Origin: Alphaproteobacteria bacterium | Lineage (GTDB): Bacteria > Pseudomonadota > Alphaproteobacteria > Thalassobaculales > Thalassobaculaceae | Direction of reading: 5' to 3' | Assembly: GCA_013203465.1 (NCBI GenBank) | Contig: JABMNR010000122.1 | Coordinates: forward strand, 1-36,862 | Length of the DNA: 36,862 bases | Shown: in pieces, positions 1 to 36,862 of the stretch | Layout: the number at the start of each line of letters is the position of its first letter | Position numbering within the stretch: position 1 is the stretch's first letter | Program-made: the position numbers and the translations under genes | The notes under the pieces: generated by a model | What the model was told of the DNA's origin: nothing | Database searches by the model: none | The model's input: only the letters and a program-made list of their open reading frames with translations

Positions 1-716
1 CCATTCCGCTGCTAACACGGTCTTCCTTGCATCGCTGTTTGCAGCGTCACGGCATCTCAAGGCTGCCTGATGTGGAAGGCGACAAGCCGACCAAAAAGAA
101 GTTCAAGCGCTACCCGATCGGTTACTTCCACATAGATATTGCCGAAGTGCGGACCGCCGAGGGCAAGCTGCACATGTTCGTCGCCATCGACCGGACATCG
201 AAATTTGCTTTCGTTGAACTGCATGAGAAGGCACCAACGCGGATTGCGGCCGCATTCCTGAACCGTCTGATCGACGCCGTTCCCTACAAAATCCACACCG
301 TGCTCACCGACAACGGCATCCAGTTCACAACACCCGGCGCGGGGGGCTCAGCCGTTCCTCTTATTAGGGAAGCCATGGCCAAGGGCGAGCTGTTCCGTGC
401 CCATGCCTTCGAATATGCCTGTGCCAAGGCCGACATCGATCACCGCACGACAAAGCCCAAGCACCCTTGGACCAATGGGCAAGTCGAACGAATGAATCGC
501 ACGATTAAGGACGCCACCGTCAAACGCTTCCACTATGACGATCATGACCAGTTGCGGAGACACCTTGATGACTTCGTCGCGGCCTACAATTACGGCCGCA
601 GGCTGAAGACCCTCAAAGGGCTCACGCCCTACGAATTCATCTGCAAACAATGGACAATCGAACCACAAAGATTCAAACTCGATCCAATCCATCAAAACCT
701 GGGACCAAACATCTAA
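1..716 (+). mobile_element. Right-hand part of an IS481-family insertion sequence
   Basis: The element is represented by its transposase. The exact right end is not proven. The sequence ending at about 711 (GGGACCAAACA) would fit the TGT...ACA termini common in this family, in which case the transposase stop codon lies partly in flanking DNA. The left inverted repeat is outside the window, so the pair cannot be compared. The insertion falls in the short gap beyond the eipB stop codon. Confidence 0.65.
3..716 (+). CDS. IS481-family transposase, 5'-truncated by the window edge
   Basis: DDE integrase-type transposase that moves its own insertion sequence. The frame is open to the left edge, and the residues before the first possible start (TTG at 27) still look like family sequence (TRSSLHRCLQRHGISRLP), so the N-terminal helix-turn-helix part lies outside the window. 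The visible part is an rve catalytic core: first Asp in HIDIAEV, second Asp in LTDNG, and Glu in QVERMNR, followed by the usual C-terminal NYGRRLKTLKGLTPYEF segment. All three catalytic residues are present and there is no internal stop, so the visible part looks intact. It ends 26 bases before the stop codon of the convergent eipB gene. Family assignment is from motif recognition only. Confidence 0.9.
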   Translation: MPLLTRSSLHRCLQRHGISRLPDVEGDKPTKKKFKRYPIGYFHIDIAEVRTAEGKLHMFVAIDRTSKFAFVELHEKAPTRIAAAFLNRLIDAVPYKIHTVLTDNGIQFTTPGAGGSAVPLIREAMAKGELFRAHAFEYACAKADIDHRTTKPKHPWTNGQVERMNRTIKDATVKRFHYDDHDQLRRHLDDFVAAYNYGRRLKTLKGLTPYEFICKQWTIEPQRFKLDPIHQNLGPNI

Positions 717-742
717 ATGGCTCGTATTTCTCACGATCTGCT

Positions 743-1564
743 CTAGTTTTTGCGCGCGCAGGCCGGTGAGTCGACCACCTCAATCTGCTCCAGGGTCAGC
801 CGCGCCGAAAAGTCGCCGTAGTCCAGCACTAGGTTACGCGCCACCCCGTTCGCCATCAGCTCGATCGACATCTCGAAATCCGGCGCCTGGCCTGACGCTC
901 CCGGTTTGAAGAACGCGAGCCGAATTGGCCAAAATGGTCCCGTCACGGCGGCATGATCGAGCGGTGGCGCGCCCTCCCTCGCCTTACCGATGACAGCCGA
1001 TATCAGCGCGTCGCCCTCGACCTCGCTGCCATCGAAAACATTGGCGCGGAAGAACCGCTCACCGGTGAGGGCCGCGCGGATCAGACGCAACGTGTGTTCG
1101 GTCGGAAAGATCGCTTCCTTGGACAACGAAATGTGCTGTTTCTCAGGTTTAACGAACGCGGCGGTACCACCCGTCGGCGGCTCCAAGGTCGCGCGGCCTT
1201 CAAGTCGCTGCTTACCACCATTACGACTCCTATCGACCAAGAACCGATACACCGCGCCATCCTTGGACTCCCAAGTCGTGAACTGCGAGCGCATGGCGAA
1301 CCCGTCACCATCGGCACGAGAGAAATCCATCAGATAACGTTGCTCGACCGCCCACCCATCGCAATCGTCGCGCCATTCGAAGGCCATCTTGCCTTGGACA
1401 CCGATCACCTCGGAAGCCGAGGAGCTCTGTTCCATGGATACGGCGTACAGCGCCCGATGCGGCAGAATATCGACCGCGACCGGGCCGGCCGCCATGGCCC
1501 CCGAACTCGACACTATGCAGCAGGCAACTCCCAAGGCCGGCACCATCCAGCGTAATCCTCGCAT
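743..1564 (-). CDS. eipB: EipB-like periplasmic cell-envelope integrity protein (DUF1849)
   Basis: Predicted exported beta-sheet protein of the DUF1849/EipB family, which supports envelope integrity in alphaproteobacteria. The chosen ATG at 1564 is preceded by GGAGG with a 5-base spacer; the GTG two codons upstream would sit directly against that site. The 273-residue product has a signal peptide (about residues 1-26), the family motif LPHRALY (34-40), and only two cysteines in the mature part: C68 (DDCDGW) and C269 (SPACARKN). Their position matches the disulfide described for Brucella EipB (known from the family, recalled). The C-terminal cysteine lies five residues from the end, so the IS to its left appears not to have clipped the gene. 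It diverges from the diguanylate cyclase gene. Confidence 0.85.
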   Translation of the reverse strand: MRGLRWMVPALGVACCIVSSSGAMAAGPVAVDILPHRALYAVSMEQSSSASEVIGVQGKMAFEWRDDCDGWAVEQRYLMDFSRADGDGFAMRSQFTTWESKDGAVYRFLVDRSRNGGKQRLEGRATLEPPTGGTAAFVKPEKQHISLSKEAIFPTEHTLRLIRAALTGERFFRANVFDGSEVEGDALISAVIGKAREGAPPLDHAAVTGPFWPIRLAFFKPGASGQAPDFEMSIELMANGVARNLVLDYGDFSARLTLEQIEVVDSPACARKN

Positions 1565-1657
1565 GCTCACCTCCGTTGATCCCTATTCAAGTATCGCAGA
1601 CCTTTGGAGACAGCGTGAGTCCCGCTCCCATCCTCTCGACCGCCGCTGCCGACCGCT

Positions 1658-1672
1658 CGGCAAAATTTGCCG
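1658..1672. promoter_or_regulatory. Perfect palindrome CGGCAAA-A-TTTGCCG, candidate activator site
   Basis: Seven-base arms around one central base, perfectly symmetrical. Its centre lies about 123 bases upstream of the start predicted from the sigma-54 promoter at 1761-1777, the usual distance for an enhancer-binding protein. The pattern resembles the Caulobacter flagellar ftr element bound by FlbD (CGGC--AAA--GC-G as I recall it), with one mismatch. That assignment is inference. Confidence 0.45.
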
Positions 1673-1760
1673 CTTTACCCATCAAAATCGGGATTGAGCG
1701 CGACGGTCCACGGTAGCCGCCTGAAAATGAAGGGAAATATGACCAGAACCGTGGCACGGG

Positions 1761-1777
1761 TTGGCACGGGCGTTGCT
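1761..1777 (+). promoter_or_regulatory. Sigma-54 (RpoN) -24/-12 promoter
   Basis: The sequence TTGGCACGGGCGTTGCT matches the sigma-54 consensus YTGGCACG-N4-TTGCW at every fixed position, with GG at 1763-1764 and GC at 1775-1776 separated by the required 10 bases. The expected transcription start is near 1788, giving a leader of about 24 bases that includes the GGAGAG ribosome binding site before the ATG at 1812. The TGGCACGGG half is duplicated immediately upstream. Confidence 0.7.
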
Positions 1778-1811
1778 TGTAACCGGCTGTACCCTTTCGG
1801 AGAGCCGGATC

Positions 1812-2543
1812 ATGGCGAACGATATTCTAGGCCAAACCGCACCACTCGACGGGCCCAGCGCGCGCCTCTATGCCGAGGTTACCGGCATGCTGGCCCGGTT
1901 CACTGGCGTGTTGGACGAGGATACCATCGCAAAGACGCCTGAGCTTGCCCGTGCGGAGACCGAGACCGCTTTGCGTATGGCCTTGATCGCGATGACCGAA
2001 GCCCAAAAACGGATCGAGCGGCAGCAATACCGCATCAACGAGCTGGAGAACCTGTCAATCACCGACGAGCTAACGTCTGTGATGAACCGTCGCGGCTTCC
2101 GTATGCAACTCAGTAAAGCCATGGCGCAAACGGCGCGACAGGGTGGCAGCGGGTTGGTGCTGATGATCGACCTGGACGGCTTCAAGGCAACCAACGATTC
2201 CCATGGCCATGCCGCCGGCGATGCCGTGCTACAGACGGTAGCCGGGGTGTTGGCTAACGATGTGCGGGCCAGCGACACGGTCGGCCGGCTTGGAGGCGAT
2301 GAATTTGCCGTGCTCATGCCTGATCTGGAAGCCTCAGACGGCGACGCCCGGGCGCAAGCTCTTTCACGCCGTCTAAACGGCCAGACGCTGTCCTGGAACG
2401 GCGCCATGTTGACGATTTACGCCAGCGTCGGCTGGGTCGCTTTCGGCGTTCTAGATCGGCCGGATGAGATTCTCGACCGGGCCGACCGTATGATGTATGC
2501 GCAAAAAGCCCAGCGCCGGCCGGCACTGGCGATGACGGCCTAG
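1812..2543 (+). CDS. Diguanylate cyclase with GGDEF domain
   Basis: Makes the second messenger cyclic di-GMP from two GTP. The start is the ATG at 1812, eight bases after GGAGAG, rather than the TTG at 1761, which overlaps the sigma-54 promoter. In the 243-residue product, residues 1-43 are not recognised, 44-85 look like a helical or coiled-coil linker, and 85-235 form the GGDEF domain. The active-site motif GGDEF is intact at 161-165, and an RxxD product-inhibition site (RASD, 152-155) lies exactly five residues before it, so the enzyme should be active and feedback-inhibited. There is no membrane segment, EAL domain or known sensor domain. Its stop codon shares the CTAG at 2540-2543 with the convergent lipoprotein gene. 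A flagellar or motility role is suggested by the promoter only. Confidence 0.92.
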   Translation: MANDILGQTAPLDGPSARLYAEVTGMLARFTGVLDEDTIAKTPELARAETETALRMALIAMTEAQKRIERQQYRINELENLSITDELTSVMNRRGFRMQLSKAMAQTARQGGSGLVLMIDLDGFKATNDSHGHAAGDAVLQTVAGVLANDVRASDTVGRLGGDEFAVLMPDLEASDGDARAQALSRRLNGQTLSWNGAMLTIYASVGWVAFGVLDRPDEILDRADRMMYAQKAQRRPALAMTA

Positions 2544-3385
2544 AGCTGGGCCAACAACGTCGGCGTGTGTAACTGGATGGTCCACGGGATCACCCCGTCC
2601 ACGGGGCCTAATCCACGCTTAATCAGCAGCGCCTCGCTTGCGGTGAACGGTCCCATCGCTACGCGATACCAATCGCGGCCCTCAACCGTTGCCGCCAGAA
2701 TTTTTGGCAATTGCGCGCCGTGACGGCCGGCCAGAACTTCGGCCCTGGCGATATCACGGAATGAGCCGATGATCACATACCGGCCGCTCTCCGCAAAAAG
2801 TGCCTCAGCCCTGACATCGTGCCCACGTACATCGCGCTCTTGAGCAATGATCTCAAGCTTTTGAAGCGGCGCGATCGCCACGCCGCCGGCCCGGCTTGGC
2901 GGTTGCCAATCACCGCTCGAGAACGCTACTGGAAGGCGACGCGTATCTGGCGATGGACGAACCACCCCCGACGTCACCGTCACGCCGTCGGCCTTGATCG
3001 TCGGCGCGGTGTTCGCGAATGGCAGGAAGATAGCGATCTGCGCTGGGCCGTGGTCTACTTTGTCCAGGTCAAGCGCACCGGTATTCAGCGCGGCTCGTTC
3101 CAACTGGCTCCAATCATCCTGGTCACCAGGGTAATAAGCCTCCACCACAGAAACGGTCGCCCCCTCGCCGTTCGGCCCAATCTCCCGGCATACCGGGTCA
3201 CCAAAAATCGGCCGAGTCAGCGCGCAATCTTTTTCGACCGTCGCGGAAAGCAAATGATCACTGGTCGACTTACCGCTCGCCATGTAGGAGATACCGGAGA
3301 GCGCCGTTGAAACAATTGAGATGGGCAAGGGGAGACAGCCACCGAGAAGCAGCGGCAGCGCTGCGACCGCTAAGATTGGCTTCAT
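2540..3385 (-). CDS. SPOR-domain lipoprotein
   Basis: Predicted outer-membrane or periplasmic lipoprotein of 281 residues. The N-terminus is a lipoprotein signal with lipobox LGGC, lipidated at C17. The middle (about 40-200) is not recognised. The C-terminal part (about 201-275) looks like a SPOR domain: GRYVIIGSFRDIARAE, then YRVAMGPF and ALLIKRGL, the repeat pattern that binds denuded peptidoglycan strands, often at the division site. No enzymatic domain is visible. The upstream region carries a cluster of GANTC sites and the inverted repeat TGAATCA/TGATTCA (3400-3406 and 3427-3433). The overall family is uncertain; the SPOR assignment is from pattern recognition. Confidence 0.75.
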   Translation of the reverse strand: MKPILAVAALPLLLGGCLPLPISIVSTALSGISYMASGKSTSDHLLSATVEKDCALTRPIFGDPVCREIGPNGEGATVSVVEAYYPGDQDDWSQLERAALNTGALDLDKVDHGPAQIAIFLPFANTAPTIKADGVTVTSGVVRPSPDTRRLPVAFSSGDWQPPSRAGGVAIAPLQKLEIIAQERDVRGHDVRAEALFAESGRYVIIGSFRDIARAEVLAGRHGAQLPKILAATVEGRDWYRVAMGPFTASEALLIKRGLGPVDGVIPWTIQLHTPTLLAQL

Positions 3386-3400
3386 CGTAAATCCCCCCGT

Positions 3401-3516
3401 GAATCAGTATCTTGCAGCGCGAATCGTGATTCATTTCTGAACATTAAGCAACCTTTGTATTTCAAACTTGGCGCAGGGTATTTGAGTCAAACGCACCACG
3501 ATACGAAAAACGAATC
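3401..3516. promoter_or_regulatory. Cluster of five GANTC (CcrM) methylation sites
   Basis: GANTC occurs at 3401-3405, 3421-3425, 3428-3432, 3484-3488 and 3512-3516, in the intergenic region between the SPOR lipoprotein (-) and rnd (+). In alphaproteobacteria GANTC is methylated by CcrM, and promoter clusters often mark genes under GcrA/CcrM cell-cycle control. The sites are seen directly; the regulatory role is inferred. Confidence 0.5.
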
Positions 3517-3545
3517 GGGTTTCAAGGACTTATGAGATAACGCGG

Positions 3546-3573
3546 TTGCGCCAATCGGACGCTCGTGTATACG
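3546..3573 (+). promoter_or_regulatory. Putative sigma-70 promoter of rnd
   Basis: TTGCGC (3546-3551), 16 bases, then TATACG (3568-3573). Only seven bases separate the -10 from the rnd ATG at 3581, so transcription could begin at or next to the start codon. The rpsF promoter has the same -35 and the same spacing. Confidence 0.4.
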
Positions 3574-3580
3574 GGCGCCT

Positions 3581-4756
3581 ATGACACTTGTCACCGATAC
3601 CGAGGCGCTGGCCGCCCTGTGCAGTCGAATCGCCGAGCAAGATGACTTCGTGGCTATCGATACGGAGTTCATGCGCGACAAGACTTTTTACTCGAAACTC
3701 TGCCTGGTCCAAGTCGCCGGTACCGAGGACGTCGCCGCGATCGACCCGCTGGCCCCGGGTCTGGATCTGGCGCCGCTGTACGCGCTGATGGCGAACGTGA
3801 ATGTGCTGAAGGTGTTCCACGCCGCGCGGCAGGACGTGGAGATATTCGTCAACCAGGCCGGCGCCGTGCCATACCCGCTCTTCGATACGCAGATCGCTGG
3901 CATGGTTTGCGGCTTCGGTGATTCGGTTAGTTACGACAAGCTGGTCCGCGCCATCACCGGCGTCCAGCTCGACAAAACCTCGCGCTTCACGGATTGGAGC
4001 CATCGCCCCCTCAGCGATCGACAGATCGACTACGCCTTGGCTGACGTGATCCACCTGCGCCCAGTCTACGATCAGCTGCGCAAGCAATTGCAGAAAACCG
4101 GGCGGTCCGAGTGGCTCGCCGAGGAGATGGCCCAAATGGTCGACCCCGGCACCTACCGGAACGATCCGGAGGAGTCCTGGCGGCGGCTTAAGATCCGCAG
4201 CACAAAACCAAAATTCCTAGTGGTGTTGCAGGTGCTCGCCGCATGGCGTGAACGCGAGGCCCAGAGCCGCGATGTCCCGCGCAATCGCATCCTGCGCGAC
4301 GACGCCTTAGTTGACGTTGCCGCCCAGGCTCCAACCTCGGCCGCCGAGTTAGCTCGAACCCGTGCGTTCAACAGCGAGTCGGCTGGTGGTCGGATCGGCC
4401 GCTCGGTGCTGGACGCGGTGGCAAAGGCGTTATCCCTTCCCAAAGAGGACTGGCCCAACCTGCCGGAACCCAAGGACGCGCCACAGGGCCGTATGCCGGT
4501 CGCCGAGCTTCTCCGCGTACTGTTGAAGGTAAAATGCGAGGAGCACGACGTAGCACCGAAACTGGTCGCTTCGGCGGAAGACTTGGACGCGATCGCCTCG
4601 GATGATCACGCCAACGTTCGCGCTCTTGAGGGTTGGCGCCGTCAGGTTTTCGGGGACGCCGCGTTGGCGGTCAAACACGGTCGGCTCGCCATGGGCTACG
4701 ATCCGAAACGCAACAGGGTAGACCTCGTCGAAATCGACGTCGATCCGGCCGATTAG
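3581..4756 (+). CDS. rnd: Ribonuclease D
   Basis: 3'-to-5' exoribonuclease that trims tRNA and other stable RNA precursors in the cytoplasm. The 391-residue product has the DEDD exonuclease domain in the first ~200 residues: D27 and E29 (AIDTEF), D85 (AARQD), and Y151 with D155 in YALAD, all metal-binding or catalytic positions of the DEDDy class. An HRDC domain follows at about 210-290, with a second helical region to the end, as in the full-length family. The ATG at 3581 has no clear ribosome binding site and lies just after a promoter-like sequence. The gene converges on ppx with a 4-base overlap. The neighbourhood rnd-ppx-ppk-hdaA is common in alphaproteobacteria. Confidence 0.95.
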   Translation: MTLVTDTEALAALCSRIAEQDDFVAIDTEFMRDKTFYSKLCLVQVAGTEDVAAIDPLAPGLDLAPLYALMANVNVLKVFHAARQDVEIFVNQAGAVPYPLFDTQIAGMVCGFGDSVSYDKLVRAITGVQLDKTSRFTDWSHRPLSDRQIDYALADVIHLRPVYDQLRKQLQKTGRSEWLAEEMAQMVDPGTYRNDPEESWRRLKIRSTKPKFLVVLQVLAAWREREAQSRDVPRNRILRDDALVDVAAQAPTSAAELARTRAFNSESAGGRIGRSVLDAVAKALSLPKEDWPNLPEPKDAPQGRMPVAELLRVLLKVKCEEHDVAPKLVASAEDLDAIASDDHANVRALEGWRRQVFGDAALAVKHGRLAMGYDPKRNRVDLVEIDVDPAD

Positions 4757-6267
4757 CTGTCGCGCCGGCCACGCCGCCTGGCCGCGACCAACACGGGGCG
4801 GCCAATCGCCCCTGCCAACGCCTTGATCCGCCGCTCCACCACTTCGCCAATCAACGCCATCGCATCCGGGTTGATCGAGAGAGTGAACCCTTTCGACGTC
4901 GGTTTAAGGCGAGTCCGCCGAAGCAGATTGGTCGCTACTCCTGACAGGGTGAGCCCGAGCCGAAGCGCGTGCCCAACCTGAATCGCAAGATCACACCGAT
5001 CCGGAGGCAGCAAGGCGCGCACCGTGTCCGCGGCCTTCAGATCGGCATGGCCGACATAGCGCACCAGTACCCCAAGCCCAAGAAAGACCCGATCCGGGTG
5101 CTCCAACCCGGCCACCGGCAGACGCAGTACCCGCAGAAAGGCATGCTCTCCTCGGTAACTCGGATGCTCCGACCAGGCGATATCGCTGAGCATGCACAAG
5201 GCCCGCACCAGCCGCTCATCATTCGGCTCAAGTGCCGGGAACAACGGCGCCAACCACGCGAAGACGGCATCTGGATTTGGGGCGAAACGATTGGTTTCAC
5301 GCGCAATTTCAGCCGCGGTCACCAATAGTGGATCGGCGTTGCGCTCGCCTTCGGACAGACGGTCATACAGGCATCCCTCGCGCAGACCAAAGGCGGAAAA
5401 CACCACGCGTTCCGGCTTACCGCGTGCCAGAACCCGATGCAGTATCAGGGCGGCATCGGGCAACGTATCGGCGCGCCGACGCGGTACCCCCGGGGTCGCG
5501 CGTATGGCTTTGTTCGACAATCGCGACAACCCCGACAGGAAAGCTGACAACCCGGCCTCCTCCACCGTGTACCCGTGGACAATTTCGAGTGGATACCCAA
5601 CGTTCGTCATATGCGTCTTGGCAATGCCGCGCCAGGCACCGCCCACGGCATAGAACGTCCGTCCGTTGAGGGCGGGTAGCCACGGCGCCGTATCGAGATG
5701 GCTGTCGATCATTGAAGACAGCCGGCGATCCTGGCGCCGGTCAACGACACCAAGTCGCAACGGGCCTATCGGCATGGTGGCGTAGGCGCCCAACTGACGG
5801 TCCGCCACATTGACCAACTCCAGACTGCCGCCGCCAAGATCACCGACCACACCATCGACGACCGGAAAGCCACTCAGCACGCCCAGGGCAGAGAGCCGCG
5901 CCTCTTCGTCGCCGCTGATTACCCGCACCGTATGACCCAAGCGACGCTCGATCTCGGCGACAAAGACCGCACCGTTTCGAGCATCGCGTACCGCGGAGGT
6001 CGCCACCACATCCAGGCGACCGATGCGCATCGCCCGCGCGATCTGAGCGAACCGATCCAGGTTCACCGCAGCCGACGCCATTCCTTCAACCGACAGATTC
6101 CCCGTCTCGCTCACACCGTAACCGAGACCGCACAACGCCTTTTCGTTGAATACCTGGATAGAGGACCGGCCCGCGCGATCGTAGACCACCAGCCGGATCG
6201 AGTTGGATCCGATGTCCAGAACCCCCACCCGCGCATGCCGGCTGAGTTCGCGTGAAGGCTCCGACAT
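4753..6267 (-). CDS. ppx: Exopolyphosphatase / Ppx-GppA phosphatase
   Basis: Removes terminal phosphate from inorganic polyphosphate; some family members also hydrolyse pppGpp. The protein has the ASKHA fold: first phosphate loop GVLDIGSNSIRLVVYD near the N-terminus, VATSAVRDARNG, and second phosphate loop GDLGGGSLELV, followed by an HD-like C-terminal half. Two starts are possible: a TTG at 6309 that overlaps the ppk stop codon as TTGA, and the ATG at 6267, 14 codons later, chosen here (504 residues) because the extra residues do not look like domain sequence. The ribosome binding site is weak in both cases. It lies directly downstream of ppk, so polyphosphate synthesis and breakdown are probably co-transcribed. 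Confidence 0.92.
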   Translation of the reverse strand: MSEPSRELSRHARVGVLDIGSNSIRLVVYDRAGRSSIQVFNEKALCGLGYGVSETGNLSVEGMASAAVNLDRFAQIARAMRIGRLDVVATSAVRDARNGAVFVAEIERRLGHTVRVISGDEEARLSALGVLSGFPVVDGVVGDLGGGSLELVNVADRQLGAYATMPIGPLRLGVVDRRQDRRLSSMIDSHLDTAPWLPALNGRTFYAVGGAWRGIAKTHMTNVGYPLEIVHGYTVEEAGLSAFLSGLSRLSNKAIRATPGVPRRRADTLPDAALILHRVLARGKPERVVFSAFGLREGCLYDRLSEGERNADPLLVTAAEIARETNRFAPNPDAVFAWLAPLFPALEPNDERLVRALCMLSDIAWSEHPSYRGEHAFLRVLRLPVAGLEHPDRVFLGLGVLVRYVGHADLKAADTVRALLPPDRCDLAIQVGHALRLGLTLSGVATNLLRRTRLKPTSKGFTLSINPDAMALIGEVVERRIKALAGAIGRPVLVAARRRGRRDS

Positions 6268-6305
6268 CCAGTTAACCCCAGCGCTCCGCTCCACGCGATC
6301 CCGTG

Positions 6306-8555
6306 TCAATTCGACTGGGCAAGCGACTTTGGCGCATCGCCGCCACGTCGCAACGCGCTTCCGCGCCCGGAAAGGCTCGGGTTGGTCATGAAATAGGTGT
6401 GGGCCGAGAAATCATCGGCCTGGAATGGAGCGCGGGTGTATCGCCCATCGGCGCCGAGGGTCCAGCTGTTGGTGCGGTCCTTCAGATTGGCCACCATGAT
6501 CTGGTCGAGAACTTGCCGATGCACGGTCGGGTTCTCGATCGGAACCAAGAGTTCGACACGACGGTAGAGATTACGCGGCATCCAGTCGGCCGATGACATG
6601 TAGATTCGCGCCTTGTCCGAGGGCAGCTTGTGTCCATCACCGAAAACCACGATGCGGGAGTGTTCCAAGAACCGTCCGACGATCGATTTGACCCGAATGG
6701 TTTCCGACAGGCCTTCAACTCCCGGCCGCAGGCAGCAAATACCACGGATCACCAGATCGATCTGTACCCCGGCTTGGCTCGCTTTGTACAACTCGTCGAT
6801 CAGCTTGGGATCGACCAGCGAGTTCAATTTGGCCCAGATCGCGGCCGGCCGGCCGGCCTTAGCGTGCCCGATCTCACGGGCTATGCCCTCGATCAAAGTG
6901 CTGTGTAGGGTCAACGGCGAGATCGCCAGCTTGTCCATGGTCTCCGGCTTGGCGTAGCCGGTCATGAAATTGAACATCCGCGCGGCGTCCCGGCACAGCG
7001 CCGGATCACAGGTGAAGAACGACAAGTCAGTATAAATTTTCGCCGTGATCGGATGGTAGTTGCCGGTGCCGAAATGCACATAATTGCGCAGGCTTGCTCC
7101 CTCACGCCGAACCACCAACGATATCTTGGCGTGGGTCTTCAAGTTCAAGAAACCGTAGACGACCTGCACACCTGCACGCTCCAAATCGCGTGACAGACGG
7201 AGGTTGGCCTCCTCGTCGAACCGCGCCTTGATCTCCACCATGGCGGTGACCGACTTACCGGCCTCGGCCGCCTCGATCAACGCCTTGACGATCGGGCTGT
7301 CCTTGGATGTGCGATAGAGGGTCTGTTTAATCGCGATAACCGACGAGTCGGCGGCGGCTTGGCGGAGGAACTGCACCACGACGTCAAAACTCTCGAACGG
7401 GTGGTGGACGACGATATCCTTGGCCCGGATCGCGGCGAAGCAATCGCCACCGAAATCGCGGATACGCTCCGGGAACCGAGCATTGAAGGGTGGCCACAGG
7501 AACTCCGGCCGATCGGCGGTGATCAATTGCGACAAATCGGCAAGCCCCACCATCTCCTCAAGCGCGAACACCTCCTCGGGTGGTACGCTCAATTCATCGA
7601 TCACCAGTTTTTTCAACGCATCCGGCATCGAGCGATCGACCGCCAGACGAATTACGTTGCCGCGGCGCCGGGCCTTGAGAGCGGTCTCGAATGACAGGAC
7701 CAGATCCTCGGCCTCCTCATCGATCTCCATCTCGCTGTCGCGAATGACACGAAACACGCCCTGTCCCACCACCTTGAAGCTCGGGAACAGTCGGCCGACA
7801 CAGATCAAAATGACCTGCTCGATCGCGATGAAGCGAATGGTGTCACCGGGCAACCGCACGAACCGGCCGATCTGATGCGGCAACGGGATTAGTCCCTGCA
7901 TGTCTGCGGCGCCAGCGGTGCTACGAAGCTGCATCGCTAGACACATGCCCTTGTTCGGGATGAAGGGAAATGGGTGCGCCGGGTCGATGGCGAGTGGCGT
8001 CAGTACCGGGAAGATCTGCTCGCTGAAGTGATCCGCCAACCAAGCACGATCAGCGGCGTCGACTTCGCTCGCCTCGACGAGATGGAAGTCCGCTTGTTTC
8101 AGATCCTGCCGCAAGGTGTGCAGACATTTCTGCTGATCGTCCATCAACCGAGCGACCTCCTTGGTGATCGCGGCGAGCTGTTGGGCCGGGCTGAGGCCAT
8201 CGTCGCTCGGCGTGGTCACGCCAGCGGTCACCATGCCTTTCAGGCCGGCGACGCGCACCATGTAGAACTCATCCAGGTTGGAGGCCGAGATCGCGACGAA
8301 CCGAAGCCGCTCCAGCAACGGGTTCCGTTCATTCAGCGATTCCTCCAGCACCCGCCCATTGAAGGTCAGCCAGGACAGCTCGCGATTAATGAACCGGTTC
8401 GGACTGCCCGGCGTAATCGTTGGTGTCACGACGTCCACCGGAACCGAAACCTCACGATCAGCCGGGCGGCCCGCTGGCGCAGTGATTGCCTTGGTGGACG
8501 CCCGTTTCGCGGGGCGCCGCCGCACCATATCCATCTCGGTCACCTGCTTGCTCAC
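6306..8555 (-). CDS. ppk: Polyphosphate kinase 1
   Basis: Synthesises polyphosphate reversibly from ATP. The 749 residues are somewhat more than the ~690 of the E. coli enzyme because of a basic N-terminal extension (about residues 1-50). The N-terminal domain begins at [16 protein letters not shown]. The PLD-like catalytic part carries H475 in KTHAKI and H494 in YVHFGTGNY, 19 residues apart as are E. coli H435 (the phosphorylated residue) and H454. The later [13 protein letters not shown] and [19 protein letters not shown] motifs are present. The start is GTG at 8555 behind a strong AAGGAGG. It is followed by ppx and preceded by an SDR gene after a 112-base gap, the longest gap in this minus-strand run. 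Confidence 0.97.
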
Positions 8556-8667
8556 AGCACACCTCCTTCACGGCCCGACCGAGCACCCGGCAAGGTCGAT
8601 CGGAGGCGGTGCACACTCACTCCATGACAAGAACCTAACACCGCCGGCCGATTCTATCGCACCGGTG

Positions 8668-9447
8668 TTAAAGCGTCCCTGGGAAAGCCCCACCATCCAT
8701 CAGCAGGTTTTGCCCGGTGATGAAGCCCGCATGCACGCTGCACAAGAAAGCACATGCCGCGCCAAATTCATCGGCTCTGCCGAAGCGGCCCGCCGGGTTC
8801 TTTTGCGCGTGCTGCGCGGCGAACTGCTCGTAGGGCACACCCGCCTTTTCAGCCTGGAGCTTCATATTGCCACGCAGGCGGTCGGTATCGAACGGTCCTG
8901 GCAGCAGCCCGTTGATCGTCACGTTGTCGCGCACTGTCTCGCGCGCGACCCCGGCCACGAACCCGGTCAGGCCAGTTCGTGCGCCATTGGACAGTCCCAG
9001 GATCGGGATCGGCGCCTTGACCGCACCGGAGGTGATGTTGACCACTCGGCCGAACTTGCGCTCGATCATACCGTCGACCGTCAGGCGAATCAGCTCGATC
9101 GCCGTCAACATGTTGGCGTTAAGTGCTTTCTGCCAATCCTCGACCGTCCAATCGCGAAAGTTGCCCGGCGGCGGGCCGCCGGCGTTGTTGATCAGGATGT
9201 CGATCGGCCCGGCCGCGTCCAACACCGCCGCCCGCCCCTCGGGGGTGGTGATGTCGCAGGCGACGGCGGTAACGCTGACGCCGGTTTCGGACCGGATTTC
9301 CTCGGCCGTCGCCTCAAGCGTCTCCTGGGTGCGGGAATTGATTACCAAGTCGACGCCTTCGCGCGCCAATGCCATGGCGCAACCCTTGCCCAAACCCTTG
9401 GAGGCGGCGCAGACGATCGCCTTCTTGCCCTTGATGCCAAGATCCAT
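8668..9447 (-). CDS. Atypical short-chain dehydrogenase/reductase lacking the catalytic Tyr-Lys
   Basis: A 259-residue Rossmann-fold protein of the SDR superfamily. The nucleotide-binding loop is CAASKGLG (13-20) instead of TGxxxGxG, INNAG (86-90) is intact, and a Ser is present at 140 (NITSG). The YxxxK motif is missing: the segment reads GLSNGARTGL (151-160), so the Tyr position is Leu or Ser and the Lys position Ala or Arg. A known subgroup of SDRs annotated as beta-ketoacyl-reductase-like departs from the motif in the same way, so this is probably a family trait and not recent decay. The C-terminal DGGAFPG is preserved. The gene starts three bases after the hdaA stop with a GGGAGA ribosome binding site, so it is co-transcribed with hdaA. 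Substrate and activity are unknown. Confidence 0.85.
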   Translation of the reverse strand: MDLGIKGKKAIVCAASKGLGKGCAMALAREGVDLVINSRTQETLEATAEEIRSETGVSVTAVACDITTPEGRAAVLDAAGPIDILINNAGGPPPGNFRDWTVEDWQKALNANMLTAIELIRLTVDGMIERKFGRVVNITSGAVKAPIPILGLSNGARTGLTGFVAGVARETVRDNVTINGLLPGPFDTDRLRGNMKLQAEKAGVPYEQFAAQHAQKNPAGRFGRADEFGAACAFLCSVHAGFITGQNLLMDGGAFPGTL

Positions 9448-9450
9448 GCG

Positions 9451-10158
9451 TCAGTCTCCCTGATCAATCTGATGTTCCGTGTCGTTCTCGTCTTCGGCCA
9501 GCGCTCGTCCGGCCAGGATGGTCGTCACTTTGCCACGTTCCGCCAACGCCATTCGGTCAAGCCGGTCCACGAGACGGTACGCGGCGTCGAACGAGCGTTC
9601 CATCCGAGCCACCAGATAGGCGACCACATCCTCGCGTACGGTCACCTGACGGTCCGTGAAATGCTTGACCAACACGCCCGCCAACAGCGCCTCGTCCGGC
9701 ACGCCGATGGTCACGACCGGTAACGTCGCAAGTCGAGAGGCAAGATCGGCCAACGCGATCGGCAACCGAGACGGCGCCACGCGGGACAGGATAAGCACAG
9801 AACCGCTGCGCTCCGCCACCGTGTTGTAGAGATGCAAAAGCGCCTGCTCCTGGCCAATTTGCTCCAGGTCGTCGACCAGCGCGTGTCGAGCGTCGCCAAG
9901 CGCATCGGGCACGCCCTCGACCGTCATATCGGCGGCGATCACCAAGGCCGCGCCACTGCGGGCCCGCCACACCGCACCCAGATGGGTCTTGCCGCAGCCC
10001 GCCGGCCCGACCAGGGCCAGACCTCTGGCGGGGGCGGGCCACTCCGGCCAGCGGTCGATCCAATTGGCGGCTTCACCGTTGCAGCTCGACACGAGGAAAT
10101 CGTCGCGATCCAGCGCCGGCCGATAGCCGAGATCCAAGACAAATTGACGGGCGGTCAT
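9451..10158 (-). CDS. hdaA: DnaA-related replication regulator HdaA
   Basis: AAA+ protein related to DnaA domain III which, with the DNA polymerase sliding clamp, stimulates ATP hydrolysis by DnaA and prevents over-initiation. The N-terminus has a clamp-binding-type motif QFVLDL (5-10). Walker A is GPAGCGKT (51-58), Walker B-like HALVDDLE contains D96 and D97, and the C-terminal lid contains RLVDRLDRMAL. No DNA-binding domain IV is present, as expected for this family. The chosen ATG at 10158 (235 residues) lies just after the upstream gene's stop; a TTG two codons earlier overlaps that stop as TTGA. It sits between the AI-2E-type gene and the SDR gene on the same strand. Confidence 0.88.
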   Translation of the reverse strand: MTARQFVLDLGYRPALDRDDFLVSSCNGEAANWIDRWPEWPAPARGLALVGPAGCGKTHLGAVWRARSGAALVIAADMTVEGVPDALGDARHALVDDLEQIGQEQALLHLYNTVAERSGSVLILSRVAPSRLPIALADLASRLATLPVVTIGVPDEALLAGVLVKHFTDRQVTVREDVVAYLVARMERSFDAAYRLVDRLDRMALAERGKVTTILAGRALAEDENDTEHQIDQGD

Positions 10159-10160
10159 AG

Positions 10161-11264
10161 TCAAGGATCGAGCGGATCGTCGGAAGCGGGATTGGTCGCC
10201 TCGTCATCGGCTGAAGGGATGCCTCTGAGGTGCAGTGGGCTCACGAGATAACGTCCGAGCGCGAAACGCGTCAGCACGCCGGCCACCGCCGCCGCCGGTA
10301 CCGCCAGCAACACCCCAAGGAAACCAAACAACGCGGCCCCCGCCAAAAGCGAAAAGATCACCCAGACCGGGTGCAAGCCCACGGCGTCGCCAACCAGATT
10401 GGGTGTCAGAAAATACCCTTCGATCACTTGGCCGAACACGAAGATCGCGGCGATGATCGCGATCGGCTGCCAACTGTCGAACTGGGCCAGTGCCAAGCCG
10501 ATACTCAGCAACCCGCCGATGATCGTCCCAACGAAAGGCACGAACGAGATCACCCCGGCGAACAGGCCTATAACCAAGCCAAAATCCAACCCCGCGAGCG
10601 ACAGGCCAACGGCATATATCACGCCTAAAACAAGGCACACCGTGCCTTGTCCCCGCACGAACGCGGCGAGCGTCAGATCGATCGTCCGCATCTGCTCGCG
10701 AATGGTGTCTGCTTGAGCGTGCGGCAACCAGGAATCGATCGCCGCGACGATGCGGTCCCAGTCGCGCAACAGATAAAACGACACGATCGGCGTGATCAGC
10801 AGAATAGAAACCACGTTGGCCACCGCGACCCCGCCCGACACCACCCGACCCAAAAGCCGACCAACCCACGCAACGGCGTTTCCGGCCAATCCCGGCAGCG
10901 AATCGAACGCGGTACCGCCGTCGATCCCCGCGAGTGCGGTGTCGACCAGTGGCTGAAGTAGTTTATGCACGGCATCAATATAGCCCGGCAGCACCTCGCC
11001 TAACCGCAAGACCTGTGTCTGGATAAGCGGTAACAGCAAAAGAATGGCGCCGATGGTCAGCGCGAAGAACGCCAACAGCACGATCAAGGTGGCGAGCCCG
11101 CGCGGCAGGCGCACCCGCTCTAGCCGGTCAACGACGGGGTCCAACAGATAGGCCACCGCCATACCGGCGACGAAAGGCAACAGCACGTCACGCAACACGT
11201 ACAGCGCCATGCCGAACGCAAGGAACAGGATGACCCAGAACCAGCTACGCTCGCTGCGTGTCAC
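10161..11264 (-). CDS. AI-2E family (PerM-like) membrane transporter
   Basis: Integral membrane protein of 367 residues with about eight hydrophobic helices. It opens with FWVILFLAFGMALYVL and the family signature FVAGMAVAYLLDPVVDRLERV, followed by RGLATLIVLLAFF. The second half has GLFAGVISFVPFVGTIIGG, EGYFLTPNLVGDAVGLHPVWVIFSLLAGAALFG in sequence and LAVPAAAVAGVL near the end. The family includes the permease TqsA, but most members have no known substrate, so I give no specific one. The start is GTG at 11264, 12 bases after the stop of the DUF2066 gene, and the stop touches the hdaA start, so the three genes are probably one transcript. This neighbourhood recurs beside purM in alphaproteobacteria. 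Confidence 0.9.
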   Translation of the reverse strand: MTRSERSWFWVILFLAFGMALYVLRDVLLPFVAGMAVAYLLDPVVDRLERVRLPRGLATLIVLLAFFALTIGAILLLLPLIQTQVLRLGEVLPGYIDAVHKLLQPLVDTALAGIDGGTAFDSLPGLAGNAVAWVGRLLGRVVSGGVAVANVVSILLITPIVSFYLLRDWDRIVAAIDSWLPHAQADTIREQMRTIDLTLAAFVRGQGTVCLVLGVIYAVGLSLAGLDFGLVIGLFAGVISFVPFVGTIIGGLLSIGLALAQFDSWQPIAIIAAIFVFGQVIEGYFLTPNLVGDAVGLHPVWVIFSLLAGAALFGFLGVLLAVPAAAVAGVLTRFALGRYLVSPLHLRGIPSADDEATNPASDDPLDP

Positions 11265-11276
11265 GGACCGGCTGCC

Positions 11277-12479
11277 TTAATTGTTGTTTCTTGGCGCAAG
11301 GATCGGCCCGGTGGCCGGACCCTCGGATGGAGTCGTGTCGACCGTCGATGGCGAAATGAGTGGCGTTTCAATCGGCAAGGGTTGCCCGCGTTGCTTCAAT
11401 ATGTAGTCGCCAGCTCCGGGAACCAGCTCCAGATCCTGCTGTTCGAAGGCAATACGCAGCTGTTCGGCATCGCCGTTCACCCAGAGATCGATCAGAGCTT
11501 CCCTGCGGGTCAGCTGCACTACGTCGTAGCGCGACAACACCGGCAGCCGGTCCAGCGTCCGCCGAATCGACAACCACCGTTGCAATGAATCCAGAGGGAT
11601 CGTGGCCGTCACCCGGCTCTCTAGCCCGGGACGGATGAGGTTATCTTGCTTCCAGCCCTCCTCGACCATGACAATGGCGCGGCGCACGCCCGCATCATAG
11701 CGCGCGGCGTCGTACCCTGCGGCGTTGGCCGGATCACCCTCGGCAACCACCGTCTCAACCAGGGTACTGTCATGGCCGCTCGACCCGATGCGCTGGATCG
11801 TGACCTGTACCGCTCCACCGGGACGCGGAATCGCTTGCGCCACCACGGCGTCCCGGGCGCCGTAACGTTCAGCGATCCGGATAAGCGCCGGCTGGTCGCC
11901 GGACAATGCCTGTTCGATGCTTAGGTCACGGATGTCGGCAAGGTCGCCGTATGGCACGACGAACGGCACCAGTCCGCGAGGCGCGGCCCGACGCGCCCAA
12001 GCATCACGCCACGGGTTGGGCTCTTCCCACAGCACCGTGCCGGCTCCGCTCGACAACACCGGAATCACCAGCACCGGCAGGCTCTGCGTCTCGGCAAAAG
12101 GGACACTGGCATCACGGAACGCCGCACGCACGGCAGTGCGATCAAAGGCGACGGTCAGCTCCGCCAAATACCGCACGGCCGAGGTGCGCTCGCCCGCCAC
12201 CTCGAAGCCGAGGACGAACCGACCGAGTTCCGCATCGGTCGGTTGCGGGACAAGGCCGCTCCAGACCAGCGGCACCAATCGCTCCACGAGTTGCCGGAAG
12301 GCTTGCCGGCGCCCTTCGCTCACCGCTTGTTCACGCGCCGCGACAGCCGATTCAGAAGTCGCGTCAACAGACACACCGCGCACCGTATAGATGTCCTGCG
12401 CGATCGCCGGACCCAACAACGATCCCAGGGCGATCAACGGCGGCACAAGCAGCAAGAACAATCGGGTTGGCAGACGCAT
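11277..12479 (-). CDS. DUF2066 domain-containing exported protein
   Basis: Predicted periplasmic or outer-membrane-associated protein of unknown function. The ATG at 12479 is chosen over an in-frame GTG at 12491 (400 versus 404 residues); a weak GGAT precedes it. Residues 1-27 form a signal peptide ending in PAIAQ. The mature protein starts with [20 protein letters not shown], typical of DUF2066, and has ARYLAEL-type beta strands through the body. The last ~45 residues are proline- and threonine-rich and probably disordered. It is the first gene of the minus-strand run that continues through the transporter, hdaA, SDR, ppk and ppx, and it diverges from purM across a 148-base gap. Confidence 0.82.
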
Positions 12480-12627
12480 AAGGATATCCACTGTCGCTGG
12501 CGGGCCACTTGTCGCTTGCGATTACCAGCGGCACCACGGCATAAACCGCATAAATCGCGATCCGGGCGATACCGTGGCAATACGGTACGGCTGCTCGGCG
12601 TTATACCGCAGCCCGGCGGAGGACACC
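12480..12627. other. Divergent region between the DUF2066 gene and purM
   Basis: A weak sigma-70 candidate for purM is TTGCGA (12516-12521), 18 bases, CATAAA (12540-12545). The region ends with the purM ribosome binding site. I see no clear promoter for the minus-strand operon. Confidence 0.3.
12618..12623 (+). promoter_or_regulatory. Ribosome binding site GGAGGA that decides the purM start
   Basis: GGAGGA is the best Shine-Dalgarno sequence near the purM N-terminus, and the only codon at proper distance is ATA at 12628. No ATG, GTG or TTG in the purM frame follows it before the conserved domain begins. Confidence 0.65.
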
Positions 12628-13710
12628 ATAAGCGCCCCTGATCGCCCCAACACCCCTCTGACCTACCGCGACGCCGGCGTGGACATCGACGCTGGCGATG
12701 CCTTGGTCGAGGCCATCAAGCCGCTTGCCGCCTCGACCCGACGCCCTGGCGCCGATGCCGATCTTGGTGGGTTTGGCGGGTTGTTCGACCTGCGTGCCGC
12801 CGGCTTCACCGACCCGATACTGGTCGCTGCCACGGACGGAGTCGGCACCAAGCTCCGCGTCGCAATCGAAGCCGGCAAACACGACACTGTCGGAGTCGAT
12901 TTAGTCGCCATGTGCGTCAATGACCTGGTGGTCCAGGGCGCCGAGCCGCTGATGTTCCTTGACTACTACGCCACCGGTCACCTGGACGTGGCAGCCGCCC
13001 GTGACGTGGTAGCCGGCATCGCCGACGGTTGTCGGCAAGCGGGCTGTGCGTTGATTGGCGGCGAGACCGCCGAAATGCCCAGCATGTACGGCAAGGGCGA
13101 CTACGACCTCGCGGGTTTCGCGGTAGGGGCGGCGGAACGCGCCAATATTCTGACCCGCGACCAGGTGGCAACCGGCGACATGGTGCTTGCCCTACCCTCT
13201 TCCGGCGTGCATTCGAACGGCTTCTCGCTAGTGCGGCGCATCGTCGAACGCAGCGGTTTAGCCTGGGATGCGCCGGCGCCTTTTCGTGCGGGCGTCACCT
13301 TGGCCGAAGCCCTGCTGACGCCCACGCGAATCTACGTAAAATCCTGCTTGGCGGCGCGGCACGCTGGTGGCGTTCATGGCTTCGTTCATGTGACCGGCGG
13401 TGGGCTGATCGAGAATCCACCGCGAATCTACGGCGATGATCTGACGATGCGGATCGACCTTGGCGCCTGGACACCTCCGGCCGTATTCGGCTGGCTCGCC
13501 CGCACTGGCGGGGTTGAAGCGTCGGAAATGCTGCGCACCTTCAATTGCGGGCTTGGCATGTTGATCGTCGTGGCGCCCGACGCCGTCGATACGGTTACAG
13601 CGGCCCTGCGCACCTGCGGTGAGACCCCGATCGTGGCCGGCACCATAGAGCCCCGAGACGGCGGCGATGCCGTGATCTTCGACGGCCTGTCGCAAACCTG
13701 GCTCGGGTAG
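12628..13710 (+). CDS. purM: Phosphoribosylformylglycinamidine cyclo-ligase (AIR synthase), apparent ATA start
   Basis: Closes the imidazole ring in purine synthesis (FGAM + ATP to AIR). The 360-residue product has the family sequence throughout: [31 protein letters not shown], the ATP-binding [20 protein letters not shown] region, [27 protein letters not shown] and FNCGLGML. The start is unusual: the expected N-terminus ([16 protein letters not shown]) is preceded by ATA instead of ATG, five bases after GGAGG. The nearest standard in-frame start is GTG at 12574, 18 codons upstream, without a good ribosome binding site. Either ATA is used, or an ATG mutated, or there is a base error. It is followed by purN after four bases. 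Confidence 0.93.
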
Positions 13711-13714
13711 CGCC

Positions 13715-14377
13715 ATGACGCGCACCAAGGTCGGTGTCCTGATCTCCGGACGTGGCAGCAATTTGCAAGCGTTGTTGGACGCCGCCGCCGATCCGGCCTA
13801 CCCGGCCGAGATCGCCCTGGTGATGTCAAACCGGCCGGGCGCCGGAGGCCTGAGCCGCGCCCGTGCCGCCGGCATCGACGCCCGAACCATCGATCACACC
13901 GCGTTTGAGAACCGCGAGAGCTTCGAGGCGGCGCTGGACGAGGGCTTGCGAGCCGCCGGGTGCGAGATCATCTGTCTGGCCGGGTTCATGCGGGTGCTAT
14001 CGGCCGAGTTCGTCTCCGGCTGGCCGAACCGGATACTGAATATCCACCCCTCGCTGCTGCCCGCATTCAAAGGTCTGGATGTGCAGCGCCGGGTGATCGA
14101 GGCCGGCTGTACGCTCGCCGGATGCACCGTGCATATCGTCACCCCGGAACTCGACGACGGCCCCATTCTGGCCCAGGCCGCCGTGCCGATCCTGCCGGAC
14201 GACACCGAGGAGACGCTGTCCGCCCGCATCCTGGAACAGGAACACCGGATCTACCCGGCGGCGCTGGCCTGGCTGGCCTCGGAACGGGTGCGCATGGTGG
14301 GGCGTCGGGCCTTCGTGGATGGCACTTCGGCGATCGGCGCGCTGCTGGCACCAGAACCGGATTACAGTCACTCATAG
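13715..14377 (+). CDS. purN: Phosphoribosylglycinamide formyltransferase
   Basis: Transfers the formyl group from 10-formyl-tetrahydrofolate to GAR, an earlier step of the same pathway as purM. The 220-residue product starts VGVLISGRGSNLQALL (phosphate-binding loop). The catalytic residues are N109 and H111 in NIHPSLLPAF and D147 in ELDDGPILAQ, matching E. coli N106, H108 and D144. The length fits the family (~212). The ATG lies four bases after the purM stop with little of its own ribosome binding site, so translation is probably coupled. A short G/C hairpin follows the stop codon (GGGG/CCCC around 14377-14391). Confidence 0.96.
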   Translation: MTRTKVGVLISGRGSNLQALLDAAADPAYPAEIALVMSNRPGAGGLSRARAAGIDARTIDHTAFENRESFEAALDEGLRAAGCEIICLAGFMRVLSAEFVSGWPNRILNIHPSLLPAFKGLDVQRRVIEAGCTLAGCTVHIVTPELDDGPILAQAAVPILPDDTEETLSARILEQEHRIYPAALAWLASERVRMVGRRAFVDGTSAIGALLAPEPDYSHS

Positions 14378-14382
14378 GGGGT

Positions 14383-14410
14383 TTGAAGCCCCGATCCACT
14401 CTTGTATAAC
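14383..14410 (+). promoter_or_regulatory. Putative sigma-70 promoter of the oxidase subunit IV gene
   Basis: TTGAAG (14383-14388), 16 bases, TATAAC (14405-14410). The predicted start near 14417 leaves a short leader with GGGAGGA at 14430-14436. The promoter overlaps a small hairpin just after purN. Confidence 0.42.
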
Positions 14411-14443
14411 CGACGGCGAACGCACCGCAGGGAGGATGCTTGG

Positions 14444-14578
14444 ATGGCAACCAACGATCAGTTTCCGGATTTGACCCGCGAGCATCGGGCGATCTGGCAC
14501 GACTTCACCACCTTCGTGAAGCTTACGACCGCCGGCTGCATCGTGCTTGTGGCCCTGATGGCAATCTTCCTGGCCTGA
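14444..14578 (+). CDS. Cytochrome c oxidase subunit IV, bacterial aa3 type (44 residues)
   Basis: Very small single-helix accessory subunit of the aa3 cytochrome c oxidase in the inner membrane. The reading frame is 44 codons, with a strong GGGAGGA seven bases before the ATG at 14444. The first half is polar and aromatic (REHRAIWHDFTTFVKL) and the second a single hydrophobic helix (TTAGCIVLVALMAIFLA), the usual pattern of this family: a W-x-x-F-T segment followed by one membrane span. No other oxidase gene is nearby, which is usual, as the gene is often encoded alone. A strong hairpin follows it. An overlapping frame starting at ATG 14436 is less likely because it shows no family resemblance. 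Confidence 0.8.
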   Translation: MATNDQFPDLTREHRAIWHDFTTFVKLTTAGCIVLVALMAIFLA

Positions 14579-14601
14579 GAGCGGCATCCGCCGCATCAAT
14601 C

Positions 14602-14635
14602 GTAAGGGTCGGTCCCGCCGAGGGGCCGCCCTTAC
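14602..14635. terminator. Bidirectional hairpin between oxidase subunit IV and ndk
   Basis: The outer stem GTAAGGG/CCCTTAC continues into CGGTCCC/GGGGCCG around a GCCGA loop, giving a nearly continuous stem of about 14 pairs. It lies between two convergent genes. Neither side has a strong T run, so it may act as a hairpin end or a weak intrinsic terminator. Confidence 0.65.
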
Positions 14636-14661
14636 TGTAACCGAATCGCGTGATCGCGACG

Positions 14662-15084
14662 TTAGCCGACGATTTCGTTGCCGCTGAAGAACTGGGCGAT
14701 CTCGACGGCGGCAGTCTCGGCGGCGTCCGATCCATGCACCGAGTTCTCGCCGATCGACTTGGCGCACGCCTTGCGGATCGTGCCCTCGGCCGCATCGGCC
14801 GGGTTGGTTGCCCCCATGACCTCACGGTATTTGGCGACCGCGCCCTCACCCTGCAGCACTTGGACGACGACCGGCGCCGAGATCATGAAATCGACCAGCT
14901 CACCGAAGAACGGCCGCGCCTTATGAACCGCATAGAAGGCCTCGGCCTGGGCGCGGGTCATCTGGATGCGTTTTTGCGCCACGATGCGAAGACCGGCGCC
15001 CTCGATCATGGCGTTGATTTTGCCGGTCAGGTTCCGCTCGGTGGCGTCCGGCTTGATGATGGAGAAGGTGCGCTCAAGGGCCAT
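14662..15084 (-). CDS. ndk: Nucleoside diphosphate kinase
   Basis: Transfers the gamma-phosphate from ATP to other nucleoside diphosphates through a phosphohistidine. The 140-residue product begins [15 protein letters not shown] (nucleotide-binding start of the family) and has the active-site motif ENSVHGSD with the catalytic His near residue 117. The length is exactly typical. The ATG at 15084 is chosen because it gives the family N-terminus and follows GAGAGAG; the frame stays open 16 codons further upstream without family resemblance. A good promoter lies at 15153-15181 on the same strand. Confidence 0.97.
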
Positions 15085-15152
15085 GGGTCTCTCTCGGATA
15101 TCGCTGAAGGGACGAGACCGCGCGAGCGCCACGCCCGCCGGTCAGCGCGCGC

Positions 15153-15181
15153 CTTATAGCGGCGAGCATGCGGTGGGGCAA
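15153..15181 (-). promoter_or_regulatory. Putative sigma-70 promoter of ndk
   Basis: On the minus strand: TTGCCC (15181-15176), 17 bases, TATAAG (15158-15153). The predicted start is near 15146, leaving a leader of about 60 bases to the ndk ATG. Confidence 0.5.
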
Positions 15182-15265
15182 CCGCAAGCACTTCTCGTCC
15201 GCCGTCTTCTCCAATCCACCGCCTCGCCATGGGCGGCGGCGCGCCTCCCCAAGCGTGAACCACCC

Positions 15266-15715
15266 CTACCCCGCCTTCTCCCAACCGCCACGATCGGTTT
15301 GCCGCCAATAGGCCAGCGCATGGCCAGCGTCCTTGCCAATCCTCCACCGTTCCCGCGCCGCCGCGACCGCCGCATTATCACGGCCGTCGAACAGGTCGAA
15401 TGCTCGCTCGAAGGCACTTAAGTCAGCCGCTTCCACACCGTCGGTAAGAAACAGGAACGTCGCCCCATTCGGGTTGTCGTTTCCGGAGGTCAACCAGATC
15501 GGCTGATCCTCGCCAAATCCTTCCTTGGCGGTGCCGTGCGGCAGCCACGAGCGATCCTCGTAGGTCCACAGTTCGCCGTTCAGCGCCTGGGCTCGTTCCT
15601 CGGAGCCGGTACGAACCACCGCGCGCCGCCCAGCCTCCAGGGTTTTCTCCAGGAGTTTCGGCAGCGCGCGTTCCAAAGGCGTGACAGTCAGGTGGTAGAA
15701 TCCGATCTCCGTCAT
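15266..15715 (-). CDS. holC: DNA polymerase III chi subunit
   Basis: Small clamp-loader-associated subunit that links the replicase to single-stranded DNA-binding protein. The 149-residue product begins EIGFYHLTVTPLERALPKLLEK and has LWTYEDRSWLPHGTA, PIWLTSGNDNPNGATFLFLTDG split over about 22 positions, and FERAFDLFDGRD, all typical of chi. Its ATG lies 22 bases after the pepA stop on the same strand; pepA-holC is a widespread pair. The last residues (WRQTDRGGWEKAG) are normal for the family. Confidence 0.93.
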   Translation of the reverse strand: MTEIGFYHLTVTPLERALPKLLEKTLEAGRRAVVRTGSEERAQALNGELWTYEDRSWLPHGTAKEGFGEDQPIWLTSGNDNPNGATFLFLTDGVEAADLSAFERAFDLFDGRDNAAVAAARERWRIGKDAGHALAYWRQTDRGGWEKAG

Positions 15716-15737
15716 GCCGCCCTACCCGCGTCGTCGT

Positions 15738-17207
15738 TCAGGATTCGCAGCGGTCGCGCACCAGCCGGTCAAGCGCCCGCACGCCGAAACCGCTTGCGCC
15801 CTTGGGCGTGGTCGGGCGGTCCTTGCGGCTCCACGTGACCCCGGCGATATCCATATGAATCCACGGCACCTTGTTCACGAACCGCTCCAGGAAACAGGCC
15901 GCCGTAATCGCCCCACCCCACCGGACCCCGGCGTTCTTCATGTCGGCCACGTCGCTGTCCATCTGCTTGTTGTAGGCGTCACCGAGCGGCATACGCCACA
16001 TCGGCTCGCCGACCGCGTCGCCGGCCGCCTTGAGAGCGTCGGACAGGCCATCGTCATTGGCGAAATAGCCGCACGTTTCCTCGCCAAGCGACACCATCAT
16101 GGCGCCGGTCAGGGTGGCGAGGTCGATCATCCATTCGGGCTTATACTTGTCCTGAGTGTACCAGAGCGCGTCGGCCAGGACGAGCCGCCCCTCGGCGTCC
16201 GTGTTGATGATCTCGATGGTCTGGCCGGACATCGAGGTGACGATGTCCGATGGTCGCTGCGCCTTGCCGTCCGGCATGTTCTCGACCAGCCCGATGACGC
16301 CAATGACATTGGCTTTGGCCTTGCGCGCCGCCAGCGCGTGCATCAGCCCGGTAACCACACCGGCACCCCCCATGTCGAATTTCATGTCCTCCATGCCGCC
16401 CGCCGGCTTGATCGAGATGCCGCCGGTGTCGAAACACACACCCTTGCCGACGAACGCGACCGGCTTCTTCGACTTCGCGGCACCGTTCCAGCGCATCACG
16501 ACCAAACGAGAGCCGCGCTCGCTGCCCAAGCCGACACCAAGCAGCGCCCCCATACCCAGTTTTTCCATCTCCTTCTCGGCCAACACCTCGACCTCAACAC
16601 CAAGCTTCCTCAAGCTCAGGCAACGCTCTGCGAAGCTTTCCGGATACAGAACGTTCGGCGGTTCGGACACCAGATCACGAGTGACGGCCACACCCTCGGC
16701 GATCGCCGATTCCACCGCGTACAGCTTCTTGGCCTTGAGGTGGCCATCGACCGCGACCATGAGCTTCTTGAGGCTCGGCTTGTCTTCTTCCTTCAGTGTC
16801 GTGCGGTAGAGGTCAAATCGATAGGAACGCAGTGCCGCCCCCAACGCCAGATGAGCGGCACGCTCGAAACGCTGCTCGTCGCCCGATTCCATGCTGACCG
16901 TGACCTCGGTCTCACCGGACATGGCCAGCGCGGCCGCGATATTTCCTCCCGCGATCTCGGCCCATTTGGCGTCGAGCTCCTTCGGGTTGCCGATCCCGTA
17001 GAGCATCACCCGCCCTGATGGAGTGAACACCGTCAAGGTCTGGTGCGCCTTGCCGGTGAACCGGGAGCCGGCGATTGCCGTGCCGATCAAACCCTTGGTT
17101 TCCCGGTCAATCTCTCGTGCAACCGATGACAGCTTGCCGCCTTCCGCGACTGAACAGACCAATGCGCCCTTCTGTGGACGACCGGGTTTGGCGAAGGCAA
17201 TCTTCAT
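15738..17207 (-). CDS. pepA: Leucyl aminopeptidase (cytosol aminopeptidase, M17)
   Basis: Two-metal exopeptidase that removes N-terminal residues from peptides; in some bacteria it also binds DNA. The 489-residue product has the M17 layout: a variable N-terminal macro-like domain, then the catalytic part with GKGVCFDTGGISIKPAGG, MKFDMGGAG, the metal-binding signature NTDAEGRLVLADAL, and ATLTGAMMVSLG. The start is the ATG at 17207, which has GGAG eight bases upstream; the ATG at 17219 includes that site within the first codons. It is upstream of holC and diverges from lptF. Confidence 0.97.
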   Translation of the reverse strand: MKIAFAKPGRPQKGALVCSVAEGGKLSSVAREIDRETKGLIGTAIAGSRFTGKAHQTLTVFTPSGRVMLYGIGNPKELDAKWAEIAGGNIAAALAMSGETEVTVSMESGDEQRFERAAHLALGAALRSYRFDLYRTTLKEEDKPSLKKLMVAVDGHLKAKKLYAVESAIAEGVAVTRDLVSEPPNVLYPESFAERCLSLRKLGVEVEVLAEKEMEKLGMGALLGVGLGSERGSRLVVMRWNGAAKSKKPVAFVGKGVCFDTGGISIKPAGGMEDMKFDMGGAGVVTGLMHALAARKAKANVIGVIGLVENMPDGKAQRPSDIVTSMSGQTIEIINTDAEGRLVLADALWYTQDKYKPEWMIDLATLTGAMMVSLGEETCGYFANDDGLSDALKAAGDAVGEPMWRMPLGDAYNKQMDSDVADMKNAGVRWGGAITAACFLERFVNKVPWIHMDIAGVTWSRKDRPTTPKGASGFGVRALDRLVRDRCES

Positions 17208-17291
17208 GGAAAACTCCATTTTATTTTGGCGTATGTGAGGGTGAGCGGCTTGCGAGTCCCACTTCTTTGGAGTAGCCGTCGCGGACAGGCG

Positions 17292-17320
17292 CTGTCAACG
17301 CGGCGCGGGGCGGTTATCAT
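17292..17320 (+). promoter_or_regulatory. Putative sigma-70 promoter of the lptF-lptG-lptD operon
   Basis: CTGTCA (17292-17297), 17 bases, TATCAT (17315-17320), with a predicted start near 17326 and a leader of about 30 bases. It sits in the 149-base divergent region between pepA and lptF. Confidence 0.45.
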
Positions 17321-17356
17321 GCGCCTGAACCTCATCGAAGGCGAGCCGCCAAGCGG

Positions 17357-18466
17357 ATGCGCATCACCCGTTACCTGATCCATCAGATTTTACTTGCGAT
17401 GGTCTTCATCGTGGTGTCGATGACCTGCGTCATCTGGTTGTCGCAATCGTTGCGTTTCGTCGATCTGATCGTCAACCGAGGTCTACCGATCCCCACCTTC
17501 GTGTTCCTCACGGTCATGCTGATGCCAACATGGCTGTCGATCGTGTTGCCGATCGCCAGTTTCGCGGCAACGCTGTTCGTCTATAACAAGATGACAAACG
17601 ATCGCGAGATGGTGGTGATGTCGGCGGCGGGGTTGAGCCCGATGCGGCTCGCCCGTCCTGCGTTGCTGGTTGCCGTCGCGACGACCGGGCTCTGCTACCT
17701 CATGACGTTGTATTTAGTGCCGATGAGCTATCGCGCCTTCAAGGAATTGCAATTCCAGATACGGCACAATTTCGAACATCTCGTGCTGCACGAAGGCGAG
17801 TTCCGGACGGTCGGCGACGGCCTCACCGTCTATGTTCGCGCCCGCGAGGCCGAAGGCGAGTTAGCCGGCATCGTGGTCCATGACCAACGCGAGTCCGATA
17901 AGACCGTCACCCTGGTCGCGGAACGCGGCGCACTGGTGTCCACGCCGGACGGTCCGCGAGTCATCATGGTCAATGGTAGCCGTCAGGAGCGCGTTACCAA
18001 CAGCGGACGGGTCAATATTCTGTACTTCGACCGCTATACCATTGATCTCGGCCGGATACAGGGGGATGTAGAACGCACGTTCCGTGATCAGAATGAGCTG
18101 TTTCTCGCCGATCTGCTCTGGCCGACCGTGACAATCACCGACTCGCGAAACTTCAACGAATATGTAGCCGAAGGTCACCAACGACTGACCAGCCCGTTGC
18201 TGGCGCTTACCTTAACGGCGGTCGGGTTGGCCGTCTTGCTGTCGGGACAGTTCTCTCGTCGTGGTCAGACCGTTCGGCTGATCGTCGCCGTGATTCTGGC
18301 TGGCGTGGTCGAGGCCGGTGGCTTGGGCACCAAGTACCTAGCGGCCAAGGACCCTTGGCTGTTGAGCGTGATGTGGGCCGCCGTGCTCGGGCCGTTCCTG
18401 CTTGCGCTGGTCGCGCTGTCGCGACGCCGGCTCAAGCGGCCGAACCCGACTACCGCGGTAGCGTGA
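17357..18466 (+). CDS. lptF: Lipopolysaccharide export permease LptF
   Basis: Inner-membrane subunit of the LptB2FG ABC transporter that extracts lipopolysaccharide and passes it towards LptC/A. The 369-residue product has the family form: three N-terminal membrane helices (starting RYLIHQILLAMVFIVVSM), the coupling segment YNKMTNDREMVVMSAAGLSP, a periplasmic beta-jellyroll of about 140 residues (around 130-275, including VLHEGEFRTV), and three C-terminal helices. The order lptF then lptG, and the NDREMVVMSAAG segment, support F rather than G. The ATP-binding partner LptB is not in the window. Its stop is seven bases before lptG. Confidence 0.95.
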   Translation: MRITRYLIHQILLAMVFIVVSMTCVIWLSQSLRFVDLIVNRGLPIPTFVFLTVMLMPTWLSIVLPIASFAATLFVYNKMTNDREMVVMSAAGLSPMRLARPALLVAVATTGLCYLMTLYLVPMSYRAFKELQFQIRHNFEHLVLHEGEFRTVGDGLTVYVRAREAEGELAGIVVHDQRESDKTVTLVAERGALVSTPDGPRVIMVNGSRQERVTNSGRVNILYFDRYTIDLGRIQGDVERTFRDQNELFLADLLWPTVTITDSRNFNEYVAEGHQRLTSPLLALTLTAVGLAVLLSGQFSRRGQTVRLIVAVILAGVVEAGGLGTKYLAAKDPWLLSVMWAAVLGPFLLALVALSRRRLKRPNPTTAVA

Positions 18467-18473
18467 GGCGGCG

Positions 18474-19571
18474 ATGCGGCTTTCCTGGACCCTCTCAGCC
18501 TATTTCGGTCGCCAGTTCACGTTCTGGGTGTTGGGCACGTTCTGCGCGATCATGGCGATCGTCTTCTTGCTTGACCTGATCGAGCTGTTGCGCCGCGGCG
18601 CCGCTAAGGAGAACGCGCATTTCGCGGTGCTGCTGCAGATGGCGTTGTTGAAAATGCCGCATATGGGGCAACAGATATTACCGTTCGCCATGCTGTTCGG
18701 CTCGATGATGGCGTTCACGCGACTGACCCGAACGAACGAGTTGGTGGTCGCCCGCGCGGCCGGAGTATCGGTGTGGCAATTCCTGATGCCGGCGATCGCC
18801 GTGGCACTGCTGATCGGCGCTTTCAAGGTAGCGGTCTTCAATCCGATCGCCTCGGTCATGATCGCGCGGTTCAACGTGTTGGAGGACACCATCCTGCGCA
18901 ACCGAGTGGACAGTTTCCTATCGGTCGGCCAGGGCGGGTTGTGGATTCGCGAGCGCACCGAGACCGGGCAAAACGTGCTACACGCGCGGGCCACGCGGCA
19001 AGACGACGCCGAGCTCGCCAACGTGCTGGTCATGAGCTTCGGACGGAACGACCGGTTCGAAGAGCGCATCGACGCCGCTCGCGCACGGCTGCACGATGGT
19101 TATTGGGAACTGCTGGACGCGGTCGTAACCTCAGCGGTCGGCCGACCAGAATTACGCGACCGCGTTCGTATCCCAACCCGCCTGACGATCGAGAACATCC
19201 AGGACAGCTTCGCCTCACCCGAGACCATGTCATTTTGGGAGCTTCCGGGGTTCATTCGGATTCTTGAAAACGCGGGCTTCTCAGCGGTGAAACACCGTCT
19301 CTATTGGCACGCGCTGCTCGCTTCGCCATTGCTACTCACCGCCATGGTGTTGATCGCCGCCACCTTCTCGCTAAGGCTCACGCGACGCGGCAGCACGCTC
19401 GCCTGGGCCGCGAGCGGATTATTTTTCGGATTCGTGCTGTATTTCGTCACAGACATTGTCTTCGCGCTCGGCCTGTCGGCAAGTATTCCAGCGGTGCTGG
19501 CCGCCTGGACCCCAGCCACGGTCACCATGTTGCTGGGAATGACCAGCCTGCTGCACCTCGAGGATGGATGA
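18474..19571 (+). CDS. lptG: Lipopolysaccharide export permease LptG
   Basis: Second membrane subunit of the LPS transporter, pairing with LptF. It has 365 residues: N-terminal helices starting SAYFGRQFTFWVLGTFCAIM, the coupling segment FTRLTRTNELVVARAAGVSVW, a periplasmic jellyroll (about 120-260), and C-terminal helices with HALLASPLLLTAMVLIAATF and RRGSTLAWAASGLFFGFVLYF (split across adjacent helices). The ATG at 18474 follows lptF closely. The last codons overlap the start of lptD in an ATGA. Confidence 0.95.
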   Translation: MRLSWTLSAYFGRQFTFWVLGTFCAIMAIVFLLDLIELLRRGAAKENAHFAVLLQMALLKMPHMGQQILPFAMLFGSMMAFTRLTRTNELVVARAAGVSVWQFLMPAIAVALLIGAFKVAVFNPIASVMIARFNVLEDTILRNRVDSFLSVGQGGLWIRERTETGQNVLHARATRQDDAELANVLVMSFGRNDRFEERIDAARARLHDGYWELLDAVVTSAVGRPELRDRVRIPTRLTIENIQDSFASPETMSFWELPGFIRILENAGFSAVKHRLYWHALLASPLLLTAMVLIAATFSLRLTRRGSTLAWAASGLFFGFVLYFVTDIVFALGLSASIPAVLAAWTPATVTMLLGMTSLLHLEDG

Positions 19572-21781
19572 GACCTGCGCCGCAGCATCGACGGGTGGAT
19601 CCGGTCGGCGATAGCAGGCCGTGGTGGTCGCCTTGGGGGCCGGCGCTGAAGATGGTTGTGTTGACGCTGCTGATCGCGCTGCCGGCCGGAGCCCAAGACG
19701 TCGATGTCGAGAACACCCCAGTGCTGCTCGTGGCCGACGAGTTGATCTACGATGAAAGCCTTGGCGTGGTGACCGCGCGCGGCAACGTCGAACTGAACCA
19801 GGGATCGCGTGTACTGCTCGCCGATACAGTCACCTACAATCGTAAGGCTAACTCGGTGACCGCCTCGGGCAAGGTCTCGCTGCTGGAACCGACAGGTGAG
19901 GTGCTGTTCACCGATTACGCCGAATTGAACAATGCACTGAAGACCGGCTTCATCAAAAACCTCAGAGCGTTATTGACCGACGGCTCCCGGCTGGCGGCTG
20001 CGCAAGCCGAGCGTACAGCCGATGAGCGCAAAGTGATGGAGCGGGCGGTTTTCTCGCCTTGCAATCTCTGCAAGGAAGACCCTGAGAGGGCACCGCTTTG
20101 GCAAATCAAGGCGGTCAAGGTCGTTCATGACGAGCGCGCCAAGGACATCATCTACACGAACGCCACCCTCGAAATGTTTGGCGTGCCGGTGCTCTATACT
20201 CCCTATCTCAGCCACCCAGACCCGACAGTGGATAGGCGCTCCGGCTTGCTGGCGCCGACCCTCGGAGTATCGGGCAATCTAGGGGCGATCTATGGACAGC
20301 CCTACCACTATGTGTTCGATCGCTCGCGCGACGTGACGATCGAGCCCACTGTGTACACGGCCGAGGGCAGCATCCTGCAGGGCGAGTACCGGCAGAGATT
20401 TGGCAATGGCGAGATCAATCTGAAGGCCACCGGCGGCTGGGTCGATCAGCATGACGGCAGCAACGAGACCGGCGAGAGAGATCTGGAAGGCAGCGCTGAT
20501 TTCGAAGGCCGGTTCGCGCTGAATCGCACCTGGCGTAGCGGCTTCGATTTTGAGCAATCGAGCGAACGAACCTACCTTCGACGCTTCCGCCTCGGCGGCG
20601 AGGATGTCCTGACGAGTCGCCTGTTCGCGGAGGGATTCCGCGGTCGCAACTACACCGCGATCAATGCCTACAAATGGCAGGATCTACGCGCCTCAACTAA
20701 TCCGGACGACACGCCGACCGTGCTGCCAATGGCGGAATACCACCACGTCGGCCGGCCTGACCCCTATGGTGGTCGATCCTCGATCGATGCCAGTGTGCTG
20801 TCGCTGACCCGCGATGCCGGGAGCGATAGTCAACGCGCCTCCATGGTCTATGGCTGGGCGTTGCCGCATACCACCGCGGGCGGTGAGGTATACACGCTCA
20901 ACGCTCGGCTTCAGACCGATGGTTATCTCGCCTCGGATCAAACATCCGGCGGCACGGGCGACAATAGCGAGGCGACCGGCCGCGTGTTTCCGCAGGTCGG
21001 GTTGAAATGGCAATATCCCTTGGCGCGTCGCGGCAGCTCTTACACCCAGGTGGTGGAGCCAATCATCGGGGTAGTCGCCGGTCCGCGCGGGGGCAACCCG
21101 GATGAAATTCCGAATGAGGACAGCCGCTCGTTCGAATTCGACACCACCAATCTATTCCGCCTCAACCGCTTCGAGGGCGTGGATCAGGTAACCAGCGGCT
21201 CGCGGGTCAACTACGCGCTGCGCACCGGCGTCTACGGCGACGGTGGCGGCCAGACCGAAGTTCTCGTCGGACAGAGTTTCCGGTTCTACGGAAACGGTGC
21301 GTTCGACAAGGGCTCCGGTCTGGACGACGACCTCTCCGATATCGTGGGGGCCATAACCGTGCGCCCGAGGGATGCGCTTGACTTCAGGTATCGGTTTCGG
21401 CTCGATCCGGCCAGCGGCTCACTCAACCGGAATGAAGTCGGCTTCGGCTACAACTATGGTCGTTTCGCCTTCCTCGCGGATTATGTCCAGCTCGACGAAA
21501 GCGTATCCTCCGATCTGGCGGGTGATCGTGAGCAGATCGAGCTGACGCTGCACACCCGACTGACCGACAACTGGAACCTTCTCACCAACGCGATCCACGA
21601 TCTGAGCGATGGTGAAAACCGGCTTCTACGTGGCAAGATTGGCCTGACCTACACCGATGAATGCCTGCTGTTCGGCGTCGACTTCGAGCGGTCCGACATC
21701 AGCGATGAGGATATCGAACCCGACGATCGGGTCATGTTCCGCATCGTGTTCAAACACCTCGGTGGCGTCGAAAGCAAATGA
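19568..21781 (+). CDS. lptD: LPS assembly outer-membrane protein LptD
   Basis: Outer-membrane barrel that inserts LPS into the outer leaflet together with LptE. The ATG at 19568 forms an ATGA overlap with the lptG stop (737 residues); open frame upstream of it lies within lptG and is not used. The product has a long basic n-region followed by a signal core (MVVLTLLIALPAGAQ), an OstA-like N-terminal domain (about 45-170, with ARGNVELNQGSRVL), and the LptD barrel from about 190 on, with FGVPVLYTPYLSHPDP and repeated beta strands to the end. Visible mature cysteines are a CNLC pair and one in TDECLLFGVDF near the C-terminus, so the disulfide pattern is simpler than in E. coli. No terminator is obvious before surA. 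Confidence 0.95.
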   Translation: MRPAPQHRRVDPVGDSRPWWSPWGPALKMVVLTLLIALPAGAQDVDVENTPVLLVADELIYDESLGVVTARGNVELNQGSRVLLADTVTYNRKANSVTASGKVSLLEPTGEVLFTDYAELNNALKTGFIKNLRALLTDGSRLAAAQAERTADERKVMERAVFSPCNLCKEDPERAPLWQIKAVKVVHDERAKDIIYTNATLEMFGVPVLYTPYLSHPDPTVDRRSGLLAPTLGVSGNLGAIYGQPYHYVFDRSRDVTIEPTVYTAEGSILQGEYRQRFGNGEINLKATGGWVDQHDGSNETGERDLEGSADFEGRFALNRTWRSGFDFEQSSERTYLRRFRLGGEDVLTSRLFAEGFRGRNYTAINAYKWQDLRASTNPDDTPTVLPMAEYHHVGRPDPYGGRSSIDASVLSLTRDAGSDSQRASMVYGWALPHTTAGGEVYTLNARLQTDGYLASDQTSGGTGDNSEATGRVFPQVGLKWQYPLARRGSSYTQVVEPIIGVVAGPRGGNPDEIPNEDSRSFEFDTTNLFRLNRFEGVDQVTSGSRVNYALRTGVYGDGGGQTEVLVGQSFRFYGNGAFDKGSGLDDDLSDIVGAITVRPRDALDFRYRFRLDPASGSLNRNEVGFGYNYGRFAFLADYVQLDESVSSDLAGDREQIELTLHTRLTDNWNLLTNAIHDLSDGENRLLRGKIGLTYTDECLLFGVDFERSDISDEDIEPDDRVMFRIVFKHLGGVESK

Positions 21782-21834
21782 CGAAGGCCTCCGTTATAGC
21801 CGCTATTTCACATTGGCTCGGTTTCCACACCCCA

Positions 21835-21863
21835 TGGCCGGTGCGTAGCGGCATTGGTATAAT
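21835..21863 (+). promoter_or_regulatory. Putative promoter before surA with perfect TATAAT
   Basis: TATAAT at 21858-21863, preceded at 17 bases by the weak -35 TGGCCG (21835-21840). The predicted start is near 21870, about 24 bases before the surA ATG. This would give surA-pdxA-rsmA a promoter separate from lptFGD. Confidence 0.42.
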
Positions 21864-21893
21864 CAACCCTTCGACACCACATTGATCGACGTC

Positions 21894-23168
21894 ATGAAAA
21901 CCGGACGCCTTCGCCGCTTGTGTCTCGCCCTAACCGTTCCAGGGTTGTTGTTCCTGATCGACCCCGCGCCGGCACAGGAACTACAGCGCATCGCGGCCGT
22001 GGTGAACGACGACATCGTGTCGATGCGCGACCTTCGAAGCCGCGTGCGCATGGTGATCGTGACCTCGCGATTGCCCGCGACGCCGGAGACGGCCAACCGC
22101 TTGGCGCCGCAAATCCTGCGTGGGCTCATTGACGAGCAGCTCCAGTTTCAGGAGGCCAAGCGCCAGGGCCAGACCGTCAACGAAGAGGAGATGCAGCGCG
22201 CACGCGGCGATGTTGAGATTCGCAACGGGCTCAAGCCCGGCGAGTTCCAAGCGTTCGTGCGCCGGCTCGGTGTCGATCCCAGCACGGTCGAGCAACAGCT
22301 TCAGGCATCGTTGCTATGGGCCAAGCTGGTGCGCCGTCGGTTCGGCAACGACGTGGCGATAAGCGAGGATGAAGTTCAGGAATCCCTCGACCGACTGCGC
22401 GCGGACGAGGGTAAAATCCAAAAGCGCGTGTCTGAAATTCTCCTGCCGGTCGACAACCCTGGTGAGGAAGCCGATGTCCAACGGCTCGCCGGTCGTCTGG
22501 TCGAGCAACTGCGGGCTGGAGCCAGGTTCGGCGATGTCGCACGGCAGTTCTCGCGAGCGGCCAACGCGTCGGTTGGTGGCGATATCGGCTGGGTATTGCC
22601 CGAGCGGCTAGCGCCCGAGATCGCAGCCGCCATCGAAGCACTTGACGTCGGTCAAATTTCGGAGCCGATCCGCACGTTGTTCGGCTATCACATTATCCGT
22701 GTGGCCGACACCAACGTGCTGGCCGGTCCCGATCCGATGGCCGAACGGGTCACGCTAAAGCAGATATTCTTGCCGGTGCCGCCGAGCGCTGGCGATGAAG
22801 GGCGCGCAGCGCAGCGCAGCCTGGCCGAGGCGGTCGCCGCCACCGCCCAAGATTGCGCCGATATCGATGTCTTGGCCGAAGAAGTGAAATCGCCCGTTTC
22901 GCCCAATCTAGGGGAATTCAGTATTGGCGAACTTGCCCCGGCACTGCGTGGTCCGGTCGCCGATCTGAAAACCGGCGACGCCAGCGCGCCAATCGACTTG
23001 CCGAACGGCGTGATGGTCGTGATGGTGTGCGATCGACAAGCCGCGCCGAGCAATCTGCCGACCGCCGAGGCGATCCGCCGTCAACTTGAAAGCCAACGTT
23101 ACGAAATCTTGGCCCAGCGCTATCTGCGCGATCTGCGCCAAAATGCTTTCGTCGAACCTCGGGTCTAA
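21894..23168 (+). CDS. surA: Periplasmic chaperone / peptidyl-prolyl isomerase SurA
   Basis: Escorts outer-membrane proteins, including LptD, across the periplasm. The ATG at 21894 gives 424 residues; a TTG four codons upstream is less likely. It has a signal peptide ending near PAPAQ, then the SurA N-terminal domain starting RIAAVVNDDIVSMRDLRSRV. One clear parvulin domain spans about 165-265 (VSEILLPVDNP, FGDVARQFSRAANASVGGDIG within it, and FGYHIIRVAD), and a second degenerate one follows at VTLKQIFLPVPP. The final helix returns to the core domain, as in SurA. Neighbours lptD and pdxA match the order seen in many proteobacteria. Confidence 0.92.
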   Translation: MKTGRLRRLCLALTVPGLLFLIDPAPAQELQRIAAVVNDDIVSMRDLRSRVRMVIVTSRLPATPETANRLAPQILRGLIDEQLQFQEAKRQGQTVNEEEMQRARGDVEIRNGLKPGEFQAFVRRLGVDPSTVEQQLQASLLWAKLVRRRFGNDVAISEDEVQESLDRLRADEGKIQKRVSEILLPVDNPGEEADVQRLAGRLVEQLRAGARFGDVARQFSRAANASVGGDIGWVLPERLAPEIAAAIEALDVGQISEPIRTLFGYHIIRVADTNVLAGPDPMAERVTLKQIFLPVPPSAGDEGRAAQRSLAEAVAATAQDCADIDVLAEEVKSPVSPNLGEFSIGELAPALRGPVADLKTGDASAPIDLPNGVMVVMVCDRQAAPSNLPTAEAIRRQLESQRYEILAQRYLRDLRQNAFVEPRV

Positions 23169-23204
23169 TACCAAGGTTCACGGATAGAGACCGATGGAGA
23201 CGGC

Positions 23205-23357
23205 ATGCTGGAGTTTCCGGTTAGGAGCGCGTGTCGTGGCGATACGGGGCATCGCGAGACAGGCGGGACGACGCCCGAAAGACCCGGCATGCCGCCGCTG
23301 CGGTCGGCCGGGCGGCCGATCTCCATGAACTTCTATTCATGCACCTTGGTACAATGA
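23205..23357 (+). CDS. Possible 50-codon reading frame coupled to pdxA (unrecognised)
   Basis: The ATG at 23205 follows GGAGAC with a short spacer, and the frame closes with the TGA of an ATGA whose ATG (23354) is the preferred pdxA start. The predicted 50-residue peptide is rich in Arg, Gly and Pro, has two Cys, no signal peptide or membrane helix, and resembles no family I know. It could be a leader peptide that couples translation into pdxA, which otherwise lacks a visible ribosome binding site, or a chance frame in GC-rich DNA. No coding claim is made beyond the signals described. Confidence 0.25.
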   Translation: MLEFPVRSACRGDTGHRETGGTTPERPGMPPLRSAGRPISMNFYSCTLVQ

Positions 23358-24385
23358 CCTGGACAACCTCCCGGCCTCTGGCCGTCACCCCAGGGGAAGC
23401 GGCTGGTATTGGGGTCGAGTTGGCGATCGCAGCTTGGACGCGCCGCAACCAGCGGATACCACCCTTCCTGCTGATCGACGATCCCGCACGCGTGCGGCGG
23501 CGGGCCGACATAATCGGCGCCGTGCTGCCCATCGAGGCCATCGACCATCCGAGCAAAGCCCTCGCCGTGTTCGATCGCGCCCTGCCCGTCCTGCCCCATG
23601 ACTTCGCCGCCGAAGACGTACCCGGGGCTCCGGACCCAGCGAATGGTCCGGCCACGATCCACGCGATCGAACGAGCGGTAAACATGGTCCGGGATGGCCA
23701 AGCGTCGGCCATCGTCACCAACCCGATCCAAAAGGAAGCTCTATATCAGGCCGGCTTCGCGCATCCAGGCCACACCGAATTCCTGGCCGCGCTGTCGGGG
23801 CCGGCCGTGACGCCGGTGATGCTGCTCGCCAGCCCTGAGCTGCGGGTCGTGCCTGTCACCATTCACATCCCGCTGGCCGAGGTGCCGCGCCATCTCACGA
23901 CCGAGGCGATCGTAACCACGGGCCGGATCACCGCCGCGGCTCTCATTCGGGATTTCGGCATCGCTCAACCCCGGCTGGCTGTGGCCGGCCTCAACCCACA
24001 CGCCGGCGAAGGCGGTGCGCTTGGTCACGAAGATGCTGAGATCATCGCCCCGGCGGTCGCGGCACTACGCGCGGACGGCCTCGACGTCCGAGGACCGCTG
24101 CCGGCGGACACGATGTTCCACGCCGAGGCACGGCGCACCTACGACGTCGCCTTGGGCATGTATCACGACCAGGTTCTGGTGCCGATCAAGACACTGGACT
24201 TTTGGAGAGGGGTCAACGTCACGCTCGGGCTGCCGTTCGTGCGCACCTCACCGGATCATGGTACCGCCTTGGCGTTGGCCGGTACCGGCAAGGCACGGCC
24301 CGACAGTCTGATCGCCGCGCTGCGCCTTGCCGCCGAGATGGCCGAGCGACGCGCGGCCACAGCGAACGCGGAGATCCGCGGGTGA
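23354..24385 (+). CDS. pdxA: 4-hydroxythreonine-4-phosphate dehydrogenase
   Basis: NAD-dependent, metal-dependent enzyme of the DXP-dependent pyridoxal phosphate pathway, acting with PdxJ. The ATG at 23354 gives 343 residues (E. coli has 329) and the family N-terminus RPLAVTPGEAAGIGVELA. An ATG five codons upstream (23339) cannot be excluded. Metal-binding histidines are visible in HPGHTEFLA, in VTIHIPLAEV and in MYHDQVLVPIK; GLNPHAGEGG and FVRTSPDHGTALALAGTG (the C-terminal substrate and NAD region) are intact. The usual start motif MGEPAGIG reads PGEAAGIG here. Its stop overlaps the rsmA start as GTGA. Confidence 0.94.
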   Translation: MTWTTSRPLAVTPGEAAGIGVELAIAAWTRRNQRIPPFLLIDDPARVRRRADIIGAVLPIEAIDHPSKALAVFDRALPVLPHDFAAEDVPGAPDPANGPATIHAIERAVNMVRDGQASAIVTNPIQKEALYQAGFAHPGHTEFLAALSGPAVTPVMLLASPELRVVPVTIHIPLAEVPRHLTTEAIVTTGRITAAALIRDFGIAQPRLAVAGLNPHAGEGGALGHEDAEIIAPAVAALRADGLDVRGPLPADTMFHAEARRTYDVALGMYHDQVLVPIKTLDFWRGVNVTLGLPFVRTSPDHGTALALAGTGKARPDSLIAALRLAAEMAERRAATANAEIRG

Positions 24386-25236
24386 ACGATTCCATCGTGG
24401 CGAAGGTCACCGCACTGCCGCCGTTACGCGAAGCGATCGCCGCCGCCGGCTTTTCCGCCAAAAGGAGCCTCGGGCAGAACTTTTTGCTCGACCTGAACCT
24501 GACCCGGCGGATCGCCCGGGCCGCCGGTAACTTGGAGGCCGGCACGACCATCGAGATCGGCCCCGGGCCGGGCGGGTTGACCCGTGCGTTGCTGATCGAG
24601 GGAGCCGGCCACGTCATCGCCGTCGAGCGTGACCGCCGCGCGGCGGAGGCTCTTGCGCCGCTGGTATCGGCAGCCGGCGGGAGGCTCGAGCTGGTCGAGG
24701 GTGATGCGCTGAAGGTCGATCTGGCAACCCTGGGAAAGCCGCCACGGCGGGTGGTGGCAAACCTTCCCTACAACATCGCGACCCGCCTGCTACTCGGTTG
24801 GCTGGAGACCCCCTCGTCCTTTGAGTCGCTCACGTTGATGTTCCAGAAAGAAGTGGCAGACCGTCTGATCGCCGGGCCTGGTGATGACGCCTATGGCCGC
24901 TTATCAGTGCTTGTCGGCTGGTTGTGCAACGTGTCCAGGGTCACCGATGTGCCGCCATCCGCCTTCACGCCATCGCCAAAGGTGTGGTCATCGGTTGTCC
25001 GTCTCGCTCCTCGTTCGGAACCGCTGGAGCCGGCCGATCGGCGAACCTTGGAACGCATTACCGAAGCCGCCTTCGCGCAACGGCGCAAGATGCTGCGCCA
25101 AAGCCTGAAGCGGTTTGGCGGCGACGTACTGCTCGAAGCTGCTGGCGTTGAACCGACGCAACGCCCCGAGCGATTGTCGATCGCGGAGTTCTGTTCCCTG
25201 GCCCGAGCGCTTCACGACAGGGAGAACACGGCGTGA
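24382..25236 (+). CDS. rsmA: 16S rRNA dimethyladenosine transferase (KsgA)
   Basis: Dimethylates two adjacent adenines in the 3' terminal hairpin of 16S rRNA (A1518 and A1519 in E. coli) during small-subunit maturation. The 284-residue product has the approach motif KRSLGQNFLLDLNLTRRIA, SAM motif I EIGPGPGGLT, acidic motif II EGDALKVDL, the catalytic NLPYNI motif, and the C-terminal PSAFTPSPKVWSSVVRL and QRRKMLRQSLK segments. The start is the GTG at 24382, overlapping the pdxA stop; coding potential upstream belongs to pdxA. It in turn overlaps the following acetyltransferase gene, so three genes are translationally linked. Confidence 0.97.
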   Translation: MNDSIVAKVTALPPLREAIAAAGFSAKRSLGQNFLLDLNLTRRIARAAGNLEAGTTIEIGPGPGGLTRALLIEGAGHVIAVERDRRAAEALAPLVSAAGGRLELVEGDALKVDLATLGKPPRRVVANLPYNIATRLLLGWLETPSSFESLTLMFQKEVADRLIAGPGDDAYGRLSVLVGWLCNVSRVTDVPPSAFTPSPKVWSSVVRLAPRSEPLEPADRRTLERITEAAFAQRRKMLRQSLKRFGGDVLLEAAGVEPTQRPERLSIAEFCSLARALHDRENTA

Positions 25237-25733
25237 AAGACGGCTCACCGTTGCATCAACTGACCACCGACCCGGATGGCCTGACGTTGCGGTCAGCGCG
25301 CGAGGCTGATCTGCCGGCCATCATCGCGCTGCTGCTCGACGACCCGTTGGGCAAGTCGCGCGAACGCCTTGAGAACCCCTTGCCGGTCATTTATCGAGCG
25401 GCCTTCCAGGCCATGGAAGCCCAAGGCGGCAACATCTATCTGCTCGCCGAGCGCGACGGCATTCTGCTTGGTTGCCTGCAGCTTACCTTGATCCCCGGCA
25501 TTAGCCGCGAGGGCACCACCCGCGCCCAGGTCGAGGGCGTACGGGTCGCGGGTGCGGCACGCGGCGAAGGTCTGGGTGAACGGCTGATGCGCGAAGCGAT
25601 TGCGCGATCACGGGACGCCGGAGCAAGGCTGATGCAACTCACCACCGATCACCGCCGGGTCGACGCGCGCCGGTTTTACGAGCGGCTCGGCTTCCAAGGC
25701 TCGCATCTCGGCATGAAATTGGTGTTGGACTAA
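25233..25733 (+). CDS. GNAT-family N-acetyltransferase
   Basis: Predicted acetyl-CoA-dependent acetyltransferase of 166 residues. The GNAT core is visible: start LRSAREADLPAIIALL, strand LGCLQLTLIPGISREG, the acetyl-CoA loop VRVAGAARGEGLGERLMREAI (Q/RxxGxG/A as RGEGLG), and the C-terminal QLTTDHRRVDARRFYERLGF in two parts. The substrate cannot be told; GNATs of this kind can acetylate small molecules or protein N-termini. The GTG start overlaps the rsmA stop (GTGA). It appears to be the last gene of the plus-strand operon, since a hairpin follows 22 bases after its stop. Confidence 0.88.
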   Translation: MKDGSPLHQLTTDPDGLTLRSAREADLPAIIALLLDDPLGKSRERLENPLPVIYRAAFQAMEAQGGNIYLLAERDGILLGCLQLTLIPGISREGTTRAQVEGVRVAGAARGEGLGERLMREAIARSRDAGARLMQLTTDHRRVDARRFYERLGFQGSHLGMKLVLD

Positions 25734-25755
25734 ATCCCTGGACCCACAACGAAGA

Positions 25756-25776
25756 GGGGCGGCCGATGGCCGCCCC
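25756..25776. terminator. Bidirectional terminator between the GNAT gene and cspA
   Basis: Perfect GGGGCGGCC/GGCCGCCCC stem of nine pairs with a GAT loop, between two convergent genes. On the minus strand it is followed by TCTTCGTTGT, on the plus strand by GTCTCAC; both T runs are poor. Confidence 0.72.
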
Positions 25777-25822
25777 GTCTCACGTCGGTCCGATCCGAGA
25801 AAGGATCGGCAAGAATGTTCGC

Positions 25823-26029
25823 TCAGTCGAGGGCGACGAGGTTCTCAGCGGCCTTTTTGCCGTTGTTGCCAGCAGCCAATTCGTACTCCAGCTTCTGACC
25901 TTCACGCAGGCTCGACATACCGGCCCGCTCGACAGCCGAGATGTGAACGAACACATCCGGACCACCATTGCTGGGCTCGATGAAGCCATAACCCTTAGTC
26001 GCGTTGAACCACTTAACAGTACCGTTCAT
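25823..26029 (-). CDS. CspA-family cold-shock protein
   Basis: Single OB-fold RNA chaperone of 68 residues that melts RNA secondary structure. Both RNA-binding motifs are present: KGYGFIEP (RNP1-like, normally KGFGFI) and VFVHISAVE (RNP2). It starts MNGTVKWFNATKG, the classic family N-terminus. The ATG at 26029 follows AGGGTTAG; the open frame further upstream is leader, not protein. It diverges from the membrane-protein gene across about 300 bases. Bacteria carry several paralogues, so I assign no specific symbol; whether this copy is cold-induced cannot be seen. Confidence 0.95.
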   Translation of the reverse strand: MNGTVKWFNATKGYGFIEPSNGGPDVFVHISAVERAGMSSLREGQKLEYELAAGNNGKKAAENLVALD

Positions 26030-26332
26030 GATAACTAACCCTATAGATCGTTGTGCTGCGTATGTGCGGACTATCCGCCCATATCGCGGGTATCTGGTTC
26101 CACGATGTCTTGGAATTACGCGGCCAACCCGCGAGGGGCGTAGTGAACGCACGCCAGGAACTAGTGCAACCGTAGCCCGGATATGGCCCATAGCGCCTCA
26201 GCATACAAGTAAAATTTTAATGGCGGTTAGTTCCCAACCGCACTCGCACTGATCCAAATCAAGGCACCCGCGCGCGCAATCGTTAGAAAAAACAGTTATG
26301 CGGAGCGCAGACTTCATCTCATGGAGGTCGAA
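26030..26332. other. 300-base divergent region between cspA and the membrane-protein gene
   Basis: No gene is visible. On the minus side it probably contains a long cspA leader, as in many cold-shock genes, but I found no convincing -10/-35 pair. Further features are a small inverted repeat GCGGTT/AACCGC (26223-26228 and 26236-26241) and an FNR-type box at 26249-26262 on the side of the plus-strand gene. The AT-rich patch at 26205-26221 stands out from the GC-rich surroundings. Confidence 0.5.
26249..26262. promoter_or_regulatory. FNR/FixK-type binding site
   Basis: CTGATCCAAATCAA matches the FNR consensus TTGAT-N4-ATCAA at nine of ten fixed positions. Its centre is about 77 bases upstream of the ATG at 26333. 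A class II arrangement (-41.5) would place the transcription start near 26297. It suggests control of the small membrane protein by an FNR/FixK/ANR-like oxygen regulator. Confidence 0.55.
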
Positions 26333-26776
26333 ATGGTCGATAACCCATCCCTGGTCAAACGCATCGCGATTGGCAAGGGCGTTGGCTTGGTCGTCGGTCT
26401 GATCGGGTTTTTCACCCTGCCCCAGCTCTGGCCCGAAGCCGGCTTGATGATCCGCTGGGGGGTGTTGTTGTGGTACGTGACGCTTGGCGCAATCATCGCC
26501 GTCTATGGCGTGATCACGTGGCACCCGATTTTGGATCTACCACTACCCTGGTGGGTTCGCTCGCCGCTGGTGGGAGCGTGGATGAATTTTGTCCTGACCT
26601 TCTTCGCCTACGACACCATGCAAACCATGATGCTCGCGGTGTTTGGCACCGACGGTTTCATAACGTCGCCGTTCTGGTTCGTGGCCGAGGGCGCCATTAT
26701 CGGCGCCATTATTGGCTATACCGCCACACGGTTTGGCGGTGAAGGCGCGGCGCTGGTCGGTGAGATGGATCGGTAG
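26333..26776 (+). CDS. Unrecognised four-helix membrane protein
   Basis: I do not recognise the family. The ATG at 26333 has GGAGG with a five-base spacer and is preferred to the ATG at 26321, which lies just before that site. The 147-residue product has four likely membrane helices (about 11-30, 38-62, 78-104, 113-132), short loops, an N-terminal basic patch (LVKRIAIGK) and a polar C-terminal tail. Notable residues are W63-H64, a WWVR turn at 73-76, D94 and two Met pairs in helix 3 (YDTMQTMM), and glycine-rich helix 4 (GAIIGAIIGYTATRFGG). It stands alone, divergent from cspA and convergent with gmk, and is preceded by an FNR-like site, so a role under low oxygen is possible. No enzyme motif is visible. 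Confidence 0.78.
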   Translation: MVDNPSLVKRIAIGKGVGLVVGLIGFFTLPQLWPEAGLMIRWGVLLWYVTLGAIIAVYGVITWHPILDLPLPWWVRSPLVGAWMNFVLTFFAYDTMQTMMLAVFGTDGFITSPFWFVAEGAIIGAIIGYTATRFGGEGAALVGEMDR

Positions 26777-26788
26777 CAGGGATAACCC

Positions 26789-27421
26789 TTACTCCCCGCC
26801 TTGGCGTAGGGCCTTCACGAAGTCGGGTAGCCCGATCTGGCGCTCGCGTTTCAGGCGTTCAGCCTCCAAGATCGCCCGCACACTGGCGACCGATCGTTCC
26901 ACATTCTCGTTCAGCACAATGTACTGGTATTCGGGATAGTGGCTGATCTCGTCAGCTGCCTTGGCCATGCGAGCGGCCACCACGTCCTCCGGATCCTGGG
27001 CGCGGGCGCGCAGGCGGCGTTCCAGCTCGCGGGTCGATGGTGGTAGGATGAAAACGCTCACCAAATCACGGGGCGCATTGGCCTCCAGCTGCTGGGTGCC
27101 CTGCCAATCGATGTCAAACAACACGTCCTTGCCGTCGGCCAGCGCGGCCTCGACCGGCGCGCGCGGCGTGCCATAGTAATGGCCAAAAACCTTGGCCTGC
27201 TCCAACAATTCACCTCGGTTCACTCGCAGTTGAAAGTCGGTCGCGTCGACAAAAATGTAATCGCGGCCATTCACCTCACCGGGCCGGCGTGGGCGCGTGG
27301 TCACCGAAATCGAGATCGACAGATCGTCGTCCCACTCCAGAAGCTTGCGCGAAATCGTCGTCTTGCCCGCGCCCGAGGGCGAGGACAGCACCAGCATCAG
27401 GCCACGGCGCGAAATCGGCAC
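26789..27421 (-). CDS. gmk: Guanylate kinase
   Basis: Phosphorylates GMP to GDP. The 210-residue product has the P-loop SPSGAGKTT (14-22), the GMP-binding SVTTRPRRPGEVNGRDY region with its conserved Arg and Tyr, FGHYYGTP, and FDIDWQGTQQL with the catalytic-region Asp and Gln. The length is typical. The start is a GTG at 27421, 13 bases after the yicC stop; yicC-gmk is a widespread pair. The gene converges on the small membrane protein gene with 12 bases between stops. Confidence 0.97.
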   Translation of the reverse strand: MPISRRGLMLVLSSPSGAGKTTISRKLLEWDDDLSISISVTTRPRRPGEVNGRDYIFVDATDFQLRVNRGELLEQAKVFGHYYGTPRAPVEAALADGKDVLFDIDWQGTQQLEANAPRDLVSVFILPPSTRELERRLRARAQDPEDVVAARMAKAADEISHYPEYQYIVLNENVERSVASVRAILEAERLKRERQIGLPDFVKALRQGGE

Positions 27422-27434
27422 GGAAGCGTTCTCC

Positions 27435-28364
27435 TTACTCGACGTTCTGAATTTGTTCGCGAAAGCGTTCGATCGCGGTCTTCAACTCGACCCCGATGTT
27501 GGTGAGCGTCAGATCGATCGCCTTGGAACATAGGGTGTTGGCCTCGCGGTTCAGCTCCTGGCAAAGAAAGTCGAGCTTGCGTCCGATCGCCCCTCCATCG
27601 GTCAACATCGCGCGGCAGGCATCAACATGCGCGGTGAGGCGATCGGTTTCCTCACGCACGTCGGCCTTGGTCGCCAGCAGCGCCAATTCCTGCGCCATGC
27701 GTTCTTCCGGCACCGGCGGCGATGCGTCCAGCAACAGCGCCAGTTGATCTTGGATGCGCTGGCGAAGTGCGGCCGGCTGTGCCTCGGCGGCGATTGTCGC
27801 CTGTTCGGTCAACACCGCGATGGTGTCGAGATGGCCGAGCAGCGTGTCCTTAAGCCTGGCGCCTTCATTCATCCGAGCGTCAATCAGCGCATCCAACGCC
27901 CGATCCAAATCTGCGAAGACCAGCCCCTCGACAGCCTCGACCACCGTCGTATCGGCTGCGCGCTCCCGCACATCAACGACACCACGAACCGCAAGCAGGC
28001 GATCCAGGCCAAGATCGCCCGAAAAGGTCACCCCTTGAGCCGTCAAACGGTCGCGTAGCGCGACAACCTCGGCCAGGAACGCTTCGTTCACCACCAGCTC
28101 TGGGCGGCTGTCCTCGGCCGCCGTCTCGATCGTCCAATTGATGGTGACCGAGCCACGGGTCACGCGGGCCTGGGCCCGCGCGCGTACCTTCGTCTCCCAG
28201 ACATCGACCAGATGCGGCAAGCGGATACGCAGATCCAAGCCCTTGGAATTCACGCTGCGGAGTTCCCAACTCCAACTCCAGGCAATGGCTTCACCATCGG
28301 CACCGGTCGCCGCGCGCGCCGATCCTTCGGTCTGGGCGAACCCGGTCATGCTCATCACCGCCAT
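27435..28364 (-). CDS. yicC: YicC-family endoribonuclease
   Basis: Member of the YicC/YloC family; E. coli YicC is an RNase that acts in decay of small RNAs. The 309-residue product begins MAVMSMTGFAQ, the family's hallmark SMTGF start, and has the N-terminal WELRSVNSKGLDLRIRLP region and the C-terminal signature KLDFLCQELNREANTLCSK followed by ELKTAIERFREQIQNVE. The ATG at 28364 is chosen because AGGG lies eight bases upstream; the ATG three codons later (28355) is the alternative. The frame stays open upstream but carries no family sequence there. A promoter candidate lies at 28417-28445. Confidence 0.93.
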   Translation of the reverse strand: MAVMSMTGFAQTEGSARAATGADGEAIAWSWSWELRSVNSKGLDLRIRLPHLVDVWETKVRARAQARVTRGSVTINWTIETAAEDSRPELVVNEAFLAEVVALRDRLTAQGVTFSGDLGLDRLLAVRGVVDVRERAADTTVVEAVEGLVFADLDRALDALIDARMNEGARLKDTLLGHLDTIAVLTEQATIAAEAQPAALRQRIQDQLALLLDASPPVPEERMAQELALLATKADVREETDRLTAHVDACRAMLTDGGAIGRKLDFLCQELNREANTLCSKAIDLTLTNIGVELKTAIERFREQIQNVE

Positions 28365-28416
28365 GGAGACTGCCCTTACCCTGAAATTCAACCGGTCGCG
28401 TTTCCGGCGTCGCGCC

Positions 28417-28445
28417 CTTATATCCTCGGGCATCGGATGCGCCAA
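28417..28445 (-). promoter_or_regulatory. Putative sigma-70 promoter of yicC-gmk
   Basis: On the minus strand: TTGGCG (28445-28440), 17 bases, TATAAG (28422-28417). The predicted start is near 28410, about 45 bases before the yicC ATG. It has the same -10 as the ndk promoter. Confidence 0.5.
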
Positions 28446-28486
28446 GGCGGCGCCCCGCGAGTTCTGGAGCCCCTGGAGTCCGACAC

Positions 28487-29266
28487 ATGCGTGATCCTCG
28501 AACAATCCTGATTACCGGCGCCTCAAGCGGCATCGGATCCGCCCTGGCGCTTGAATACGCCGCACCGGGCGTGACGTTGTTCCTCGGAGGGCGCAACCGT
28601 GACCGGTTGGAGCTGGTCGCCGAGCAAGCCCGCGCCAAGGGAGCCGCCGCCGAGATCCGACAGATGAACGTGGCCGACGCGGAGGCGACTCGCGCCTGGA
28701 TCGAGGCCGCCGACGATGCCCACCCGCTCGACTTGGTGGTGGCCAATGCCGGCATCTCGGCCGGGACCGCCGGGTTGACGGGCGGGGAGCCCGAGGAACA
28801 GGTGCGCGCGGTGTTCCGCACCAATGTGGACGGTGTGCTGAACACGGTGCTGCCGATGATCCCGCGCATGGTGGCGCGGCGGCGTGGCCAGCTGGCGTTG
28901 GTGGCCTCGCTCGCCGGCTATCGCGGCGTGCCGGGAGCACCGAGTTATTGCGGCTCGAAGGCGGCGGTGAAGGTGTTTGGCGAGGGGCTGCGCGGCACCC
29001 TGCATGACGCGGGGGTCGGTGTGTGCGTGATTTGCCCCGGCTATATCCGCACGCCGATGACCGATGTGAACACCTTTCCCATGCCGTTCCTGATGGGCGT
29101 CGAACAGGCGGCCCGCGTGATCCGGCGCGGCCTTGCCCGAAACAAGCCGCGGATCGCCTTTCCTTGGCCAATGGCCACCGCCGTCTGGTTGCTGCAAGCG
29201 CTGCCGCCGGCCTGGGTCGAACCGTTGCTTCGGCGGTTACCGACTAAAAGCTCGGAAGCGGCCTGA
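28487..29266 (+). CDS. SDR-family oxidoreductase, canonical active site
   Basis: NAD(P)-dependent short-chain dehydrogenase of 259 residues. It has the nucleotide motif TGASSGIG (10-17), ANAG (86-89), catalytic S141 and Y154/K158 in YCGSK, so it should be active. The C-terminal part (MPFLMGVEQAARVIRRGLA, then AFPWPMATAVWLLQALPP) is hydrophobic and may associate with membrane, as in related SDRs whose substrates are lipids. The substrate is not determined. It diverges from yicC and converges on mltG with four bases between stops, and has no operon partner. It differs clearly from the SDR at 8668-9447, which lacks the Tyr and Lys. Confidence 0.9.
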   Translation: MRDPRTILITGASSGIGSALALEYAAPGVTLFLGGRNRDRLELVAEQARAKGAAAEIRQMNVADAEATRAWIEAADDAHPLDLVVANAGISAGTAGLTGGEPEEQVRAVFRTNVDGVLNTVLPMIPRMVARRRGQLALVASLAGYRGVPGAPSYCGSKAAVKVFGEGLRGTLHDAGVGVCVICPGYIRTPMTDVNTFPMPFLMGVEQAARVIRRGLARNKPRIAFPWPMATAVWLLQALPPAWVEPLLRRLPTKSSEAA

Positions 29267-29270
29267 CGGT

Positions 29271-30254
29271 CTACGGGCGGGCTTCTTCGCGACGATGCCG
29301 ACGCCAGGCACGGACGTTACGGTTGTGCTCCGCCAGGGTACGGGCGAAGGCGTGCCCGCCGGTGCCATCGGCAACGAAGTACAGAAAATCGGTCCGCGTC
29401 GGGTTCAACACAGCGGCGATCGCCGCCTCGCCGGGATTGCAGATCGGTCCCGGCGGTAACCCGGCCTCGGTATAGGTGTTATAAGGCGTCGGGGTCTTAA
29501 GATCGATCCGGGTGAGCGCGCGGTCGAGACCCGCGCCGCCGGCGAGGCCGTACGCGACGGTCGGATCCGACTGTAGGAGCATGCCGCGCTTCAGACGGTT
29601 GATGAACACCCCGGCGATCAGCGGCCGCTCGCTGGCCACTCCGGTTTCCTTCTCGACGATCGAGGCCAGGATCGCCGCCTGCTCGGGAGTCTCGAACGGC
29701 ACTCCCTCGGCCCGGGTTTGCCACAACCGGGCCAACGCCTCGTCCCGCGCTCGAACCATGCGACGCAGCAGATCCTCACGGGTATCACCCCAGGCATAAT
29801 AGTACGTCTCAGGTAGCAAACCGCCTTCCGGCGGCACTGGCACGGACGCGCCTTCCAGGCCTTCGGCCCTGTCGAGCAGCGCCACGATCGCCGCGCTGGT
29901 GAGGCCCTCGGCCACGGTCAGGCGGCGAACCACCGCCTCCCCGAACTCCAGAATATCGAGCGCCTCGCGCGGGCTGACCGCGGCGGGGAAGTGGAACTCG
30001 CCCGCCTTAAGCCCTCGCGCCCGTCCTGTGGCCTTGGCCCCCAACACCAGAATCCGCCGATCGGCGATCACCCCAGCCTCGGCCAGTCGGGTCGCGATAC
30101 CGTCCAGACCAACTCCACGGGGAACCACGACGTTGATCGCTTGGTCAAGCGGGCCAGGCTTGGTGAACTCCGCCCAGCCCCAAGCGGCCACAAGTCCGGC
30201 AATGACCGCGAAGGATAGAAGCAAAGACGTCAGCCGGAGTATCCAGCGGCCCAT
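29271..30254 (-). CDS. mltG: Endolytic murein transglycosylase MltG
   Basis: Inner-membrane lytic transglycosylase that cuts nascent glycan strands and so sets their length. The 327-residue product has one N-terminal membrane helix (about 7-27), a LysM-like stretch ([20 protein letters not shown]), then the YceG catalytic domain with the family motif ASIVEKETG; the catalytic Glu is probably E201 (E218 in E. coli). [19 protein letters not shown] and [18 protein letters not shown] are intact. It lies 24 bases downstream of fabF on the same strand, a common alphaproteobacterial arrangement of fatty-acid and cell-wall genes. Confidence 0.95.
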
Positions 30255-30278
30255 AACGGCCCCTCCCCAAGCCCCGGC

Positions 30279-31544
30279 TCAGTCGGCCTTCGAGAAGATC
30301 AGCGACGCGTTGGTCCCGCCAAAACCGAAGGAATTCGACAGGGCCGAACGCACGGGACGTTCCTTCGCCTGATTCGGCACCAGGTCGATGCCCTCAATCC
30401 CCTCGGACGGGTTGTCCAAGTTGAGTGTTGGCGGCACGGCCTGATCCCGAATAGCCAGGATCGAATAGATCGCCTCGACCGCACCGGCGGCGCCCAACAG
30501 ATGGCCGATCGCCGATTTGGTCGACGACATCGAGATCCTCGCGGCGGCGTTGCCGAACAGGCGTTTGACGGCACCAAACTCGATCTGGTCGCCCAGCGGC
30601 GTCGAGGTGCCGTGCGCGTTCACGTAATCGATGTCTCCAGGCGCCATGCCCGCCCGTTTCAGCGCCGCCGTCATCGCCCGGAAGCCGCCATCACCATCCT
30701 CGGCCGGCGCGGTGATGTGGTGAGCATCGCCGGAAAGGCCATACCCCTTGACCTCGGCGTAGATGGTGGCGCCGCGTTTCTTGGCGTGTTCCAACTCCTC
30801 CAGCACGACAATGCCCGCGCCCTCACCCATCACGAAACCATCACGTCCCTCATCCCAGGGACGCGAGGCTTTCGCGGGTTCATCGTTGTAGCCGGTCGAC
30901 AACGCCCGCGAGGCGGCGAAACCCGCCACACCAAGACGCGAGACGGCCGCCTCGGTCCCTCCCGCGACCATCACGTCGGCGTCGTACAACGCGATCAACC
31001 GCGCCGCGTCGCCAATAGCGTGAGCACCGGTGGCGCAAGCCGTCACCACCGCATGGTTTGGCCCCCTGAAGCCATAACGGATCGACACCTGGCCGGAGAC
31101 CAGATTGATCAAGGCGGACGGGATAAAAAACGGGCTGATTCGCCGCGGGCCCCTAGCCTCCAGCAATAAAGCCGCCTCGGCGATGGTGTTCAACCCACCG
31201 ATGCCGGAGCCGATCATCACGCCGGTGCGGTTTCGCGCTTCGTCGTTGCTCGGTTCCCAGCCGGAATCGCGCACCGCCTGATCGGCGGCGGCCATGCCGA
31301 GCATGATGAACCGGTCAATCTTGCGCTGTTCCTTGGGCTCGAGCCACTCGTTCGGATCGAAACCGCCCTCGTCGCTGGTACCCGACGGCACCAGACCTCC
31401 GATCTTGGCCGGCAGATCCGATACGTCGAACCTATCGATCGCCCGTATTCCGGACTGCCCGGCCATCAGCCGATCCCAATTATGCGAAACCCCGCACGCC
31501 AATGGGGTGACTAGCCCGAGGCCCGTGACGACAATGCGTCTCAT
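30279..31544 (-). CDS. fabF: Beta-ketoacyl-ACP synthase II
   Basis: Condensing enzyme that elongates acyl-ACP with malonyl-ACP in fatty-acid synthesis. The 421-residue product has the thiolase fold with the Cys-His-His triad: C170 in VVTACATGAHAIGDA, H311 in NAHGTSTPLGD and H348 in KSAIGHLLGAAG. It starts MRRIVVTGLGLVTPLACG, typical for FabF, and ends with FGFGGTNASLIF. It is downstream of acpP (118-base gap with a small hairpin) and upstream of mltG, giving the order fabD-fabG-acpP-fabF-mltG. Confidence 0.97.
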   Translation of the reverse strand: MRRIVVTGLGLVTPLACGVSHNWDRLMAGQSGIRAIDRFDVSDLPAKIGGLVPSGTSDEGGFDPNEWLEPKEQRKIDRFIMLGMAAADQAVRDSGWEPSNDEARNRTGVMIGSGIGGLNTIAEAALLLEARGPRRISPFFIPSALINLVSGQVSIRYGFRGPNHAVVTACATGAHAIGDAARLIALYDADVMVAGGTEAAVSRLGVAGFAASRALSTGYNDEPAKASRPWDEGRDGFVMGEGAGIVVLEELEHAKKRGATIYAEVKGYGLSGDAHHITAPAEDGDGGFRAMTAALKRAGMAPGDIDYVNAHGTSTPLGDQIEFGAVKRLFGNAAARISMSSTKSAIGHLLGAAGAVEAIYSILAIRDQAVPPTLNLDNPSEGIEGIDLVPNQAKERPVRSALSNSFGFGGTNASLIFSKAD

Positions 31545-31624
31545 GCACTCAACCCGTTTTTTTCCGCCCGATGGGAAGGAAGACGCGGGACGCGCCTTCT
31601 GACCAACACGTTACCGCCAATTCT

Positions 31625-31647
31625 AGCGTCGGCGATAGCGCGACGCT
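31625..31647 (-). terminator. Hairpin between acpP and fabF
   Basis: Stem AGCGTCG/CGACGCT (31625-31631 and 31641-31647) with a nine-base loop, 16 bases after the acpP stop. There is no T run, so it is more likely an attenuator or an mRNA-stabilising hairpin allowing excess acpP message over fabF than a true terminator. Confidence 0.35.
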
Positions 31648-31663
31648 CAATCCGGAAGTCGGA

Positions 31664-31897
31664 TCAAGAGTTCTTCTCAATGAACTCGATTGCGTCCTTG
31701 ACGGTCAGGATATTCTCGGCGGCATCGTCCGGAATCTCGCAGCCGAACTCCTCCTCGAACGCCATGACCAGCTCGACCGTATCGAGGCTATCGGCGCCCA
31801 GATCGTCAATGAAACTTGCGCTCTCGGTGACCTTATCCCCCTCGACCCCGAGGTGTTCCACGACGATCTTTTTTACGCGCTCGGCGACGTCACTCAT
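31664..31897 (-). CDS. acpP: Acyl carrier protein
   Basis: Small acidic carrier that holds acyl chains on a 4'-phosphopantetheine arm during fatty-acid and lipid A synthesis. The 77-residue product has S37 in [12 protein letters not shown], the prosthetic group site, and the acidic helix II that docks the Fab enzymes. Length and sequence are fully typical. It lies between fabG and fabF on the same strand, with a 165-base upstream gap that contains its own promoter candidate and an inverted repeat, consistent with its need for very high expression. Confidence 0.98.
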
Positions 31898-31966
31898 CTC
31901 TCTCGATCCTCTGATCTTTATCTCATGATTTCTGTCAGTTTACCCGACGTACACATCCGTTCGAGA

Positions 31967-32012
31967 CCGCCGATCGGAGGCCCCTAAATAAGATCGGCGG
32001 GCTGTATCACAA
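31967..32012 (-). promoter_or_regulatory. Putative acpP promoter flanked by a 9-bp inverted repeat
   Basis: On the minus strand: TTGTGA (32012-32007), 16 bases, TATTTA (31990-31985). The perfect inverted repeat CCGCCGATC/GATCGGCGG (31967-31975 and 31992-32000) has its 16-base centre over the -10, so a dimeric repressor could block it. Alternatively, in read-through RNA from fabG it would form a stem-loop. Confidence 0.42.
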
Positions 32013-32062
32013 CTCTCCGACCATGGCCAGCATACCGGAGCCCGGGCAAGGGTCGCATGCCG

Positions 32063-32803
32063 TCAAAGCATCGCCATCCCGCCATTCACGTGGATCGTGG
32101 CGCCAGTGACATAGGCGGCCTCGTCACTTGCCAAATACACGACGGCGGCGGCGATTTCCTCCGGTGTCCCGAGTCGGCCCGCGGGCACCGCCGCCAAAAG
32201 CTTCTCTTTCTGAGCGTCAGGCAACCCATCGGTCATGGTCGTCGCGATGAAGCCCGGCGCCACCACATTGACCGTAATGCCCCGGTTCGCGACCTCCGCC
32301 GCCAACGCCTTGGAAAATCCAATCATTCCGGCCTTGGCAGCGGCGTAGTTCGTCTGACCCGGGTTACCCGTGACGCCGACGATCGACGAGATACCAATAA
32401 TCCGGCCGGTGCGTTTTTTCATCATACCGCGCACCAAGGCACGGCTAAGCTGGAACCCCGCGGTCAGGTTGACCTGCATCACCTGCTCCCAATCGCTATC
32501 CTTCATCCGCATCAACAACCCATCGCGGGTGATCCCGGCGTTGTTGACCAGGATGTCGATGGCGCCGCCCACCAGATCTTCCGCCGATTTCGCCAACGCC
32601 TCGACCGATGCTGGATCGCTGAGATTGGCTGGTGCCACCGAGGCTCGCCCGCCGAGTTCATCCGCTAACGCCTTCAGGACGGCTTCCCGGGTGCCTGACA
32701 AAATCACGCTCGCCCCTTGAGTGTGCAAGCTTCGAGCGATTGCCGTACCGATTCCCCCGGTCGCCCCGGTGACCAGCGCGGTCTTTCCGCTGAGATCGAA
32801 CAT
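32063..32803 (-). CDS. fabG: 3-oxoacyl-ACP reductase
   Basis: NADPH-dependent reductase of fatty-acid elongation. The 246-residue SDR has TGATGGIG (12-19), NNAG (87-90), S140, and Y153/K157 in YAAAK, with the FabG features NYAAAKAGMIGFSKALAAE (within 152-171) and VAPGFIATTMTD. The ATG at 32803 follows GGAGGACGGC closely; open frame upstream of it carries no family sequence. It lies 37 bases downstream of fabD and upstream of acpP, the standard fab cluster order. Confidence 0.97.
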   Translation of the reverse strand: MFDLSGKTALVTGATGGIGTAIARSLHTQGASVILSGTREAVLKALADELGGRASVAPANLSDPASVEALAKSAEDLVGGAIDILVNNAGITRDGLLMRMKDSDWEQVMQVNLTAGFQLSRALVRGMMKKRTGRIIGISSIVGVTGNPGQTNYAAAKAGMIGFSKALAAEVANRGITVNVVAPGFIATTMTDGLPDAQKEKLLAAVPAGRLGTPEEIAAAVVYLASDEAAYVTGATIHVNGGMAML

Positions 32804-32840
32804 GCCGTCCTCCGCTTCGCGTCGTCTGTGACTTGTTATG

Positions 32841-33812
32841 TCAGACCAGCGTCTCGATGAATCCACGAACCTCTTCCGGCGTGCCAACGGCACTGCTGGA
32901 GATAGCCTTGTCAATCCGTCTGACCAGCCCGGATAACACCTTACCAGCACCAAGCTCGACAAGACTTGTTACCCTCAGTCCGGGGAGCGCCTCCATCGAC
33001 TCGCGCCAACGCACCCGACCGGTCACCTGCTCGACCAGTTGCCGTCGAATGACATCGGGATCGCGCGACACCGCGGCCGTGATGTTTGCCAGCAGGGGTA
33101 CGGCCGGCACACGCAGAACGGTCGCCGCCAGCGCCTCCGACATGACATCGGCGGCCGGCGCCATCAATGCACAATGGAACGGCGCGCTTACCGGCAGCTT
33201 GAGTGCTCGACGCACGCCATGTTCAGGCGCTAATGCCAGCGCGCGGTCAATCGCCGCCACGTCGCCAGACAGCACCACTTGGCCACCGCCATTATCATTG
33301 GCGATATCACAGACTTGGCCCTCGGCCGCCGCCTGGGCGATCGACGCCGCCACATCGAGATCGACCCCGATCAGCGCCGCCATGGCCCCCGCGCCGACCG
33401 GTACCGCCTTTTGCATACTCTCACCGCGCAAGCGCAGCAGTTTGGCCGCTGTGGCGATATCGAGGGTGTCAGCCGCCGCCAAGGCCGAATACTCGCCAAG
33501 CGAATGACCCGCAACCACGTCACAGAGTTCGCCCAACACCCTACCGGCTTCACTCTCGATCGCCCGCAGGCTGGCGAGGCTGACCGCCATCAACGCCGGT
33601 TGCGCGTTCGCCGTCAGGGTGAGTTGATCTTCCGGTCCCTCGAACATGAGCCGGGACAGGCGCTCACCCAACGCCTCGTCGACCTGCTCGAATACAGCCG
33701 CCGCCGCCGGAAACGCCTCGGCCAAATCCTTGCCCATACCGACGGTCTGACTACCCTGCCCTGGAAATACGAAGATGCGGCCGGTAGTCGCGCCGCTTAT
33801 GGCATCGGCCAT
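32841..33812 (-). CDS. fabD: Malonyl-CoA:ACP transacylase
   Basis: Loads malonyl groups onto AcpP. The 323-residue product starts with the family FVFPGQGSQTVGMGKDLAE segment, has the nucleophile S104 in GHSLGEYSAL, and the catalytic H213 in APFHCALM. The ATG at 33812 follows GGGGGA with a six-base spacer; the open frame upstream has no family resemblance. It is the first gene of the fab cluster and diverges from rpsF. A perfect -35 (TTGACA, minus strand, 33902-33897) lies upstream but without a good -10. Confidence 0.96.
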   Translation of the reverse strand: MADAISGATTGRIFVFPGQGSQTVGMGKDLAEAFPAAAAVFEQVDEALGERLSRLMFEGPEDQLTLTANAQPALMAVSLASLRAIESEAGRVLGELCDVVAGHSLGEYSALAAADTLDIATAAKLLRLRGESMQKAVPVGAGAMAALIGVDLDVAASIAQAAAEGQVCDIANDNGGGQVVLSGDVAAIDRALALAPEHGVRRALKLPVSAPFHCALMAPAADVMSEALAATVLRVPAVPLLANITAAVSRDPDVIRRQLVEQVTGRVRWRESMEALPGLRVTSLVELGAGKVLSGLVRRIDKAISSSAVGTPEEVRGFIETLV

Positions 33813-33961
33813 GATAGTCCCCCGAATGGTGTCGCCTGGCCGGTTTTCGTACACCGGCTCCCATGGGGCCGGTCGTTTGCGCCGGGTCAAGCGAGTTGTC
33901 AAGGTGATGAGGTCACCAGCCGAGGCCACCTGCTGAACCCTTGGGGCAACCCAATCCCCGC

Positions 33962-33989
33962 TTGCGCTGGCATGCGCGATGCGTATAGT
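33962..33989 (+). promoter_or_regulatory. Putative sigma-70 promoter of the rpsF operon
   Basis: TTGCGC (33962-33967), 16 bases, TATAGT (33984-33989). The predicted start near 33996 gives a leader of about 110 bases before rpsF. The -35 and spacer length are the same as in the rnd promoter. Confidence 0.5.
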
Positions 33990-33995
33990 GCGCGC

Positions 33996-34105
33996 TCCGT
34001 CGGGAGCCTCCGCCCCCGGCGTTCATAACTCCTTGCCGATATCTCTACGGAATCGGCTTTGCCCTGGGGTGATGCCTGGGGCGCAACATCCACAAGGAGT
34101 GCGCA
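33996..34105 (+). promoter_or_regulatory. Structured leader before rpsF, candidate autoregulatory RNA
   Basis: The leader can form a hairpin GCCGAT/ATCGGC (34035-34040 and 34052-34057) and a second pairing TTGC/GCAA (34060-34063 and 34082-34085) enclosing CCCTGGGGTGATGCCTGGGG. The rpsF ribosome binding site AAGGAG (34094-34099) is just downstream. Many bacteria have an S6:S18-binding leader here; I cannot verify the specific motif, so this is inference. Confidence 0.3.
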
Positions 34106-34582
34106 ATGCCGTACTACGAGAGCGTGTTCATCGCACGCCAAGACATCTCGTCCACTCAGGCCGAGCAGCTGGCCGACCAGTTCGCCGAGATCGTCGCCAG
34201 CAACGGCGGCGAGGTTAAAAACCGCGAATTTTGGGGCCTGCGCAACCTGTCCTACCGGATCAAGAAGAACCGCAAGGGTCATTATGTGCTGTTCAATCTC
34301 GACGCGCCGTCCGACGCCGTCGCCGAGATGGAGCGCAACATGCGGCTTAACGAGGACATCCTCCGCTACTTGACCATACGGGTCGAGGCGATTGAGGACG
34401 GGCCGTCGGTCATGATGCAGGTGAGCTCGGACCGCGATCGCGGACGTGGCGGACGTGATTTCGATCGGGGTGACCGTGATCGGGGTGATCGGGGTGACCG
34501 TGATCGGGGCGACCGTCGAGAGCGCGGTGCCAGCCCGGAAGAAACGCCTGTCGTGGTCCAAAAAACCGAAACCGTCGAGTAA
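34106..34582 (+). CDS. rpsF: Ribosomal protein bS6 with Arg-Gly-Asp-rich C-terminal tail
   Basis: Small-subunit protein that binds 16S rRNA as a heterodimer with bS18, encoded next. The first ~105 residues are a normal bS6 (MPYYESVFIARQDIS, FWGLRNLSYRIKKNRKGHY in sequence, DILRYLTIRVE). The remaining ~50 residues are an unusual tail made largely of Asp-Arg-Gly repeats, followed by an acidic end. E. coli bS6 also has an acidic tail, extended by glutamates, but here the repeat is DRG/DRGDR. The AAGGAG ribosome binding site lies six bases before the ATG. It heads rpsF-rpsR-DUF2232-rplI. Confidence 0.97.
   Translation: MPYYESVFIARQDISSTQAEQLADQFAEIVASNGGEVKNREFWGLRNLSYRIKKNRKGHYVLFNLDAPSDAVAEMERNMRLNEDILRYLTIRVEAIEDGPSVMMQVSSDRDRGRGGRDFDRGDRDRGDRGDRDRGDRRERGASPEETPVVVQKTETVE
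34463..34516 (+). repeat. In-frame tandem repeat in rpsF
   Basis: 54 bases made of units GATCGGGGTGACCGT (15 bases) and a shorter GATCGGGGT (9 bases), in the order 15-9-15-15, encoding DRGDR-DRG-DRGDR-DRGDR. All units are multiples of three, so slippage would change tail length without frameshift. Confidence 0.85.
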
Positions 34583-34594
34583 GGGAGGACCAGC

Positions 34595-34849
34595 ATGAGC
34601 CAGCTTCAAATCGCGCGAGCCGCGGTCCGCAGACCGTTTGTTCGGCGGCGGAAATCCTGCCCGTTCTCCGGCGCGAACGCGCCGAAGATCGACTACAAGG
34701 ACACCAAGCTGTTGTCCCGCTTCATCTCGGAACGCGGCAAGATCGTGCCAAGCCGGATCAACGCGGTGTCGGCTAAGAAACAACGTGAAATGGCACGCGC
34801 CATTAAGCGTGCCCGTTTCATGGCGCTAATCCCCTACGTCGTGAAGTAA
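34595..34849 (+). CDS. rpsR: Ribosomal protein bS18
   Basis: Small-subunit protein, partner of bS6. It has 84 residues with the signature [36 protein letters not shown] and the basic [21 protein letters not shown] end. The length is typical. GGAGG lies a few bases upstream of the ATG, and rpsF ends 12 bases before. The single Cys (KSCPF) is conserved in many members. Confidence 0.98.
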
Positions 34850-34897
34850 TTTCGATCGACCAAGTGGACGACAACAGCGACAACCTGACGATGGATT

Positions 34898-35818
34898 ATG
34901 GGCTCGGGATGGATATCGGTAGGGGTTGCCGCCGCGATCAGCGCGTTGCTGCTGTTCGTGGCACAGCCTTCGTCGCCTGTGAGCATGCTGCTCGCGATCT
35001 TCGCGACGCTGCCGTTGTTCCTGGTCGGATTGAGCTTGGGATGGTTTCACGGCGCCGCGGCGGCTGGGGCTGCGTCAATCGCAATCCTGTTCGCGATCGG
35101 ACCGGCACCCGCGGGCTACTACGCGATTGTCAACGCGATACCGGTCACCATGCTGCTGGTCGCGGTCGAACGGCATCCGAACACTCCCGTACGGGCCGTG
35201 CTGACCTTGGTGGGCTTGGCGGCGGTGCCGATGGTGGTCGGAGCCCTGCTGTTCTCGTCATCGGACGGCGGATTGAGCGGCGTCATCCGGGAACGGTTGG
35301 GCGATTTTCAAGCCATGATGTCCGTGAGTCCGCGGGACATGTCGCCCGAGGAATGGCAGGCTTTGCTCAATGCATTGGCGGCCATTCTGCCAGGTCTTGG
35401 TGCCGTGTTCTGGGTCTTGCTGATCACGCTGAACGGAGCGCTGGCTCAAGGGTTGTTGACCCGTGTCGGCAAGGCAAGGCTGCCCACCCCGGACATCGCG
35501 GCGGTGCGTTTGCCACGCTGGATGCCCGGGGTTCTCGCAGCAATCACAGCATCGAGCTTCCTGCCCGGCGAAATGGGGTATCTGGGCACCAATCTGGTGC
35601 CTTTGGCGGCCCTACCCTTCTTGTTCTCGGGGCTCGGCGTGGTGCATGCGTTGCTGCGGGGGGTGAGCGGCGCCGGCCTTTGGTTCGCGCTGGTGTACGT
35701 GCTGCTGCTGGTCCTCGTTTGGCCGGCGGTGATCGTGCTGGGGTTGGGGCTGATCGATTCAATCGTGGATTTTCGTCGCCGGTTCGGCCGCTCCGGACCG
35801 CCGCCGGATGATGAATAA
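34898..35818 (+). CDS. DUF2232 polytopic membrane protein
   Basis: Inner-membrane protein of 306 residues with about eight hydrophobic helices, separated in the middle by an amphipathic stretch (about 125-165, including [19 protein letters not shown]). The position between rpsR and rplI is typical for alphaproteobacterial DUF2232 proteins, distantly related to Bacillus YybS. Function is unknown; this family is related to S-component-like membrane proteins, so small-molecule transport is possible but not shown. The ATG at 34898 has no clear ribosome binding site; the C-terminus is proline-rich and acidic (GPPPDDE). Confidence 0.82.
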
Positions 35819-35904
35819 GCACGTGTGATGATGTATGGGTGCCCGGGCACCCTGACGGGCCGTTTCGGGATCGATGCGGCACCACAGGACGAGGAGTGAG
35901 GACG

Positions 35905-36549
35905 ATGGAAGTCATCCTGCTGGAACGGATCGAGAATCTGGGTCAGATGGGCGATGTGGTAACGGTTAAGCCGGGCTTCGCCCGTAACTTCCTGCTACCC
36001 AAGCGCAAAGCCCTACGGGCTACCGATAATAGTCGACAGGTGTTCGAAACTCAGCGCGCGCAGCTTGAGGCCGAGAATTTGAAGCGCCGCGGTGAGGCCG
36101 AAGCGGTGGCCAAAACGCTGGACGGTATGATGGTCGTGCTGGTCCGTGCCGCCGCCGAGAGTGGTCAGCTCTATGGCTCGGTATCGGCCCGCGACGTGTC
36201 TGACGCGGTAACCGGTGCTGGCGTGACCATCGGCCGTAACCAGGTGCGGATGGACAAGGCGATCAAGAACCTTGGCCTTGAGCCGGTGCGCGTTCAGTTG
36301 CACCCGGAAGTCGCCGTCACCGTCACGGTAAACATCGCCCGCAGCCCGGACGAGGCCGAGACTCAGGCGCGCCTGGGCAAAGGGCTCGACCGCGCGGCGA
36401 TGGAAGAGGAGATGGACGGCGCGGCGCGGGCTCCGGCGCTGGAAGAGTTGCTGGAGAATCCGGAAGAAGCCGCCGCCGTCGCCGAACAAGCCGCGGAGGC
36501 CGAAGCGGAGATCGAGGCCGCTACGGAAGCGGACGAGACCTCCACCTGA
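35905..36549 (+). CDS. rplI: Ribosomal protein bL9 with long acidic C-terminal extension
   Basis: Large-subunit protein that bridges the base of the L1 stalk. The first ~150 residues are a normal bL9: [35 protein letters not shown], and the C-terminal domain with [14 protein letters not shown] and [15 protein letters not shown]. The rest (about 160-214) is an extra tail rich in Glu and Ala, of low complexity. The family is usually ~150 residues; tails of this type are common in alphaproteobacteria. The ATG at 35905 is preceded by GAGGAGTGAGGAC. It is the last gene of the operon, followed by a terminator. Confidence 0.96.
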
Positions 36550-36569
36550 CACTCTACTCTTTACGACCC

Positions 36570-36609
36570 AATTCGCGGGCCGCGCGGGATACCCCACGCG
36601 GCCCGAATT
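36570..36609 (+). terminator. Terminator after rplI
   Basis: Stem GGGCCGCG/CGCGGCCC (36577-36584 and 36597-36604), extended outward by AATTC/GAATT with a two-base bulge, followed by GTTTGAG. It is the strongest intrinsic terminator candidate in the window, though with a short T run. Confidence 0.75.
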
Positions 36610-36810
36610 GTTTGAGCGCGGCATCGATACCTCCCACAGCATCCAGGCCGACAAACTCCCAACTCACACCAGATATAGGAATACCCTCTGGCCCCCTGAC
36701 CTAATCTCTTCGGACAACGCGCTAGAGCGGCTTGAAGGAAATGTGAATCAAGGGATTCCCAAACGGGTTCACACATGATTCTGTGTCCCAAGTAGATCTG
36801 GGAGGCAGAT
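36610..36810. other. Non-coding stretch between the rplI terminator and the IS630-type gene
   Basis: I see no gene. The insertion sequence's left end probably lies in it: IS630 elements insert at TA, and the TA at 36723-36724 followed by GAGCGGCTTGAAGG would be a possible border. This is not proven, because the right inverted repeat is outside the window. A GGGAGG ribosome binding site lies at 36800-36805. Confidence 0.45.
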
Positions 36811-36862
36811 ATGGGGTTTTGCTACGGGAATGATCTTCGTTTCCGGGTTGTCGAGGCGATCG
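36811..36862 (+). CDS. IS630-family transposase, N-terminal fragment cut by the window edge
   Basis: The first 17 codons read MGFCYGNDLRFRVVEAI, matching the start of IS630-type transposases (M-G-x-x-Y-S/G-x-D-L-R-x-R-V-V), the beginning of the helix-turn-helix DNA-binding domain. The ATG at 36811 is preceded by GGGAGGCAGAT, a good ribosome binding site. The catalytic DDE part is outside the window, so whether the gene is intact is unknown. It lies where dnaB is often found downstream of rplI in related genomes. Confidence 0.72.
   Translation, partial: MGFCYGNDLRFRVVEAI

Follow-up and report, generated by a model that had tools for sequence, protein, structure and literature searches.

A predicted diguanylate cyclase gene shares its sigma-54 promoter architecture with late flagellar genes in the Thalassobaculales

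Introduction

Flagellar construction and cyclic di-GMP synthesis tend to be viewed as opposing programmes. Why, then, would a gene for a cyclic di-GMP-producing enzyme lie behind a promoter of the type used by late flagellar genes, and which activator would open it? We asked this question for a locus in a 36,862-nucleotide stretch of an alphaproteobacterial draft genome of the order Thalassobaculales (contig JABMNR010000122.1), hereafter called the window. A sequence-only reading of this locus had noted a full −24/−12 sigma-54 promoter match, a perfect palindrome upstream of it and a GGDEF protein with an intact RxxD inhibition site, and had suggested that cyclic di-GMP production is tied here to a sigma-54 programme, possibly the flagellar FlbD regulon.

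Results

The cyclase gene and its surroundings

The features of the locus are the following (window positions).

743-1570, minus strand: gene for an EipB-like protein, divergent neighbour; the gap between the two genes holds the promoter
1658-1672, no strand: ftr-like perfect palindrome CGGCAAAATTTGCCG, a putative UAS (enhancer) at which a sigma-54 activator would bind; exact and conserved in part
1762-1777, plus strand: −24/−12 sigma-54 promoter, TGGCACG-GGCG-TTGCT; exact match, conserved among orthologues
1788, plus strand: predicted transcription start, about 12 nt past the −12 GC, placed by sigma-54 promoter geometry
1812-2543, plus strand: gene for a soluble, predicted diguanylate cyclase of 243 aa (Pfam GGDEF, E = 7.9e-38)
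2540-3385, minus strand: gene for a SPOR-domain protein (domain match), convergent neighbour

The reading frame of the cyclase begins with the ATG at 1812 and its stop ends at 2543. The N-terminal part of the protein (about residues 1-80) had no Pfam match. The active-site GGDEF occupies residues 161-165 and the I-site RxxD corresponds to R152xxD155, both motifs being invariant or almost so in the ten homologues compared. With GG(D/E)EF and RxxD both present, the protein has the sequence features of an active diguanylate cyclase and is predicted to be one, as the sequence-only reading had proposed. At the left end of the window an integrase-core transposase gene (3-716, plus strand) runs off the contig, whose break lies in or beside an insertion sequence. 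The last part of the cyclase gene contains a terminator-like hairpin (2510-2529, minus strand), at a position that would suit the convergent SPOR-domain gene, and no Rfam family was found in the window.

The sigma-54 box is conserved among orthologues

The box TTGGCACGGGCGTTGCT was recovered exactly at 1761-1777, the positions first reported for it, with the −24 GG and the −12 GC at the fixed spacing of a sigma-54-dependent promoter (TGGCACG-N4-TTGCT). By consensus alone, such a box is not above chance in a single genome. Exact TGGCACGN4TTGCW has five sites genome-wide, this one among them, the looser TGGCAYRN4TTGCW has six against five for the reversed pattern, and at least one match with at most one mismatch appeared in 60 of 100 shuffles of the window. 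We judge the box to be real because it is conserved across orthologues, and not because of these counts. The cyclase was found in 25 of the 36 genomes of the window's order that we searched, and all 25 orthologues, which span nine genera, keep the −24/−12 box at 10 to 12 of its 12 bases, 47-82 nt 5′ of the inferred start; for each of them, a shuffled sequence equalled the box score with P between 0 and 0.027. Among 12 more distant homologues from other Alphaproteobacteria, ten have a clear box (for example TGGCACGTCCATTGCA in L036, TGGCACGGGGTTTGCA in L039 and TGGCATGGCGATTGCT in L042). The upstream region of L043 is without a sigma-54 box, and in L047 the sole box has one mismatch and lies 330 nt ahead of the matched region. 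Around the box, the window carries a tandem double TGGCACGGG (CGTGGCACGGGTTGGCACGGG) at 1753-1770, in which the −24 element is repeated 10 nt upstream with no matching −12.

The palindrome is unique in the genome, partly conserved and paired with the box

The palindrome CGGCAAAATTTGCCG was likewise confirmed letter for letter; it lies about 91 nt further upstream than the box and occurs only once in the 4.48 Mb genome. Like the box, it gains no support from consensus counts within this single genome. Its core GGCARNNNYTGCC is found upstream of the box in 9 of the 25 orthologues, against 0.02 expected. It is missing or degenerate in the remaining 16, especially in AT-rich genera with small genomes, most of whose genomes nevertheless contain flhA, and one genus preserves little beyond the left half (CGGCAAG). 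Two of the distant homologues (L038 and L039) have two copies of GGCARNNNYTGCC apiece and a further one (L044) has a single copy. Genome-wide, exact CGGCARNNNYTGCCG showed no overall enrichment over the reversed control; the element is enriched only in combination with a sigma-54 box and by its placement in flagellar regions. Among the other palindrome sites that we inspected in the window's own genome, none had a sigma-54 box close by. We take the palindrome to resemble the Caulobacter ftr element, as the sequence-only reading suggested; on our data the likeness is one of position and genomic company rather than of compared consensus.

A promoter architecture common to flagellar and cyclic di-GMP genes

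We then scanned the 36 genomes for the composite architecture, that is GGCARNNNYTGCC followed after 50-110 nt by GGCNYRN4TTGCW, and obtained 28 matches against one with the reversed pattern. The window's own genome has exactly three, which precede fliK (contig C89), the cyclase gene and a gene for a PilZ-domain protein of 116 aa (contig C197; PF07238, E = 1.4e-5, above the family cut-off). In the relatives, the matches precede PilZ, cyclase, fliK and fliL genes together with a few uncharacterised genes. The palindrome is thus an element common to late flagellar sigma-54 promoters, as in an FlbD (ftr) regulon, and the proposed search for it at sigma-54 flagellar operons gave a positive answer (fliK, fliL and sites in flagellar clusters). 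In the 56-kb flagellar region of the relative G015 we counted six palindromes against 0.33 expected, and exact CGGCARNNNYTGCCG is also present within the flagellar clusters of G013, G027, G028 and G029, one copy preceding a flagellin gene. At the flgB promoters, which are flagellar and sigma-54-like, the palindrome was not at the expected place, and most of the sigma-54 boxes that we checked for it, those of flgB and nutrient genes, were without.

The cyclase gene co-occurs with flhA: among genomes at least 90% complete it is present in 13 of 13 with flhA and in three of seven without (hypergeometric p about 0.007, calculated by hand; kinship is ignored here and in our other counts). In the flhA-bearing relatives a third sigma-54 activator directly adjoins flhA, and in G015 this protein scores 779.9 with the NCBIfam FlbD model (cut-off 750). 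The regulon is assigned to FlbD because every relative that is at least 90% complete and carries flhA has FlbD beside it. Judged from these sequences, the cyclase and the PilZ receptor belong to a sigma-54 flagellar regulon, almost certainly that of FlbD. The relatives that share the promoter encode an FlbD-type activator, with the exception of G029, which has a perfect palindrome site yet neither flbD nor flhA; the link between palindrome and FlbD is therefore one of association. On contig C65 of G029 (L262, L263) a transposase lies between flgH and flgI, and the contig ends at a second flagellin gene.

The flbD-flhA segment is missing from the window's own genome

Neither a third activator (flbD) nor flhA was found in the genome to which the window belongs; FliX, the partner of FlbD, is still encoded there. 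Two contigs, C150 and C200, show synteny to the initial portion of the G015 flagellar cluster. On C89 the order is fliK, transposase, fliI and a ctrA-like response regulator gene, and in positions 570-4348 of this contig (L259) a truncated fliK and a truncated fliI lie to either side of a two-ORF transposase. The fliK similarity ends at the insertion sequence, with the Flg_hook domain of G015 FliK absent, and on the other side of the transposase fliI breaks off at residue 241 of 472. The junction lies just where the relatives have flgD-flgE-fliF...flbD-flhA-flhG. Between its fliK and fliI genes, G015 has flgD, flgE, fliF, flbD, flhA, flhF and flhG (names read from the sequences by eye, except flbD and flhA). 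No second copy of the C89 insertion sequence was seen among the stretches of this genome that we examined. The simplest reading of the junction would be an insertion sequence-associated deletion of flbD, flhA and neighbouring flagellar genes; it could also be a misassembly. Given the absence of flbD and flhA together with the fliK-fliI junction, the promoter in this genome is probably an orphaned relic without its usual activator.

These results divide the earlier suggestion of a cyclic di-GMP gene tied to an FlbD-type flagellar programme. It is well supported for the family, in which the regulon is shared, and does not carry over to the window's own genome, where flbD and flhA are lacking. 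This absence, the insertion sequence junction and the presence of a PilZ receptor gene in the same regulon had not been foreseen.

Discussion

We consider it probable that the cyclase gene is a late flagellar-class gene under an FlbD-type switch whose activator has been deleted in the window's own genome. Sigma-54 activators contact the polymerase by looping and use ATP hydrolysis. In the scenario that we propose, sigma-54 RNA polymerase would wait at 1762-1777 until an activator bound to the palindrome loops to it and opens the promoter by hydrolysing ATP. In the relatives this activator would most likely be FlbD, whose binding, activation and timing we infer, and which FliX would hold back until assembly of the flagellar base is finished, a restraint described for FliX and FlbD (PMC3930126, PMC3096577). 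The cyclase and the co-regulated PilZ receptor would then be made alongside the hook-stage flagellar proteins, as late flagellar products. A deletion associated with an insertion sequence would, in the window's own genome, have taken flbD, flhA and their neighbours and left the promoter and the enzyme gene intact. A more specific version, which we put forward tentatively and regard as somewhat more doubtful than not, is that the FliX/FlbD checkpoint yields the cyclase and the PilZ protein as an assembly-gated pulse of cyclic di-GMP, and that in this lineage the checkpoint gene was lost through the insertion sequence, the promoter being orphaned or captured by NtrC.

Several other explanations deserve attention. 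A chance origin of box and palindrome, with the cyclase gene read from a different promoter, is hardly credible: the single-genome consensus count does equal its control, but the comparative data contradict this reading, with a box kept in every orthologue at a nearly fixed position and an excess of composite sites over the reversed pattern, and positions 1500-2700 of the window yielded no sigma-70-like promoter. A different objection is that the organism does possess FlbD, its contig being absent from the assembly (unbinned) or misjoined, so that the promoter is fully active. We find this unlikely, although it has points in its favour, since the assembly is a draft of 238 contigs, the adjacency of flbD and flhA means that one lost contig would remove both, and C200 stops before flgK and flgL, which are likewise unaccounted for on the contigs that we read. 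However, a lost contig alone would not truncate both fliK and fliI precisely at the same insertion sequence of a single contig, and the reported completeness is 100%.

The remaining candidates are the activators that the genome does encode. It has one rpoN (RpoN, E = 5.6e-18), and the search of it found no clear sigma-54 activator other than NtrC and NtrX; NtrC keeps the GAFTGA motif and NtrX has lost it, which leaves NtrC as the sole GAFTGA activator. With the sigma-54 box intact, NtrC might drive the promoter, and cyclic di-GMP production would then follow nitrogen status. This appears improbable. The palindrome is common to the fliK and PilZ genes and not to the nutrient-like sigma-54 promoters of the relatives (for example those of urea or dipeptide transporter genes), the cyclase gene co-occurs with flhA, and the palindrome looks unlike an NtrC site, TGCACC-N5-GGTGCA. 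Basal activation by NtrC may nonetheless occur in the window's own genome. Binding of the palindrome by NtrX, possibly as a repressor of the cyclase gene, is more improbable still. The window palindrome does contain CAA-N3-TTG, in agreement with the motif CAAN3-5TTG reported for NtrX of Brucella and Sinorhizobium (PMC9223101), and NtrX is encoded in this genome; but the core of the family is GGCARNNNYTGCC, several sites are without CAA or TTG (for example GGCAGTCTCTGCC), and the sites are associated with genes for the flagellum and for cyclic di-GMP. The loss of an FlbD-type activator from an otherwise intact late flagellar-class promoter remains our preferred explanation.

The closest known system is the FlbD/FliX ftr regulon of Caulobacter (PMC3930126, PMC3096577), with which the present one has in common sigma-54 promoters of fliK, fliL and other flagellar genes that share a palindrome, an FlbD gene adjoining flhA in the window's relatives, and an encoded FliX. 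It differs in that its members include a diguanylate cyclase gene and the gene for a PilZ protein, that flbD was not found in the window's own genome, and that the FlbD site is putative here. In Caulobacter, a GGDEF cyclase is also coupled to the flagellum: DgcB is a stator-associated diguanylate cyclase that acts in flagellar surface signalling (PMC7885107). Its coupling is a physical association with the stator, whereas the link described here is transcriptional, and we liken the two with no claim of orthology. Pseudomonas, too, expresses a PilZ receptor gene, flgZ, within a flagellar regulon; flgZ depends on FleQ and FliA and lies in an flgMN operon (PMC3913639), in contrast to the stand-alone sigma-54 architecture that the PilZ gene has in common with the cyclase gene here. 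In Bradyrhizobium, FlbD-FliX controls both flagella and exopolysaccharide (Dardis 2021, cited in PMC8921679), so that FlbD affects a trait usually under cyclic di-GMP; the passage on that work in PMC8921679 names no cyclase target.

One promoter architecture serves hook-stage genes, a diguanylate cyclase gene and a candidate cyclic di-GMP receptor gene in several genera, and this makes it directly testable when, in relation to the assembly of the flagellum, the signal is produced. The window's own genome resembles a natural experiment, with the activator lost and the target promoters retained.

Other occurrences of the palindrome and the box

Three genera (L231, L235, L237) keep an exact palindrome between fliE and fliQ, about 1.4 kb within the flgB operon and with no sigma-54 box near. 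In two genera (L239, L240, L244), the palindrome is found between a membrane desaturase-like gene and an MSDxxx... gene, with no obvious sigma-54 box. An uncharacterised protein (..FxDxxDxxNPLQHxPVxxTLYRxLTGDT..) is encoded behind a sigma-54 box in L184, L186 and L283, and the palindrome is present in L184 and L283. In several genera (L194, L195, L209), a sigma-54 box precedes the gene for a small, uncharacterised conserved protein (MRHLPKFSDDYG...), and in the window's own genome this box is at C68:16456-16471 (L002).
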